NCBI RefSeq assembly: GCF_002797755.1
Contig: NZ_PGFI01000011.1
Location: forward strand, 1,674,001 to 1,738,000
From: Brevirhabdus pacifica
GTDB taxonomy: Bacteria; Pseudomonadota; Alphaproteobacteria; Rhodobacterales; Rhodobacteraceae
Length of the DNA stretch: 64,000 nt
Direction: 5' to 3'
The notes beneath the pieces are model-generated. The model was not told the DNA's origin. It was given only the letters and a program-made list of their open reading frames with translations, and searched no databases. Position 1 is the first letter of the stretch; the number at the start of each line of letters is the position of its first letter. Positions 1 to 64,000 of this stretch are shown here, piece after piece. The position numbers were made by a program, and so were the translations under genes.

Positions 1-488
1 AAATGGCCGGGAGTCCAGATCGCCTCGATCGGTGCGTCGGACCAGCCCATGTCGGACCCTACGGTCGTGCCGTCGGGCAGCGCGTGGTCGGGGCGGAAGC
101 CTGCATCGACCCCCTCGCCGCCGCCGACACCCCCGCTGGCCGCCAGCGCCGTCATCTGGGCCGAGCGGCCGGCGGTCCAATCCCCATGGGCCAGCACCGG
201 GGCGCCGGTCCTCGCGGAAAGCTCCGCCGCCAGTGGCGAATGGTCAAGATGGGCGTGGGTGACCAGAATCAGCGCCACGCGCTCCCCCGCCAATCCCGTC
301 ATCACCGCCTCGAGATGGGCGGGCAGTTGCGGGCCTGGGTCGATCACCGCCACATCACCGCTTCCAAGGATGTAGGTGTTGGTCCCCCACAGGGTCATGG
401 GCGAGGGGTTGGGTGCCAGAATGCGGCGCACGCCGGGGGCCAGATCCTCGATCCGCCCGGCAGGCGGGCTCTTGTCGTCTTGTCTCAA
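1..488 (-). CDS. MBL-fold metallo-hydrolase (partial, 3' end outside window)
   Basis: Only the N-terminal 162 codons lie in the window; the gene runs off the left edge. The frame carries VIDPG (about residue 50) and HAHLDH (residues 78-83), the zinc-ligand signature of the metallo-beta-lactamase fold, here in the LACTB2/glyoxalase-II-like branch of hydrolases. I place the start at a TTG at 488 because an AAGGAAG ribosome site lies about 9 bases upstream. A GTG at 509 is an alternative, and an in-frame stop lies just beyond it. The gene is divergent from the histidine kinase at 534, with 45 bases between them. The substrate cannot be predicted. Confidence 0.8.
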   Translation of the reverse strand, partial: MRQDDKSPPAGRIEDLAPGVRRILAPNPSPMTLWGTNTYILGSGDVAVIDPGPQLPAHLEAVMTGLAGERVALILVTHAHLDHSPLAAELSARTGAPVLAHGDWTAGRSAQMTALAASGGVGGGEGVDAGFRPDHALPDGTTVGSDMGWSDAPIEAIWTPGH

Positions 489-533
489 CGAAGTCGCTTC
501 CTTCTCCACCCCGAACGGCGCTACCTATAGACC

Positions 534-1892
534 ATGTTTTTCGCCTGGCTCAAACGCTACATGCCCCGCAGCCTTTACGGCCGCGCCGCGCTGATCCTGA
601 TCGTGCCGATCCTGGTGATCCAGCTGGTCGTGGGCGTGGCCTTTCTGCAGCGTCATTTCGAGGGGGTGACCCGCCAGATGACGCGCAACGTGGCGCTGGA
701 GGTGAACTTTCTCGCCGACGAGGTGAATGCCTCCGATCCGGGCCGGCACGAGGAACGCGCCCGCGCCCTGGGTGAGCCGCTCGCGCTGCGCACCGAGTTC
801 GTCAGGACGGCCGAGCGCGCGCCGTCAGGGACAAGCGACCAGCGGCTTTTCTACGACATCTCGGGCCGGGTGGTGATCCGCACCCTGCGGGCGGAGGTCC
901 CTGCCCTGCGCACCGTGGACCTGGCGAGCGACCTGCGCAGCGTGCGCATGGTCTTGGCGACGCGGCACGGGCCGATGGAGCTGAGTTTCCGGCGCGGCCG
1001 GGTCTCGGCCTCAAACCCGCACCAGCTTCTGGTCCTGACGCTGCTGACAGGGGTTCTGATGACCTTCGTGGCCTATCGCTTCCTGCGCAACCAGCTGCGC
1101 CCGATCAAGCGGCTGGCGCGGGCGGCCGAGGGGTTCGGCAAGGGGCATACCGTGCCCTTCTCCCCCTCGGGGGCGACCGAGGTCAGGGCGGCGGGCAACG
1201 CCTTTCTGGACATGCGCGCCCGGATCGAACGGCAGATCGAACAGCGCACGATGATGCTGTCGGGGGTCAGCCACGACCTGCGCACACCGCTGACCCGGCT
1301 GAAGCTTGGCCTGGCGATGATGGACGATCCCGAGGCCGAGGCGCTGATCCGAGACGTCGACGAGATGGAGGCGCTGCTGGACGCCTTCCTGGACTTCGCC
1401 CGGGGTGATGCCACCGAGGAGATGACCCCCACCGACCCCGCCGCCCTGGCGCGCGAGGTGGTCGAGGCCGCGTGCCGGGGTGGCCAGCAGGTGACCCTGG
1501 CCGTCGAGGATGCCGGCGGCGAGGGTCCGCAACCGGCGATGCGCCCGCTGGCTGTCAGCCGGGCGCTGACCAACCTGGTGTCCAACGCCGTGCGATATGG
1601 CAGCCGGGCGCGGGTGACGCTGACCGTGCTGGGCAAATCGGTGCGCTTCACGGTCGAGGATGACGGCCCCGGCATCCCCGACGACCGGCGGGAGGAGGCG
1701 ATGAAGCCCTTCGCCCGGCTGGACGCGTCCCGCAACCAGAATCGCGGCTCGGGCGTAGGGCTGGGCCTGGCCATCGCGGCGGACGTGGCGCGCAACCACG
1801 GCGGCGCCCTGCGCCTTGGCCAAAGCGAGGAGCTGGGCGGGCTGAAGGCCGAGCTGGTGATCGCGCGGCACAGGACCTCGCGCCGAAGCTGA
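534..1892 (+). CDS. EnvZ-like sensor histidine kinase
   Basis: Inner-membrane sensor kinase of 452 residues. Membrane segments lie at about 18-38 and 163-183 and flank a periplasmic sensor of roughly 120 residues. A HAMP linker (about 185-237) follows, then a HisKA domain with SGVSHDLRTPL (phospho-acceptor His247). The ATPase domain has an N box (NLVSNAVRYG, about 347-356), DDGPGIP (about 376-382) and GSGVGLGL (about 405-412). The order and length match the OmpR-partner EnvZ group. No response regulator adjoins it in this window; the gene upstream is the divergent hydrolase and the one downstream is convergent. No clear ribosome site precedes the ATG; an ATG at 561 is the alternative. The stimulus is unknown. 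Confidence 0.85.
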   Translation: MFFAWLKRYMPRSLYGRAALILIVPILVIQLVVGVAFLQRHFEGVTRQMTRNVALEVNFLADEVNASDPGRHEERARALGEPLALRTEFVRTAERAPSGTSDQRLFYDISGRVVIRTLRAEVPALRTVDLASDLRSVRMVLATRHGPMELSFRRGRVSASNPHQLLVLTLLTGVLMTFVAYRFLRNQLRPIKRLARAAEGFGKGHTVPFSPSGATEVRAAGNAFLDMRARIERQIEQRTMMLSGVSHDLRTPLTRLKLGLAMMDDPEAEALIRDVDEMEALLDAFLDFARGDATEEMTPTDPAALAREVVEAACRGGQQVTLAVEDAGGEGPQPAMRPLAVSRALTNLVSNAVRYGSRARVTLTVLGKSVRFTVEDDGPGIPDDRREEAMKPFARLDASRNQNRGSGVGLGLAIAADVARNHGGALRLGQSEELGGLKAELVIARHRTSRRS

Positions 1893-1941
1893 GCGAGTGC
1901 CCTGGGCGGGCCGCCTGCCCTGCCTTTCCCGGACCCGGCAC

Positions 1942-1975
1942 AAAAAAAGCCCCCTCCGCCACTGGCGGAAGGGGC
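1942..1975 (-). terminator. Rho-independent terminator of the DsbA-like gene
   Basis: Arms at 1949-1960 and 1964-1975 pair over 12 bases with one mismatch around a 3-base loop. Read on the minus strand, the stem is followed by seven T. It lies 54 bases past the DsbA-like stop and between two converging genes, so it may also stop kinase transcripts, though the plus-strand T tail is poor. Confidence 0.8.
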
Positions 1976-2028
1976 CCTTGTTCAAACCGTGCGGGTGGGG
2001 CGTGCCGCCCCTGCCCCCACTCGCGGGA

Positions 2029-2778
2029 TCAGCTGCCTTCGCGGGCGTCGTCCACGTAGATCTCAAGCTGGTCCAGTTCGATCAGGCCGGGGATCAGCGC
2101 GTCGCCGATGACGAAGGAGGGCGTTCCGCGGAAGCCAAGGGCCTGGGTCAGGCTCATCGAGGTGGCGATATGCTCGTCGACCTCGGGGTCCTGCATGTCG
2201 GCCTTCATCTGCTCGAGGTCCAGACCGATTTCCTTGGCGACCTTGGTCACCGATTCCTCGTTGGCGCGGCCCGAGAGGTTCATCATCGCGTGGTGGAATT
2301 CCTCGTACTTGTCCTGCTTGCGGGCGGCCAGGGCGGCGCGCGCGGCATAGACCGAGCCTTCTCCGAGGACGGGCCATTCGCGGTAGACGACGCGGACGTT
2401 CGTGTCCTTCTCGATCAGCTTCTTCACCTCGCCTGCCGCCTTCTTGCAGTAGGGGCAGTTGTAGTCGAAGAACTCGACCACGGTGACATCGCCGTCGGGG
2501 TTGCCGACCACGGGGGCGTTGGGGTCACGCTCGATCAGCTCGCGCTGGCTCTCGAGGGCCGATTGCTGGTTCTGCTCGGCGGCCGAGGCGGCGTCATTCT
2601 CGCGCTTCTGAAGGATGGCGACGGCCTCCATCACGATCTCGGGGTTCTCGCGGATGGCCTCGTAGACCAGCGACTTGACCTTGGCCTCGTCCATTTCCTG
2701 GGCCGAAAGGGCCACGGGGGTCATCATGGGGGCGGTGATCAGCGCCGCGGTCGCGGCCATGCGGGTGAAATGTCTCAT
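2029..2778 (-). CDS. DsbA-family thiol:disulfide oxidoreductase (ScsC-like)
   Basis: Predicted periplasmic thioredoxin-fold protein of 249 residues. A signal peptide covers about residues 1-26 (ending ALSAQ). The segment about 33-58 (YEAIRENPEIVMEAV) resembles the N-terminal helix region of ScsC proteins. The active site is CPYC at residues 108-111 after FFDYN, and the cis-proline loop is RGTPSFVIG near the C-terminus. The family forms, isomerises or reduces disulfides in exported proteins. The ATG at 2778 is chosen over one at 2808 because AAGGAG lies 10 bases upstream of it and the protein then opens with a normal signal peptide. No DsbB partner is adjacent. Confidence 0.87.
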   Translation of the reverse strand: MRHFTRMAATAALITAPMMTPVALSAQEMDEAKVKSLVYEAIRENPEIVMEAVAILQKRENDAASAAEQNQQSALESQRELIERDPNAPVVGNPDGDVTVVEFFDYNCPYCKKAAGEVKKLIEKDTNVRVVYREWPVLGEGSVYAARAALAARKQDKYEEFHHAMMNLSGRANEESVTKVAKEIGLDLEQMKADMQDPEVDEHIATSMSLTQALGFRGTPSFVIGDALIPGLIELDQLEIYVDDAREGS

Positions 2779-2909
2779 GGTCGATCGTCTCCTTGCAATC
2801 GGTGGCACCGGATCGCGCCTGTTGGATGAAGCGCCCTGGCGGACGGCATGTTCTGGGTCTCGTTGTCCGCACTATCACGGCAGAGCCGAAGCGGGCCAAG
2901 CGAATGTAT

Positions 2910-2929
2910 TCACATTGTCATATATGTGA
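2910..2929. promoter_or_regulatory. Inverted repeat upstream of the DsbA-like gene
   Basis: TCACAT, 8 bases, then ATGTGA, in the only A+T-rich patch of the 370-base gap between the DsbA-like start (2778) and the GST. It could be an operator or part of the promoter. The half-sites are arranged opposite to the usual CRP/FNR order, so I do not assign a regulator. Confidence 0.3.
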
Positions 2930-3024
2930 TCGCCCGGTGATGGAATGCCCGGCAGCGTTTCCGGCACCCAGGCAAGGCCGCCCGGAACGCCCCCCGGCGG
3001 GGCGGCGCGGGCCCGAATGCGCCC

Positions 3025-3654
3025 TTAGCCGGGCGGGATCTCTCCCATGTTCTTGGGCACGTGGTAGCCGCGCTGGACCGCCTCCCGCGCCAGGATGCGG
3101 CGATACCAGCGGCGTACGTTGGGAAACTCTGCCAGGTCGATGCGCTGCCATTCATAGCGCGACGCCCAGGGCCAGATCGCCATGTCCGCAATGGAATATT
3201 GGCCGGCCACGAAATCCTGATCCTTCAGCCGCGTATCAAGCACCCGGTAAAGCCGCCGCACCTCGTCCCCGAACCGCTTCTCGGCATAGTCCGAGGTGCC
3301 CGGATTGAAATGCAGGAAATGATGCGCCTGCCCCAGCATCGGGCCAAAGCCGCCCATCTGCCACATCAGCCATTCCATCACCCGGGCCCGCCCCTCGCGG
3401 TCATGGGGCAGAAAACGGCCCTCCTTCTCGGCCAGGTAGACCATGATCGCCCCCGATTCCATCAGCGAAAGGCCGGTCTCGCGGTCGGTGATGGCGGGGA
3501 TCTTGTTGTTCGGGCTGATCTTCAGGAAATCGGGCGCCATCTGTTCGCCGCTGCCGATGTCGACGGGGTGGACACAATAGTCCAGGCCCAGTTCCTCAAG
3601 CAGGATGGAGACCTTGCGTCCGTTGGGGGTGGTCCAGGTGTAAAGGTCGATCAT
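3025..3654 (-). CDS. Glutathione S-transferase family protein (YfcG/Nu-like)
   Basis: A 209-residue two-domain GST. The N-terminal thioredoxin-like domain has YTWTTPNGRKVS near residue 5, the cis-proline loop NNKIPAI and the gamma-glutamyl-binding ESGAI. The all-helical C-terminal half follows, with YSIADMAIWPW. The pattern is closest to YfcG/YghU-type disulfide-bond reductases. The ATG at 3654 has AGGA 8 bases upstream; the GTG at 3660 would sit too close to it. It lies 46 bases after the ThDP enzyme on the same strand and is probably the last gene of the tctCBA-ThDP operon, which suggests a glutathione-linked step in that pathway. Confidence 0.85.
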   Translation of the reverse strand: MIDLYTWTTPNGRKVSILLEELGLDYCVHPVDIGSGEQMAPDFLKISPNNKIPAITDRETGLSLMESGAIMVYLAEKEGRFLPHDREGRARVMEWLMWQMGGFGPMLGQAHHFLHFNPGTSDYAEKRFGDEVRRLYRVLDTRLKDQDFVAGQYSIADMAIWPWASRYEWQRIDLAEFPNVRRWYRRILAREAVQRGYHVPKNMGEIPPG

Positions 3655-3700
3655 GGGCACATTCCTCGCATCCGCCTATCCTCGTATCCGGCTCGGGGCC

Positions 3701-5383
3701 TTAGTGGCCCGCCCCCGCCGGGGCCGGCAGCCCCTCGATCATCACATTGACACAGGCAACCCGCCCAGAGTCCACCGCCCTTGAAAGGGCAGCATCCAGA
3801 TCCTCCAGCCGGGTGACGTATTCCCCGTGCCCGCCAAGCCCCGCGACCGCAAGATCATAGCGGGTGGGATCGAGGGTGCAGCCCACCGCGCGCCTTTCGC
3901 CGTATTCGCGAAGCTGGATCTGGTATTCAGCGTTCCAGCGGGCATCGTTGCCGATCACCGCCACGAAGGGGGTGCGGGCGCGCAGGGCGGTCTCGAACTC
4001 CGCCAGGTGGAAGCCCGACGAGCCGTCGCCCATGAAGGCCACGACCAACGCGCCGGGGCGCACCCGCGCCGCCGCCACCCCGTAGCACAGCCCGCCGCCG
4101 ATGGCGCCGGCGGGGCCGTTCAACAGGCGCTCGTCCCCGTGGGCACCGGCCTGGGCCCATTGCCCGAACTCGCCCCCGTCGCAGATCACGACCGAGCGCG
4201 GTGCTGCCTCCAGCCGCCGCTGCACCGCCTCGACCAGGGCGTCGGGGCGGATGGGCTGGCCATCTCCGTCGCGATCGCTGGCCGCCTGCGCGTTGTCTTC
4301 TTCCGCACCCTCGGCACCCTCGGGCTCATGCCGTCCGGCGCATTTCATCGCGACCTCGGTGCACCAGCCGTGGCGATTGGGCCCGGCCGTGACATCCTCC
4401 TGCCCCGCCCGTTCGATCAGGGTCGCGGCGGCAACGGCGGGCCAGGCATCGAACGTGGCCTCCAGCGCCTCGCCCAGATTGCGGACGGCGCGCTCTCGGG
4501 CCTCGGCATCCGGATCAACGACAATCCAGCGGGCCTTGGGGGCGCCGCGACCAAAATTGCTGGTGAAATCCACCGGCTTGCCCAGCGACACCACCAGATC
4601 CGCCTTGGCGAAGGACAGGGCAACGTCGCCAAGCGCCGGGTCGCGCAGGCCGCGCGGGCTTTCCATGACGATCACGGGCGCGTCCAGCGCCTCCGCCAGG
4701 TCGCGGGTCAGGCTGCCGCGCCGGGTTTCCGACAGCGAGGGGCCGGTGATGACCAGCGGGCGGCGGGCGGCGCGCAGGGCGGCGATGATCGCCTCGGCAT
4801 CGGCGGGTGGCATCGCCGGCGGCTCGGGGCGGAAGGCCGCGGCCTCAGGCGCGGTGGCATCGCCGCTATCGGCTTCCAGCACGTCGAACGGCAGTGCCAT
4901 GTGCACCGGCCCCGCCCGCCCCGAGAGCGACAGGCGGATCAGATCGGCCAGCCCCTCGCCCAGATCGTCAGCGCGCATGGCGCGGCGCGAGGCCTTGGTC
5001 AGCGGCGCGCTCATCGCCACCTGGTCCATCTCCTGGAACGCCCCCCGACCGTCGAGGGCCAGGGGCGAGTCCCCCGTCAGCAGCAGCACGGCGCTTTCGG
5101 ACTGGCGCGCGGTGTAAAGCGGGCCGATGGCGTTCGCGGCCCCCGGCGCCGCGGTCACCAGCGCCACCCCGACCCCGCCGGTCAGCTGGGCGTGGGCCTC
5201 GGCCATGAAGACGGCGGCGGCCTCGTGACGGGTGTGGATGATCTCGATCCCCGCGCTGAGGCAGGCATCGTAAACGGGCATGATCTGGTTTCCCGACAGG
5301 CTGTAGATCGTGTCCACGCCCGCCCGGGCGAGCGATTGCACCAGAAGGTCGGCTCCTCGGTTCAAGGCGGTCTCCTTTGTCAT
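3701..5383 (-). CDS. ThDP-dependent enzyme (acetolactate synthase / oxalyl-CoA decarboxylase-like)
   Basis: A 560-residue thiamine-diphosphate enzyme with the three-domain acetolactate-synthase layout. The catalytic glutamate is E54 in RHEAAAVF. The N-terminal PYR domain carries AAPGAAN and FQEMDQVAMSAP, the latter resembling oxalyl-CoA decarboxylase and 2-hydroxyacyl-CoA lyase. The C-terminal domain has the GDG-X25-N cofactor motif (GDG 452-454, N479). Residues about 352-374 form an acidic Ala/Glu/Asp-rich insert. The family cleaves or joins C-C bonds next to a carbonyl; the substrate here is unknown. Start is uncertain: the ATG at 5383 lacks a ribosome site, while AAGGAG lies 6 bases before an in-frame TTG at 5365. 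It follows tctA by about 140 bases. Confidence 0.85.
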   Translation of the reverse strand: MTKETALNRGADLLVQSLARAGVDTIYSLSGNQIMPVYDACLSAGIEIIHTRHEAAAVFMAEAHAQLTGGVGVALVTAAPGAANAIGPLYTARQSESAVLLLTGDSPLALDGRGAFQEMDQVAMSAPLTKASRRAMRADDLGEGLADLIRLSLSGRAGPVHMALPFDVLEADSGDATAPEAAAFRPEPPAMPPADAEAIIAALRAARRPLVITGPSLSETRRGSLTRDLAEALDAPVIVMESPRGLRDPALGDVALSFAKADLVVSLGKPVDFTSNFGRGAPKARWIVVDPDAEARERAVRNLGEALEATFDAWPAVAAATLIERAGQEDVTAGPNRHGWCTEVAMKCAGRHEPEGAEGAEEDNAQAASDRDGDGQPIRPDALVEAVQRRLEAAPRSVVICDGGEFGQWAQAGAHGDERLLNGPAGAIGGGLCYGVAAARVRPGALVVAFMGDGSSGFHLAEFETALRARTPFVAVIGNDARWNAEYQIQLREYGERRAVGCTLDPTRYDLAVAGLGGHGEYVTRLEDLDAALSRAVDSGRVACVNVMIEGLPAPAGAGH

Positions 5384-5524
5384 GTGGATCGGGGCGGGCC
5401 TTGCCCGGCCCCGCCGGACCGGGGCGGCGGCCACCCTCGGCGGCCGGCCCCGTCCCCGGGTCGGATTGTGAAACCTTCGCGCGGCACAGGGCCCCAAGGG
5501 GCCCGGCGCATCGCGTCAGCGGGG

Positions 5525-7036
5525 TCAGCGGGCGTCGGCGGCCCTGGCCTCGCGCTTGCGAAGCTGCCGGGTGGCGCGGTAGCCCGCGCGCACGATGGCG
5601 ACGACCGTGATCGCCGTCAGCCCCCAGAAGAACCAGGTGATCGGCCCGCGGAACAGGATCAGCGGGTTCGAGCCTGACATCAGCATCGACTGGCGGAAAT
5701 TGTCCTCCAGCAGCGGACCGAGGATGAAGGCGATCAGGAAGGGCGCGGCCGGGATCTCGTTGCGCATCATCAGATAGCCAACCCAGCCCATCACGAACAT
5801 CACACCCACGTCGAAGATGTTGTTGTTGACCGCGAAAACGCCATAGACGCACAGGATCAGCACCCCCGGCACCAGCACCCCGCGCGGGATGTCGGCGACA
5901 TAGCGGAATCCCCGGATCGCCGCCGAACCGACGAAGAACAGGAAGACCGAGCTGACGATCAGGCCGATGAAGAGGCCGTAGATGATGTCGACGTTCATGA
6001 TGAACATCATCGGGCCGGGCTGAAGCCCGTGGACCATGAAGGCGCCGATGATGATCGCGGTGATCACGTCGCCCGGCACACCCAGCGCCAGCAGCGGGAT
6101 CAGCGTGGCCCCCGCGACACCGTTGTTGCCGGCCTCGGCGGCGGCGACACCCTCGATCTCGCCCTTGCCGAAATTGTCCCGGTTCTTGGATTTGCGCCGC
6201 GCCTCGCTGTAGGACAGGAAGGCCGATGGCGCCGCCCCGATCCCCGGAATCGATCCCAAGAAGACCCCGATGAACGAGCCGCGCACGATCGAGCGGAAAG
6301 AAGCCTTGTAGTCGGCCCAGGTGACCCAGTTGCGGCCCAGCTTTCGCGCCGTGCCGTCGTTGCCCTTGGGATCCCAGACCATCGACAGGATCTCGGGGAT
6401 GGCGAAAAGGCCGATCAGCACCGCGATGAAGTTCAGCCCGCCCATCATGTTGGGATTGCCGAAGGTGAAGCGGTTGGTCCCGTAGATCAGGTCCAGCCCG
6501 ACCGTTGCCAGCAACAGCCCCAGCATCGCCGAGAACGCCCCGCGCAGCAGGCTGCGCCCCGAAACACCGGCGATGATCGTCAGCGAAAAGAGGATCAGCG
6601 TGAAGAATTCGGGCGGGCCGAAGTTCAGCGCGAAGGAGGCCAGGAACCCCGCAAACAGGATCAGCGACAGGTTCGAGATCACGTCGGCCGTGCAGGACGC
6701 CCAAAGCGCCATGCCAAGGGCGCGCCCGGCCTCGCCCTTCTCGGCCATCGGGTAGCCGTCAAGCACCGTGGCGCTGGAGGCCGGCGTGCCCGGCGTCTTG
6801 ATCAGGATCGCCGGGATCGACCCGCCGAAGATGCCGCCCTTGTAGACACCCAGCAGCATCAGGATGCCGGTGATGGGCTGCATAGCGAAGGTGAAGGGCA
6901 AGGTCAGAGCCACCGCCATGGTGGCCGACATGCCCGGGATGGCGCCGCCGATGGTGCCGATCACGACACCGGCAAACAGCGCCAGGAAGGACTCGAGGTT
7001 GCCGACCAGCGACAGGCCCGCGAGAATGCTGTCCAT
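5525..7036 (-). CDS. Tripartite tricarboxylate transporter, large permease (TctA family)
   Basis: Large membrane subunit (503 residues, normal for the family) of a TTT importer. Two internally related motifs, GAIPGMSATMAV near residue 34 and GSIPGIGAAPSAF near the middle, mark the inverted-repeat halves of TctA; many hydrophobic segments fill the rest. The ATG at 7036 is 5 bases after the tctB stop, so it is probably translationally coupled. With TctB and TctC it imports an organic anion, energised by an ion gradient. The longer open frame running to 7207 overlaps tctB and is not used. Confidence 0.92.
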   Translation of the reverse strand: MDSILAGLSLVGNLESFLALFAGVVIGTIGGAIPGMSATMAVALTLPFTFAMQPITGILMLLGVYKGGIFGGSIPAILIKTPGTPASSATVLDGYPMAEKGEAGRALGMALWASCTADVISNLSLILFAGFLASFALNFGPPEFFTLILFSLTIIAGVSGRSLLRGAFSAMLGLLLATVGLDLIYGTNRFTFGNPNMMGGLNFIAVLIGLFAIPEILSMVWDPKGNDGTARKLGRNWVTWADYKASFRSIVRGSFIGVFLGSIPGIGAAPSAFLSYSEARRKSKNRDNFGKGEIEGVAAAEAGNNGVAGATLIPLLALGVPGDVITAIIIGAFMVHGLQPGPMMFIMNVDIIYGLFIGLIVSSVFLFFVGSAAIRGFRYVADIPRGVLVPGVLILCVYGVFAVNNNIFDVGVMFVMGWVGYLMMRNEIPAAPFLIAFILGPLLEDNFRQSMLMSGSNPLILFRGPITWFFWGLTAITVVAIVRAGYRATRQLRKREARAADAR

Positions 7037-7041
7037 CAAGC

Positions 7042-7524
7042 TCACGGCAACCTCACCAGAAGACCCTGCGGAATTGCGACGCCGGCCACATGGGCGAAGA
7101 AGGCGTAAAGCAGCAGGGGAATGACGATCGCGCAGATCAGCGCGGTCTTGGGATGGCGGGTCCGCACCAGAAAGGCGGTCGCCGCGAAAGCCAGCATCGA
7201 GGTCCACACCATGCCGAGGCGCGGCAGGCCGGCCATGTAGATGACCATGATCACGGCCATGATCGCCAGCCGGAAGAACCCGCCCGGCATCTCTGCGGGA
7301 TCGGGCTCAAGCCGCTCGTCCGAACGCATGCCCGTGAACACCAGGCCCAGGCCGACCAGCAGGGTCAGCAGCGCCAGCGCATAAGGCCAGAAAAGTGGTG
7401 AAAGCACCAGTTTTCGCACGTTGCTGGGCGCGTAGACCCAGTTCGGTATCGCCACGAAGACCAGAAACAGCGCCAGCAGGATGGCGACGCCTCCGATGAT
7501 CGTCTGGCGGTGAATGTTCTGCAT
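7042..7524 (-). CDS. Tripartite tricarboxylate transporter, small permease (TctB family)
   Basis: A 160-residue hydrophobic protein with about four membrane segments (near 8-28, 42-64, 82-102 and 128-152) and no catalytic motif, as expected for the poorly conserved small TTT subunit. GGGAGG lies just before the ATG at 7524. It sits between the binding-protein gene and tctA in the usual C-B-A order, and its stop nearly touches the tctA start. The assignment rests on topology and position as much as on sequence. Confidence 0.88.
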   Translation of the reverse strand: MQNIHRQTIIGGVAILLALFLVFVAIPNWVYAPSNVRKLVLSPLFWPYALALLTLLVGLGLVFTGMRSDERLEPDPAEMPGGFFRLAIMAVIMVIYMAGLPRLGMVWTSMLAFAATAFLVRTRHPKTALICAIVIPLLLYAFFAHVAGVAIPQGLLVRLP

Positions 7525-7548
7525 GTCCCCTCCCCAGGAAGGCAGAAA

Positions 7549-7569
7549 GGGGCCGGGCGAACCGGCCCC
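7549..7569 (-). other. Intercistronic stem-loop between tctC and tctB
   Basis: GGGGCCGG and CCGGCCCC form a perfect 8-bp stem with a 5-base loop in the 63-base gap after the binding-protein gene. There is no proper T-run, so it looks like an attenuator or 3'-end stabiliser rather than a full terminator. Comparable stem-loops follow the TRAP and ABC binding-protein genes in this window. Confidence 0.55.
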
Positions 7570-7587
7570 CCGTACTGGATTCGCCGA

Positions 7588-8565
7588 TCAGCCTTCGATG
7601 CGCATTCCAAGGTCATCCACGAGGGCGCGGAAGGTCTCGTACTGGCTTTTGATGAAGGCGTTGGCATCCTCCGGGCTCATCAGTTCGATGACCGAACCGC
7701 GGCTTTCCATCTTCTCGCGGAAATCGCCAGCGTCGACGGCCTCGGCCATCCACTTGCCCCACTTGTCGGCCACGTCATCGGGCAGGCCCTTGGGGCCCGC
7801 GATGCCGGTCCAGCCGACCAGCTGGTGCAGGTTGGGCTTGCCCAGATCGGCGGCGGTCGGCGCGTCGAAACCGACGACCGGCTCCTTGGTGGTGATCAGG
7901 ATCGGCTTGAGCTGATCGTTCGCCACGAAGCTGGCCAGCGCCGAGGAGTTGGTACAGATGAAGGTCGCGGTGCCGTTGAGCACGGCCGTCGCGGCCTCGC
8001 CGCCGCCCTTCTGCGGGATGTGGGTCGCCGCGTCGAGCGGGTTCTCCACGCCGAATTCGCGCAGCACCATGACACCGGCCAGGTGCAGCAACGAACCCAC
8101 GCCCGAGGACGAGAAGCTGACGCCGCCCTCGTTCACCTTGGCGATCAGGTCGTCCATGCTTTCGATGCCGCTGTCGGGACGCACGGCGCAGGCCACGGGG
8201 TTGATCTCGTAGACCGTGACGAAGCGGAAATCGTCCAGCGTGTAGGGCAGCGTCGCCTTCATCGCGGGGTTGACCGAGTGGGACCCCACGCGCGCGAAGA
8301 GCATGGTGTAACCGTCGGGTTTTGCGTTCTGGACGGCCACCGATCCGGTGGCGCCACCGGCCCCGGTCACGTTGGCCATCACCAGCGGCTTGCCGACCGC
8401 CTGGCCCAGGGGCTCTGCGATGGTGCGGGCCGAGATATCGGTCGCACCGCCCGCCCCGTAGGGGATGACCATGTTGATCGGACGTTCAGGATATTCCGCC
8501 AAGGCGGCGGTAGACGCGAGGCCGAGCGCAAGGGCACCGACCGCTCCGAACTTGAGCAATTTCAT
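7588..8565 (-). CDS. TTT-system substrate-binding protein (TctC/Bug family)
   Basis: Periplasmic Bug-type binding protein of 325 residues with a signal peptide ending LASTAALA (about residue 23). The mature part opens with YPERPINMVIPYGAGGATD, the canonical Bug start in which the first ligand loop follows the first beta strand; ARTIAEPL, GAGGATGS and the pattern FARVGSHS follow. Bug proteins bind carboxylates such as citrate, malate, aromatic or sulfonated acids, and the ligand cannot be named from sequence. It is the first gene of the left operon, and its start faces lysR across a 167-base control region. Confidence 0.92.
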   Translation of the reverse strand: MKLLKFGAVGALALGLASTAALAEYPERPINMVIPYGAGGATDISARTIAEPLGQAVGKPLVMANVTGAGGATGSVAVQNAKPDGYTMLFARVGSHSVNPAMKATLPYTLDDFRFVTVYEINPVACAVRPDSGIESMDDLIAKVNEGGVSFSSSGVGSLLHLAGVMVLREFGVENPLDAATHIPQKGGGEAATAVLNGTATFICTNSSALASFVANDQLKPILITTKEPVVGFDAPTAADLGKPNLHQLVGWTGIAGPKGLPDDVADKWGKWMAEAVDAGDFREKMESRGSVIELMSPEDANAFIKSQYETFRALVDDLGMRIEG

Positions 8566-8732
8566 TATCTTCCTCCCTGTGAATCACGAAGATTCTGCAC
8601 CAGCTTGAGACTCCCGCCAAACTTTCTGCAATCCGTAATCCTTGACAAAGACTATTGGTAAGTCTTTCTTGTAGATATAGGAAATTTGTTACAATTTCCG
8701 AAAGCAACGCTTACACTTCTGGATAGGTCCCC
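8566..8732. promoter_or_regulatory. Divergent control region between tctC and lysR
   Basis: A+T-rich island in otherwise GC-rich DNA. It holds a TTGACA (8642-8647) and two perfect inverted repeats: AAAGACT-N7-AGTCTTT (8647-8667) and GGAAATT-N6-AATTTCC (8680-8699). Either could bind the LysR protein encoded at 8733; the second repeat contains T-N11-A-type spacing. No convincing -10 element could be paired with the TTGACA. Confidence 0.6.
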
Positions 8733-9635
8733 ATGTCGATCAGAATGCTGAAGACCTTGATCGCGGTAGAGCAGAACGGGACCTTCAGCGCCGCGGCAGA
8801 CGCGGTTTTCGTCACGCACGCGGCCGTCAGCCAGCAGATGAAGGCGCTGGAGCAGGAGTGGCAGATCGCCCTTTTCGACAGGACCAAGCGCACACCCGAA
8901 CTGACCCCTGTCGGCCGCGCCATCGTGGCCAAGGCCAAGGAGATCGTGGCGGCCTATGACAACCTGGTGCCCTCGGTCGTGGGCGATGACGGGTTGAAGG
9001 GCACGCTGACACTGGGGGCGCTGCCGACATTGCTGACGGCGATGCTGCCCCTGGCCATTTCTCTACTCAAGGAAACCTACCCCGAACTTCACGTCGCCGT
9101 CGTGCCGGGCCTGACGAACGAGCTTCTGCCCCAGGTCGAGCGGGGCACGCTGGACGGGGCCATCGTCTCGCGGCCCCTGGTGATCCCGCGCAACCACATC
9201 TGGGCCGAGGTCGCGCAGGAGCCGCTGGAACTGCTGGTCTCGGACTGCAAGCAAAGCAACGATCCGATCGAGCTTCTGCAGAACAACCCCTTCATCCGCT
9301 TCTCGCGCAACGCGGTTGTCGGCGGCATGATCGAAAACTGGCTTCAGGAGCGCAATATCAAGGTGAACGAAAGCATGGAGCTCGAATCGCTCGAGGCCAT
9401 CTCCTCGATGGTGGCCGGGGACCTGGGGGTGTCGATCGTGCCCCGTCCCTCGGTGCAAAGCATGAACCCCCTGCCCCTCCGGCGCATTCCGCTGGGCCCT
9501 GACGCACCGGCGCGGATCCTCGGGATGATCAGCATGGCCGGCAACCTGCGCATGCGCGGCGTTGAAGAGGCCCACCGCTCGTTGCTGGACGCGGTGCGCG
9601 CCGGTCGCTTCCGGCCCGGACGCTCCGCCGCATGA
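8733..9635 (+). CDS. LysR-family transcriptional regulator
   Basis: 300 residues. The N-terminal winged helix-turn-helix spans about 3-60 (FSAAADAVFVTHAAVSQQMK, recognition helix around VSQQMKALE). A linker helix and a two-lobed effector-binding domain follow. It is divergent from the TTT operon, so it probably controls that promoter and its own. The stop overlaps the start of the TSUP gene as ATGA, so regulator and transporter are made from one message. The effector is probably the transported acid or a metabolite of it. Confidence 0.92.
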   Translation: MSIRMLKTLIAVEQNGTFSAAADAVFVTHAAVSQQMKALEQEWQIALFDRTKRTPELTPVGRAIVAKAKEIVAAYDNLVPSVVGDDGLKGTLTLGALPTLLTAMLPLAISLLKETYPELHVAVVPGLTNELLPQVERGTLDGAIVSRPLVIPRNHIWAEVAQEPLELLVSDCKQSNDPIELLQNNPFIRFSRNAVVGGMIENWLQERNIKVNESMELESLEAISSMVAGDLGVSIVPRPSVQSMNPLPLRRIPLGPDAPARILGMISMAGNLRMRGVEEAHRSLLDAVRAGRFRPGRSAA

Positions 9636-10393
9636 GCGCGGTCTTCGACCTCGGCCCCTCGTTCCTGATGCTGCTGGCCGCCGGCGCGGCCGCGGGCGGG
9701 TTCATCAACGGGCTGGCGGGCTTTGGCACCGCGCTTTTCGCCCTGGGCTTCTGGCTTCAGATCATGACCCCGGTCGAGGCGGTCGCGATCGCGGTGGTGA
9801 TGTCGGTCCTGTCGGGCCTTCAGGGGGTCTGGATCGTGCGTCACTCGATGCTGGAAAACCCCCGCCGCCTGGCGCGTTTCCTGCTGCCGGCGATCTTCGG
9901 CATTCCGCTGGGGGTGGCCCTGCTGACCGTGCTGGACGCCCGCAGCCTAAAGATATTCATCGGTGCGTTTCTATTGCTTTACGGCGGGTTCTTCACCTTG
10001 CGCCGCTCCTTGCCCAAGTTCGAGCGTCCGGCGCCGGTGATCGAAGGGGTGATCGGCTTCTTCGGCGGTATCCTGGGCGGCGCGGCCTCGCTCTCGGGCT
10101 CCTTGCCGACCATGTATCTTTCGATGCGGCCCTGGACGAAATCCGAGACGCGCGCGGTTCTACAACCCTTCAACGTGACCGTTCTGGCCCTGACCACGGG
10201 GGCCTTCGCGCTTCAGGGCGCCTATGACGCGCAGGCATTGCTGCGGATCATGGTGGCGCTGCCGGTGACGATGGTCTTTGCGCAGGTCGGCATCATGGTC
10301 TTCAAGCGGCTCAGCGACGGCCAGTTCCGCCGCCTGCTGATCGCGATGATGTTCCTGTCCGGGCTGGTCCTGCTGGCAAGGGAGTTCCTGTGA
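9632..10393 (+). CDS. TSUP/TauE-SafE family membrane transporter
   Basis: 253 residues with about eight membrane segments in two similar halves; GGFINGLAGFGTALFAL near residue 20 and GGILGGAASLSGSLPTMYL near residue 145 are the repeated re-entrant motifs of the TSUP family. Characterised members export sulfite or move sulfonated or carboxylated organic anions. The start overlaps the lysR stop by 4 bases, and the stop overlaps the next start by 1 base. Whether it exports a waste anion (for example sulfite) or imports substrate is inference. Confidence 0.9.
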   Translation: MSAVFDLGPSFLMLLAAGAAAGGFINGLAGFGTALFALGFWLQIMTPVEAVAIAVVMSVLSGLQGVWIVRHSMLENPRRLARFLLPAIFGIPLGVALLTVLDARSLKIFIGAFLLLYGGFFTLRRSLPKFERPAPVIEGVIGFFGGILGGAASLSGSLPTMYLSMRPWTKSETRAVLQPFNVTVLALTTGAFALQGAYDAQALLRIMVALPVTMVFAQVGIMVFKRLSDGQFRRLLIAMMFLSGLVLLAREFL

Positions 10394-11562
10394 TGCCCAC
10401 CCCCACCATCGAGCATGTCGAGGTCTTCTGCCACCGGGTGCCCATCAGCGCCCCGGTCTCGACCTCCTTCGGGATCATGACCAGCCGCCCGGGCGTCTTC
10501 GTGCGCCTGACCGACAGCGACGGCGCTTTCGGCTGGGGCGAGATCTTTGCCAATTGGCCTGCCGCCGGGGCCGAGCATCGCGCGCGCCTGCTGATCGAGG
10601 ATATCTCGGACCTGGTGCTGGGGCAGCGGCCCGAAGCGCCCGGCGACCTCTGGCACCATCTGGACCGGGCCACCCGCATCCGCGCCCTGCAATGCGGCGA
10701 ATGGGGGCCCTTCGCCCATGTGCTGGCCGGGCTCGACACCGCCATGCACGACATGGACGCCCGGCGCGCGGGCCTGGCCCTGTGGCGCCACCTGGCGGCT
10801 GACGGCGATGCCCCGGGCCCCGCCCGCGTTCCGGCCTACGCCAGCGGCATCCACGTGGCCGATGGGACCCGCACCCTCCCCCGGGAGCGCGCCCGGGGAC
10901 ACCGGGCCTTCAAGGTCAAGATCGGCTTTGATGCGTCTGAACCCGCGCTGCTGGAAACGCTATGCGGGATGCTGGAGCCGGGCGAGAGCCTGATGACCGA
11001 TGCCAACCAGGCCTGGACGCTCGACGAGGCGCTGGCCTTCGGAGAGGCGACCGCCGGCCTTCCCCTGCGCTGGCTGGAAGAGCCGATCGCCGCCGACAGC
11101 CCCGATGAGCATTGGCAGCGTCTGTCCCGCGCCATTCCCCACCCGCTGGCGGCGGGCGAGAACATCGCGGGCGCGGCGGATTTCGCCGCCGCCACCGCCT
11201 CGGGCACCCTCGCTGTGATCCAGCCCGATGTCGCCAAGTGGGGCGGTGTGACGGGTTGCCTGATCGCCGGGCGCGCCGCCGTCGCCGCCGGGCACAGCTA
11301 TTGCCCGCATTTTCTGGGCGGCGGCATCGGCCTGTTGGCCTCGGCCCACCTGCTGGCAGCGGTCGGCGGGCCGGGCGCGCTGGAGATGGACGTGAACCCA
11401 AACCCCCTGCGCGATGCCTTCCCGGGCGCCGACCCGGTGCCGGTCGAGGGCGCGGTCGCCCTGTCCGATGCCCCCGGCCTCGGGATCGAGGCGCTGCCCC
11501 CCGAGATCGCGCGTTACCGCACCCTCGCCCTGTCCCGCAGCCGCAGCCAGGCCGGGACCTGA
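10393..11562 (+). CDS. Mandelate racemase/muconate lactonizing enzyme family protein
   Basis: Enolase-superfamily enzyme of 389 residues. The barrel holds FKVKIG (K174, K176), metal ligands in TDAN (D203), LEEP (E229) and GEN (E256), then QPDVAKWGG (D279) and CPHF (H306), with E331 behind. The Asp-His pair is 27 residues apart, the spacing I recall for D270/H297 of mandelate racemase. This points to the mandelate-racemase subgroup, with Lys and His bases on opposite faces: an acid-sugar dehydratase or a racemase. The ATG at 10393 overlaps the TSUP stop (TGATG) and has GGAG 8 bases upstream. It probably acts on the acid imported by the neighbouring transporters. Confidence 0.9.
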   Translation: MPTPTIEHVEVFCHRVPISAPVSTSFGIMTSRPGVFVRLTDSDGAFGWGEIFANWPAAGAEHRARLLIEDISDLVLGQRPEAPGDLWHHLDRATRIRALQCGEWGPFAHVLAGLDTAMHDMDARRAGLALWRHLAADGDAPGPARVPAYASGIHVADGTRTLPRERARGHRAFKVKIGFDASEPALLETLCGMLEPGESLMTDANQAWTLDEALAFGEATAGLPLRWLEEPIAADSPDEHWQRLSRAIPHPLAAGENIAGAADFAAATASGTLAVIQPDVAKWGGVTGCLIAGRAAVAAGHSYCPHFLGGGIGLLASAHLLAAVGGPGALEMDVNPNPLRDAFPGADPVPVEGAVALSDAPGLGIEALPPEIARYRTLALSRSRSQAGT

Positions 11563-11668
11563 ACCTATGAAGATGCGATGACAGACGATGACACGCCGCC
11601 CCGGGGCCCCTAAAACCGGATCGAACGCTTCGGAATTCCCACGCTCCAATGACCCAGGAACACCAGCC

Positions 11669-12283
11669 ATGAACATTCTTTTCTACGCCAAGGGCACCGC
11701 CGCCCTTCCCCCCCATATCGTGCTGGAGGAGATCGGCGCCCCCTACGAGGTCCGGCGCGTCGATTTCGCCGCCAACGAGCAGCAGTCGTCCGACTACCTT
11801 GAGGTCAACCCGCGCGGCCGCGTGCCCGCCCTGGTGACGCCCGATGGCATCCTGACCGAGGCGCCCGCCATCCTGACCTACCTGGGCCAGACCAACCCCG
11901 AGGCCGGGCTGATCCCCAGCGATCCCTTCACCCTTGCCCGCGCGCAGGAATTCAACAGCTACGTCTGTGCCACGGTGCACGTGGCCCACGCCCACCGGGT
12001 GCGCGGCCACCGCTGGACCGACGATGCGGCGGCGATCGAGTCGATGAAATCCAAGGTCGCCCAGAACATGACCGATTGCGCCGAGATGATGCAAAACCAT
12101 TTCCTGCGCGGCGAATGGGTGCTGGGCGACAACTACTCGATCTGCGACCCCTACCTTTTCCTGGCCTGCCGCTGGATCATCGCCGACGGCGCCAACATCG
12201 ACGATTTCCCGGCCCTGCGCGCCCATTACGATCGCATGCTCGCGCGCCCCGCGGTCGCCAAGGTGCTGCCCCTGCACGAGTGA
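11669..12283 (+). CDS. Glutathione S-transferase family protein
   Basis: 204-residue GST unlike the one at 3025. The N-terminal domain has FYAKGTAALPPHIVLEE, the cis-proline loop RGRVPALV and the glutathione-contact TEAPAI. The C-terminal helical domain ends in YSICDPYLFLACRW. It resembles beta-class bacterial GSTs. AGGA lies 9 bases before the ATG at 11669; the open frame to 11588 has no better start. It sits between the enolase-superfamily gene and the Lin0512 pair, so the cluster has a GST on each arm. Confidence 0.87.
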   Translation: MNILFYAKGTAALPPHIVLEEIGAPYEVRRVDFAANEQQSSDYLEVNPRGRVPALVTPDGILTEAPAILTYLGQTNPEAGLIPSDPFTLARAQEFNSYVCATVHVAHAHRVRGHRWTDDAAAIESMKSKVAQNMTDCAEMMQNHFLRGEWVLGDNYSICDPYLFLACRWIIADGANIDDFPALRAHYDRMLARPAVAKVLPLHE

Positions 12284-12324
12284 TCGGGCCCCGGCCCGTC
12301 CACATCTATCCCGGAGGAACACGG

Positions 12325-12696
12325 ATGCCCCGCAAGAGAATGGTCATCGAATACGGCATGGGAACCTCCCTGCGCCGGCAGGACTACACCCAGGCCGCGC
12401 GCCGGGCGGTCGAGAACGCCCTGTGGCGCAACTCGCTCACCCTGGCCGAGCTGTTCGGCTTTGCCCGCGACGACATGCGCATCGAGGTGGAGATCGGCGT
12501 CCAGAAGCCCGAGGCGGTGGACACCGAGGCGCTGAAAGGGATCTTTCCTTACGGCGCGCCCGAGATCCGGGCCCGCCATGGCGGCCTCGACACGCCCAAG
12601 CCCGACGGCAACGGCGCGACCCTGATCGCCAATTGCGCCATCATCGTCAGCTTCGACATGGATAGTGCCGCACAGGGCAAGGAGAACGGGTCATGA
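12325..12696 (+). CDS. Lin0512 family protein, copy A
   Basis: 123-residue cytoplasmic protein of the uncharacterised Lin0512 family. It opens with MVIEYGMGTSLRRQDYTQAARRAV and continues with a beta segment (MRIEVEIGVQKPEAVD) and a Gly/Ala-rich C-terminal half with ANCAIIVSFD. The family signature as I recall it, GxGxDxHG, is reduced here to GMG plus TSLRR at the first Asp/His/Gly positions. GGAGG lies 8 bases before the ATG at 12325. The stop overlaps the start of a second family member, so the two are probably made together. No function is known. Confidence 0.8.
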   Translation: MPRKRMVIEYGMGTSLRRQDYTQAARRAVENALWRNSLTLAELFGFARDDMRIEVEIGVQKPEAVDTEALKGIFPYGAPEIRARHGGLDTPKPDGNGATLIANCAIIVSFDMDSAAQGKENGS

Positions 12697-13067
12697 GCGA
12701 GATGAAGCGCCTGCTGATCCAGATGGGCCAGGGCACCGACAGCGAAGGCGACGCCACCGCCGCCGCCCGCGCCGCGATCGAGAATGCCCGCCAGGGCGCC
12801 GATCTGCGCATTTTCGAGACGCTGGACCTCGATCCCGGCCGGGCCGAGCTGCGTGTCGGACTGGGCCTGCCCGATCCCTACGCCGCCAACCTCGACGCCC
12901 TGCGCAACATGCTCGAGGCCGGCCCATGGGGCAAGGTGGTGATCCGGCCCTGTGTCGGCGGCCTCGCCATCACCGATCCCCTCGGCGGCCACGAGCATGT
13001 GACCGTCGCCGCGGCGCTGGAAACCTTCGTGCCCGATGCCGGTGGCCCCTGGCGCGCAGACGGCTGA
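12693..13067 (+). CDS. Lin0512 family protein, copy B
   Basis: 124-residue paralogue of the preceding gene, sharing the layout MKRLLIQMGQGTDSEGDATAAARAAIENA, then a predicted strand (RAELRVGLGLP) and a C-terminal half with VVIRPCVGGLAIT. It keeps G-x-G-x-D-x-x-G but has Glu where the family signature has His. The ATG overlaps the copy A stop (ATGA, 12693-12696). Two divergent tandem copies, each with a different part of the signature lost, suggest an obligate heteromer. Function unknown. Confidence 0.8.
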   Translation: MSEMKRLLIQMGQGTDSEGDATAAARAAIENARQGADLRIFETLDLDPGRAELRVGLGLPDPYAANLDALRNMLEAGPWGKVVIRPCVGGLAITDPLGGHEHVTVAAALETFVPDAGGPWRADG

Positions 13068-13080
13068 GCCGAAAATGGCT

Positions 13081-13103
13081 GGCGGGCTATTCCCTGGCCC
13101 GCC
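13081..13103 (+). terminator. Possible stem-loop after the Lin0512 pair
   Basis: GGCGGGC and GCCCGCC pair perfectly over 7 bp around a 9-base loop, 13 bases past the copy B stop and 140 bases before iclR. No T-run follows, so it may be a weak or factor-dependent end, or just part of the GC-rich gap. Confidence 0.35.
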
Positions 13104-13245
13104 CCCGTGCCGATCTGCAACGCCCGTGTGGTTCCCGTGCCGCCCGGGGCAATCTTCGCCATGGAATCCCGGCCCCGTCCCGTGCCAATGTGGGGGCAAG
13201 GGCCGGGGCATACAGGCGCCCGCCGATAAAGGGGATGAGTGAGTA

Positions 13246-14022
13246 ATGAGTGTCAAAACAGCCGAGAACACGCTGGATATTTTCGAAGCCTTCGCCGAAC
13301 TGGGGCGCCCCGCGACCCTGGACGAGCTGTCCGAGGCGACAGGCATTCCGTCGCCCGAATGCGCCGAACTGCTGCACTGCCTCGAGGAACGCGGCTACCT
13401 TGTGCCCCCGCGCGGCGAAGGGCCGGTCTACCCGACGGGCCGGCTGATGCAGGTGGCCTCCGAGATCACCGCCAACGATCCCGTCACCCCCGGCGTCCTG
13501 ATGCAGATGGACGCCCTGCGCGACGAACTGGACGAAACCGTCGTCCTCGGCACATTGCGCGGCGCGCGGGTGATCTACCTGCATGTCTCGCCCTCGCGAC
13601 AGCCGGTGCGCTACGCCCCCGGCGCCGGCACCAGCCGCCCGGCCCACGCCAACTCGATCGGCCGGGCGATCCTGGCCGCGGTCTCGCCCGAGCGGCGGGC
13701 CGCCGCGATGAAGCGGATGCGGTTCCAGGCGCTCACCCCCGACACCCCGGCCAACGCCGAGGCGCTGGAAGCGATCATCATCGAGGGTGCCGACCGCGGC
13801 TGGGCCGAGAACATTGGCGAAAGCGACAGCGACCTCGCCGCAGTGGCCTGCCCTGTCGTCGTCAACGGCATGGTGCTGGGCCTGTCGGTGGGCGGCCCGC
13901 GCCACCGCATCGTCGACGCCCCGCCCGAGCGGATCGCCGAATCCCTGGCCCGGGCCTGCGCCCGGATCGAGGAGACGATCCGCCAGGCCGCGCGCGAAGA
14001 AGCCGAGCAGTCGGCCGACTGA
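13246..14022 (+). CDS. IclR-family transcriptional regulator
   Basis: 258 residues. The N-terminal winged helix-turn-helix (about 5-60, with ATLDELSEATGIPSPECAELL) is followed by a GAF-like effector domain with RPAHANSIGRAILA and PVVVNGMVLGLSVGGP, both typical of IclR proteins. AAGGGG lies about 12 bases before the ATG. It follows the Lin0512 pair by 178 bases on the same strand and probably regulates the catabolic cluster alongside the LysR protein; two regulators of different families suggest that two metabolites are sensed. Confidence 0.9.
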   Translation: MSVKTAENTLDIFEAFAELGRPATLDELSEATGIPSPECAELLHCLEERGYLVPPRGEGPVYPTGRLMQVASEITANDPVTPGVLMQMDALRDELDETVVLGTLRGARVIYLHVSPSRQPVRYAPGAGTSRPAHANSIGRAILAAVSPERRAAAMKRMRFQALTPDTPANAEALEAIIIEGADRGWAENIGESDSDLAAVACPVVVNGMVLGLSVGGPRHRIVDAPPERIAESLARACARIEETIRQAAREEAEQSAD

Positions 14023-14261
14023 CCTCGGCCCGCCCCGGCGCACCCGACACCGACGGCCCCCGGCGCCCGCGTGCCCGGGGCCTGACACCCGCGCCCGCTC
14101 TGGCCCAAGGCCCGGCGACACCCCACCCCGGGCCGCGCCTATCGCCGCAGGGGGCCGGAATCAGGGAAAAAGAGCTGTATACCTTCGCATACTATCTTCC
14201 ATGCCTTCCGGTCATGGGGTATCAACCGCTCAGTTGATTCACCCAAGGAAGGCCTAGCCCC

Positions 14262-15476
14262 ATGTCCAAGATCAAGGTCGAGAACCCCATCGTCGAGCTC
14301 GACGGCGACGAGATGACCCGCATCATCTGGGATTTCATCAAGAAGAAACTCATTCTGCCCTATCTCGACGTCGATCTGCTCTACTACGACCTGGGCATCG
14401 AAGAGCGTGACCGCACCGACGACCAGATCACCGTGGACGCCGCCGAGAAGATCAAGGAGATCGGCGTCGGCGTGAAATGCGCCACCATCACCCCTGACGA
14501 GGGCCGGGTCGAGGAATTCGGCCTCAAGCGCATGTACCGCAGCCCCAACGGCACCATCCGCAACATCCTGGGCGGCGTCGTCTTCCGCGCCCCGATCATC
14601 TGCCGCAACGTGCCGCGCCTTGTGCCGGGCTGGACCCAGCCCATCGTCATCGGCCGTCACGCCTTCGGCGACCAGTACCGCGCCACCGACTTCACCTTCC
14701 CCGGCAAGGGCAAGCTGACGATGAAATTCGTGGGCGAGGACGGCACCGTCATCGAGAAGGACGTCTACGACGCCCCCGCGGCCGGCGTCGCCATGGGCAT
14801 GTACAACCTCGACCAGTCGATCATCGACTTCGCCCGCGCCTCGATGAACTACGGGCTCACTCTGGGCTGGCCGGTGTATCTGTCCACCAAGAACACCATC
14901 CTCAAGGTCTATGACGGCCGCTTCAAGGATCTCTTCCAGAAGGTCTACGACGAGGAATTCGCCGACAAGTTCAAGGCCGCCGGCATCACCTACGAACATC
15001 GCCTGATCGACGACATGGTCGCCGCCGCGATGAAATGGTCGGGTGGCTTCGTCTGGGCCTGCAAGAACTACGACGGCGACGTGCAGTCCGACACCGTGGC
15101 CCAGGGCTTCGGCTCGCTCGGCCTGATGACCTCGCAGCTGATGACCCCCGATGGCAAGGTCGTCGAGGCCGAGGCCGCCCATGGCACCGTCACCCGCCAC
15201 TACCGCCAGCACCAGAAGGGCGAGGCCACTTCGACCAACTCCATCGCCTCGATCTACGCCTGGACTGGCGGCCTCAAGCACCGCGCCAAGCTCGACAACA
15301 ACGCCGAGCTGATGCGCTTCGCCGATACCCTCGAGAAGGTCGTCGTCGACACGGTGGAATCGGGCTTCATGACCAAGGATCTGGCGCTGCTGGTCGGCCC
15401 CGACCAGAAATGGCTGACCACCGAGGGCTTCCTTGAGAAGATCGACGAGAACCTCAACAAGGCATTGGTCGGCTAA
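14262..15476 (+). CDS. icd: NADP-dependent isocitrate dehydrogenase
   Basis: 404 residues, the length of the eukaryote-like homodimeric NADP-IDH common in alphaproteobacteria. It opens with [17 protein letters not shown]. The substrate loop [12 protein letters not shown] (about 95-106) is followed by metal-binding Asp residues in the C-terminal half, and the NADP region by [13 protein letters not shown]. It oxidises isocitrate to 2-oxoglutarate and CO2 in the citric acid cycle, making NADPH. AAGGAAGG lies about 9 bases before the ATG. The 239-base gap upstream holds the promoter; an A+T-rich TACTAT at 14190 is a possible -10, without a good -35. Confidence 0.97.
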
Positions 15477-15498
15477 GCCCCGACCTCGCCGACCCGCG

Positions 15499-15524
15499 AA
15501 AAGGGCCGCCCCAAGGGGCGGCCC
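15499..15524 (+). terminator. Stem-loop terminator after icd
   Basis: GGGCCGCCCC-AA-GGGGCGGCCC, a perfect 10-bp stem 26 bases past the icd stop, preceded by AAAA. Only a short T/A tail follows, so it may depend on Rho or act mainly as a 3'-end stabiliser. Confidence 0.65.
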
Positions 15525-15572
15525 TAAACATGTCTGCAGGACCCCACCGCATGCCGTTCATGCGCGCCAGCC

Positions 15573-15600
15573 CACTTCATTGTCGTGAAAATATCCCGGG
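15573..15600. repeat. Dispersed intergenic element, copy 1
   Basis: CTTCATTGTCG followed by AAATATCCC matches a second copy at 56877-56911 at about 18 of 22 core positions. It lies in the gap after the DUF1330 gene and is followed at once by a small hairpin. Confidence 0.5.
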
Positions 15601-15602
15601 GT

Positions 15603-15619
15603 CCGGGGCAGAGCCCCGG
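15603..15619 (-). terminator. Small hairpin after the DUF1330 gene
   Basis: CCGGGGC-AGA-GCCCCGG, a perfect 7-bp stem 26 bases downstream of the DUF1330 stop on the minus strand. No T-run; it abuts the dispersed element, so it may be part of that repeat unit. Confidence 0.4.
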
Positions 15620-15644
15620 CCGGCCCGAAGATGGGCCCCGCGGC

Positions 15645-15937
15645 TCAGCCCTGCGGCGCCTCCTCGACGATCACGAGGTCGCGGTCCGAGGCGTTGCGCG
15701 CATGGCTCAGCGCCTCCTGGTAGCGGTCGGAATTGTAGCATTCCACCGCCGCCTCGAAGCTGGGAAAGCGCGCCACCACGTTGCGCGGCCGGTCCCGCCC
15801 CTCCATCTGCACGTAACGCCCGCCGCGTGCGATGAAGACGCCGCCGTGTTCGGCGATGGCCTCGGTCGCGATGGCGGCATAGCGGCCGTAGGCCTCGGCA
15901 TCCGTCACCTCGACATGGGAAATCCACAAAGCGCCCA

Positions 15938-15938
<1 letters not shown>
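15645..15938 (-). CDS. DUF1330 domain-containing protein
   Basis: 97-residue single-domain protein with the dimeric alpha/beta-barrel (ferredoxin-like) pattern of DUF1330: an opening strand LWISHVEVTD, the core HGGVFIARGG, and ARFPSFEAAVECYNSDRYQEA before a closing strand with VIVEE. No biochemical role is established for the family. Its ATG overlaps the alaS stop by one base (TGATG), so it is probably translated by coupling from the alaS message. Confidence 0.88.
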
Positions 15939-18607
<2,669 letters not shown>

Positions 18608-18664
18608 GGCGGCTGACTTCTCGGGCTTTCGAGCGGCGGGCGCTGGGGGGCCCGGCGATCTGGG

Positions 18665-18686
18665 AAACGTATATCGCGACACGTTT
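18665..18686. promoter_or_regulatory. Inverted repeat upstream of alaS
   Basis: AAACGT-N10-ACGTTT, 58-79 bases upstream of the alaS start, in the A+T-richer part of the recA-alaS gap. It could be an operator or an RNA leader hairpin. No factor is assigned. Confidence 0.3.
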
Positions 18687-18716
18687 ATCCCTGCGGCTGG
18701 GGCCTGTCCACAGCAA

Positions 18717-18743
18717 GAGGGCCGACACTGCGGTGCCGGCCCC
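18717..18743 (-). terminator. Stem-loop after recA
   Basis: Arms at 18719-18728 and 18733-18742 pair over 10 bp with one wobble position around a 4-base loop, 60 bases past the recA stop on the minus strand. The T tail is short (TCTTG), so termination may be partial with read-through into alaS. Confidence 0.5.
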
Positions 18744-18802
18744 TGTAAACTTGTCACGTCTGCTTGTCCCCGTCCCTCCCGCGTGGGCTGGACGAAGGGC
18801 GA

Positions 18803-19876
18803 TCAGGCCTCGACCACGTCGTCGCCCGCCTCTTCGGGGGGCATGTCGAATTCCAGCCCGTGGGCGGCGCGGATCTTGTCCTCGATCGACAGGGCGATGC
18901 GGTTGTTGGCCTTCAGGAAGGCCTTGGCATTCTCGCGGCCCTGACCGATGCGCTCATCGCCATAGCTGAACCAGCTGCCCGACTTCTCGACCACGCCGGC
19001 CTTGACGCCCAGGTCCAGAAGCTCGCCCATCTTCGAGATGCCTTCGCCATACATGATGTCGAATTCCACCTGCTTGAACGGCGGGGCCACCTTGTTCTTG
19101 ACGACCTTGACCTTGGTGGTGTTGCCGACCACCTCGTCGCGGTCCTTGATGGCGCCGATGCGGCGGATGTCCAGACGAACCGAACTGTAGAATTTCAGCG
19201 CGTTGCCGCCCGTCGTCGTCTCGGGGCTGCCGAACATGACGCCGATCTTCATGCGGATCTGGTTGATGAAGATGACGGTACACTTGGAGCGGCTGATCGA
19301 CCCGGTCAGCTTGCGCATCGCCTGGCTCATCAGGCGGGCGTGGACGCCGACGCTGGAATCGCCCATCTCGCCCTCAAGCTCGGACTTCGGCGTCAGGGCC
19401 GCGACGCTGTCGACGACGACCATGTTGACGGCCCCCGAACGCACCAGCGTGTCGACGATCTCAAGCGCCTGCTCGCCGGTGTCGGGCTGCGAGATCAGCA
19501 ACTCGTCCAGGTCGACGCCCAGCTTCTTGGCATATTGCGGATCAAGGGCATGCTCGGCATCGACAAAGGCGCAGACGCCGCCCTTTTTCTGTTCTTCCGC
19601 CACGCAATGCAGCGTCAGCGTGGTCTTGCCCGAGCTTTCGGGGCCGTAGATCTCGACGATGCGCCCCTTGGGGATGCCGCCGATGCCCAGGGCGATATCC
19701 AGCCCCAGAGAGCCAGTCGAAGTGGCCTCGATCTCCTGCACCGGGTTGTCGGCGCCCAGCTTCATGATCGAGCCTTTGCCGAACTGCCGCTCGATCTGCG
19801 CGAGCGCGCTGTCCAGGGCCTTCTGCTTGTCGGGGGAAGTCTTGCTTGTCATGGTGAGAAGATCTGCGCTGGCCAT
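18803..19876 (-). CDS. recA: Recombinase RecA
   Basis: 357 residues. The Walker A site is GPESSGKTT (about 78-86), followed by the RecA core with [12 protein letters not shown] (Walker B region), a loop with [16 protein letters not shown], and an acidic C-terminal tail. It forms ATP-dependent filaments on single-stranded DNA, drives strand exchange and triggers LexA cleavage. The ATG at 19876 has AAGGA upstream. A promoter at 19948-19976 and an SOS box at 19928-19942 lie in front of it, so expression should rise on DNA damage. Confidence 0.98.
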
Positions 19877-19927
19877 TGGTTGGTTTCCTTATTTCACACC
19901 CCGAGGGGGGCGGCAACAACTGCCGAT

Positions 19928-19942
19928 GTTCGCCTCTTGTTC
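19928..19942 (-). promoter_or_regulatory. SOS (LexA) box of recA
   Basis: GTTC-N7-GTTC (read GAAC-N7-GAAC on the recA strand), the LexA-binding motif known for alphaproteobacteria. It lies about 52 bases before the recA start and just downstream of the -10 element, a position where repressor would block transcription initiation. Confidence 0.85.
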
Positions 19943-19947
19943 TGGAT

Positions 19948-19976
19948 GTTATGGGACCGAAACGGGAACATTTCAA
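19948..19976 (-). promoter_or_regulatory. recA promoter
   Basis: On the minus strand, a -35 TTGAAA (19976-19971), 17-base spacer, and -10 CATAAC (19953-19948). The spacing is ideal and the SOS box follows by 5 bases. Confidence 0.6.
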
Positions 19977-20059
19977 GTCGAATTCTCGCTATTGATCTTG
20001 CGCGCCCGGGGGTTAATGATCCGTTGCAACGGCAATGCACCGGGCGCGATTGGATCCAA

Positions 20060-20704
20060 ATGCTTGTTTTCTGGAAACATTCCCTGGTCTACCTGGCCAC
20101 CCCCAAGACCGGGACCACCGCGATCCACGCCGCGCTGGACCCCCACGCCGACGCGGTGTTCCGCAATCCGCCGGGGCTGAAGCACTCACACCTCTACCGG
20201 TTCGAGACCTTCGTGCGCCCCCTGCTGGACCGGGTCGAGCCGCGCGCCTGGGAAACCGTCGCCGTGATGCGCGAACCCGCGTCCTGGATCGCAAGCTGGT
20301 ACCGGTATCGCCAGCGCGACGAGCTGTCGGGTCATCGCAATTCCACACGCGATATCCCCTATGCCCGCTTCATCGAGGAATACCTGTCCGACGCGCCCCC
20401 GCCGCGCAGCAACGTCGGCAGCCAGCATTTCTTCATGGATCTGAAGGGCGAGGTCGGGATCACCCACCTCTTTGCCTACGAGGCGCTGCACCTTCTGACC
20501 GAGTTCTTCGAGGAACGTCTGGGCGTGCCGGTCCGGCTGAAGCGGCAGAACGGCTCACCCCCCGCCCAGACGCCCCTGCCCCTGGAGTTGGAGGACCGCC
20601 TGCGCGCCCATCTGGAACGCGACTATGCGATCCACGACGCCCTGCGCACCGCAGGCGGGCGGTTGATGCTGGGCCCCGCAGAGGCCGGCGCCGAAGAAGA
20701 GTGA
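20060..20704 (+). CDS. Small sulfotransferase-like protein
   Basis: 214 residues. ATPKTGTTAIHAAL (about residues 12-25) matches the 5'-phosphosulfate-binding loop of PAPS-dependent sulfotransferases, and MREPASWIASWYR (about 72-84) has the Arg/Ser arrangement of the 3'-phosphate site. It is near the short end for the family. The upstream frame stays open to 18764 only as a shadow of recA; the ATG at 20060 is the first start giving the expected opening strand, though its ribosome site is weak. It is divergent from recA and convergent with cckA. The acceptor is unknown; sulfation of a surface glycan or small molecule is possible. Confidence 0.75.
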   Translation: MLVFWKHSLVYLATPKTGTTAIHAALDPHADAVFRNPPGLKHSHLYRFETFVRPLLDRVEPRAWETVAVMREPASWIASWYRYRQRDELSGHRNSTRDIPYARFIEEYLSDAPPPRSNVGSQHFFMDLKGEVGITHLFAYEALHLLTEFFEERLGVPVRLKRQNGSPPAQTPLPLELEDRLRAHLERDYAIHDALRTAGGRLMLGPAEAGAEEE

Positions 20705-20735
20705 CCCGGGCCGGCACAGGGGCCGGGCCTTCGCC

Positions 20736-22835
20736 TCAGCCCAACTGCTGCCCCACGGTGCGCGTCAGCTCTGCCAATGAGAAGGGTTTGGGGAGGAAGA
20801 CGCAGTTGGGGATCTGGCGCTGGTCGTCGGAAAAGGATTCCTCGGCATAGCCCGACACGAAGACCGTCCCCACCCCGGGCCGCTTTTCCAGCGCCTTGCG
20901 CACCCAGCTTGGCCCGTCCATCCCCGGCATGATCACGTCCGAGACGAAGAGATCCACCCGCAGGTCGTCATCCTCAAGCATGAAAAGCGCCTCCTCGGCA
21001 TTGGCAGCTTCCAGCACCGTATACCCGCGCAGCCGCAGCGCGTGGGAGGCGAAGGCGCGCACGGGTGCCTCATCCTCGACCAGCAGCACGACGCCGTCGG
21101 CCGAGGGCGCCTGTTCGATCCGCCGCCCGTCAGCGGCTGTCGGGCCGCCGGCCTCCGGCCCGGCGCTGCGGGCGGCCCGGGCCTCCTCGGCCGAGGCGGC
21201 CGGCAGGTAGATCGAGAAGGTCGTGCCACGGCCTACGACGCTGTCGGCAAAGATGAAGCCGCCCGTCTGCTTGACGATACCGTAGGCCGTCGACAGGCCC
21301 AGCCCCGTTCCCTCGCGCGATTTCTTGGTGGTGTAGAACGGCTCGAATATCTTTTGCAGGCGGTCGGCGGGGATGCCTGAGCCGGTATCCGTCACCGTCA
21401 CCCGCACGTAGTCCCCGGGCGGGATCTTGGCGCGGTCCCGCTCCTCGGGGCTGCGGAGGGACAGGTTCGCGGTGGCGACGGTGATCTCGCCGCCAGTATC
21501 GCGCATGGCGTCGCGGGCGTTGACCACCAGGTTCATGATGACCTGCTCCAGTTGCCGCCGGTCGGCGCGGATGGCCCGCAGGCCCGGGTCGTGCTGCAAC
21601 GACAGGACCGTCTTCTCGCCCACCAGCCGGTTCAGCAGGTGGGTCAGGTCATCCAGCAGGTCGCGCAGGTCCAGCACCTGCGGCCGCAGGTTCTGCTTGC
21701 GCGAAAACGCCAGAAGCTGCCCCACCAAGCTGGCGGCCCGGTTGGCGTTCTGGGCGATCTGCTGAAGGTCGCCATAATCCGGATCGCCGATGTCATGGCG
21801 CAGCAACAACAAGTCGCAATATCCTGAAATCGCTGTCAGAAGATTGTTGAAGTCATGGGCGACGCCGCCCGCGAGCTGGCCGATCGCCTGCATCTTCTGG
21901 GACTGGACGAACTGCGCCTCGAGGGTCTTGAGCTCTGTCGCGTCGTTCAGCACGGCGGCGACCACGACCTCGTCCCCCTCGTCCACCGCAATGAGCGAAA
22001 CCTGAAGGTAGGTCTCCCGCTCCGGGCGGCGGGCGCGCACGACCTCGGTGCTGCTGGCACCCTGCCCTTTGGCGGCGGCCTCCAGCCAGTCAGCAACCGG
22101 TCGGCCCAACCCCTCGACCAGGTCCGACAGGCGCAGCCCCCCGACGCCTTCGTGGCACCCCAGCAAAGAGGCCGCGCGGGGGTTCATCCGCATCACCTGC
22201 CCGTTGGCCGCTATCTTCACATAGGCGATGTGCAGGCTTTCAAGGATGTCCCAATTGTCGCCGGGATTGGGCGGGCCGGAAAACTCGGCGACCTCGGCCC
22301 CGGGCGCGCCGGGACAGTCCAGCCGCCACAGCAGGCGCGCGCCCGACAGGTGCCGCACCGAAAGCCGCGCCGGACGACCCCGAAAGTGCAGATCCTCCTG
22401 CCCGGAGCCGCGGCTGCCGGCCCTTGCCCGCAGGCGGAAAAGCACCGCCGCACGATCCTCCACCCCGTCGCGCAGCAGGTCGGACAGGGTGGCGCCATCG
22501 GCTTCACCGAAAAGGCGGCGCGCCTCCGCATTCAGAAGGGCCACGTTCCCTTCGGCATCACTGATGACACAGGCCCCGGGGTCCGCGTCGATCGGCGTGG
22601 CGTCGATCACGTCGTCCACGTCCCCGACCCGGGGCGCCGCCGTGAGGACCAGGCGCAGCACGAAGGCCAGGATCGCCAGCACCATCGCCGCCGAGATCAA
22701 CATCTGCGCCGGCCCCCCCGACAGCAGATGCGCCCCGGCCAGCAGGGCAATCGAGGCCGCCAGCAGTCCCCACAACCGCCGGTCAAGCCGGTGGGCCAGG
22801 TCGTGCAGAAACGCATGGGCAGGCCATCGGGACAC
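20736..22835 (-). CDS. cckA: Hybrid sensor histidine kinase CckA
   Basis: 699 residues. Two membrane helices lie near the N-terminus (about 25-65), then PAS-like sensory regions, a HisKA domain with GGVAHDFNNLL (phospho-acceptor His about 327), an ATPase domain (NLVVNARDAM, DTGSGIP, GTGLGLST) and a C-terminal receiver with its Asp in SDVIMPGMDG (about 633). The order and the FVQSQKMQAIGQLAGGVAHD stretch identify CckA, which feeds phosphate through ChpT to CtrA. The GTG at 22835 has GAGAGG upstream; the open frame reaches another GTG at 22877 without one. A CtrA box lies just upstream. Confidence 0.93.
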   Translation of the reverse strand: MSRWPAHAFLHDLAHRLDRRLWGLLAASIALLAGAHLLSGGPAQMLISAAMVLAILAFVLRLVLTAAPRVGDVDDVIDATPIDADPGACVISDAEGNVALLNAEARRLFGEADGATLSDLLRDGVEDRAAVLFRLRARAGSRGSGQEDLHFRGRPARLSVRHLSGARLLWRLDCPGAPGAEVAEFSGPPNPGDNWDILESLHIAYVKIAANGQVMRMNPRAASLLGCHEGVGGLRLSDLVEGLGRPVADWLEAAAKGQGASSTEVVRARRPERETYLQVSLIAVDEGDEVVVAAVLNDATELKTLEAQFVQSQKMQAIGQLAGGVAHDFNNLLTAISGYCDLLLLRHDIGDPDYGDLQQIAQNANRAASLVGQLLAFSRKQNLRPQVLDLRDLLDDLTHLLNRLVGEKTVLSLQHDPGLRAIRADRRQLEQVIMNLVVNARDAMRDTGGEITVATANLSLRSPEERDRAKIPPGDYVRVTVTDTGSGIPADRLQKIFEPFYTTKKSREGTGLGLSTAYGIVKQTGGFIFADSVVGRGTTFSIYLPAASAEEARAARSAGPEAGGPTAADGRRIEQAPSADGVVLLVEDEAPVRAFASHALRLRGYTVLEAANAEEALFMLEDDDLRVDLFVSDVIMPGMDGPSWVRKALEKRPGVGTVFVSGYAEESFSDDQRQIPNCVFLPKPFSLAELTRTVGQQLG

Positions 22836-22893
22836 GGGACGCGCCTCTCGTGAGGGGATGAGCGTCGAACTCCGCACGAGTGTCGCCCAGGAA

Positions 22894-22912
22894 GGTTAAC
22901 GCAAAATTAACC
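22894..22912 (-). promoter_or_regulatory. CtrA-binding site in front of cckA
   Basis: TTAA-CGCAAAA-TTAAC, a perfect match to the TTAA-N7-TTAAC consensus, inside the inverted repeat GGTTAA-N7-TTAACC. TTAA is very rare in this GC-rich window. It lies 17-60 bases before the cckA start, depending on which GTG is used. Confidence 0.75.
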
Positions 22913-22987
22913 GAATTTGGCCGCCCTGTCAGCGATCCCGGGAAGAGGGTTGCAACGCAACATCAAGATTGCGCGTCAACTAAATGA

Positions 22988-24205
22988 TTAAGATTGTCTT
23001 TCAAGGATAGCGACAAAGAACCCGTCGCCCCCCTCCAGCGGCGAGAAGCGTCGTCCCCCCGTCTGTCGGAAGCGGCCATCGCGGGAGAGGAAGGCGGCGA
23101 CCGCCTCCTCGTTCTCGGCGCGCAACAGCGAACAGGTCGCATAGGCCAGCGTGCCGCCCTTGCGTGTCAGCGCCGCGGCCCTGTCCAGGATCTCGCCCTG
23201 GATCTGGCGCAGCGCGTCCAGACGCGCGGGCGTCAGGGCCCACTTGCCCTCGGGCGAGCGGCGCCAGGCGCCGCTGCCGGAACAGGGCGCGTCGCAGAGG
23301 ACCAGATCAAAGTCGCCTTCGGGCGGCGCGGCGGGCCCCCAGGTCCCGGCGATGGGCACGCCCGCGCGCTCGGCTCGGGGGGCGAGATCGGCCATCCGGC
23401 CCGGATCCGCGTCATGGACGTGAAACTCGGCCCGTGCCCGGCCGGCCATGGCCAGGGTCTTGCCGCCGCCCCCGGCGCAATAGTCCAGCACCCGCATCCC
23501 CGGATCGAGGGGCAGCAGATCGACCACCGCCTGCGAGGCCGGATCCTGCATCTCGATCAACCCGTCGCGCAGCGGCGCCTTGGCCGCCAGCCCGCGCGGA
23601 AAGCCATCGACGACCAGCGCCGAGGGCGAGAGGGGATGCGCCTGCGCGGTGATCCCCTCCTGCGCCAGGGCCGTGATGGCCTCCTCCCGACTGATCCGCG
23701 CCAGGTTGACCCTCAGCCCGACGGGCGAACGCTCGCGCAGGGTCAACAGAACCTCGTCGGCCCGATCGCCCATGTCGGCGTCAAGAATGGGAAGCATCCA
23801 GTCGGGGCAATCCAGGCGCTGGCCCCGCTCCATGGCGGGCGGATCGGCGATTGCAGCGGTCTCTTCGTCGCTCAGCGGCCCCAGGGCAAAGCGGTCGCCG
23901 GTGAAGAAGGCCGCCGGATCCTCGCCTGTCTGCACCAGATCGCCCAGCATCAGGCGGCGACCATCGGGGCGATGGTCGGCCCATTGACCCGCGTCCGGCG
24001 TCACGTCGGGGGCGGCCCCATGTGCCGCCGCACTGCGCCAGCGGCGCAGGACACCGAACACCAGGTCGCGGATCGCGGCGCGGTCCCCCGACCCGGCATA
24101 GCGGTTGGACCGCGCCCAGTTGGTCAGCGCCCGTTCCGCAGGCTCGCCCCCCGCGACCCGGTCCAGGATCGCGGCGGCCGAGGCCACCCGCGCGGCCGGG
24201 GTCAT
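22988..24205 (-). CDS. RsmB/NOP-family RNA (cytosine-5) methyltransferase
   Basis: 405 residues. The C-terminal Rossmann domain has the SAM loop LDYCAGGGGKTLAMA, then DAPCSGSGAWRR and YATCSLL, whose two cysteines serve as release and catalytic nucleophile in this family. The N-terminal half is an RsmB-like helical RNA-binding domain. It methylates C5 of a cytosine in RNA, probably 16S rRNA. The start at 24205 is 57 bases after the guaB stop on the same strand, so it may be co-transcribed with guaB. Confidence 0.9.
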   Translation of the reverse strand: MTPAARVASAAAILDRVAGGEPAERALTNWARSNRYAGSGDRAAIRDLVFGVLRRWRSAAAHGAAPDVTPDAGQWADHRPDGRRLMLGDLVQTGEDPAAFFTGDRFALGPLSDEETAAIADPPAMERGQRLDCPDWMLPILDADMGDRADEVLLTLRERSPVGLRVNLARISREEAITALAQEGITAQAHPLSPSALVVDGFPRGLAAKAPLRDGLIEMQDPASQAVVDLLPLDPGMRVLDYCAGGGGKTLAMAGRARAEFHVHDADPGRMADLAPRAERAGVPIAGTWGPAAPPEGDFDLVLCDAPCSGSGAWRRSPEGKWALTPARLDALRQIQGEILDRAAALTRKGGTLAYATCSLLRAENEEAVAAFLSRDGRFRQTGGRRFSPLEGGDGFFVAILERQS

Positions 24206-24262
24206 CGGCGCGCCGCCAGGGCCGGAACGGCCATCAAGGGGACCCCGCCCGCCGTCACCGGA

Positions 24263-25897
<1,635 letters not shown>

Positions 25898-25906
25898 TCA
25901 GTTCCG

Positions 25907-25918
25907 AAATCCGGATTT
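25907..25918. promoter_or_regulatory. Palindrome 2 upstream of the TRAP operon
   Basis: AAATCCGGATTT, a perfect 12-base palindrome about 90 bases before the dctP-type start and about 190 from guaB. No regulator gene adjoins the TRAP operon upstream, so the factor is unknown. Confidence 0.4.
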
Positions 25919-26007
25919 TGTCCCCCGAGGCTGCCCTTTTGGGTTGGACCCGCCCGCGCCCTTTGGCTAGGCTCCCCCTCAGGTTGAAAACACCAAGGGA
26001 GAGAAAC

Positions 26008-27024
26008 ATGAAACACATTGTCGGAAAGGCGGTAATCGCTGCCGTGATCGCGTCCTTCGCCGTCGAGGCGGGCGCGACCGAGTGGAACGTCTCGGTCTGG
26101 GGCAAGCGCCGCGCCTTCACCGAGGGCATCGAGAAGCTGGCCGAGCTGGTCGAAGAGAAGACCAACGGCGAGTTCACCATGAACGTCAGCTACGGCGGCC
26201 TCAGCAAGAACCGCGAGAACCTCGACGGCATTTCCATCGGTGCCTTCGAGATGGCCCAGTTCTGCGCCGGCTACCACCGCGACAAGAACCCCTCGATCAC
26301 CGTTCTGGAACTGCCCTTCCTGGGCGTGAAGAACCTCGAGCAGGAAGTCGCCGTCAGCAATGCCGTCTACAGCCACCCCGCGGTGGAAAAGGATCTGGCC
26401 CGCTGGAACGCCAAGCTGCTGATGCCCTCGCCCATGCCGCAGTACAACATCGTCGGCACCGGCGAGCCGCGTGACACGCTCGAGAAGTTCGACGGCATGC
26501 GCGTTCGCGCCACCGGCGGCATCGGCCAGGCCTTCGAGGCCGTCGGCGCCGTGCCGACCTCGGTCACCGCGACCGAGGCCTACAACTCGATGGAATCGGG
26601 CGTGGTCGACACCGTGGCCTTCGCCCAGCACGCGCACCTCAGCTACCGCACCATCGACATCGCCGACTGGTGGACCGAGGACCTGAACCCCGGCACCGTC
26701 AACTGCCCCGTCGTGGTCAACATCGACGCCTACAACGACCTGCCCGACGACCAGCGCAAGGCGCTGGACGAGAGCGTGCCCGAGGCGATCGACTTCTACG
26801 TCGCGAACTACGGCAAGCTGCTGGAGAAGTGGGATGCCATCCTGAAAGAGAAGGACGTCAAGCGCGTCTCGTTCTCCGACGATGAGATCGCCAAGTTCCG
26901 CAAGACCGCGGCCGACCCGATCCGCGAGCAGTGGATCACCGATATGACGGCCCAGGGCCTTCCCGCCCAGGAACTTTACGACCTGGTCCAGAAGACGCTG
27001 GAAGAGCAGTCCAAGACCAACTAA
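26008..27024 (+). CDS. TRAP transporter substrate-binding protein (DctP family)
   Basis: Periplasmic binding protein of 338 residues. The signal peptide ends near residue 23 (VEAGA-TEWN). The DctP fold is shown by the AELVEEKTNGEF helix, a linker with RVRATGGIGQAFEAVGAVPTSV (ligand-contacting Arg region) and NSMESGVVDT. It delivers an organic acid to the DctQM membrane pair. AAGGGAGAG lies before the ATG at 26008; the open frame back to 25750 is non-coding leader. The ligand is not predictable. Confidence 0.93.
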   Translation: MKHIVGKAVIAAVIASFAVEAGATEWNVSVWGKRRAFTEGIEKLAELVEEKTNGEFTMNVSYGGLSKNRENLDGISIGAFEMAQFCAGYHRDKNPSITVLELPFLGVKNLEQEVAVSNAVYSHPAVEKDLARWNAKLLMPSPMPQYNIVGTGEPRDTLEKFDGMRVRATGGIGQAFEAVGAVPTSVTATEAYNSMESGVVDTVAFAQHAHLSYRTIDIADWWTEDLNPGTVNCPVVVNIDAYNDLPDDQRKALDESVPEAIDFYVANYGKLLEKWDAILKEKDVKRVSFSDDEIAKFRKTAADPIREQWITDMTAQGLPAQELYDLVQKTLEEQSKTN

Positions 27025-27043
27025 GCGCCGTCAGGGAACTCTG

Positions 27044-27069
27044 CTGGCCCCGGCATCGTCCGGGGCCAG
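27044..27069 (+). other. Intercistronic stem-loop between TRAP dctP and dctQ
   Basis: CTGGCCCCGG-N6-CCGGGGCCAG, a perfect 10-bp stem in the 67-base gap, without a T-run. It is likely to protect the binding-protein message or attenuate transcription into the membrane genes. Confidence 0.6.
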
Positions 27070-27091
27070 ACCAATTTCGGGGACACCTCTC

Positions 27092-27721
27092 ATGTCAACT
27101 TCATCCGTGCTGGAGGACGGCTCGACGCTATCGCGCCTCGACCGCCTGTGGTTCCGCTTCGAAAGCATGTTGAACCTGCTGTCGGGCATCGTGATCTTCG
27201 CGCTGGTCGGCCTGGCGGTCTACAACGTGCTGGCGCGCAAGTTCTTCAACGCACCCGTGCCCGGCTATGTCGACTGGACCGAGCAGTTCATGGCGACTTT
27301 CGCCTTTCTGGGCCTGGCCTATTGCCAGCGCGAGGGCGGGCACATCCGCATGGACATCCTGATCGGCCAGCTCAAGGGCCGGCTTCTGTGGACCGCCGAG
27401 GCCCTGTCGACCATCACCATGTTGGTGATCGTCACCGCGCTGATGTACGGCGCCTATTTCCATTTCGAACGCAGCTTCGACTGGGGCTCGCCGATGTGGT
27501 CGCGCGACAGCTCGATCGACGTGGCGCTGCCGCTCTGGCCGGCCAAGTTCCTGATCCCCTTCTCGATGGGTGTGCTGTGGCTGCGCCTTGCGCTGCAGCT
27601 TTGGGGATACCTGCGCGCCTGGGCCGAGAACACCGCCACACCCGTGGCCGTCCCGCTGATCGAAAGCGCGGCCGAGATCGCCAATAAAGAAGCTCACACC
27701 GTGGAGGGTGCCGATGAATGA
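27092..27721 (+). CDS. TRAP transporter small permease (DctQ family)
   Basis: 209 residues with four membrane segments (about 28-50, 66-84, 105-126, 151-172), the DctQ topology. AYCQREGGHIRMDIL after the second segment is the conserved DctQ motif. The C-terminal tail is hydrophilic and overlaps the start of the large permease by 8 bases. GGGGA precedes the ATG at a slightly long distance. Confidence 0.9.
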   Translation: MSTSSVLEDGSTLSRLDRLWFRFESMLNLLSGIVIFALVGLAVYNVLARKFFNAPVPGYVDWTEQFMATFAFLGLAYCQREGGHIRMDILIGQLKGRLLWTAEALSTITMLVIVTALMYGAYFHFERSFDWGSPMWSRDSSIDVALPLWPAKFLIPFSMGVLWLRLALQLWGYLRAWAENTATPVAVPLIESAAEIANKEAHTVEGADE

Positions 27722-29135
27722 TCTCATCGACATGAAGGCGCTGCTGGACGGTGTCGATGTATTCAACATGTCGCTCTGGCTGACCGGCGCGCTGCTGGTG
27801 CTTGTGCTGATCGGCGTGCGGGTGGCTTTTGCCACGGCGCTGATCGGCTTTCTGGGCCTGTGCCTGTTCTTCATGCAGAAACAGGGCTTCGACAAAGGTC
27901 TGATCACGGCCATGAAGCTGGCCGGCCAGGTTCCGCATTCCAAATCCACGACCTACTCGCTCAGCCTGATTCCGACCTTCATCCTGATCGGCTACCTGGC
28001 CTATTACGCAGGCCTGACCGGCTATCTGTTCGAGGCCGCAAAACGCTGGGTTGGCTGGATGCCCGGCGGCCTGGGTGTGGCCACCGTCTTTGCCACCGCG
28101 GGCTTTGCCGCCGTCTCGGGCGCTTCGGTCGCGACCTCGGCCGTCTTTGCCCGCATCGCCATCCCCGAGATGCTGAAGCTGGGCTATGACAAGGCCTTTG
28201 CCGCCGGTGTGGTGGCGGCGGGGGGCACGCTGGCCTCGCTGATCCCGCCATCGGCCATCCTGGTGATCTACGCCATCATCGTCGAGCAGTCGGTGGGCGC
28301 GCTGCTGCTCGCCGGCTTCCTGCCGGGCCTCGTCTCGGCGCTGATCTATGCCGGTCTGATCGTGGGCCTGGCGAAGTGGAAGAAGACCCTAGGCCCGCCG
28401 GTGGGCGGCTTCACCTGGAAACAGCGTTTTGCCTCGCTGCCCGGCGCCTCGCCGATCTTCGTGGTGGTCTTCATCATCATCTACTCGATCTACTTCGGCT
28501 GGGCGACGCCCACCGAGGCCGGGGCGCTCGGGGCCTTCGTGGTGCTGGGCATGGCCCTGTGGCGCGGCATGCGCTGGGGGCAGCTGCGCGGCGCGCTGAT
28601 GGAGGCGGCCAAGCTGACGGTGATGATCTTCTCGATGATCTGGGGCGTGCTGATCTACGTGCGCTTCCTGGGCTTCGCGCGCCTGCCCGACGCCTTCGCG
28701 TCGTGGATCGCCAGCCTGGAACAGCCGGCGATGCTGACGCTTCTGGCAATCCTGGGGGCCTATGTGATCCTGGGCATGTTCATGGATGCGATCGGGATGC
28801 TGATCCTGACCCTGCCGGTCACCTTCCCCGCCGTCATCGCCCTGAACGGTGGCGAGGGTGTTCTGCGCGCCGACAGCGCGCTTGGCATGACTTCGCAGGA
28901 GGTGGCGATCTGGTTCGGCATCATTGTCGTCAAGATGGCCGAGCTGTGCCTGATCACGCCACCCATCGGCTTGAACTGTTTCGTCGTGGCCGGCGTCGCC
29001 CAGGACAGCAAGCTGCCGATCTCGGTCCAGGACGTGTTCCGGGGCGCCTCGCCCTTCTTCGTGGCCGACGTGGCGACGATCGGGGTGCTGATCGCCTTCC
29101 CGTCCATCGTGCTGTGGCTGCCAAGCCTGATGTGA
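27714..29135 (+). CDS. TRAP transporter large permease (DctM family)
   Basis: 473 residues with about a dozen membrane segments, the ion-coupled translocation subunit. Recognisable parts are SLIPTFILIGYLA, the helical-hairpin region FAAVSGASVATSAVFARIAIPEM, GGTLASLIPPSA and the mirrored C-terminal half with GMFMDAIGMLILTLP and ELCLITPPIGLNCFV. The ATG at 27714 has GGAGG 6 bases upstream and lies inside the dctQ end, so translation is coupled. A strong terminator follows at 29170. Confidence 0.94.
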   Translation: MNDLIDMKALLDGVDVFNMSLWLTGALLVLVLIGVRVAFATALIGFLGLCLFFMQKQGFDKGLITAMKLAGQVPHSKSTTYSLSLIPTFILIGYLAYYAGLTGYLFEAAKRWVGWMPGGLGVATVFATAGFAAVSGASVATSAVFARIAIPEMLKLGYDKAFAAGVVAAGGTLASLIPPSAILVIYAIIVEQSVGALLLAGFLPGLVSALIYAGLIVGLAKWKKTLGPPVGGFTWKQRFASLPGASPIFVVVFIIIYSIYFGWATPTEAGALGAFVVLGMALWRGMRWGQLRGALMEAAKLTVMIFSMIWGVLIYVRFLGFARLPDAFASWIASLEQPAMLTLLAILGAYVILGMFMDAIGMLILTLPVTFPAVIALNGGEGVLRADSALGMTSQEVAIWFGIIVVKMAELCLITPPIGLNCFVVAGVAQDSKLPISVQDVFRGASPFFVADVATIGVLIAFPSIVLWLPSLM

Positions 29136-29169
29136 CGCTCCCCTCGGACGGGACGATCTGAGAACCTAG

Positions 29170-29203
29170 GCCCGCCGCGTTCAATCGCGGCGGGCTTTTT
29201 CTT
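29170..29203 (+). terminator. Rho-independent terminator of the TRAP operon
   Basis: GCCCGCCGCG-N6-CGCGGCGGGC, a perfect 10-bp stem followed by TTTTTCTT, 34 bases past the permease stop. Confidence 0.92.
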
Positions 29204-29255
29204 GCTGCCGCCACGTCGCCTGCCTTCCCTCTTGCGCCAATTGGAAGTGAAAGCT

Positions 29256-29276
29256 ACATACCGACCGTCGGTCTGT
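29256..29276. promoter_or_regulatory. TetR operator of the RND efflux operon
   Basis: A 21-base palindrome with nine of ten pairs matched, core ACCGAC-C-GTCGGT and outer ACA/TGT, 15 bases before the tetR ATG. It overlaps a possible -10 (TACATA, 29255-29260) spaced 17 bases from a weak -35 (TTGCGC, 29232-29237), so binding would block initiation. Confidence 0.75.
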
Positions 29277-29291
29277 AAGCGGGATGACAGT

Positions 29292-30023
29292 ATGAGTGAC
29301 GAGCCCAGAGCGCGCCGCATGGCGCCCGACGACCGCCGCGAGGCGATCCTCGACGCCGCCCAGGCGCTTTTCATGGAGCGGGGCTGGGAGGCCGTGACCG
29401 TCGCCGACGTGTTGAAGGCCGCCGCCATTTCAAAGGGTGGCTTCTATCACCATTTCACCGCCAAGGATGACCTGCTGGCCGGGATCGTGACCCGCATGAC
29501 GGGCCAGGCCCTGGCCGCCGCTGAGGTTGTCCGCGCCGAAACCCGGGGCGACGCGCTGGCGCGGCTCAACGCCTTTCTTGCCGGGTCCATCCGCTGGAAG
29601 GCCGACAACGTGCGGGAAATGCGCCTTTTTGCCGAACTGCTGACCCGGCCCGGCAACGATCTTCTGCACCGCCGGATCTTCGACGCCACCGCCGGCGTGG
29701 TGGTGCCGGTGCTGGAGCGCCTGGTCGACGAGGGCGTGGCCGAGGGCACGTTCAACGTGGCCGACGCCCGTCTGACGGCCGAGGTCATCGTGCGCCTGGC
29801 TGAGGGGCGCCAGGAGGTGCTGAGCCAGGCCATGACGCTGGCGGCGGCGGGCAAGCTGGACCGCGGGGCCGAGGCGCTGGACGCGCGGATGCGCGCCGAA
29901 GGGGCGGTCTGCGACCGCCTTCTGGGCCTGCCGCCCGGCAGCGTGCTGTTGTCAAATACCAAGGATTATCGCCGCATGCTCGTCGGGCTGACGGCGGCGA
30001 CGGGACAAGGAACCAACCCATGA
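29292..30023 (+). CDS. TetR-family transcriptional regulator
   Basis: 243 residues. The N-terminal TetR DNA-binding domain spans about 18-64 (REAILDAAQALFMERG, then ISKGGFYHHFTAKDDLL with the recognition helix), followed by a helical ligand-binding domain. It probably represses itself and the following RND genes through the palindrome at 29256. The stop overlaps the adaptor start (ATGA). The ATG at 29292 is the only start downstream of that operator; its ribosome site is weak. Confidence 0.92.
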   Translation: MSDEPRARRMAPDDRREAILDAAQALFMERGWEAVTVADVLKAAAISKGGFYHHFTAKDDLLAGIVTRMTGQALAAAEVVRAETRGDALARLNAFLAGSIRWKADNVREMRLFAELLTRPGNDLLHRRIFDATAGVVVPVLERLVDEGVAEGTFNVADARLTAEVIVRLAEGRQEVLSQAMTLAAAGKLDRGAEALDARMRAEGAVCDRLLGLPPGSVLLSNTKDYRRMLVGLTAATGQGTNP

Positions 30024-31279
30024 ACGATGAGACCGGACGACTGGAATTCAGCGACGACAAGGGCGCGTCGCGCTCCACATGGATCGCCGCGGCCCTGGTC
30101 GTGGCCATCGTCGCCTGGATGGGCAGCGGCTTTGTCTTCCCTGAGGAAAAGGCCGAGGAACAGATCTCCGAGCCCGAGATCGCCCCGGTCGCCGTCACGG
30201 TCGAGACATCCTCCGCCCGGCCCGTGACCCTCTATTTCCAGGCCGAGGGCCAGGCCCAGCCCGACCGCGACACCCAGGTCCGCGCCGAAAGCTCGGGCGA
30301 CGTGGCCGAGGTGCTGGTCGCCAAGGGGCAGGAGGTCGCCGAGGGCGCGGTCATCGCCCGCCTGTCGGCCACCAAGGCCGATGCCGACCTGTCCCGCGCC
30401 CGCGAGGAGCTGACCCGCGCCCGGCGCGAGTTCGAAAACGCCAGCGAGCTGCTGTCGCGGGGCGTGGCCACCGCCGACCGCCAGGCCCAGGCCCGCGCGA
30501 CCCTGGCAGCCGCCGAGGCGGCGGTCGCATCGGCCGAGGACGCGCTGGATTCGCTGAACATCGTCGCCCCCTTCGCTGGCCGGATCGAGACGCTGTCGCT
30601 GGACGCGGGCGAATATGTGCAGGCCGGCGCCCAGGTCGGGCGCATCGTCGACAACCGCCCCCTGACCGTGGCCATCCAGGTGCCCCAGCAGGCCCTGCGC
30701 CGGATCGACAACGGCCAGACCGCGACCGTCAACTTCATCACCGGCGAGGAACGCCAGGGCACCGTCAGCTTTGTCGGCACCTCGGCCAATGCCGAGACCC
30801 GCACCTTCCTGGCCGAGATCGACGTGCCCAATGCCGACGGGGCCATCCCCGCCGGCATCTCGGCCGAGATCCGCATTCCCACGGGCCAGGCCCAGGCCCA
30901 TTTCGTCCAGCCCTCGACCGTCTCGCTCAGCCCCGAGGGGCGGCTGGGCGTCAAGACGGTCGCCGAGGACGACCGTGTGGTCTTTACCCCGATCCAGATC
31001 GTGCGCGCCGAGATCAACGGCGTCTGGGTCGTCGGCCTGCCCGAGGCGGCCCGGATCATCACCGTCGGCCAGGGCTTCGTGAACGCGGGCGACCAGGTGC
31101 GCCCCAGCCCCGCGCCGCACGCGGCCGAGCCCGCCGAGGCCCCGGCAGAGCCGTCGGCCCCCCCCTCCACCGGCAACCCGCCTGCCGTGGACGACGCCGT
31201 GGGTCAGGCCCCTGCCCCCGCCCCGGCCCCTGCGGCGACCTCCGCCAAGCCTACCCAAGCCCCGGGGACCGCCCAATGA
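30020..31279 (+). CDS. RND efflux periplasmic adaptor (membrane fusion protein)
   Basis: 419 residues. An N-terminal membrane anchor (about 20-40, no lipobox Cys) is followed by a lipoyl-like half (AESSGDVAEVLVAKGQEV), a coiled-coil hairpin (about 122-185, Ala/Arg/Glu-rich), the second lipoyl half (IVAPFAGRIE) and beta-barrel/membrane-proximal domains. The last 50 residues are a Pro/Ala-rich tail, longer than usual. It links the pump to an outer-membrane channel; none is encoded nearby. It overlaps tetR and the pump gene by 4 bases each. Confidence 0.92.
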   Translation: MNDETGRLEFSDDKGASRSTWIAAALVVAIVAWMGSGFVFPEEKAEEQISEPEIAPVAVTVETSSARPVTLYFQAEGQAQPDRDTQVRAESSGDVAEVLVAKGQEVAEGAVIARLSATKADADLSRAREELTRARREFENASELLSRGVATADRQAQARATLAAAEAAVASAEDALDSLNIVAPFAGRIETLSLDAGEYVQAGAQVGRIVDNRPLTVAIQVPQQALRRIDNGQTATVNFITGEERQGTVSFVGTSANAETRTFLAEIDVPNADGAIPAGISAEIRIPTGQAQAHFVQPSTVSLSPEGRLGVKTVAEDDRVVFTPIQIVRAEINGVWVVGLPEAARIITVGQGFVNAGDQVRPSPAPHAAEPAEAPAEPSAPPSTGNPPAVDDAVGQAPAPAPAPAATSAKPTQAPGTAQ

Positions 31280-34200
31280 ACGCGCTGATCGACGCCGCCT
31301 TCTCGCGCAGCCGGGTCGTGCTGATGGCCTTGGTGATGATCCTGGGCGTCGGTGCCTACGCCTATGTCTCCATCCCCAAGGAGGCCAACCCCGAGGTGCC
31401 TCTGCCGCTGGTCTATGTCTCGACCGGGCTTGAGGGGATCAGCCCCGCCGATGCCGAGCGTCTTCTGATCGAACCGATGGAAAGCGAGTTCGCGGCGATC
31501 ACCGGGCTTGAGAAGATGGAAAGCCATGCCTCGGAAGGCTTTGCCAGCGTGCAGCTGGAATTCACCCCCGGCGGCGACATCGACGAGGCGCTCGACAAGG
31601 TGCGCGAGGCCGCCGACCGGGCCGAGGGCGACTTGCCCGAGGATGCCTATGCCCTGACCATCACCGAGATCAACACGGCCCTCTTCCCGATCATCACCGC
31701 CATCATCTCGGGCCCCGTGCCCGAGCGGAAGCTGAACGACCTGGCCGACGACGCGCAGGAGGCCATCGAGGGGCTGGCCGGGGTGCTGGAGGTCGACATC
31801 GGCGGCGCCCGGGACGAGTTTCTGGAGGTGCTGATCGATCCCACCGTCTTCCAGACCTACAACCTGGGCTTCGACGAGCTGATCAACCAGCTACAGCGCA
31901 ACAACCGCCTGATCGCGGCGGGCGCGATCGAAACCGGGGGCGGACGGATCGTGCTGAAGGTGCCCGGCCTGATCGAGGACCTGGACGACGTGATGGAGAT
32001 CCCGGTCAAGGTCCGCGGCAACACCGTCGTCACCTTCGGCGACGTGGCCACGGTGCGCCGCGCGTTCCAGGATCCGACCGGCTTTGCCCGCATCGACGGT
32101 CAGCCCGCCCTGGCGCTTGAGGTCAAGAAACGCTCGGGCGCCAACATCATCGACACCGTGGCCGCCACCAAGGCCGCGCTGGCCGAACTGCGCCGCGACT
32201 GGCCCGAAAGCGTCGAGGTCACGTTCCTCCAGGATCAGTCCGAGCAGGTCGAGACGCTTCTTTCGGATCTTGAGGCCAACGTCATCGCGGCGGTGATCCT
32301 GGTGATGATCGTGATCGTGGCGGCGCTTGGCGCACGCTCGGCCATTCTGGTGGGGCTTGCCATTCCGGGCGCTTTCCTGGCCGGGGTGATCGCGCTTTGG
32401 GCGATGGGGTTCACGATGAACATCGTCGTCCTTTTCTCGCTGATCCTGGTGGTGGGCATGCTGGTCGACGGCGCCATCGTCACGACCGAACTTGCCGACC
32501 GCCGCCTGCAGGAAGGCGATCCGCCCCGCATCGCCTACGCCTATGCCGCCAAACGCATGGCCTGGCCGATCGTGGCCTCGACCGCGACGACCCTGTCGGT
32601 CTTCTTTCCGCTTCTTTTCTGGACCGGGATGGTCGGCGAATTCATGAAGTTCCTGCCCATCACCGTCATCCTGACGCTGCTGGCGTCGCTGTTCATGGCG
32701 CTGGTCTTCATTCCCGTCCTCGGCGGTCTGATCGGCAAGCGCCCGCCCCAGAAGGCCGTCGCCAAGCGTGCCCTGCATGATGCCGAAAAGGGCGATCCGC
32801 GGCGCACGGGCGGGCTGACCGGGGTTTACATCCGCCTGCTGGAATGGGCGATCCTGCGCCCCGGTGCCACGGTCCTGCTGGCGCTGTCGCTGCTGTTGGG
32901 CGGCTTTGGCCTTTATGGTCAGTTCGGCAAGGGCCTGACCTTCTTTCCCTCGGTCGAGCCCGAGTTCATGCAGGTGCAGGTCCGCGCCCGGGACAATTTC
33001 TCGATCTACGAACGCGACCGGCTGGTCCGCCGGGTCGAGGAGCGTCTTCTGGGTCACGACGGGGTGGCCACGGTCTATGCCCGCTCGACCATGAGCGCGG
33101 GCCAGGGCGACGAGGAGACGATCGGCACCCTCCAGCTTGAGCTGGTCGACTGGGACCGCCGCCGCCCCGCCGCCGAGATCGGCGCGCAGATCCGCGAGGA
33201 GGTCGCCGACATCGCCGGCATCGACGTGCAGGTCCAGACCGAGAGCGGCGGGCCGACCAGCGGCAAGCCCGTCAACCTTCAGATCGCGGCGCGCAACCCC
33301 GCCGTGCAGGACGCCGCGGTCGAGCGGGTGCTGTCGATCATGGAGGGGATCGGCGGCTTTACCGACGTGACCGACACCCGGCCGCTGCCGGGGGTCGAGG
33401 TCTCGATCCTGGTCAACCGGGCCGAGGCCGCGCGCTACGGCGCCGATGTCAGCCTTCTGGGACAGGCGGTGCAGCTTCTCACCCAGGGCATCGCGGTCGC
33501 CGACTACCGCCCCGAGGACGCCAACGGTGAACTGGACATCCGCGTCCGCTTCCCGGCCGAGGAACGCTCCCTCTCGGCCCTGGGCAACCTGCGGGTGCCG
33601 ACCTCGGCCGGGCTGGTGCCGATCTCGAACTTCGTGACCTTCGCCCCGTCCGAGCGCACCGGCACCATCACCCGCATCGACGAGCAGCGCGTCGTCTCTA
33701 TCGAGGCCAACGTCCGGGCGGGCGTGCTGGTCAACGACCAGATCACCAAGCTGCGGGCCGCGCTGGACCGCACCGATCTGCCCGAGGGGGTCAGCTACAG
33801 CTTCGGCGGCGAGGCCGAGGATCAGGCCGAGACGATGACCTTCCTGGCCGGCGCCTTCGCCTCGGCGATCCTGCTCATGCTGATCATCCTCGTTCTCCAG
33901 TTCAACAATTTCTTCCAGGCCCTGGTGGTTATGAGCGCGATCATCTTCTCGGTCGCGGGCGTGCTGCTTGGTCTGGTGATCACCGGGCGGCCCTTCGGGG
34001 TCGTGATGGGCGGTATCGGGGTGATCGCGCTGGCGGGCATCGTGGTGAACAACAACATCGTGCTGATCGACACCTACAATGATCTGAAACGCGCGGGCCT
34101 TCCCCCGCGCGAGGCGGCGCTGCGCACCGGCGCACAGCGCCTGCGGCCGGTGATGCTGACCTCGGTCACGACGGCCCTGGGCCTTCTGCCGATGGTTCTG

Positions 34201-34431
34201 GGCGCCAACCTAAACTTCTTCAGCCGCGAGATCGTGTTCGGCGCCCCCTCGACCCAGTACTGGACCGAACTCAGCAGCGCCATCGTGGGCGGTCTGGTAG
34301 TGGCGACGCTGCTGACGCTGATCCTGACACCGGCCATGCTGATGCTGGGCGAAAAGCTGTTCGGCAGGGGCAAGGCGCCCCGATCGACGGGGGCGGTTTC
34401 CGCCACGCCCGCCCCAGGCGCGAAGACCTGA
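31276..34431 (+). CDS. RND efflux transporter permease
   Basis: 1051 residues with the 12-helix RND layout and two large periplasmic loops. It opens with a membrane helix before the SIPKEANPEVPLPLVYVS stretch. In TM4 the relay motif reads LVDGAIV (D398, G399), keeping only the first Asp of the Asp-Asp pair of AcrB. In TM10, NNNIVLID has Asn925 where AcrB has its relay Lys. This matches non-HAE1 RND branches. It exports an unknown hydrophobic or toxic compound using the proton gradient and is the last gene of the tetR operon. Confidence 0.93.
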   Translation: MNALIDAAFSRSRVVLMALVMILGVGAYAYVSIPKEANPEVPLPLVYVSTGLEGISPADAERLLIEPMESEFAAITGLEKMESHASEGFASVQLEFTPGGDIDEALDKVREAADRAEGDLPEDAYALTITEINTALFPIITAIISGPVPERKLNDLADDAQEAIEGLAGVLEVDIGGARDEFLEVLIDPTVFQTYNLGFDELINQLQRNNRLIAAGAIETGGGRIVLKVPGLIEDLDDVMEIPVKVRGNTVVTFGDVATVRRAFQDPTGFARIDGQPALALEVKKRSGANIIDTVAATKAALAELRRDWPESVEVTFLQDQSEQVETLLSDLEANVIAAVILVMIVIVAALGARSAILVGLAIPGAFLAGVIALWAMGFTMNIVVLFSLILVVGMLVDGAIVTTELADRRLQEGDPPRIAYAYAAKRMAWPIVASTATTLSVFFPLLFWTGMVGEFMKFLPITVILTLLASLFMALVFIPVLGGLIGKRPPQKAVAKRALHDAEKGDPRRTGGLTGVYIRLLEWAILRPGATVLLALSLLLGGFGLYGQFGKGLTFFPSVEPEFMQVQVRARDNFSIYERDRLVRRVEERLLGHDGVATVYARSTMSAGQGDEETIGTLQLELVDWDRRRPAAEIGAQIREEVADIAGIDVQVQTESGGPTSGKPVNLQIAARNPAVQDAAVERVLSIMEGIGGFTDVTDTRPLPGVEVSILVNRAEAARYGADVSLLGQAVQLLTQGIAVADYRPEDANGELDIRVRFPAEERSLSALGNLRVPTSAGLVPISNFVTFAPSERTGTITRIDEQRVVSIEANVRAGVLVNDQITKLRAALDRTDLPEGVSYSFGGEAEDQAETMTFLAGAFASAILLMLIILVLQFNNFFQALVVMSAIIFSVAGVLLGLVITGRPFGVVMGGIGVIALAGIVVNNNIVLIDTYNDLKRAGLPPREAALRTGAQRLRPVMLTSVTTALGLLPMVLGANLNFFSREIVFGAPSTQYWTELSSAIVGGLVVATLLTLILTPAMLMLGEKLFGRGKAPRSTGAVSATPAPGAKT

Positions 34432-34432
34432 C

Positions 34433-34471
34433 GGGCGGGCAGATCGGCCCCTAGCGGCCGCCCTGCCCGCC
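34433..34471. terminator. Possible stem between converging RND and DMT genes
   Basis: GGCGGGCAG (34434-34442) pairs with CTGCCCGCC (34463-34471); the second arm lies in the end of the DMT gene. It could end both transcripts, but has no T-run. Confidence 0.35.
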
Positions 34472-35461
34472 GCCCTGCCTGCCGCCCCGGCGCAGCAGCC
34501 GCCCGTCGATGGCCACCAGCCCCGCCGCGATCAGCGCCAAGCCCAGCCCGTGCACCCAGGCCAGCCGCTCGTCCAGGAAAAGCACGCCCATCAGGATCGC
34601 GGTCACCGGCACCAGGAAGGTAACGAGCACCAGGTTGGTCGCCCCGGCCCGACGCAGAAGCCGGAAGTAGAGCGTGTAGGCCAGCGCGGTCGACACCACG
34701 GCCAGCGCCAGCAGCGAGGCCCAGACCGGCGCCGAGGGCACGGCCAGTTGCCAGGGCCGGTCGATCACAGCCGCAGCCGGCGCCAGGAACAGCGCCGCAC
34801 CGGTTACCTGCCCCGCCGCGGTCACCACCGGGTCGGGCCCCAGCGAGCCGAAACGCCGCGCCAGCACCGCCGAGACCGCATAGGCGCAGGCCGCCCCAAG
34901 GATGGCGACCTGGGCGATGGCATGGCCCGCAAGCCCGGCCAACGAGTCGAAACCGATCATCAGGACGACCCCGGCAAAGCCCGTGAGCACCCCCAATACG
35001 CGCGCCAGGCTCAACCGTTCGTCGGCCAGAAAAACCCCGGCGATCACAACCGTGAACAGCGGCGTCGTCGCGTTGAGGATCGAGGCGAGACCCGAGTCCA
35101 GCACCTGCTGGCCCCAGACGATCAGGCCGAAGGGAATGGCGTTGTTGACCAGCCCCAGCAGCAGGAAGGTCAGCCACACCCGGGGATCGCGCGGCAAGGG
35201 CGCGCCGCGCAGGGCCACCACCGTCCAAAGCACCAGCGCCGCCACGGTGACGCGGAAGAGCACGATGGTCAGGGTCGGAAGCTCCTGCACGGCCACCGCC
35301 ACGAAGAAGAAGGATCCGCCCCAGATAAGCGAAAGAAACAGCAGCACGGCCCAGTCGCCGCCGCTCATCGCAAGGCGCGGCGCTTGCGGGACGGAAACAT
35401 GGGCGGTTGCGGCGGGGGTCGGCAAGCCACCGGGGGGCGGCGGGGCGGTCTGGTCGGTCAT
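34451..35461 (-). CDS. DMT-family (EamA) transporter
   Basis: 336 residues with ten membrane segments in two EamA repeats (SLIWGGSFFFVAVAV near residue 43 opens the first; AACAYAVSAVLARRF the second). The N-terminal 30 residues are Pro-rich and the C-terminus ends in a Gly/Arg-rich tail. AGGA lies 7 bases before the ATG at 35461. It lies downstream of aglK on the same strand but 140 bases away, so it is probably not part of the agl system. The substrate (metabolite efflux or uptake) is unknown. Confidence 0.88.
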   Translation of the reverse strand: MTDQTAPPPPGGLPTPAATAHVSVPQAPRLAMSGGDWAVLLFLSLIWGGSFFFVAVAVQELPTLTIVLFRVTVAALVLWTVVALRGAPLPRDPRVWLTFLLLGLVNNAIPFGLIVWGQQVLDSGLASILNATTPLFTVVIAGVFLADERLSLARVLGVLTGFAGVVLMIGFDSLAGLAGHAIAQVAILGAACAYAVSAVLARRFGSLGPDPVVTAAGQVTGAALFLAPAAAVIDRPWQLAVPSAPVWASLLALAVVSTALAYTLYFRLLRRAGATNLVLVTFLVPVTAILMGVLFLDERLAWVHGLGLALIAAGLVAIDGRLLRRGGRQGGGQGGR

Positions 35462-35601
35462 GCGGGGTCCTGACGGTTTTTACCGCCTCTTACGCCCCGC
35501 GCGCGGGCGGCGCGACCCGGAACCTGCGCCTTGATCGCCCGTGCCGGATTTTCCCGGCCCGTGGCACCCGACCCTCGGCGGGCGCGCCCTGCCGCAGCAA
35601 C

Positions 35602-36750
35602 TCAAAGGGGGCGCAGCGTCTCGCCATTGGCAAAGAGGTGCAGATGCTCGGCCGCGGCGCTCAGCGTCACCTCGGAGCCACGCAGCTCACGGTGGATCCC
35701 CGGCAGTTTCGCGACGATCTGGGCGGTGGTGCCGGAATCGGCGGCCTCCCCCTCGATCGCGGCGGCGACACCGCTCTCGGGCGCGTCGGGCCGGTCGAGG
35801 TAGAGCAGCGTCACCTCGCCCAATGCCTCGGTGATCGCGACCTTGCCGCGATATAGGAAGCTTTCGTCGCCCGGCGCGGCGGGGACCAGATGCTCGGGGC
35901 GGACGCCCAGGTTGACGCGCTGGCGCATCCGGTCGGCGGTTGTGGGAATGTCGACCCAGGCCCGGCCGCCGCCGATCAGTTCGACCTGCGTGCGCGTGCC
36001 GGTCTGGGTGATCGACCCAGGCAGCAGGTTCATCGCGGGCGAGCCGATGAAGCGGGCCACGAACTCGTTGCGGGGCCGCTCGTAAAGTTCCAGCGGCGTG
36101 CCCACCTGGCTGATCCCGCCGCCTGCCAGCACGACGATGCGGCTGGCAAGCGTCATCGCCTCGACCTGGTCGTGGGTGACGTAGATCATGGTGGAATTGG
36201 GCATCGCCTCCTTCAGCTGGGCAATCTCGATCCGCGTGGCGACGCGCAGGGCTGCGTCGAGGTTCGAGAGCGGCTCGTCGAACAGATAAACCTTGGGATC
36301 GCGGACGATGGCGCGGCCGATGGCAACGCGCTGGCGCTGCCCGCCCGACAGCGCCTTGGGCAGGCGGTCGAGATAGGGGGTCAGTTGCAGGATGGCGGCC
36401 GCGTTCTCCACGGCGGCAGCGATGTCGTCGCGCGCCATGCCGGCAATGCGCAGGGCAAAGCCCATGTTCTCGCGCACCGTCATGTGCGGGTAAAGCGCGT
36501 ATGACTGAAACACCATGGCGATGCCACGCTGTGCGGGGGGCACGTCGTTGACCAGCCGGTCGTCGATATGCAGGCTGCCGGCGCTGATCCGCTCCAGCCC
36601 CGCGATCATCCGCAGCAGGGTGGACTTGCCACAGCCCGAGGGCCCGACAAAGACGATCAGCTCGCCGGTCTTGATATCCAGGTCGATGTCGCGAAGCACG
36701 CGCACGTCGCCATAGGATTTCGCGACCCCGCTCAGGGTGACATCAGCCAT
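35602..36750 (-). CDS. aglK: Alpha-glucoside ABC transporter ATPase AglK
   Basis: 382-residue MalK/UgpC-type ATPase. It has Walker A GPSGCGKST (about 36-44), a Q loop (VFQSYALYPH), signature LSGGQRQRV, Walker B VYLFDEPLS, the H loop YVTHDQ and a C-terminal regulatory OB-type domain (about 240-382). It powers the AglEFG importer at the inner face of the membrane. Its start overlaps the aglA stop by 8 bases, and it is the last gene of the aglEFGAK operon. Confidence 0.95.
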   Translation of the reverse strand: MADVTLSGVAKSYGDVRVLRDIDLDIKTGELIVFVGPSGCGKSTLLRMIAGLERISAGSLHIDDRLVNDVPPAQRGIAMVFQSYALYPHMTVRENMGFALRIAGMARDDIAAAVENAAAILQLTPYLDRLPKALSGGQRQRVAIGRAIVRDPKVYLFDEPLSNLDAALRVATRIEIAQLKEAMPNSTMIYVTHDQVEAMTLASRIVVLAGGGISQVGTPLELYERPRNEFVARFIGSPAMNLLPGSITQTGTRTQVELIGGGRAWVDIPTTADRMRQRVNLGVRPEHLVPAAPGDESFLYRGKVAITEALGEVTLLYLDRPDAPESGVAAAIEGEAADSGTTAQIVAKLPGIHRELRGSEVTLSAAAEHLHLFANGETLRPL

Positions 36751-38425
36751 CGGCGCCCTCCTCCTCGGCCAGCATATAGCATGGCTGCCAGCCGGCTAGA
36801 TGCAGGCGGCCCTCGGCGCTCCAGGCCTGGCCGCCGATCTCGGTGCCGACCTGGCGCCAGCGCCCGGGCGGCAGCGCGACCTCGGCCTCGGTGCCCGACA
36901 GGTTGAAGGCGCAAAACAGGGTCTGGCCCGCGTGCGAGCGGGTGAAATGCAGGATGTCGCCGGTGGCCTCGACCTTGCCCTGGCTGCCCTTGATCAGGGC
37001 CGGCTGGCCGCGGCGGAACGTCAGCATCCGGCGGTAATGGTGCAGGATCGCGGCCGGATCGGCCTCCTGCCGCGCCACCGACAGCTCCAGGTGGGGCTGG
37101 GCCACGGGCAGCCAGGGCGTGCCGGTGGTGAAGCCGCCCTGGGGGGTGTCGCCTTCCCAGACCATGGGCGTGCGGCACCCGTCGCGCCCCTTGAACTCGG
37201 GCCAGAACTCTATCCCGTAGGGGTCCTTCAGATCCTCGAAGGCGACATCGGCCTCGGGCAGGCCCAGCTCCTCGCCCTGGAAGATGCAGACCGAGCCGCG
37301 CAGGCTCATCAGCAGGCAGGTGAACTGGCGCAGCCCGGCCGGGCACAGGTTCCATCGCGAGCCGTGGCGCACCACGTCATGGTTGGAAAAGGCCCAGCAG
37401 GCCCAGCCGTCCGGTCCCAGGCGGTCCATCTCGGCGAAGACGGAGGCAAAGCGCGCGGCCACAGGCTGTTCCTGGGCCAGAAACTCGAAGGCATAGCACA
37501 TCTGAACGAAGTCGTTGCCCGTGGTGTAGGCGCCCAGAAGTTCCATTCCGCGCTGCGCATCTCCCACCTCGCCGACGGCGGCGGCGCCATGTTCGTTCAG
37601 CACCATCCGCAACCGGCGCAGAAACTCCAGGTTCTCGGGCTGGTTCTTGGAATAGAGATGCTCCTGATGGTTGTAGGGGTTCACGACCGGCGCGATGGAC
37701 GAATTTCGAAGTTCGGGCGCCAGCGGAGGATTGTCCCGCAAGTCCTTGTCTGCGAAATAGAAGTTGATGGTGTCCAGGCGAAAACCATCGACCCCCAGCC
37801 CCATCCAGAAGCGGGTCACGTCCAACAGCGCGTCCTGCACCGCGGGCGCGTGGAAATTCAGGTCCGGCTGGGAGGCCAGGAAGTTGTGCAGGTAGTATTG
37901 GCAACGCCGTCCATCCCATTGCCAGGCTGGTCCGCCGAAGATCGACAGCCAGTTGTTGGGCGGTGTGCCGTCGGGCTTGGGATCAGCCCAGACATACCAG
38001 TCGGATTTCGGGTTGTCGCGGGACCGGCGGCTTTCCTTGAACCAGGCGTGCTGGTCCGAGGTGTGGCTGAGCACCAGGTCGATCATCACCTTCAGGCCCA
38101 GCTCATGGGCCGTGCGCACCAGCTCGCGAAAGTCGTCGATCGTGCCGAACATCGGGTCGACGCCGCGATAATCGCTGACGTCATAGCCGAAGTCCTTCAT
38201 CGGAGAGGTGAAGAAGGGCGAGATCCAGATCGCGTCCACCCCCAGCCCCGCCACATAAGGCAGCCGCCGGGTGATGCCTTGCAAATCGCCGATGCCGTCG
38301 CCGTTGCTATCCTGAAACGAACGCGGGTAGATCTGATAGATCACCGCGCCGCGCCACCAATCCGCATCCTTTGCCAGGATGTCGTTCTGCTCGATAGAAG
38401 CCATCTTGTTCATGGGAATACTCAT
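36743..38425 (-). CDS. aglA: Alpha-glucosidase AglA (GH13)
   Basis: 560-residue cytoplasmic GH13 enzyme that releases glucose from imported alpha-glucosides. The barrel has VIYQIYPRSF at the start, the region II nucleophile D218 in GFRLDTINF, the acid/base E286 in VGEVGD and the third carboxylate D350 in FSNHDVVR; this set is typical of proteobacterial alpha-glucosidases. The ATG at 38425 overlaps the aglG stop (ATGA); an ATG at 38413 is the alternative. It sits in the usual aglG-A-K order. Confidence 0.94.
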   Translation of the reverse strand: MSIPMNKMASIEQNDILAKDADWWRGAVIYQIYPRSFQDSNGDGIGDLQGITRRLPYVAGLGVDAIWISPFFTSPMKDFGYDVSDYRGVDPMFGTIDDFRELVRTAHELGLKVMIDLVLSHTSDQHAWFKESRRSRDNPKSDWYVWADPKPDGTPPNNWLSIFGGPAWQWDGRRCQYYLHNFLASQPDLNFHAPAVQDALLDVTRFWMGLGVDGFRLDTINFYFADKDLRDNPPLAPELRNSSIAPVVNPYNHQEHLYSKNQPENLEFLRRLRMVLNEHGAAAVGEVGDAQRGMELLGAYTTGNDFVQMCYAFEFLAQEQPVAARFASVFAEMDRLGPDGWACWAFSNHDVVRHGSRWNLCPAGLRQFTCLLMSLRGSVCIFQGEELGLPEADVAFEDLKDPYGIEFWPEFKGRDGCRTPMVWEGDTPQGGFTTGTPWLPVAQPHLELSVARQEADPAAILHHYRRMLTFRRGQPALIKGSQGKVEATGDILHFTRSHAGQTLFCAFNLSGTEAEVALPPGRWRQVGTEIGGQAWSAEGRLHLAGWQPCYMLAEEEGADG

Positions 38426-39570
38426 CCACCTTTGACGGAGCCGGCCAGCAGGCCGCGCACCAGATATTTCTGCATTGCGAAAAAGACCGCGATCGGCACC
38501 GCGATCGACACGAAGGCCGAGGCCGCCAGTATCTCCCACTCACCCCCCTTGGAGCCCAGAAGCTCGCGCAGGCGGCCGGTCATCACCAGCTGGTCCTCGT
38601 TGTTGCCAAGAAACACGGTCGCGACCAGCAGATCGTTCCATACCCAGAGGAACTGGAAGATCGCGAAGGAGGCAAGCGCGGGATAGGAAAGCGGCAGCAC
38701 GATGCGCAGGAAGATCTGGAAATCCGTGGCCCCGTCGACCCGCGCGCTTTCGATAATCTCGCGGGGCAAGCCCGCGATATAGTTGCGCAAAAGATAGATC
38801 GCCAGGGGTAGCCCGAAGGCCGTGTGCGCCATCCAGATCCCCAGGTAGGCCTTGCCGATCCCTATGCTGTTGTGAAGCCGCAGAAGCGGAATCAGCGTCA
38901 TCTGAAGCGGCACGACCAGCAGCCCCACCACCACCGCCAGAAGCAGCGCGCGGCCCGGAAACTCCATCCAGGCCAGGGCGTAGGCCGCGAAGGCCGCGAT
39001 CAGGATCGGGATCACCGTGGCCGGGATCGTCACCGTCATCGTGTTCAGAAAGGACCGTCCGATCCCTTCCGAGAAGAGGACCGTGCGATAGTTCTCGACC
39101 GTCCAGCGCGGCGGCTCTTTCGAGGTGACGAACAGGCGGGTGCCGCGCCGACCCTCTGGCTGCTGCTCGCTGGCGATGCGGTATTGGCCGTCGGCCTGCA
39201 CGGTTATGCGCGCATCTCCCCGCTCGGCCACGTCGCCGGGGGCAAAGGCGGTCGGGCTGCGCGACGAGACACCGAAGGCCGTGACGGTGCCGGCGCCCTC
39301 CTCCTCGTCGAAGACATTGCCCTCGATGATCCATTCGCCGCCTTCCTGCCGGGCCGCGTCGGGGGCCTTGGAGCGGGCGACCAGGTTGCGCTCGGCCGGG
39401 GCCAGGGCGGTCCACCAGCCCGAGGTCGAGATCTGGTCCCGGTCCCGGAAGGACGAGATCAGCAGACCCGCCGTCGGGATCGTCCACAGCACCACCAGCA
39501 GCACCACCGACAGGTGGACCGCCCAGGCAAGCGCCGGGCTGCGCCCGGCAATGGCGTTGGATGCACTCAC
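38422..39570 (-). CDS. aglG: Alpha-glucoside ABC permease AglG
   Basis: 382-residue inner-membrane permease. A first helix (about 15-37) is followed by an unusually long periplasmic insert (about 45-165), which is characteristic of AglG, then the permease core with five helices and the EAA-type coupling loop EIIESARVDGATDFQIFLRIVLPL. The start is a GTG at 39570 overlapping the aglF stop (GTGA), with AAGGAGG 7 bases upstream; the open frame to 39996 is spurious. Confidence 0.93.
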   Translation of the reverse strand: MSASNAIAGRSPALAWAVHLSVVLLVVLWTIPTAGLLISSFRDRDQISTSGWWTALAPAERNLVARSKAPDAARQEGGEWIIEGNVFDEEEGAGTVTAFGVSSRSPTAFAPGDVAERGDARITVQADGQYRIASEQQPEGRRGTRLFVTSKEPPRWTVENYRTVLFSEGIGRSFLNTMTVTIPATVIPILIAAFAAYALAWMEFPGRALLLAVVVGLLVVPLQMTLIPLLRLHNSIGIGKAYLGIWMAHTAFGLPLAIYLLRNYIAGLPREIIESARVDGATDFQIFLRIVLPLSYPALASFAIFQFLWVWNDLLVATVFLGNNEDQLVMTGRLRELLGSKGGEWEILAASAFVSIAVPIAVFFAMQKYLVRGLLAGSVKGG

Positions 39571-40562
39571 CGGCGCTCCTCCTTGCGGACGTTGCGGATG
39601 TTCCAGACCATGATCGGCGTCACCAGCAGCATGATGACCAGCGCGATGGTCGAGGCGCGGCCGAAATCGCCACCCCGGAACATCCAGTCGAACATGAGGT
39701 TGGCCAGCACCTGGCTGCCCCACTGGCCGTTGGTCATGGCCAGAACGATGTCGAAGACCTTCAGCACCAGAATGGTGATGGTGGTCCAGACCACGGCGAT
39801 GGTGCCCCAGATCTGCGGCACCTTGATGCGCCAGAAGATCTGTAGCGGGCTGGCACCGTCCAGCACGGCCGCCTCGATCGTCTCCTCGGGGATGCCACGC
39901 AGGGCGGCCGACAGGATGACCATGGCAAAGCCGGTCTGGATCCAGATCAGGATGACCATCAGGAAGAAGTTGTTCCAGAAGGGCGTGGTGATCCACGCCT
40001 CGGGGCTGCCGCCCAGGGCCACCACCACCGCGTTCAGCAGGCCGATCTGGTCGCTGCCCTCGCCGCGATAGTCATAGACGAATTTCCAGATGACCGAGGC
40101 GCCGACAAAGCTGATGGCCATGGGCATGAAGATCAGCGCCTTGGCGAAACTGCCCCAGCGGATGCGGTCGGTCAGCGCCGCCGCGATCAGGCCGAAGAAG
40201 GTCGAGGCCGCCGGCACCACAATCAGCCAAAGGGCATTGTTGCCCAGCGACTCGCGGAATTTCTCGTCCCCCGCCAGCCAGCGCCAGTTGTCGCCGCCGA
40301 CGAAACGGGTGCCGCTGGCGTCGGTGAAGCTGAGCCAGATCGAGTTGAGGACCGGGTAGACCAGGTAGATGCCAAGCACGGCCAGCGCCGGGAACAGGAA
40401 AAGCCAGGGGCGGATGGCATTGGCGCGGTTGATGTTGCGACCCGCGTTCTCGCCCCGGGCGGGCAATGCCGCGTCCAGCACCCGGTTGGCGACGAAGAAA
40501 TAGGCCACGCAGCCGAAGACGCCCGCCGTCATCGTGAAAAGGGCCCACATGATCTGTTCCAT
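39567..40562 (-). CDS. aglF: Alpha-glucoside ABC permease AglF
   Basis: 331-residue inner-membrane permease with helices at the N-terminus (about 5-25, 52-72) and a permease core carrying the coupling loop ETIEAAVLDGASPLQIFWRIKVP. AglF is normally longer than most sugar-permease partners because of the extra N-terminal helix seen here. GAGGAGG precedes the ATG. It pairs with AglG to form the pore and is separated from aglE by a 131-base gap holding two stem-loops. Confidence 0.93.
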   Translation of the reverse strand: MEQIMWALFTMTAGVFGCVAYFFVANRVLDAALPARGENAGRNINRANAIRPWLFLFPALAVLGIYLVYPVLNSIWLSFTDASGTRFVGGDNWRWLAGDEKFRESLGNNALWLIVVPAASTFFGLIAAALTDRIRWGSFAKALIFMPMAISFVGASVIWKFVYDYRGEGSDQIGLLNAVVVALGGSPEAWITTPFWNNFFLMVILIWIQTGFAMVILSAALRGIPEETIEAAVLDGASPLQIFWRIKVPQIWGTIAVVWTTITILVLKVFDIVLAMTNGQWGSQVLANLMFDWMFRGGDFGRASTIALVIMLLVTPIMVWNIRNVRKEERR

Positions 40563-40619
40563 CAGCCCTCCTCGCCGGGGTGCCGGTTGCCGTGACGACG
40601 ATGCCTGTCACCTGGTGTT

Positions 40620-40637
40620 CCGCAGAGTGTTCTGCGG
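40620..40637 (-). other. Minor stem-loop in the aglE-aglF gap
   Basis: CCGCAGA-GTGT-TCTGCGG, a perfect 7-bp stem in tandem with the larger stem-loop at 40652-40685. Confidence 0.45.
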
Positions 40638-40651
40638 GAGTTGTCGTGATC

Positions 40652-40685
40652 GGGGCCGCGCACGCCAAGCAGCGCGCGCGGCCCC
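40652..40685 (-). other. Intercistronic stem-loop after aglE
   Basis: GGGGCCGCGC (40652-40661) pairs with GCGCGGCCCC (40676-40685). It directly follows the binding-protein gene and has no T-run on the transcribed strand, so it probably stabilises the aglE message or attenuates read-through. Confidence 0.6.
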
Positions 40686-40693
40686 TTTTGGGT

Positions 40694-42058
40694 TTACTCG
40701 ACCGACTTCCAGGTTTCCTCGATCTGGGTCGCGACGGCCTTGGCGTCGGCCCCGCCGGCATAGTCGACCATGCCGGTCCAGAAGGCGCCCGCGCCGATGG
40801 CACCGGGCATCAGGTCCGAGCCGTCAAAGCGGAAGGTGTCAGCCTCCAGCAGGATCTGGTTCATCTTCTTCAGGGTCGGATCGCCGAAGACCTCGGTGTT
40901 GACGCCCTTGTGCGGGGTCAGGAAGCCCTTCTGCGCCATCCACACCTCGTGGGCGATGGGGCTTTGCAGGAACTTGATGAAGGCCTGCGCGCCCTTGCTG
41001 TCCTCGGTGATGCCGAAGACGGTGCCGCCGCCCAGAACGGGCTTGCCCAGGTCCTTGCCCGCATAGGCGGGGAAGTAGAAGAAATCGGCGTCCTCGCCCA
41101 CCAGCGTCCCCTCGGGGAAGAAGGCGGGGATGAAGCTTGCCTGGCGGTGCATGTAGCACTTGGGCGGCGAGGAGAAGAGGCCCTTGGGGCTGTCGCGGAA
41201 ATCGGTCGAGGCCACGGCACCCGAGCCGCCGTCGACATATTTCTCGTTACGCGCGAAGGCGCCGAATTCCTCGATGGCGGCCACGACGGCCGGGTCATCG
41301 AAGGGAATCTCGTGGTTGACCCACTTGTCGTAGACGTCGGGCGACTGGGTGCGCAGCATCAGATCCTCGACCCAGTCGGTCGCGGGCCAGCCGGTCGCAC
41401 CGCCGGACCCGAGGCCGATGCACCAGGGCGTGCCGCCGTCGGCGACGATCTGGTCGGACAGGGCCTTCAGGTCTTCCATGGTCTCGGGCACCTCATAGCC
41501 GGCGTCCTCGAAATTCTCGGGGACGTACCAGACTAGGGATTTGACGTCGGACTTGTAGAAAAAGCCGTAAAGATCCTCGTTCCCGTCGGGGCCGGCAAAG
41601 GTGCCCAGGTCGACCCAGGACTGCCCGGCGGCGTAGTTCTCGCGCACCCAATCCTCGGTCCCTTCGGCAAGCGGGGTCAGGTGGCCCTTCGCGGCCAGAT
41701 CCGAAGCCAGGCCCGGCTGGGGAAAGATCGCCACGTTGGGCGGCGAGCCGGCGCCGGTGTCGATCACGATCTGCTGCTCGAAACTGTCCGAGCCGGAATA
41801 GGTCGCCTTGGCGCCGGTGGCGGCGTTGAAATAGGACACCACCGAATCGAAGAGGTCCTTGTCGGGGCCCATCCACGGACCGAAGATGCGGATCTCCTCA
41901 CCCTCGACGCCCAGGTCCTTGAGGCCCTCGAAACTGTCCCAGTTGAAGGCGCCCTCGCCCGGCGCGAACGGCAGATGCTGCTCGGCCAGGGCGGCTTGCG
42001 CCCCCATGCCGGTTCCCAGCGCGGCGACGGCAGCGGCCGTCCAAAACAGTCGATTCAT
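40694..42058 (-). CDS. aglE: Alpha-glucoside-binding protein AglE
   Basis: 454-residue periplasmic binding protein. The signal peptide ends near residue 25 (AQAALA-EQ). The mature protein has the two-lobed sugar-binding fold with EEIRIFGPWMGPDKD, then GKATYSGSD-like ligand segments and many exposed Trp/Tyr residues (WPATDWVEDLM, FFYFPAYAGKDLG) suited to sugar stacking. It presents alpha-glucosides such as sucrose, maltose or trehalose to AglFG. First gene of the operon; an AglR operator lies 54 bases upstream. Confidence 0.94.
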   Translation of the reverse strand: MNRLFWTAAAVAALGTGMGAQAALAEQHLPFAPGEGAFNWDSFEGLKDLGVEGEEIRIFGPWMGPDKDLFDSVVSYFNAATGAKATYSGSDSFEQQIVIDTGAGSPPNVAIFPQPGLASDLAAKGHLTPLAEGTEDWVRENYAAGQSWVDLGTFAGPDGNEDLYGFFYKSDVKSLVWYVPENFEDAGYEVPETMEDLKALSDQIVADGGTPWCIGLGSGGATGWPATDWVEDLMLRTQSPDVYDKWVNHEIPFDDPAVVAAIEEFGAFARNEKYVDGGSGAVASTDFRDSPKGLFSSPPKCYMHRQASFIPAFFPEGTLVGEDADFFYFPAYAGKDLGKPVLGGGTVFGITEDSKGAQAFIKFLQSPIAHEVWMAQKGFLTPHKGVNTEVFGDPTLKKMNQILLEADTFRFDGSDLMPGAIGAGAFWTGMVDYAGGADAKAVATQIEETWKSVE

Positions 42059-42111
42059 GAGTCTCCCTCCCTGATCCCGTGATCCCCGATGACGGGGCGC
42101 GCCAAACTTTT

Positions 42112-42123
42112 CAAAGCGCTTTG
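42112..42123. promoter_or_regulatory. AglR operator 1 (aglE side)
   Basis: CAAAGCGCTTTG, a perfect 12-base palindrome with the central CG step typical of LacI-family sites, 54 bases upstream of aglE. A TTGACA (42161-42156, minus strand) lies further upstream and may be the -35. Confidence 0.75.
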
Positions 42124-42288
42124 GTCGCGTAACCGTTGCCTTACTCGATGGTTGCTGTCAAACGATAACAAGCAAAGAGCCTTACAAATGCCAGTTTACA
42201 CAACGATCCCATGCCCGCCCCTCGCCGCCGCACCCTTTCCCGGAACCTGCGCACATCCCCGGAGCACGTGGATTTCATTGACCGATTC

Positions 42289-42300
42289 CAAATCGCTTTG
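42289..42300. promoter_or_regulatory. AglR operator 2 (aglR side)
   Basis: CAAATCGCTTTG, identical to operator 1 except for one base, 15 bases before the aglR start. It suggests autoregulation and possible looping between sites 177 bases apart. Confidence 0.7.
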
Positions 42301-42314
42301 AGCAGGGTGTCCCG

Positions 42315-43370
42315 ATGAACCTCAAGCAACTCGCGGAACAGCTGGGCCTTTCCCAGACCACCGTCAGCCGCGCCCTCAACGGCTACCCCGAGGTCAGCGA
42401 CGCCACCCGCCGCCGGGTGCAGGAGGCCGCACAGCGTTTCAACTATCGCCCTAACGCCCGCGCCCGCAGCCTCGCGACCGGCAACTCGATGATCGTGGGC
42501 CACGTCATCCCCGTCTCGGACCGGCACGAGATGGTGAACCCGGTCTTCATGGATTTCATCGCCGGCGCCGGCGAATGCTACACCCGCGCGGGTTATGACA
42601 TTCTGCTGTCGGTCGTGACCGACGACGACGAGGCCCGCACCTACCGCCGCCTGGCCAAGGATGGCATCGTCGACGGCGTCATCGTCCACGGTCCCCGGCA
42701 CGAGGATCCCCGCGTGCCGCTGCTGCAATCGCTGGGCCTGCCCTTCGTGGTTCACGGGCGCACCCTGGCGACAGATCCTGCTTTCTCGTGGCTGGATATC
42801 GACAACACCCGATCCTTCCGGCGGGCGACCGGGCTGCTGACCGACCTGGGGCACCGGCGCATTGCCCTTCTCAACGGGTTGGAATGGATGGATTTCGCCC
42901 AGCGGCGGCGCGAGGGCTACCTTCAGGGCCTGGCCGACGCGGGGCTGACCATGCGCCCCGAACTGATGCACAGCGACGAGATGACTGAGGATTTCGGCCA
43001 TGATGTCGCCGCCCGCCTGCTGGACGGGTCCGAACCGCCGACCGCCTTCCTGGTGTCTTCGTGCATCACCGCGCTTGGCGTGCGCCGCGCGGTCGAGACG
43101 CGGGGGATGAGTGTGGGGCGCGACGTGTCGATCGTCACCCATGACGATGACCTGTCCTATCTTGGCAACCGGGGCGATGTGCCCAGCTTTACCGCCACCC
43201 GCTCTTCGGTGCGGCAGGCCGGGCGCCGCTGTGCCGAGATCCTGCTGGGCCTGATCGCCTCCCGGCAGGAGGATCAGCCCACGCCACCGGTGCAGGAGCT
43301 GTGGGAATCCCAGCTATTGGTCGGCCGCTCCACCGGCCCGGCCCGCGACCGGGCAGAAGGCACGACATGA
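42315..43370 (+). CDS. aglR: LacI-family regulator AglR
   Basis: 351 residues. The N-terminal LacI helix-turn-helix and hinge helix (LKQLAEQLGLSQTTVSRALNGYP, about 3-55) are followed by a periplasmic-binding-protein-like sugar domain. It lacks the usual short extension before the first helix. Divergent from aglE, with two matching operators in the 256-base gap, it should repress the agl operon until an alpha-glucoside or glucose derivative binds. The stop overlaps the glk start. Confidence 0.92.
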   Translation: MNLKQLAEQLGLSQTTVSRALNGYPEVSDATRRRVQEAAQRFNYRPNARARSLATGNSMIVGHVIPVSDRHEMVNPVFMDFIAGAGECYTRAGYDILLSVVTDDDEARTYRRLAKDGIVDGVIVHGPRHEDPRVPLLQSLGLPFVVHGRTLATDPAFSWLDIDNTRSFRRATGLLTDLGHRRIALLNGLEWMDFAQRRREGYLQGLADAGLTMRPELMHSDEMTEDFGHDVAARLLDGSEPPTAFLVSSCITALGVRRAVETRGMSVGRDVSIVTHDDDLSYLGNRGDVPSFTATRSSVRQAGRRCAEILLGLIASRQEDQPTPPVQELWESQLLVGRSTGPARDRAEGTT

Positions 43371-44389
43371 TGACGGAAGGACCCTCGGCAATGACGGACC
43401 GGGCGGAGGCCGACACGCGGCCCGACCTGCTTGTGGATCTGGGCGGAACCAATTCCCGCGTCGGGCTGGCGCGGGACGGGGTGCTGATCCACGACAGCAT
43501 CCGCCGCATCGCCAATGGCGATCACCCCTCGCTTGCCTCGGTTTTGCACAGCTACCTGGCTGAAGAGACGGGGCCGCGCCCGCGCGCTCTGGCCGTGGCC
43601 CTGGCCGGCCCGGTCGAGGGGCGGCACGGCGCGATGACAAACCTTGCCTGGCAGATTGATGCGGACGGGCTGATGGCCGAATTCGGGCTGGAGCGGGCCG
43701 AGCTGATGAACGACCTTCAGGCCCAGGCCCTGGCCCTGCCGCGCCTTGACGATGGCGCGCTGCGCCCCCTGCTGGCCGCCGCCCGCCCCCCGGCACCGGC
43801 GCTGCGGGGCGAGCGGCTGGTCGCGGGCATCGGCACCGGGTTCAACGCCGCCATGCTGTTCGGCGCCCGGCCCGGGCGGGGCGCCTTCAGCCCCGCCTCG
43901 GAATCCGGTCACGTAAACATGGTGGTGCAGGACGAGGATGATCTGGCCCTGGCACGGTTTTTGGCCGGTCCCGGTGGCTTTGCCTCGGCCGAGGATGTGC
44001 TGTCGGGCCGGGGCCTGGCCGCGGTGCACCGCTTTGCCGCCGAACGCGCGGGCGCGCCCCTGCCCGACGATTGGCAGGCCGCCCAGACCGTCGCCGCCAT
44101 CGGCCGGGCGGAGGCGCCTGCCCTCCACGCGGCACGGCTTTTCACCCGTCAGCTTGGCGCGGTTCTGGGAAACCTGGCGCTGGTCCAGCTTCCCCGCGGC
44201 GGCATTGTCCTGGCAGGGGGCGTCGCGCGGGCCATGGCGCCGCACCTGGCCGCCTGCGGCCTGGCCGATGCCTTCCGCGACAAGGGCCGCTTCGGCCCGT
44301 TCATGGAACAGTTCTCGATTTCGGTGCTGGACGACGACTTCGCCGCCCTGACGGGCTGCGCCGAGATTCTGCGCCCCGCCGGGGCCTAG
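43367..44389 (+). CDS. glk: Glucokinase
   Basis: 340-residue Glk-type (not ROK) glucokinase. It shows the ATP phosphate-1 loop LLVDLGGTNSRVGL (about 20-33), the substrate region MNDLQAQALALP, GTGFNAAM, FSPASESGHVNM and the phosphate-2/adenosine region IVLAGGVA. It phosphorylates glucose freed by AglA. The ATG at 43367 overlaps the aglR stop (ATGA); an ATG at 43391 also has AAGGA upstream and is a real alternative. Its stop forms a shared CTAG with the convergent DUF4198 gene. Confidence 0.92.
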   Translation: MMTEGPSAMTDRAEADTRPDLLVDLGGTNSRVGLARDGVLIHDSIRRIANGDHPSLASVLHSYLAEETGPRPRALAVALAGPVEGRHGAMTNLAWQIDADGLMAEFGLERAELMNDLQAQALALPRLDDGALRPLLAAARPPAPALRGERLVAGIGTGFNAAMLFGARPGRGAFSPASESGHVNMVVQDEDDLALARFLAGPGGFASAEDVLSGRGLAAVHRFAAERAGAPLPDDWQAAQTVAAIGRAEAPALHAARLFTRQLGAVLGNLALVQLPRGGIVLAGGVARAMAPHLAACGLADAFRDKGRFGPFMEQFSISVLDDDFAALTGCAEILRPAGA

Positions 44390-45201
44390 CCGGGCACCCG
44401 GAAGGTCAGGCTGGCCCAGAGCGATTCCCACACCGCCTCCAGCGCCTTGGCCTTGATCGGGTCGGGCTCTCGCATGACCACCGCGTCCACAAGATAGCGA
44501 TGGCCGGGCTTGACCGGCACCGTGACCTCGCCGGCCGCGTCCGTGCGCAGCATGAAGCTGGTGACGCTGTCGTCGGGGGCCTTCTCGAACACTTCGACCT
44601 GGGTGTCGGCGCGGGGGTCGCGCTTGTAATAGACCGTGACGGGCAGACCGCCCGACATGTCGTCCACGTAAGGATTGGCGCGGGCCACGATCTCGGTCAC
44701 CAGACCGTAATGCTGATCCGCGCCGCCGCCCTGCCCCACCTGTACCAGCGACTTGGCGTGGCGCGAGTAAAGCTCGACAAAGCCCGCGTCGGGCAGGCCC
44801 CGCTCGGCGTGACGCTCCAGCGCCCAGGCGAAATCCTTGTGGGTGACGAAGGAGGTGAAGGTCTCCAGGTCCTTGTAGCGCAGCTTGGTGTCGTTGGTGG
44901 ATTCGATCAGCACGTTCAGCCCCTCGCCCAGGGACGCGGTGTCGATGGCCGGAATGTCCCCCGGACGCCCCTCGACCCGGCGCAGGCGGTTGCCCTGGGC
45001 AATGTCCAGCCGCGTGAAGCTGCGCGGAAGGTAGCTGTAGGCGCTGCCCTTGAAGTCCTGGCCGACGCGAACGTTGGCGACGATCCGGTCGCCGGGCGCG
45101 GGCTGATAGTCGACCGGGTCGATCCAGAACTCGTGGCCCTGCGCGGAAACTGTGCTAAGCACCGACAAGATCGCAGCAGTGACAACAGGCAAGATACGCA
45201 T
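44386..45201 (-). CDS. DUF4198 domain-containing periplasmic protein
   Basis: 271 residues with a signal peptide (MRILPVVTAAILSVL, cleavage near GHEFW). The mature protein opens with HEFWIDPVDYQPAPGD, the DUF4198 start, and is rich in beta strands, including a Cna-B-like segment (TDAAGEVTVPVKPGHRYLV). Such proteins often sit beside cobalt/nickel transport genes; here it is divergent from a HupE/UreJ protein, so a role in metal binding or delivery is plausible inference. AAAGGA lies just before the ATG at 45201. Confidence 0.82.
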   Translation of the reverse strand: MRILPVVTAAILSVLSTVSAQGHEFWIDPVDYQPAPGDRIVANVRVGQDFKGSAYSYLPRSFTRLDIAQGNRLRRVEGRPGDIPAIDTASLGEGLNVLIESTNDTKLRYKDLETFTSFVTHKDFAWALERHAERGLPDAGFVELYSRHAKSLVQVGQGGGADQHYGLVTEIVARANPYVDDMSGGLPVTVYYKRDPRADTQVEVFEKAPDDSVTSFMLRTDAAGEVTVPVKPGHRYLVDAVVMREPDPIKAKALEAVWESLWASLTFRVPG

Positions 45202-45229
45202 GAATAATCCTTTTTCTTCGGGCCTTACA

Positions 45230-46378
45230 ATGGCGCGGGGGACCCGTTCGTCAAGCCATCTCGCGGCTTTGCTTGCCCTGTTCACGACCTTTTGGCTGAT
45301 GTGCCTGGCCGGCCTTGCCGCCGCCCACGAGCTGCGCCCGGCGGTCGGCGATTTCGCGATCCGCGAGGACACGGTCGAGTGGAAGCTGCGCCTGAGCGCC
45401 GAGGCATTGCTGGCCGATATCGACATGGAAGGCATCTTCGACACCGATGAGGATGCCAATGCCGCCACCTACGACAGCCTGCGCGCCCTGCCGGCCGAGG
45501 ACATCCAGCAAAGGTTCCGCGCCCAGTGGGAGCGGATCGGCAAGGGCTTTGTCGCCCGCGCCGCCGGTGCCGACCTGCCGATCGAGCTGGTCGACATCCA
45601 GGTCCCCGGCCCCGGCGACCTGAGCCTTGCACGCGACAGCAACATCCAGCTTCGCGTCGCCCTGCCCGACGGTGCCCCGGCCGTGCAGCTTGGCTGGGTC
45701 GCGGCCTATGGCCCGCTGGTCCTGCGTCAGGAAGGCCCGGAAGAGACCGCCTATACCGGCTACCTGACCGGGGGCGAGCTGACGCCACCGATCCCGCGCA
45801 ACGGCTCGGCCCGGCAAAGCAGCCTTCGCGCCTTTGCCGAGTTCGTCTACATCGGATTCGAGCATATCGTGCCCAAGGGCCTCGATCACATCCTCTTCGT
45901 GCTGGGGCTTTTCCTTCTTTCGCTGCGCCTGCGGCCGCTGCTGATGCAGATCAGCGCCTTCACCCTGGCCCATACCGTGACGCTGGCACTGGGGATCCTG
46001 GGCTATGTCAACCTGCCGGCCCAGGTGGTCGAGCCGCTGATCGCCGCCTCGATCGTCTACGTCGCGGTCGAGAACATCCTGATGCGCAAGCTCAGCCCTT
46101 GGCGCCCGGCGCTGGTCTTCGGGTTCGGCCTGTTGCACGGGCTTGGCTTTGCCTCGGTGCTGGGCGAGATCGGGCTGGACCCGGCGCGGTTCGCAAGCGG
46201 TCTGATCGGGTTCAACATCGGCGTGGAACTGGGCCAGCTTGCGGTCATCGCGGTGGCCTGGCTGCTGTTGGCGCAGCCCTTCGGCCACAAGCCCTGGTAT
46301 CGCCGGCGGGTGACGATCCCCGCCTCGGCGCTGATCGCGCTGGTCGGCGCCTTCTGGTTCGTCGAGCGGGTGATCTGA
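45230..46378 (+). CDS. HupE/UreJ-family membrane protein
   Basis: 382 residues. The signal peptide covers about 1-33 (ending LAAAHELRP), a periplasmic beta-rich domain follows (about 34-205), then five to six helices form the HupE/UreJ_2 module with GLDHILFVLGLFLLSL, FTLAHTVTLALG and HGLGFASVLGEIGL, whose His residues resemble nickel/cobalt permease metal sites. The ATG at 45230 leaves 28 bases to the divergent DUF4198 gene; an ATG at 45200 would overlap it. Probably a metal transporter or accessory. Confidence 0.82.
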   Translation: MARGTRSSSHLAALLALFTTFWLMCLAGLAAAHELRPAVGDFAIREDTVEWKLRLSAEALLADIDMEGIFDTDEDANAATYDSLRALPAEDIQQRFRAQWERIGKGFVARAAGADLPIELVDIQVPGPGDLSLARDSNIQLRVALPDGAPAVQLGWVAAYGPLVLRQEGPEETAYTGYLTGGELTPPIPRNGSARQSSLRAFAEFVYIGFEHIVPKGLDHILFVLGLFLLSLRLRPLLMQISAFTLAHTVTLALGILGYVNLPAQVVEPLIAASIVYVAVENILMRKLSPWRPALVFGFGLLHGLGFASVLGEIGLDPARFASGLIGFNIGVELGQLAVIAVAWLLLAQPFGHKPWYRRRVTIPASALIALVGAFWFVERVI

Positions 46379-46480
46379 CCCCCGCCCACCGTTACCCCCG
46401 GGCACCGCTGCACAGGGGATCGCGTCCCCGCCGCGGACCCGCGATCACCCCTAGTCGCGCACAACAAGGCGCCCGGTCGC

Positions 46481-46502
46481 GGTGGGCATATCCTTGCCCA
46501 CC
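46481..46502. promoter_or_regulatory. Perfect inverted repeat upstream of the nucleoside hydrolase
   Basis: GGTGGGCA-TATCCT-TGCCCACC, an 8-bp repeat 66 bases before the nucleoside hydrolase start and 103 bases after the HupE-like stop. It could be an operator or the end of the upstream transcript; no T-run. Confidence 0.4.
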
Positions 46503-46567
46503 CCGGCCGCCCTGCTGGACAAGACCGCGCGGCGCCGTCACTCTCCGCCCAGACCGAAGGATCCCCC

Positions 46568-47509
46568 ATGAGCCGCCGCAAGATCATCATCGACACCGAC
46601 CCCGGGCAGGATGACGCCATCGCCATCCTGCTGGCCCTCGCCAGCCCGGAAGAGCTGGACGTGATGGCGCTGACCGTCGTGGCCGGCAACGTCCCGCTGG
46701 AGCTGACCCAGAAGAACGCCCGCAAGATCTGCGAACTGGCGGGCCGCCGCGACCTGCCCGTTTACGCCGGCTGCGACCGCCCGCTGGAACGCCGGCTGGT
46801 CACGGCCGAGCATGTCCACGGGCGCACCGGCCTCGACGGGCCCGAGCTGCCCGAGCCGACGATGCCGCTGGCCCCGGCCCATGCCGTCGACTACCTGATC
46901 GACACCCTGCGGGCCGAGCCCGAGGGCAGCGTCACCCTCTGCCCGGTCGGCCCCCTGACCAACATCGCCACCGCCCTGCAGCGCGCGCCGGACATCGCCC
47001 CCCGCATCGCCGAGATCGTGATGATGGGCGGCGCCTATTTCGCCGTCGGCAACATCACCCCGACGGCCGAATTCAACATCTACGTCGATCCCCATGCCGC
47101 CAAGATCGTCTTCGACGCGGGTATTCCGATGACGGTCATGCCGCTGGATGTGACCCACAAGGCGCTGACCACCGCCGACCGGGTCGAGGCGTTCCGCGAT
47201 CTGGGCACCGAAGTGGGCCGGGCCTGCGCCGCCTGGACCGATTTCTACGAGCGGTTCGACAAGGAAAAATACGCAAGCCCCGGCGCGCCCCTGCACGACC
47301 CCTGCGTCATCGCCTACCTGCTGGACCCCAGCCTGTTTTCGGGTCGGCTGGTCAATGTCGAGGTCGAGACCGGGTCCGAGCTGACGATGGGCATGACCGT
47401 CGCCGACTGGTGGGGGGTCACCGACCGCCCGGCAAACGCAACCTTCATCGGCGATGTCGATGCCGATGGCTTCTTCCGCCTTCTGACCGAAAGGATCGCC
47501 CGCCTGTGA
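46568..47509 (+). CDS. Nucleoside hydrolase (IunH/RihA family)
   Basis: 313 residues. DTDPGQDDA (D9, D11, D15, D16) is the calcium-binding Asp cluster of nucleoside N-ribohydrolases. A VGPLTNIA motif, MMGGAYF and the later EFNIYVDPHAA complete the active-site framework. It splits nucleosides into base and ribose for salvage. GAAGGA precedes the ATG by 6 bases. The stop overlaps the next gene (GTGA). Confidence 0.93.
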   Translation: MSRRKIIIDTDPGQDDAIAILLALASPEELDVMALTVVAGNVPLELTQKNARKICELAGRRDLPVYAGCDRPLERRLVTAEHVHGRTGLDGPELPEPTMPLAPAHAVDYLIDTLRAEPEGSVTLCPVGPLTNIATALQRAPDIAPRIAEIVMMGGAYFAVGNITPTAEFNIYVDPHAAKIVFDAGIPMTVMPLDVTHKALTTADRVEAFRDLGTEVGRACAAWTDFYERFDKEKYASPGAPLHDPCVIAYLLDPSLFSGRLVNVEVETGSELTMGMTVADWWGVTDRPANATFIGDVDADGFFRLLTERIARL

Positions 47510-48045
47510 GCGCCGCCCTGCATCTTGCCAATTCCGACGACATGGACCGCCTTCTACCCCTCGTCGATGCCTGCCGGCAGGAGGGGATGACCCCGCCCGC
47601 CGCCAAATCCGCGGCCGATGGCGGCGCCGTTGCCGTGGCCGGCAACGCGGCCGTCAAGATCTCGCCGCGGGTGCAGGCCGCTGAAGCCGCCGAGGCCGAG
47701 GCCCGCCACGAGGCGCTGCTGGAACTTCTGGGCGGCACGCCGCTGGGGGTGATCTACCTCATCGGGCCGCGCCGGTCGCCGATTGGCTATATCGCCCTGT
47801 CCTTCGGCCATTCCATCGCCCGGGGCGGCATCATCGGCTCGGTCGAGGAATTCTACCTGCGCCGCGCCCTGCGGGGCCGCGGCATCGGCACCGAGGTGCT
47901 GGGCAACCTTCTGCGGGCCCTGTCGTCCCACGGGCTGCGCGCCCTGCGCGTCGAGACCGAGGCCGACGCCCCCGGCGCGGGCCTTTTCCGCCGCCTTGGC
48001 TTCCGCGAGGCCGCCGGGCAGCGCGTGCTGACCCGCGCCCTCTGA
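47506..48045 (+). CDS. GNAT-family N-acetyltransferase
   Basis: 179 residues, start GTG overlapping the nucleoside hydrolase stop. The acetyl-CoA loop is [14 protein letters not shown] (about 118-131), preceded by the strand pattern SVEEFYLR. The first third holds an Ala/Glu-rich stretch (about 38-75) that looks like an insertion relative to compact GNATs; this is visible low complexity, not a frameshift. Substrate unknown. It is probably co-translated with the hydrolase. Confidence 0.85.
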
Positions 48046-48163
48046 AGGACGGGCGCGCTGGTCACCGGCGGCAGGCGTGCTTATCTCTAGGGGTGGCCCG
48101 CCTGCACGGCGCGGCCCACACTCACGGATCGACCAAGGACTGCCCCACAAGGATCGTCGCCGC

Positions 48164-49627
48164 ATGAGCCTCAACATCGCCTTCGACAACAGCTATGCCC
48201 GCCTGCCCGAGCGTTTCTACGCGCGGCTCGACCCGACGCCGGTCCGTGCCCCCGCCCTGATCCGCCTCAACCACGCGCTGGCGCAGGAGCTGGGCCTCGA
48301 CCCCGAGGCGCTGGCGCGGCCCGAGGGCGTGGCGATGCTGTCGGGCAATACCCCGCCCCCGGGGTCCGAGCCTCTGGCCATGGCCTATGCCGGGCACCAG
48401 TTCGGCGGCTGGGTGCCGCAACTCGGCGACGGACGCGCGATCCTGCTGGGCGAGGTCGTGGACCGCACGGGCACCCGCCGCGACATCCAGTTGAAGGGCG
48501 CGGGGCCGACCCCCTTCTCGCGCATGGGCGACGGGCGCGCGGCGCTGGGGCCGGTCCTGCGCGAATACCTGGTTTCCGAGGCGATGCACCGGATGGGCGT
48601 CCGCGCCACGCGCGCGCTGGCCGCCGTTGGCTCGGGTGAGCAGGTGATGCGCGAAACCGCCCTGCCCGGCGCCATCCTGACCCGCGTCGCCCGCAGCCAC
48701 ATCCGCGTCGGCACGTTCCAGTTCTTTGCCGCCCGCCAGGACCGCGATGCGTTGCAGGCGCTTTGCGATCATGCCATCGCCCGGCACTACCCCGAGGCTG
48801 ACGGACCGCTGGGCCTTCTGGATGCCGTGGTCGGCGCCCAGGCCCGTCTGATCGCCCACTGGATGGCGGTGGGTTTCGTCCACGGGGTGATGAACACCGA
48901 CAACATGTCCATCGCGGGCGAGACCATCGATTTCGGTCCTTGCGCCTTTCTTGACGGCTACCACCCCGAGAAGGTCTTTTCCTCCATCGACCGCCACGGG
49001 CGCTATGCCTTCAACCGCCAGGCCGATGTGGCCATGTGGAACCTGGCGCAGCTTGCGACCAGCCTGCTGCCCCTCATCGCCGGCGCGGACGCGACCGAGG
49101 CCGAGGGCGAAGAGGCCGTCGCACGCGCGACCGAGGTGATCCACACCTTCCCCGAGCGTTTCCAGGACGCTTGGGCGGGCCGTTTCGCCGCCAAGCTGGG
49201 CATCGAGGATCCGACCCAGGACGATGTGGCCTTGATCCATTCGCTGCTGGATGTGATGACCGCCGCCAATGCGGATTTCACCAACATTTTCCGCGCCTTG
49301 TCGGGCGACGCCAAGGCCGCCAATCTTGCCCGCCCTGACGAGATCGAGGGGTTCGCCGCCTGGCAAACCCGCTGGCACGAGCGGCTGGGCGGGGCCGACG
49401 CCCTTGCCCGCGCGCAAGAGCAGATGCGCGACACCAACCCCGCCGTCATCCCCCGCAACCACCGGATCGAGGCCGTGATCGCGGCCGCCGTCGGCGGTGA
49501 CATGGCCCCCTTCGGTCAACTGGACGACGCGCTGGCGCGTCCCTTCGATCCGGCGCCCGAGCATGACTGGCTGCGCCATGCGCCGGCGCCGGAGGAAGAG
49601 GTGCGCCAGACCTTCTGCGGCACCTGA
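48164..49627 (+). CDS. selO: SelO/YdiU family protein adenylyltransferase
   Basis: 487-residue pseudokinase-fold enzyme. Visible motifs are YAGHQFGGW, the conserved [19 protein letters not shown] loop, HGVMNTDNM with the catalytic-loop Asp/Asn and [10 protein letters not shown] with the metal-binding DFG-like Asp. The C-terminus is FCGT, a Cys in place of the selenocysteine of animal SelO. The family transfers AMP to Ser/Thr/Tyr of metabolic enzymes under oxidative stress. AAGGA lies 10 bases before the ATG at 48164. Confidence 0.94.
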
Positions 49628-49799
49628 GGACGGGCGCCGGCCCCGCCCCGCGCCCCCTGAACCACCGCCGCGCCGTGGGTTCCGCCCCCGCCGGATGCGG
49701 TGCGCGCGGACCCCGCGCCGGCCATGCGTGGCAATCTCGACCGTTTCCCGATGAAGGCTCGCGTGCTACCCAAGCGGGAACCTTTTGACGGAATACATC

Positions 49800-51050
<1,251 letters not shown>

Positions 51051-51071
51051 CCCCCGGGCGGCCGCAGGCAG

Positions 51072-51090
51072 GTTCCCGCCGTTCGGGAAC
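51072..51090. terminator. Stem-loop between antiporter and YihY genes
   Basis: GTTCCCG-CCGTT-CGGGAAC, a perfect 7-bp stem 22 bases past the antiporter stop and 50 before the next start. No T-run, so an operator is also possible. Confidence 0.4.
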
Positions 51091-51140
51091 AAACCTTGCG
51101 GGCGCGGGTTAGCGCTTTGCATTAGCGAAAGGATTTCCCG

Positions 51141-52085
51141 ATGGCCCGTGGTCGCAACGCCCGCTCCCCCTGGCAGATTCCCCCCGCCGGGTGGAAGGAC
51201 ACGTTGTTCCGCATCAAGGACGAGATCGGCGAGGATCACGTCGGGCTGATCGCGGCCGGCGTCGCCTTCTACGGTCTGCTGGCCCTGTTTCCCGGCATCA
51301 CCGCCTGCATGGCCATCGCCGGCCTGCTGACCGAGCCCACGACCATCGTCGATCAGCTTGACCGCATCGGCCAGCTCCTCCCGCCCGAGGCCGCCAGCAT
51401 CATCATCACCCAGGCCCGCGACGTGGCCGGCAGCCAGGAAGGCGGCTTGGGCCTCGCCGCCGTGCTGGGTATCGCCCTGGCGATCTGGTCGGCCTCCAAG
51501 GGGGTCGGCAGCCTTATCGAAGGGCTGAACGTCGCCTATGACGAGAGCGAGAAGCGCGGTTTTGTAAAACTGAAGCTGGTGACGCTGGGGCTGACCGTGA
51601 TGCTGGTGTTCGGCCTGCTGGTGGGCCTGTCGACCTCGCTCGTCGTGCCCGCGATCCTGAGCGCCATCGGCCTGGGCGCCATGGTCGAGTTTCTGCTGGG
51701 CGGCCTGACCTGGGTGGTGATGTTTGCGCTGACCATCTTCGGGCTGGCGGTGTTCTACCGTTACGGCCCCTCGCGCGACAAGCCCGAGTGGCGATGGGTC
51801 ACGCCCGGGGCCGCCGTGGCCTGCGTGCTGTGGCTGATCGGATCGGCCGGCTTTGCCTGGTACGTCGCCAATTTCGGTAGCTACAACGAGACGTTCGGCA
51901 CCCTGGGCGGTGCGATCATCCTGCTGATGTGGCTGTGGCTCTCGGCCTATATCGTTCTGCTGGGCGCCGAGCTGGATGCCGAGCTGGAGGCGCAGACGCG
52001 CTATGACACCACCACCGGCCCAAGCGAGCCGATGGGGCAGCGCGGCGCCGAGAAGGCCGACAACCTGGGCGAGGCTTCCGACTAA
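51141..52085 (+). CDS. YihY/UPF0761 (BrkB-like) inner-membrane protein
   Basis: 314 residues with about six membrane segments. DHVGLIAAGVAFYGLLALFPG near residue 32 and the later RYGPSRDKPEWRWVTPGA are hallmarks of the YihY/BrkB family, whose function is not established. AAAGGA lies 7 bases before the ATG. The hydrophilic C-terminal tail ends with LGEASD. A strong bidirectional terminator follows. Confidence 0.92.
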   Translation: MARGRNARSPWQIPPAGWKDTLFRIKDEIGEDHVGLIAAGVAFYGLLALFPGITACMAIAGLLTEPTTIVDQLDRIGQLLPPEAASIIITQARDVAGSQEGGLGLAAVLGIALAIWSASKGVGSLIEGLNVAYDESEKRGFVKLKLVTLGLTVMLVFGLLVGLSTSLVVPAILSAIGLGAMVEFLLGGLTWVVMFALTIFGLAVFYRYGPSRDKPEWRWVTPGAAVACVLWLIGSAGFAWYVANFGSYNETFGTLGGAIILLMWLWLSAYIVLLGAELDAELEAQTRYDTTTGPSEPMGQRGAEKADNLGEASD

Positions 52086-52106
52086 GGTTCGTCCCGCTAG
52101 AACGTG

Positions 52107-52143
52107 AAAAAGGCCCGCCCGGGATGACCGGGCGGGCCTTTTC
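52107..52143. terminator. Bidirectional Rho-independent terminator
   Basis: AAAAAGGCCCGCCCGG, a 5-base loop, then CCGGGCGGGCCTTTTT: a 12-bp GC-rich stem flanked by A5 and T5, between the converging YihY and rhlE genes. It serves both strands. Confidence 0.95.
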
Positions 52144-52169
52144 ATTCATGGGTCCGTAGAGGGCCGCGA

Positions 52170-53480
52170 TCAGGCCGCGGTGCGGCGCCGACGCTGCTGC
52201 TGACGGCGCTGGCCGCCGTTGCCGCCACCACCGTTGCCGCCCTTGGGGCCGCCGTTGCCGCCCCCGGCGCCGAACCGGCGGCGTCCGCCACCGCCCCCGC
52301 CGCCGCCGCCGCGACGACCGTTCTTGCTGCCCTCTTCGACCGCGCCGCCTTCCCAGGGGGTGCCGCCGGCCACCGGGATGGTGATCTTCATCACCTTCTG
52401 GATCTGCTTCAGCTCACCCATCTCGTCGGGTGCGCAGAAGGCCACAGCCTTGCCGTCGGCCCCGGCGCGCGCCGTGCGGCCGATCCGGTGTACATAGTTC
52501 TCGGGCACGTTGGGCAGGTCGAAGTTGTAGACGTGGCGCACCTCGGGAATGTCGAGGCCGCGGGCCGCGACATCGGTTGCCACCAGGATCTCTTCCTCGC
52601 CCGAGCGGAAGGCCGCGATGGCCCGCTCACGCTGGCCTTGGCTTTTGTTGCCGTGGACCGACACTGCCGAGAAGCCGGCCGCGACCAGCGATTTCTTCAG
52701 CTTCTCCGAGCCGTGCTTGGTACGGCCGAAAACGATCGCCAGCTCGCCGGGATGCTTTTTCAGATAATCCATCAGCAGCGCGGGCTTGTCGCCCTTCTGC
52801 ACGTAATGGACCGACTGCAGGATCTTGTCGGCGGCCTTGCCCGGGGGGTTTACCTGCACGCGCGCGGCGTTGGTCAGGTAGGTCTCGGCCAGTTCGGCCA
52901 TCTGCTTGGGCATGGTCGCCGAGAAAAGCAGCGTCTGGCGCTCTTTCGGCAGCAGGGCCGCGATCTTGCGCAGGGCGTGGATGAAGCCCAGGTCCAGCAT
53001 CTGGTCGGCCTCGTCCAGCACTAGAAAACGGGTCTGGTCCAGGCGAAGCGCCCGGCGATCCAGGATATCCAGCAGGCGACCGGGGGTCGCGACCAGGACA
53101 TCCGTGCCCCGGCGCAGGCGGTTGATCTGTGCGCCGATCGACGCGCCGCCAACGACCAACTCCACCCGCATGTGGGTGTTGCGGGTGAACTGCTCCAGCG
53201 AGACCGAGATCTGCTTGGCCAGCTCACGCGTGGGGGCCAGGATCAGACCGCGGCAGGTCTGGGCGTCGGGCTTGCTGCCGATGCGCGACAGCTGGTCGAT
53301 CAGGGGCAGGCCGAAGGCCGCGGTCTTGCCGGTGCCCGTCTGGGCAAGGCCCATGACGTCACGCCCTTCCAGCACCAGCGGAATCGCCTTGGCCTGGATC
53401 GGGGTGGGATCGGTCAGACCGGCGTCGGTGACGCGCTTGGCCAGGGCTTCGGTCAGCCCGAGTTCCTCGAAATAATTCAA
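52170..53480 (-). CDS. rhlE: DEAD-box RNA helicase RhlE
   Basis: 436 residues. The Q motif (DPTPIQAKAIP), Walker A (AQTGTGKTA), DEAD box (VLDEADQML), SAT and HRIGRTARAG give a complete helicase core (about 1-375). The last 60 residues form a Gly/Arg/Gln-rich tail with a run of Gly, typical of RNA-binding extensions. The start is a TTG at 53480 with AAAGGA 6 bases upstream; this agrees with the N-terminus NYFEELGL. It remodels RNA during ribosome assembly or turnover. Confidence 0.93.
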   Translation of the reverse strand: MNYFEELGLTEALAKRVTDAGLTDPTPIQAKAIPLVLEGRDVMGLAQTGTGKTAAFGLPLIDQLSRIGSKPDAQTCRGLILAPTRELAKQISVSLEQFTRNTHMRVELVVGGASIGAQINRLRRGTDVLVATPGRLLDILDRRALRLDQTRFLVLDEADQMLDLGFIHALRKIAALLPKERQTLLFSATMPKQMAELAETYLTNAARVQVNPPGKAADKILQSVHYVQKGDKPALLMDYLKKHPGELAIVFGRTKHGSEKLKKSLVAAGFSAVSVHGNKSQGQRERAIAAFRSGEEEILVATDVAARGLDIPEVRHVYNFDLPNVPENYVHRIGRTARAGADGKAVAFCAPDEMGELKQIQKVMKITIPVAGGTPWEGGAVEEGSKNGRRGGGGGGGGGRRRFGAGGGNGGPKGGNGGGGNGGQRRQQQRRRRTAA

Positions 53481-53966
53481 TGTTTATCCTTTCGGCCGGC
53501 TGTCCGCCGGCAGATGAACGCAGAGCCCCTGCCCCGCATCACGACCGATAGGTCGCAATTCGGGCGCGGGCGATCTCCGCACGGGTTGCGCAGGACGCTG
53601 ATCCCGGGACCGTATGTCCGCGAAACCGCCGCTGCGCCGGACCCTGCGTGATATGGGTACCTGGAATTGGGTGCGACGCCCTGCGGGCCGGTGATCCCCG
53701 GCTATTCAGCTGTCTGCTCACGCGGCAGAAGGCGTCGGTCCCGGTGCAGATGGGGCTTTTTGACGCCCGTGTCAACCGCCCCCGTCGCCGCGGGCCGGGG
53801 CGCGCGCGGACCCGGCGGCAGCGAAACGCACCCAGGAGCGTTGCACGACGGCCCCGCCCCGCCGACGGGCCGATGCCCCCTTGCGGTCGCGGCGCCCCCG
53901 GACCAGAATTGGGGGCTCCCGGGCCGCGGTGCCTCCGTTCCGCCCCCTCTCCATCGCAGGCAGACC
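53481..53966. other. 486-base intergenic region between rhlE and fur
   Basis: The longest gene-free stretch in the window. The frames crossing it are shadows with odd composition and no start signals. I see no tRNA arms, no strong terminator and no clear promoter. It should contain the divergent rhlE and fur promoters and might hold a small RNA. Confidence 0.6.
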
Positions 53967-54380
53967 ATGACCGAGACCATCATCGCCCGCTGCGAAGCCC
54001 GCGGCCTTCGCCTCACCGAACAGCGCCGCGTCATCGCCGACGTGCTGCAACAGGCCACCGACCACCCCGATGTCGAAGAGCTTTTCGCCCGCGCCTCCGC
54101 GCGCGACGCCCGCATCTCCATCGCCACGGTCTACCGCACGGTCAAACTGTTCGAAGAGACGGGCATCCTGGAAAAGCACGAGTTCGGCGACGGCCGCGCC
54201 CGCTACGAGCCTGCCGACCGCGACCACCACGACCACCTGATCGACCTGAATTCGGGCGAGGTGGTGGAATTCGTCGACCCCGAGATCGAGAAGCTTCAGG
54301 AGCGCATCGCCGAGAAGCTGGGCTACCGCCTGAAGGGGCACCGGCTGGAACTCTACGCCGTGCCCCTTGAAAAGGGCTGA
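53967..54380 (+). CDS. fur: Fur-family transcriptional regulator (Fur/Mur type)
   Basis: 137 residues. The N-terminal winged helix-turn-helix (about 1-80, with RISIATVYRTVKLFEE as recognition region) is followed by the metal-sensing dimerisation domain with DHHDHLIDLNSGEVVEF (HHDH at 87-90). It has a single Cys (C9), so the structural CxxC zinc site of E. coli Fur is absent, as in alphaproteobacterial Fur/Mur. It could respond to iron or manganese. The ATG at 53967 gives the expected start; the upstream open frame is spurious. Confidence 0.9.
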   Translation: MTETIIARCEARGLRLTEQRRVIADVLQQATDHPDVEELFARASARDARISIATVYRTVKLFEETGILEKHEFGDGRARYEPADRDHHDHLIDLNSGEVVEFVDPEIEKLQERIAEKLGYRLKGHRLELYAVPLEKG

Positions 54381-54455
54381 CTGGCCCCTTCCCCGACACC
54401 GTCCCGCACCGCCCCACGATCCGCACCCCCCGTCCCCACCCCTGGAGCCCCGCCC

Positions 54456-55394
54456 ATGTCCGACAATCTGCGCGGGATGATCCTGATGGTCGCCGCGATG
54501 GCGGGTTTCGCCCTCGAGGACATGTTCATCAAATCCGTCTCGGCGGTGCTGCCGACGGGCCAGATCCTGGCGATGCTGGGCCTGGGTGGCGCGCTCATTT
54601 TTGCTGCCCTTGCCACGCGCCGGGGCGACACGGTCTTCTCGCCGCTGTTCTTCCTGCGCCCCGTCATGCTGCGCAACCTGGCCGAGGTGATCGGCACCAT
54701 GGGCTTTGTCACCGCCATCGTGCTGACGCCGCTGTCCTCGGCCTCGGCCATCCTGCAGGCCACGCCCCTGATGGTGACCTTCGGCGCGGCCCTCTTCTTC
54801 CGCGAGGCCGTCGGCTGGCGCCGCAGCCTGGCCATCGCCATCGGCTTTGCCGGCGTGCTGATGATCATCCGCCCGGGCATGGAGGGGTTCCGCCCCGCTT
54901 CGCTTTTCGCCGTCCTCGGGGTTGCGGGCCTCGCGACGCGCGATCTGGCCACCCGCGCCGTTCCGCGCAGCGTCTCGTCAATGGTGCTCTCGACCTATGC
55001 CTTCGCGATGCTGGTGCCGACGGGGCTGATCCTGCTGGCCTTCTCGGGCGGCGCCCACCTGCCCGACGCGGTGTCGCTGGCACAGCTGGGCGGCGGGCTT
55101 TTCGTCGGCGTGCTGGCCTATTACGCCATCGTGGCGGCCATGCGCGTGGGCGAAGTCGCCGTCGTCACCCCCTTTCGCTATACGCGGCTGATCTTCGCGC
55201 TGGTGATCGGCGTGCTGGTCTTCGACGAGGCGCCCGATTTCTGGACCCTCGGCGGCGCCACCCTGATCATCGGCTCGGGCCTCTATACCTTGATGCGGGA
55301 GCTGCGGCTGGGCCGTCGGCGCCTTGCCACGGCCAATGCCTTCGCGCCGGGCGACGGCGGCGGCCGGCTGCGTTCGGGGCCCCCTGCTCCCTGA
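54456..55394 (+). CDS. DMT-family (EamA) transporter
   Basis: 312 residues with ten membrane segments in two EamA repeats; NLAEVIGTMGFVTAIVLTPLSSASAILQATPL and the mirrored VTPFRYTRLIFALVIGVLVFDE are the repeat ends. The C-terminal 30 residues are hydrophilic. GGAG lies 8 bases before the ATG. It follows fur by 75 bases on the same strand and may be co-transcribed, but the substrate is not evident. It is only distantly similar to the DMT protein at 34451. Confidence 0.88.
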   Translation: MSDNLRGMILMVAAMAGFALEDMFIKSVSAVLPTGQILAMLGLGGALIFAALATRRGDTVFSPLFFLRPVMLRNLAEVIGTMGFVTAIVLTPLSSASAILQATPLMVTFGAALFFREAVGWRRSLAIAIGFAGVLMIIRPGMEGFRPASLFAVLGVAGLATRDLATRAVPRSVSSMVLSTYAFAMLVPTGLILLAFSGGAHLPDAVSLAQLGGGLFVGVLAYYAIVAAMRVGEVAVVTPFRYTRLIFALVIGVLVFDEAPDFWTLGGATLIIGSGLYTLMRELRLGRRRLATANAFAPGDGGGRLRSGPPAP

Positions 55395-56804
<1,410 letters not shown>

Positions 56805-56876
56805 TCACAACCCGGTCGGCGGCCCCGCCGCCGACCGCCACCGCCGGCCACTACCGGGGCTGGCCCGCCCCGCCCC

Positions 56877-56911
56877 CAGCTTCACTGTCGCTCAAATATC
56901 CCCGCCGGAGG
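56877..56911. repeat. Dispersed intergenic element, copy 2
   Basis: CTTCACTGTCG followed by AAATATCCC, related to the copy at 15573-15600. It overlaps the anmK stop codon (56892-56894) and extends past it. Confidence 0.5.
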
Positions 56912-58052
56912 TAACCGGTCGCCCGAGGCCGGGCCGGTCCCCGGCCAGTTGCACGCCGTCCGGCCGGCTGATCCGCCCGCCGCCCACCGCCGCCGCGACA
57001 CCCGTGGTGGCCCGGCAGCTCGTCGGTAATCCCCGCGCCACCCGCACCGCGAGATAGGCGAATGCCTGCGCCTCCAGCATGTCGCCATCCAGCCCCACCG
57101 CCTCGACCGGCCGCACCGGGCAGCCGCAGCGGCGGGAAAGCTCGGACATCATCACCGGATGGTGGCGCCCGCCGCCGGTCACCAGGATCTCGCCCGGCGC
57201 CTCAGGGCAATGCTCCAGCCCAACCGCGACCGAGGCCGCCGCCACCGCGCAGAGCGTGGCCGCCGCGTCGCCGTCGTCCAACCCGTCCAGCCACCGCGCC
57301 AGGTCCGGAAAATCGTTTCTGTCTAGGGACTTGGGAGGGCGCTTGAAGAAGAAGGGATGGCGCAGGAACCGGGCGACGATCTCCTCGTCGATCACGCCCG
57401 TCGCCGCCAGCGCGCCGCCCGCGTCATACCCCTGACCCAGACGCGCCTGCACCAGATCGTTGAGGGGCGCGTTGGCGGGCCCGGTGTCGAAGGCCAGGAT
57501 CGCCCCCTCGGCCAGCGGCGAACCAGGCCGCGGGTCAACCCAGGTCAGGTTGCCGACCCCGCCCAGGTTCAGAAAGGCCAGCGGCCCCTCGGCGCCGATC
57601 CAGCGGGCGCAGGCATGGTGGAAGAACGGCGCCAGCGGCGCCCCCTCGCCCCCCAGCTCCACGTCCGAGCTGCGGAAATCCCACACCACCGGCTGGCCCA
57701 GCACCTCGGCCAGCACCTGCCCATCACCGGCCTGGTGGGTGCCGCGTCCGCGTGGCTCGTGGGCCAGGGTCTGGCCGTGAAACCCCACCAGCTCGTAGCC
57801 CTCGAAGCGGCTCAGAAGGCGGGCATGCTCGGTCTCGATCAGCTCGGCCACCGCCTCGACCCCCGGCTCGCCGGGCCAGCGCCCGAAGGCGGCCGCGATC
57901 CGGCGCCGGTCGGCCTCGCCGCGCTCAAGGTAGGCGCTCTCCCCGAACTCCAGGATCTCTTCGCCGTCGGTGCGCAGCATCGCCGCGTCCACCCCGTCCA
58001 GCGAGGTGCCCGACATCGTGCCCAAGGCCCAGACCGGCCCCTGTTTCAACAT
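56892..58052 (-). CDS. anmK: Anhydro-N-acetylmuramic acid kinase
   Basis: 386 residues of the ASKHA fold. [16 protein letters not shown] (about 12-27) is the ATP loop, [11 protein letters not shown] and [12 protein letters not shown] follow, and [12 protein letters not shown] and [11 protein letters not shown] complete the AnmK signature. It phosphorylates and hydrolyses 1,6-anhydro-MurNAc recovered from cell-wall turnover to MurNAc-6-phosphate. AAGGGAAAG lies before the ATG at 58052. Divergent from tyrS, an arrangement common in alphaproteobacteria. Confidence 0.94.
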
Positions 58053-58089
58053 GGACTTTCCCTTGCTGCACTGCCCGGATATAGAAGCA

Positions 58090-58106
58090 TCCATTCAGAG
58101 AATGGA
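58090..58106 (+). promoter_or_regulatory. Hairpin in the tyrS leader
   Basis: TCCATTC-AGA-GAATGGA, a perfect 7-bp stem ending 10 bases before the tyrS ATG. The only ribosome-site-like GGA is in its 3' arm, so it could limit initiation. Confidence 0.4.
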
Positions 58107-58116
58107 CGCAAATCAC

Positions 58117-59379
58117 ATGGCATACCACCCGAAATCGGAGTTCCTGCGGATCATGATCGAGCGCGGCTTTCTGGCCGACTGCACCGATTATCAGGGGCTG
58201 GACGAGGCGCTTCTTGAAGGGGGTATGCCGGGATATATCGGGTTCGACGCCACGGCCCGGTCGCTGCACGTGGGCAGCCTGATCCAGATCATGATGCTGC
58301 GCTGGATGCAGAAATGTGGCCAGAAGCCCATCGTGCTGATGGGCGGCGGCACCACCAAGGTGGGCGATCCCAGCTTCCGCGCCGACGAGCGCCCGCTGCT
58401 GACGCCCGCCCAGATCGACGACAACATCGCCGGCATCCGGCAGGTGTTCTCGCGCTATCTCGACTTCGGGGACGCGCCCACCGGCGCCTTGATGCTCAAC
58501 AACGCCGAATGGCTCGAGGATCTGAACTACCTCGAGTTCCTGCGCGATATCGGCCGGCATTTCTCGGTCAACCGCATGCTGGCCTTCGAGTCGGTGAAAT
58601 CCCGCCTCGACCGGGAACAGTCGCTGAGCTTTCTGGAATTCAACTACATGATCCTGCAGGCCTACGACTTCCTCGAGCTGAACCGCCGCTACGGCTGCCG
58701 GCTTCAGATGGGCGGCTCGGACCAGTGGGGCAATATCGTCAACGGCATCGACCTGACCCGCCGGGTGCTGGACCACGAGATCTACGGTCTGACCTCGCCG
58801 CTGCTGACCACCTCGGACGGCAAGAAGATGGGAAAGACCGCCGACGGCGCGATCTGGCTCAACGCCGATATGCGCGCGCCCTACGAGTTCTGGCAGTTCT
58901 GGCGCAACACCAACGACGCCGATGTGGGCCGCTTCCTCAAGCTCTACACCGAACTGCCGGTCGAGGAATGCGACCGTCTGGGCGCGCTGGAGGGATCCGA
59001 GATCAACGCCGCCAAGATCCGCCTTGCCAACGAGGTCACGACCCTCGCCCACGGTCCCGAGGCCGCCGCCGCCGCCGAGGCCACCGCCCGCGAGGTCTTC
59101 GAAAAGGGCGGCGTGGGCGACGACCTGCCCACCGTCACCTTGGCGCCGGGCGACTTTCCCATCGACGGGCACAGCATCTCGGCCCAGCAGATGTTTGTGG
59201 CCGCCGGGCTGACCAAGTCGGGCAAGGACACAAAACGCCTCTTCGCCGAGGGTGGCGCGCGCATCGACGACGCGCCCGCCGACGACCCGGCCCGGCTTTT
59301 CACCGCCGCGGATCTGGCCCGCCCCGTCAAGCTCTCGGCCGGCAGAAAGCGCCACGCCCTGGTCACCCTGGCCGACTGA
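58117..59379 (+). CDS. tyrS: Tyrosyl-tRNA synthetase
   Basis: 420 residues, class I. The HIGH-like motif is LHVGSL (about 46-51), the tyrosine/ATP site has [10 protein letters not shown], and the KMSKS counterpart is KKMGKT. The C-terminal S4-like RNA-binding domain carries [17 protein letters not shown]. It charges tRNA-Tyr. The ATG at 58117 gives the conserved opening AYHPKSEFL; earlier in-frame ATGs at 58051 and 58102 overlap the anmK promoter region. Confidence 0.96.
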
Positions 59380-59398
59380 CCCCGGGCGTAGATCGAAC

Positions 59399-59423
59399 AA
59401 AGGGCGGCCCCGCGCCGCCCTTT
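59399..59423 (+). terminator. Stem-loop terminator after tyrS
   Basis: AAAGGGCGGC-N5-GCCGCCCTTT, a perfect 10-bp stem 20 bases past the tyrS stop. The T-run is part of the stem end and short. Confidence 0.75.
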
Positions 59424-59586
59424 CGCCCACCCGCGCCGGGCCGCGAACCGGGCGGGCCCAAATCGGCCCGTCGCCGCACCGCCCCCCCTTCAAAGCATCC
59501 CGCCCCGAGGGCCGAGCCGATCCCGGCGTTCCCGCCTCGGCGCCGGAGGCGCGGCCCGGGGCATGGGCGCCCCCCGGCCCCCTCGC

Positions 59587-60651
59587 TCAACGCAGCATCC
59601 AGGTCCCCTTCGGGTGAAAGGCATGGAAGGCGAAGGCAAACATCACGTCATGGGGCAGATCCCGCCCCGCCGCGTCGCGCACCCGCACGTCGCCGATCTG
59701 ACGCCCTTGGGCGATCTCGGCACTGTCCAGCGCCGAGACCTGCCCCGCCTCCCAGCTCAGGGTCACGCCCGCCTCGCTAATCCGGGTCTCGGCCCGCAGC
59801 CGGTCGAGCGGCCAGGCCCGGGTGCCCACCTTGACCACCCGGGCCAGCGGCTTGATGCCGTGAGGCGGCATCTCGCCCCGGTAGAGGAAGGGGCGCGTGC
59901 TGCTGTCATAGCCGGCATAGGGGTTGCGCCCGTAAGCCCGCCCCGCGCCGGGCTGGTCCATCACAAGTCCCTCGGGATTGCGCGCACGGAACTTCTCCCA
60001 GCTTTCCATCCAACTTGGCAGCTGCCGCAGGCTCTGGCCCGTGAACTCGCCGACGATGCCCAGCCCCACCGCCTGCTGCCACCAGCTTTCGGTCTGGCGG
60101 TCATACATCACCATGTCCGAGTTGCGCAGCTTGCCAGTGACGCCAAAGTCCAGCACCCGTCCCTGAAGCCGCCGGTCAAAGGTGATGCCCGAATTGCAGA
60201 GCGGACAGAAGGTGACCGCGACAGGCCGACCGCCGACGCTGTCGTTGACGATCTCGTGCCAGGTCATGTAGCGCAGGGGATAGGCCCGTGGCGTTGCCCC
60301 CTTCAGCTCAAGGGTGATCACCGGCTCCTTGTCGGACAGGCGGCGCTCGGCGCGGGCCTTCACGAACTTCGGATTGCTCAACGCCGGGATCCCGTCGCGC
60401 GGCACGCCCCCCGACATGATCTCCGTGAAGGGCACATCGCTGCGGCTGAAATCCGTCCTCGGCCACTCGGCCCGCCAGAAGGGTGGTGCCCCGCCCGCCT
60501 GGCCCCGAGCCTCGCGCGCCAACGGGCCGCCAACCGCGATTGTGGCCAGCGCACCGCCCATAAGCGCGCGGCGCCCCGGGTGCGCAACAGCGTGGCTTCG
60601 CGCGACGCCAAGGGGTCGCGCAACCTTCGTCTCGTCCGTTCCTGATGTCAT
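59587..60651 (-). CDS. DUF3179 domain-containing protein
   Basis: 354 residues, probably exported: the N-terminus has GRRALMGGALATIAVGG, a twin-arginine-like signal. The mature domain shows TFCPLCNSGITFDRR (paired Cys), then GKLRNSDMVMYDRQTESWWQQ, the hallmark of DUF3179. No function is established; the Cys pair suggests a metal or redox site. GGAGG lies 7 bases before the ATG at 60651; the frame to 60912 is spurious. Confidence 0.88.
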   Translation of the reverse strand: MTSGTDETKVARPLGVARSHAVAHPGRRALMGGALATIAVGGPLAREARGQAGGAPPFWRAEWPRTDFSRSDVPFTEIMSGGVPRDGIPALSNPKFVKARAERRLSDKEPVITLELKGATPRAYPLRYMTWHEIVNDSVGGRPVAVTFCPLCNSGITFDRRLQGRVLDFGVTGKLRNSDMVMYDRQTESWWQQAVGLGIVGEFTGQSLRQLPSWMESWEKFRARNPEGLVMDQPGAGRAYGRNPYAGYDSSTRPFLYRGEMPPHGIKPLARVVKVGTRAWPLDRLRAETRISEAGVTLSWEAGQVSALDSAEIAQGRQIGDVRVRDAAGRDLPHDVMFAFAFHAFHPKGTWMLR

Positions 60652-60859
60652 GACAGCACCTCCCATGCCGGTCCGGCAGCGGGCGGCGGCTGATCCGGAA
60701 ATGCCACGGGAAGGATGAAAGCGCCCGGGCCGGATCACCGCATGCGCGGCCGTCCTCCACAGGCTGACAGGATGGCGGGGGGGCCGATAGCCCCCCTCAC
60801 GCCGCTTTGAAAAGCTCTTACCACGCCGGAAGGCGCGGCAAGGGCCAGGGCATCGCCCC

Positions 60860-61405
60860 TTACTCGGTGACCTTGACCGAGACCATGCGGTCCGGCTCGC
60901 CGGTGATGGCACCGGTGTCGCGGGCGCCGCGCTTGATGGCGTCGACCACGTCCATACCCTCGGTCACCTTGCCGACGACCGTGTACTGGCCGTTCAGGAA
61001 GGGGCCGGGCTGGAACATAATGAAGAACTGGCTGTTGGCCGAGTCGGGGTTGGCCGCACGGGCCATGCCAACGACGCCGCGGTCATAGTTGATGTCCGAG
61101 AACTCGGCCTTCAGGTCCGGCAGGTCCGAACCGCCGGTGCCGGCGCGGCCGGGCTCTGCATCGGGGCCGCCGAACTCGACATCACCGGTCTGGGCCATGA
61201 ACCCCTCGATCACCCGGTGGAAGGCCACGCCGTCATAGGCGCCGTCCTCGGCCAGCTTGGTGATCTGGGCCACGTGGGCGGGGGCCACGTCCTCCAGCAG
61301 GTCGATCTTGATGGTGCCGTTGGCCTCGCCCGCGACCTCGATCTCGAGGCCGGTGGCAAAGGCAGGTGCCGCGCTCAGCAGCAGGATCGCGAGGGCGCTA
61401 CGCAT
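60860..61405 (-). CDS. Periplasmic peptidyl-prolyl cis-trans isomerase (cyclophilin)
   Basis: 181 residues. A signal peptide (about 1-17, ending PAFAT) precedes a cyclophilin domain with FHRVIEGFMAQTGD, ANPDSANSQFFIMF and NGQYTVVGKV. It should fold exported proteins by proline isomerisation. The start overlaps the stop of the cytoplasmic cyclophilin by 8 bases, so it is translated from the same message. Confidence 0.93.
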   Translation of the reverse strand: MRSALAILLLSAAPAFATGLEIEVAGEANGTIKIDLLEDVAPAHVAQITKLAEDGAYDGVAFHRVIEGFMAQTGDVEFGGPDAEPGRAGTGGSDLPDLKAEFSDINYDRGVVGMARAANPDSANSQFFIMFQPGPFLNGQYTVVGKVTEGMDVVDAIKRGARDTGAITGEPDRMVSVKVTE

Positions 61406-61904
61406 CTGCGGCCACCTTGACCGAGATCATGCGGTCCGGGCTTGCGGGCGGCTCGCCGCGGGCGATCTTGTCCACGTGCTCCATCCCCTCGATCACGCGA
61501 CCGTAGACGGTGTATTGACCGTTCAGGAAATGGTTGTCGCTGAAGTTGATGAAGAACTGGCTGTTGGCGCTGTCGGGGTTGGCCGAACGGGCCGCGCCCA
61601 GGGTGCCGCGATCATGGGGCAGCTTGGAGAATTCGGCGGGCAGGTTCGGCAGGTCCGAGCCGCCGGTGCCGGCCATGCGGATGTTGAAATCCTTCTCCAT
61701 GTTTCCGTTCTGGACATCACCGGTCTGGGCCATGAAGCCGTCGATGACACGGTGGAAGGCGACGTTGTCATAGGCGCCGGCGCGGGCCAGCTCCTTCATG
61801 CGCTCTGCGTGCTTGGGCGCGACATCGGCCAGCAGCTCGATGACGACGCGGCCGTCCTTGAGCTCGACGATGACGGTGTTCTCGGGATCCTTGATCTCGG
61901 CCAT
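61398..61904 (-). CDS. Cytoplasmic peptidyl-prolyl cis-trans isomerase (cyclophilin)
   Basis: 168 residues without signal peptide. The cyclophilin core has FHRVIDGFMAQTGD, ANPDSANSQFFINF and NGQYTVYGRV, including the active-site Arg/Phe/Met set. AAGGAG precedes the ATG by about 7 bases. With the following gene it forms a two-gene operon producing one cytoplasmic and one periplasmic isomerase. Confidence 0.93.
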   Translation of the reverse strand: MAEIKDPENTVIVELKDGRVVIELLADVAPKHAERMKELARAGAYDNVAFHRVIDGFMAQTGDVQNGNMEKDFNIRMAGTGGSDLPNLPAEFSKLPHDRGTLGAARSANPDSANSQFFINFSDNHFLNGQYTVYGRVIEGMEHVDKIARGEPPASPDRMISVKVAADA

Positions 61905-62157
61905 GGGGCTCTCCTTCTGAGGTTTGTGCAGAACCTATGTCGCCCGATGGGAAAGGGAAAGGGAGGAATGGAAGAAGCCCGTCGCACCGGCGGAGAGGGG
62001 CGTGGCGCTTGACCGCCGCGCCCGGATCGTATGTTAAAGGCGCGGCGCGGCGCCTCTGCGGCCCGCGCGCAAGGGATCAGGCCGGGGAGCGGCCGCCGCG
62101 ACGGCCCGGGACGGGCCGCGCCGGTGGTCCGGGGCCAAGCTGCGAGGGAAATTCATC

Positions 62158-63363
62158 ATGGGTTGGAAACGTCTCGAGGAGATGGATCTGCGCGGCAAGC
62201 GCGTGCTGACGCGGGTGGACATCAATGTCCCCGTCAGCGACGGGCGCGTCAGCGACGCCACCCGGATCGAGCGGATCGTGCCCACCGTCAATGCCATTCT
62301 CGAGGCTGGAGGCACGCCGATCCTGCTGGCCCATTTCGGCCGCCCCAAAGGCCGGCCCGACCCCGCCCTGTCGCTGGGCGTTGTCCTGCCGGCCCTCGAA
62401 CGCGCCCTGGGCCGCGGGGTCTTCTTCGTCGAGGCCCCGATCGGCGACGGCGCCAGGGAAGAGATCGCCTCTATCCGCGCCAAGGACGGTGCGGACGCGC
62501 CGGTTATCCTGCTGGAGAACGTGCGCTTCTATCCCGGCGAGACCGCCAACGAGGACGGGTTCTGCGATGCCCTGGCCGCCCTGGGCGACGTCTATTGCAA
62601 CGACGCTTTCTCTGCCGCCCATCGCGCCCACGCCTCGACCGAGGGGCTGGCCCGCCGCCTGCCCGCCTGCGCCGGCCGGCTGATGGAGGCCGAGCTTTCG
62701 GCGCTGGAGGCCGCCCTGGGCAAGCCCGCCCGCCCCGTCGCCGCCGTGGTCGGCGGCGCCAAGGTCTCGACCAAGCTTGACCTGCTGTCGAACCTGGTGA
62801 CACGGGTCGACCACCTGATCATCGGCGGCGGCATGGCCAACACGTTCCTGCATGCGCAAGGCGTCGCCATCGGCACGTCGCTGGCCGAGAAGGATCTTGC
62901 CGACACCGCCCGCCGCATCCTCGACGAGGCCGAGCGCGCCGGCTGCACCATCCACCTTCCCGTAGACCTGGTCGTTGCCCGCGAATTCCGCGCCGAGGCC
63001 CCGCACGAGATCGTCGCACGCGACGAGTGCCCGCCCGACGCGATGATCCTCGATGCCGGCCCCGAAAGCGTGCGCGCCATCGTTGAGCTTCTGGGCCGCT
63101 GCAAGACCCTCGTCTGGAACGGCCCGCTGGGCGCGTTCGAGATCCCGCCCTTCGACACCGCCACCAACGGCGCCGCGCGCGAGGCCGCGGTTCTGACAGC
63201 CGCCGGGCAACTCGTCTCGGTCGCCGGCGGCGGCGACACGGTGGCCGCCCTCAACCAGGCCGGGGCCGCCGATGGCTTCAGCTATGTCTCGACCGCGGGG
63301 GGCGCCTTCCTGGAATGGATGGAGGGCAAGACCCTGCCCGGCGTCGCCGCCCTGGGGGGCTGA
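62158..63363 (+). CDS. pgk: Phosphoglycerate kinase
   Basis: 401 residues. It opens with the N-domain motif [19 protein letters not shown] and [10 protein letters not shown], has [11 protein letters not shown] and [13 protein letters not shown], and the C-domain nucleotide loop [10 protein letters not shown] plus [13 protein letters not shown]. It interconverts 1,3-bisphosphoglycerate and 3-phosphoglycerate. The ATG has GAGGGAA upstream. It is followed by the aldolase gene 89 bases on; both serve glycolysis/gluconeogenesis. Confidence 0.97.
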
Positions 63364-63452
63364 GCCCGGCGGGAAAAACCACCCCGCCCATTGCGTCCGG
63401 GCGGCAAGATTTCTATGCCACTATCAAACACCAGCAAATTTCGGGAAACGAC

Positions 63453-64000
63453 ATGAAAGCCACCAGGACAGTCCAGAAGATCCTTGCCAACTACGAGGGC
63501 GAGACCCCCGGCGTCAAAGGCAAGCTTTGCCAGATGCTGATGAACGGCAAGCTGGGCGGCACCGGCAAGATGATCATCCTGCCGGTCGACCAGGGCTTCG
63601 AACACGGGCCCGCCCGTTCCTTCGCCGCCAATCCCGCCGCCTATGATCCCCATTACCACTATCAGCTTGCGATCGACGCGGGCCTGAACGCCTATGCCGC
63701 CCCGCTGGGCATGCTGGAGGCCGGGGCCGACACCTTCGCCGGTCAGATCCCGACCATCCTCAAGGTCAACTCCTCCAACTCGCTGGTCCCCGGCGACGCG
63801 CCCAACGACCAGGCGATCACCGCGTCGGTGGACGACGCGCTGCGGCTGGGCTGTGCGGCCATAGGCTTCACCATCTACCCGGGTTCCTCGACCGCGCTCG
63901 ACATGTTCGAAGAGATTTCGGCCATGCGCGAAGAGGCTGCCGCCAAGGGCGTGGCCACGGTGATCTGGTCCTACCCGCGCGGCGAGTCGCTGGACAAGGA
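63453..64000 (+). CDS. Fructose-bisphosphate aldolase class I, DhnA type (partial)
   Basis: The first 182 codons are in the window; the gene runs off the right edge. The sequence ILPVDQGFEHGPARSF and the TIM-barrel pattern LGCAAIGFTIYPGSS identify the archaeal-type (DhnA/FbaB) class I aldolase, which uses a Schiff-base Lys located further on. It cleaves fructose-1,6-bisphosphate. GGGAAA precedes the ATG at 63453. It follows pgk on the same strand. Confidence 0.9.
   Translation, partial: MKATRTVQKILANYEGETPGVKGKLCQMLMNGKLGGTGKMIILPVDQGFEHGPARSFAANPAAYDPHYHYQLAIDAGLNAYAAPLGMLEAGADTFAGQIPTILKVNSSNSLVPGDAPNDQAITASVDDALRLGCAAIGFTIYPGSSTALDMFEEISAMREEAAAKGVATVIWSYPRGESLDK

Follow-up and report, generated by a model that had tools for sequence, protein, structure and literature searches.

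A tandem pair of Lin0512 paralogues in Brevirhabdus pacifica falls into two clades shared with its relatives and probably forms a heteromer

We analysed a window of 64,000 nucleotides from Brevirhabdus pacifica (contig NZ_PGFI01000011.1, positions 1,674,001 to 1,738,000), in which two small Lin0512 genes, here called copy A and copy B, close a run of genes on one strand. The features are as follows, in window coordinates:

8733-9635, + strand: LysR-type regulator, which opens the same-strand run closed by A and B
9632-10393, + strand: TauE/SafE-family membrane protein, with 4-base overlaps with the LysR end and the next start
10390-11562, + strand: mandelate racemase/muconate lactonizing enzyme-like (MR/MLE) protein
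11588-12283, + strand: glutathione S-transferase-like (GST) protein, given from its first possible start, although it may really begin further downstream
12313-12317, + strand: Shine-Dalgarno-like GGAGG ahead of copy A, read off the sequence
12325-12696, + strand: Lin0512 copy A, 123 aa, A-clade paralogue (ORF call, Pfam, column table, tree)
12679-12684, + strand: Shine-Dalgarno-like AAGGAG ahead of copy B, read off the sequence
12693-12696, + strand: ATGA stop-start overlap of the A and B reading frames, read off the sequence
12693-13067, + strand: Lin0512 copy B, 124 aa, a paralogue of the B clade with a very long branch (ORF call, Pfam, column table, tree)
13246-14022, + strand: IclR-type regulator 3' of copy B

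The - strand at 3704-8565 encodes a thiamine-diphosphate enzyme and the tripartite tricarboxylate transporter proteins TctA and TctC, in divergent orientation to the run that leads from LysR through TauE, MR/MLE and GST to A and B.

The first-pass annotation had described two small proteins of one family whose frames overlap by 4 bases, and this was borne out by the shared ATGA and by Pfam, in which both copies match PF09585 (Lin0512) above the gathering cut-off of 23.4 bits (A, 112.2; B, 39.4). With TIGR02058 (NCBIfam cut-off 56.85 bits; A, 59 bits above; B, 31 bits below) the two copies part, and copy B is best placed under PF09585 and in the B clade rather than under TIGR02058. The family signature named in that annotation, GxGxDxHG, is real, being conserved in the lone copies of our column table, and it is incomplete in both window copies. 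As had been proposed, A lacks D-x-H-G: in its motif, EYGMGTSLRRQDYT, the signature D and HG are replaced (Asp/His/Gly to Ser/Arg/Arg) and QDYT is retained, and the copy also has GMGTSLRRQDYT, with PYG and IAN kept. The motif of B, QMGQGTDSEGDAT, retains the D and has Glu in place of His; this copy carries GQGTDSEG and PWG. The signature is a mark of the lone-copy form of Lin0512 rather than of the whole family modelled by Pfam.

Predicted models of A and B (mean pLDDT 83.4 and 90.8) both matched 3C8L with Z 14.9 over 112 residues (rmsd 2.1 and 2.2). This protein, Npun_R1471, is the only solved relative that we found; its structure, titled "FtsZ-like protein of unknown function", dates from 2008, and Lin0512 is still called of unknown function. 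A search of open-licence literature found no paper on Lin0512, PF09585, TIGR02058, Npun_R1471 or the 3C8L structure.

We then surveyed the family across genomes. The Lin0512 domain was present in 90 of 295 genomes of the same bacterial family, taken to be Rhodobacteraceae, and 87 of these 90 had exactly two matches; the exceptions were G223 with four, G193 with one, and the window genome with one (two in its own search). The single copy of G193 (L110) belongs with the lone copies and is neither an A nor a B that has lost its partner, and G193 is the only such genome among the 295. In a sample of the class, taken to be Alphaproteobacteria, the domain occurred in 20 of 289 genomes, 16 of them from other families and all 16 with two matches, and in a sample of the phylum it occurred in 26 of 398. 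Another proteobacterial class (that of G595, probably Gammaproteobacteria) yielded matches in 4 of 274 genomes, one of which had two; in one record from another proteobacterial class (L234, G1069), a sub-cut-off Lin0512 match (21.3 bits) lies inside a 2074-residue open frame. Family f8, represented by ten genomes in the phylum sample, had nine with one match and one, G488, with a full and a partial match. The partial match (L309) spans 45 columns about 0.8 kb from the full copy and is possibly the relic of a second copy; it was dropped by the length filter of our script, and G488 is counted as lone copy. A wider contig scan, run with a mixed alignment, turned up at least 570 relatives; the 80 best of them were retained, all of which proved to be lone copies and about 50 of which are titled Bradyrhizobium. 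Viral contigs gave four pattern matches, none related to A.

Where there are two copies, they lie side by side. An adjacent head-to-tail A-B pair was found in 103 of the 104 two-copy genomes whose loci were read (loci of 4.9-19 kb; six two-match genomes, G101, G115, G176, G239, G263 and G270, are omitted from this reading). The sole exception, G847, carries its copies on two contigs. Across 135 pair loci, counted with duplicates and with starts picked by script, the gap between A and B ran from -11 to +14 and was exactly -4 in 68.

A tree of 134 rows (54 A, 54 B and 26 lone copies) separated the copies almost completely. Only 5 label changes were needed against a minimum of 2; shuffled labels gave a mean of 59.4, and none of 200 shuffles was as low as observed. 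The changes beyond two come from the B of L121, which falls among lone copies, and from the split copies of G847, entered as lone, of which L302 lies in the B clade and L303 in the A clade. Branch supports are modest (67 of 131 inner branches under 80) because the alignment has only 119 columns. L121 is an odd pair on long branches, from the genome with four matches (G223); by code it belongs to the same family, but it was grouped with the "other" pairs in the tree, context table, tblastn search and residue counts.

The two clades differ by nearly fixed substitutions, which, with the tree, makes the outcome of the two-clade check proposed in the first-pass annotation largely positive. Our column table compares 103 A rows, 103 B rows and 87 others (lone copies, 3C8L and the two split copies of G847), with column numbers that follow the 3C8L stretch (chain residue = number + 1):

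Column 15: D 100% in others; S 82% in A; D 93% in B
Column 17: H 99% in others; R 96% in A; Y 51% and H 45% in B
Column 18: G 100% in others; R 79% in A; G 98% in B
Column 36: S 93% in others; N 100% in A; S 96% in B
Column 78: Y 97% in others; Y 86% in A; R 77% in B
Column 111: N 98% in others; N 80% in A; T 41%, S 38% and Q 16% in B

Residue 17 of B is Tyr in 53 and His in 46 of the 103 pairs; one A, that of L305, retains His17. In the 17 pairs from other families (L121 excluded), the A copy has Asp-x-Arg-Gly together with His78 in 13 (exceptions L093, L099, L100 and L305), and the B copy lacks Asn111 in 16 (exception L100). We infer that A gave up His17 and B gave up Asn111 early on, and that Ser15 and Arg18 arose in A later.

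The annotation had further read the two copies as decaying in a complementary way. This holds for a few residues, namely the N-terminal motif in A and C-terminal residues in B, and fails as a general rule. Using 76 pair representatives (without the window) and 24 lone copies, we found 37 columns conserved in lone copies, of which 9 are lost in A and 8 in B, with 5 lost in both. The losses private to A fall at columns 10, 15, 18 and 38 and those private to B at 78, 111 and 116, and the split of these seven between the N-terminal and C-terminal halves gave Fisher p 0.029. Over all 37 conserved columns the test for mutually exclusive losses was negative (hypergeometric 0.999), the overlap being above chance. 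Nor did the more specific idea of an active site built around a shared His find support. In residue counts over all 103 pairs, His17 was absent from both copies in 56, including that of the window, so that it cannot be essential to a shared site, and paired forms can do without the signature His. The Glu that replaces it in B, pointed out in the first-pass annotation, occurs only in the window genome among the 103 pairs; elsewhere the residue is mostly Tyr or His.

Retained side by side, and each having lost different conserved residues, A and B probably form one mixed complex. We therefore favour, with a probability of about 0.6, the reading that both derive by an ancient split from a Lin0512 protein that was once single-copy, have specialised, and most likely work together as an obligate A-B heteromer; the heteromer idea of the first-pass annotation is the natural reading of the family-wide evidence, which strengthens it. 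The two subunits would be made from overlapping reading frames, each with the predicted fold of 3C8L, a small alpha/beta domain, and a putative ligand site would lie at the A-B interface. B would supply the N-terminal end of this site, Asp15/(His or Tyr)17/Gly18, and A would supply Tyr78/Asn111, while the reciprocal site (Arg17 of A with Arg78 and Ser/Thr111 of B) would be dead or regulatory. The pair in the window would represent the same arrangement in a fast-evolving state, above all in B.

Such a division of labour sets the pair apart from 3C8L and the lone copies, which share the family and, by prediction, the fold of A and B (Z 14.9 for both) but carry D-x-H-G and P-Y/F-G in one chain; in the window the conserved features are split over two paralogues. 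There is precedent for a small enzyme assembled from two diverged homologous subunits in the tautomerase superfamily, in CaaD and the heterohexameric 4-oxalocrotonate tautomerase, and CaaD is described as three alpha-beta dimers whose alpha and beta chains are 19% identical (PMC5818174). These enzymes differ from A and B in having another fold and N-terminal proline chemistry, and their heteromeric state is proven where that of A-B is inferred.

Beyond 3C8L, the structural matches were to the FtsZ C-terminal domain, YjgF/RidA and IspF, at Z 5.8-7.8; for scores in this range the comparison tool warns that the arrangement may be no more than a common one. The next best after 3C8L were FtsZ C-terminal domains (Z 7.8 for A and 7.4 for B), followed by IspF (6.5 and 5.8) and YjgF/RidA (6.2). 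At weak similarity, the predicted fold also recurs in FtsZ (C-terminal domain), RidA, Bacillus chorismate mutase and IspF, and several of these proteins form ring-shaped oligomers whose sites lie between subunits. In Pfam, neither A nor B matched IspF (YgbB, PF02542), FtsZ or RidA (Ribonuc_L-PSP, PF01042) at E <= 1, and hhalign profile comparison against the sequences collected here for IspF, RidA and FtsZ_C reached a probability of 3.5% at most. Homology to FtsZ_C or RidA thus found no support by profile; an identity as FtsZ, which calls for a GTPase domain plus FtsZ_C, was set aside, as A and B have only 123 and 124 residues and no FtsZ model matched at E <= 1. In IspF, strand 1 ends in a D-x-H metal site, and the motif letters there resemble those of Lin0512 (GHGYDVH against GMGVDVH). 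An IspF-like metal site is therefore attractive by letters, but it is unsupported by the profile comparison and by the structural alignment, whose range ends (the only part compared) do not suggest that the two motifs lie opposite each other.

The alternative that A and B are two independent homomers of diverged specificity, whose adjacency may be kept for co-regulation alone, is possible but unlikely. It would account for the overlap of conserved losses, which are not mutually exclusive, and for the fact that each window copy retains the columns invariant in its alignment with lone copies. It is also consistent with a mirror-tree comparison of 30 loci, in which the correlation between A and B (r = 0.51) was not above that between A and CobN (r = 0.53) and thus shows no excess co-evolution of A and B. 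However, the frames overlap or nearly touch in 135 of 135 pair loci, G847 still has one A and one B despite their separation, and the only lone copy among the 295 same-family genomes (G193/L110) is of the lone-copy type, with no stray A or B.

We also considered whether the window pair is simply decaying, with B functionless and on its way out. Copy A is typical (rank 81 of 103 by mean distance), with an Arg at column 35 that is found in 9% of A copies. Copy B is the most divergent of all (rank 103 of 103), with an end branch of 2.11 against a median of 0.25; it has Glu at column 17, has lost Arg27, His35, Ser36, Ser37 and Met53, and retains 22 of the 37 conserved columns, the second lowest count of 103. 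Its best matches among 147 relatives searched were B copies of at most 43% identity, a contig scan with it found no close relative, and a search of the genus found only the window's own genome. Against decay, B has an open frame with a ribosome-site-like sequence, a base composition by codon position that resembles its neighbours, a retained invariant core and a confident predicted model (mean pLDDT 90.8), and its relatives L253 and L242 show some of its changes in milder form. We consider decay distinctly unlikely and keep to a diverged heteromer as the reading of the window pair.

The neighbourhoods of the pairs offer one recurring hint to a ligand in the window's bacterial family, which would be corrinoid metabolism. 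By cluster labels, cobalamin genes lie near 33 of 85 same-family pairs, an AddAB region near 11, MttB near 7 and an ABC-transporter context near 5, and all four contexts are absent from 29. The commonest cobalamin layouts are CobO-A-B-CobQ and CobW-CobN-CobO...A-B-BluB; according to gene calls made by a simple script rather than a gene finder, CobO is the next gene upstream in 19 of 103 pairs and CobQ the next downstream in 11, with the CobO-A and B-CobQ frames nearly touching. BluB adjoins three pairs (NCBIfam), and an MttB gene directly follows B in 6. Each neighbour label was verified on a single member or a small number of them: CobN, CobW, CobG, CobO and BluB, with CobO also, and CobQ, by Pfam, and further threonine-phosphate decarboxylase, CbiB, HslV, GuaA, MTTB and DUF1636. 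In AddAB, AddA was verified by its helicase and nuclease domains, and the AddB label is provisional; another neighbour we take from its sequence to be thioredoxin. By tblastn, at least one marker gene (MttB included) was present in 41 of 84 same-family loci, a set that leaves out the window and L121, and markers were found near none of the 17 other-family pairs and in none of 90 lone-copy loci (these include the two split copies of G847 and leave out L230, which is under 4 kb).

Across whole genomes, CobN-grade matches (best E below 1e-100) occurred in 74 of the 90 genomes with the Lin0512 domain versus 134 of the 205 without it (Fisher p 0.0035), by a hand tally of 208 of 295 where the tool counts 205 over its cut-off; weaker matches near 1e-80 were taken for BchH. 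The remaining 16 of the 90 domain-bearing genomes, 3 of them under 85% complete, have no CobN-grade match, and CobO (TIGR00708) is missing from 8 of the 16. The CobO counts among CobN-less genomes were 8/16 with the domain versus 16/54 without it (one of these last 16 matches being below cut-off), the latter set being 54 of 71 such genomes. With 16 domain genomes lacking CobN and 8 of these also lacking CobO, the pair is not tied to the making of cobalamin, and we rejected a strict dependence on B12 synthesis.

A dedicated role for the pair in cobalamin biosynthesis within the window's bacterial family, near the CobO, CobQ or BluB steps, is improbable: the shared loci, the nearly touching frames and the excess of CobN-grade matches favour it, but the CobN-less genomes and the marker-free loci of other families and lone copies speak against it, and the cobalamin neighbourhood may reflect few inherited events (12 COB label changes, 5 of them forced by starred branches). 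Both the cob and the MttB neighbours would be in keeping with a part in the use or handling of corrinoids, to which we assign a low probability and which has no support outside the window's family. In its fuller form, A-B would be a so far unrecognised heteromeric factor associated with corrinoids or methyl transfer. It would bind a corrinoid, or some intermediate, near CobO/CobQ/BluB, would have been put to use again next to MttB-type methyltransferases and would outlast the loss of cobalamin synthesis in some genomes, with the window's pair as a diverged user; we regard this as quite improbable as a whole. A literature search found no paper covering all of the cob-operon neighbours together.

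Other neighbours recur on a smaller scale. In the MttB-linked pairs L105, L268, L272 and L291 the next gene upstream is GuaA (GMP synthase; identity by NCBIfam for L105 only), and three Hyphomicrobiales records (L157, L188 and L221) have GuaA in the vicinity of a lone Lin0512 gene. The lone Lin0512 genes of L159, L161, L171 and L222, from SAR116 and Gammaproteobacteria records, have a gene of the homocysteine S-methyltransferase family (PF02574 for L159 only) one to two genes upstream on the other strand; L161, L171 and L222 have further neighbours in common.

The first-pass annotation had looked to the surrounding catabolic operon for a role. In tblastn searches (E <= 1e-20) of 192 other loci, each over 4 kb and comprising 102 pairs and 90 lone copies, the window's LysR, TauE, GST and IclR proteins had no match, and its MR/MLE protein had one, at 30% identity, in L245. 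This operon is therefore specific to the window genome, and since its genes are absent near other pairs, bar that one match, it cannot give the family its role. That A-B serves the window's own operon of LysR, TauE, MR/MLE and GST is very improbable in view of these searches, even though A-B lies on the same strand 41 bases downstream of GST with no terminator-like site from GST to A (one lies within MR/MLE, at 11289-11307).

The A-B pair thus offers a testable case of a family of unknown function that would be split into an obligate two-part form. It shows which residues two chains can share out between them, a pointer to the functional site, and the recurrent cobalamin context is a testable lead to the pair's job: in the window's bacterial family, the two-part form of Lin0512 may be concerned with corrinoid metabolism.
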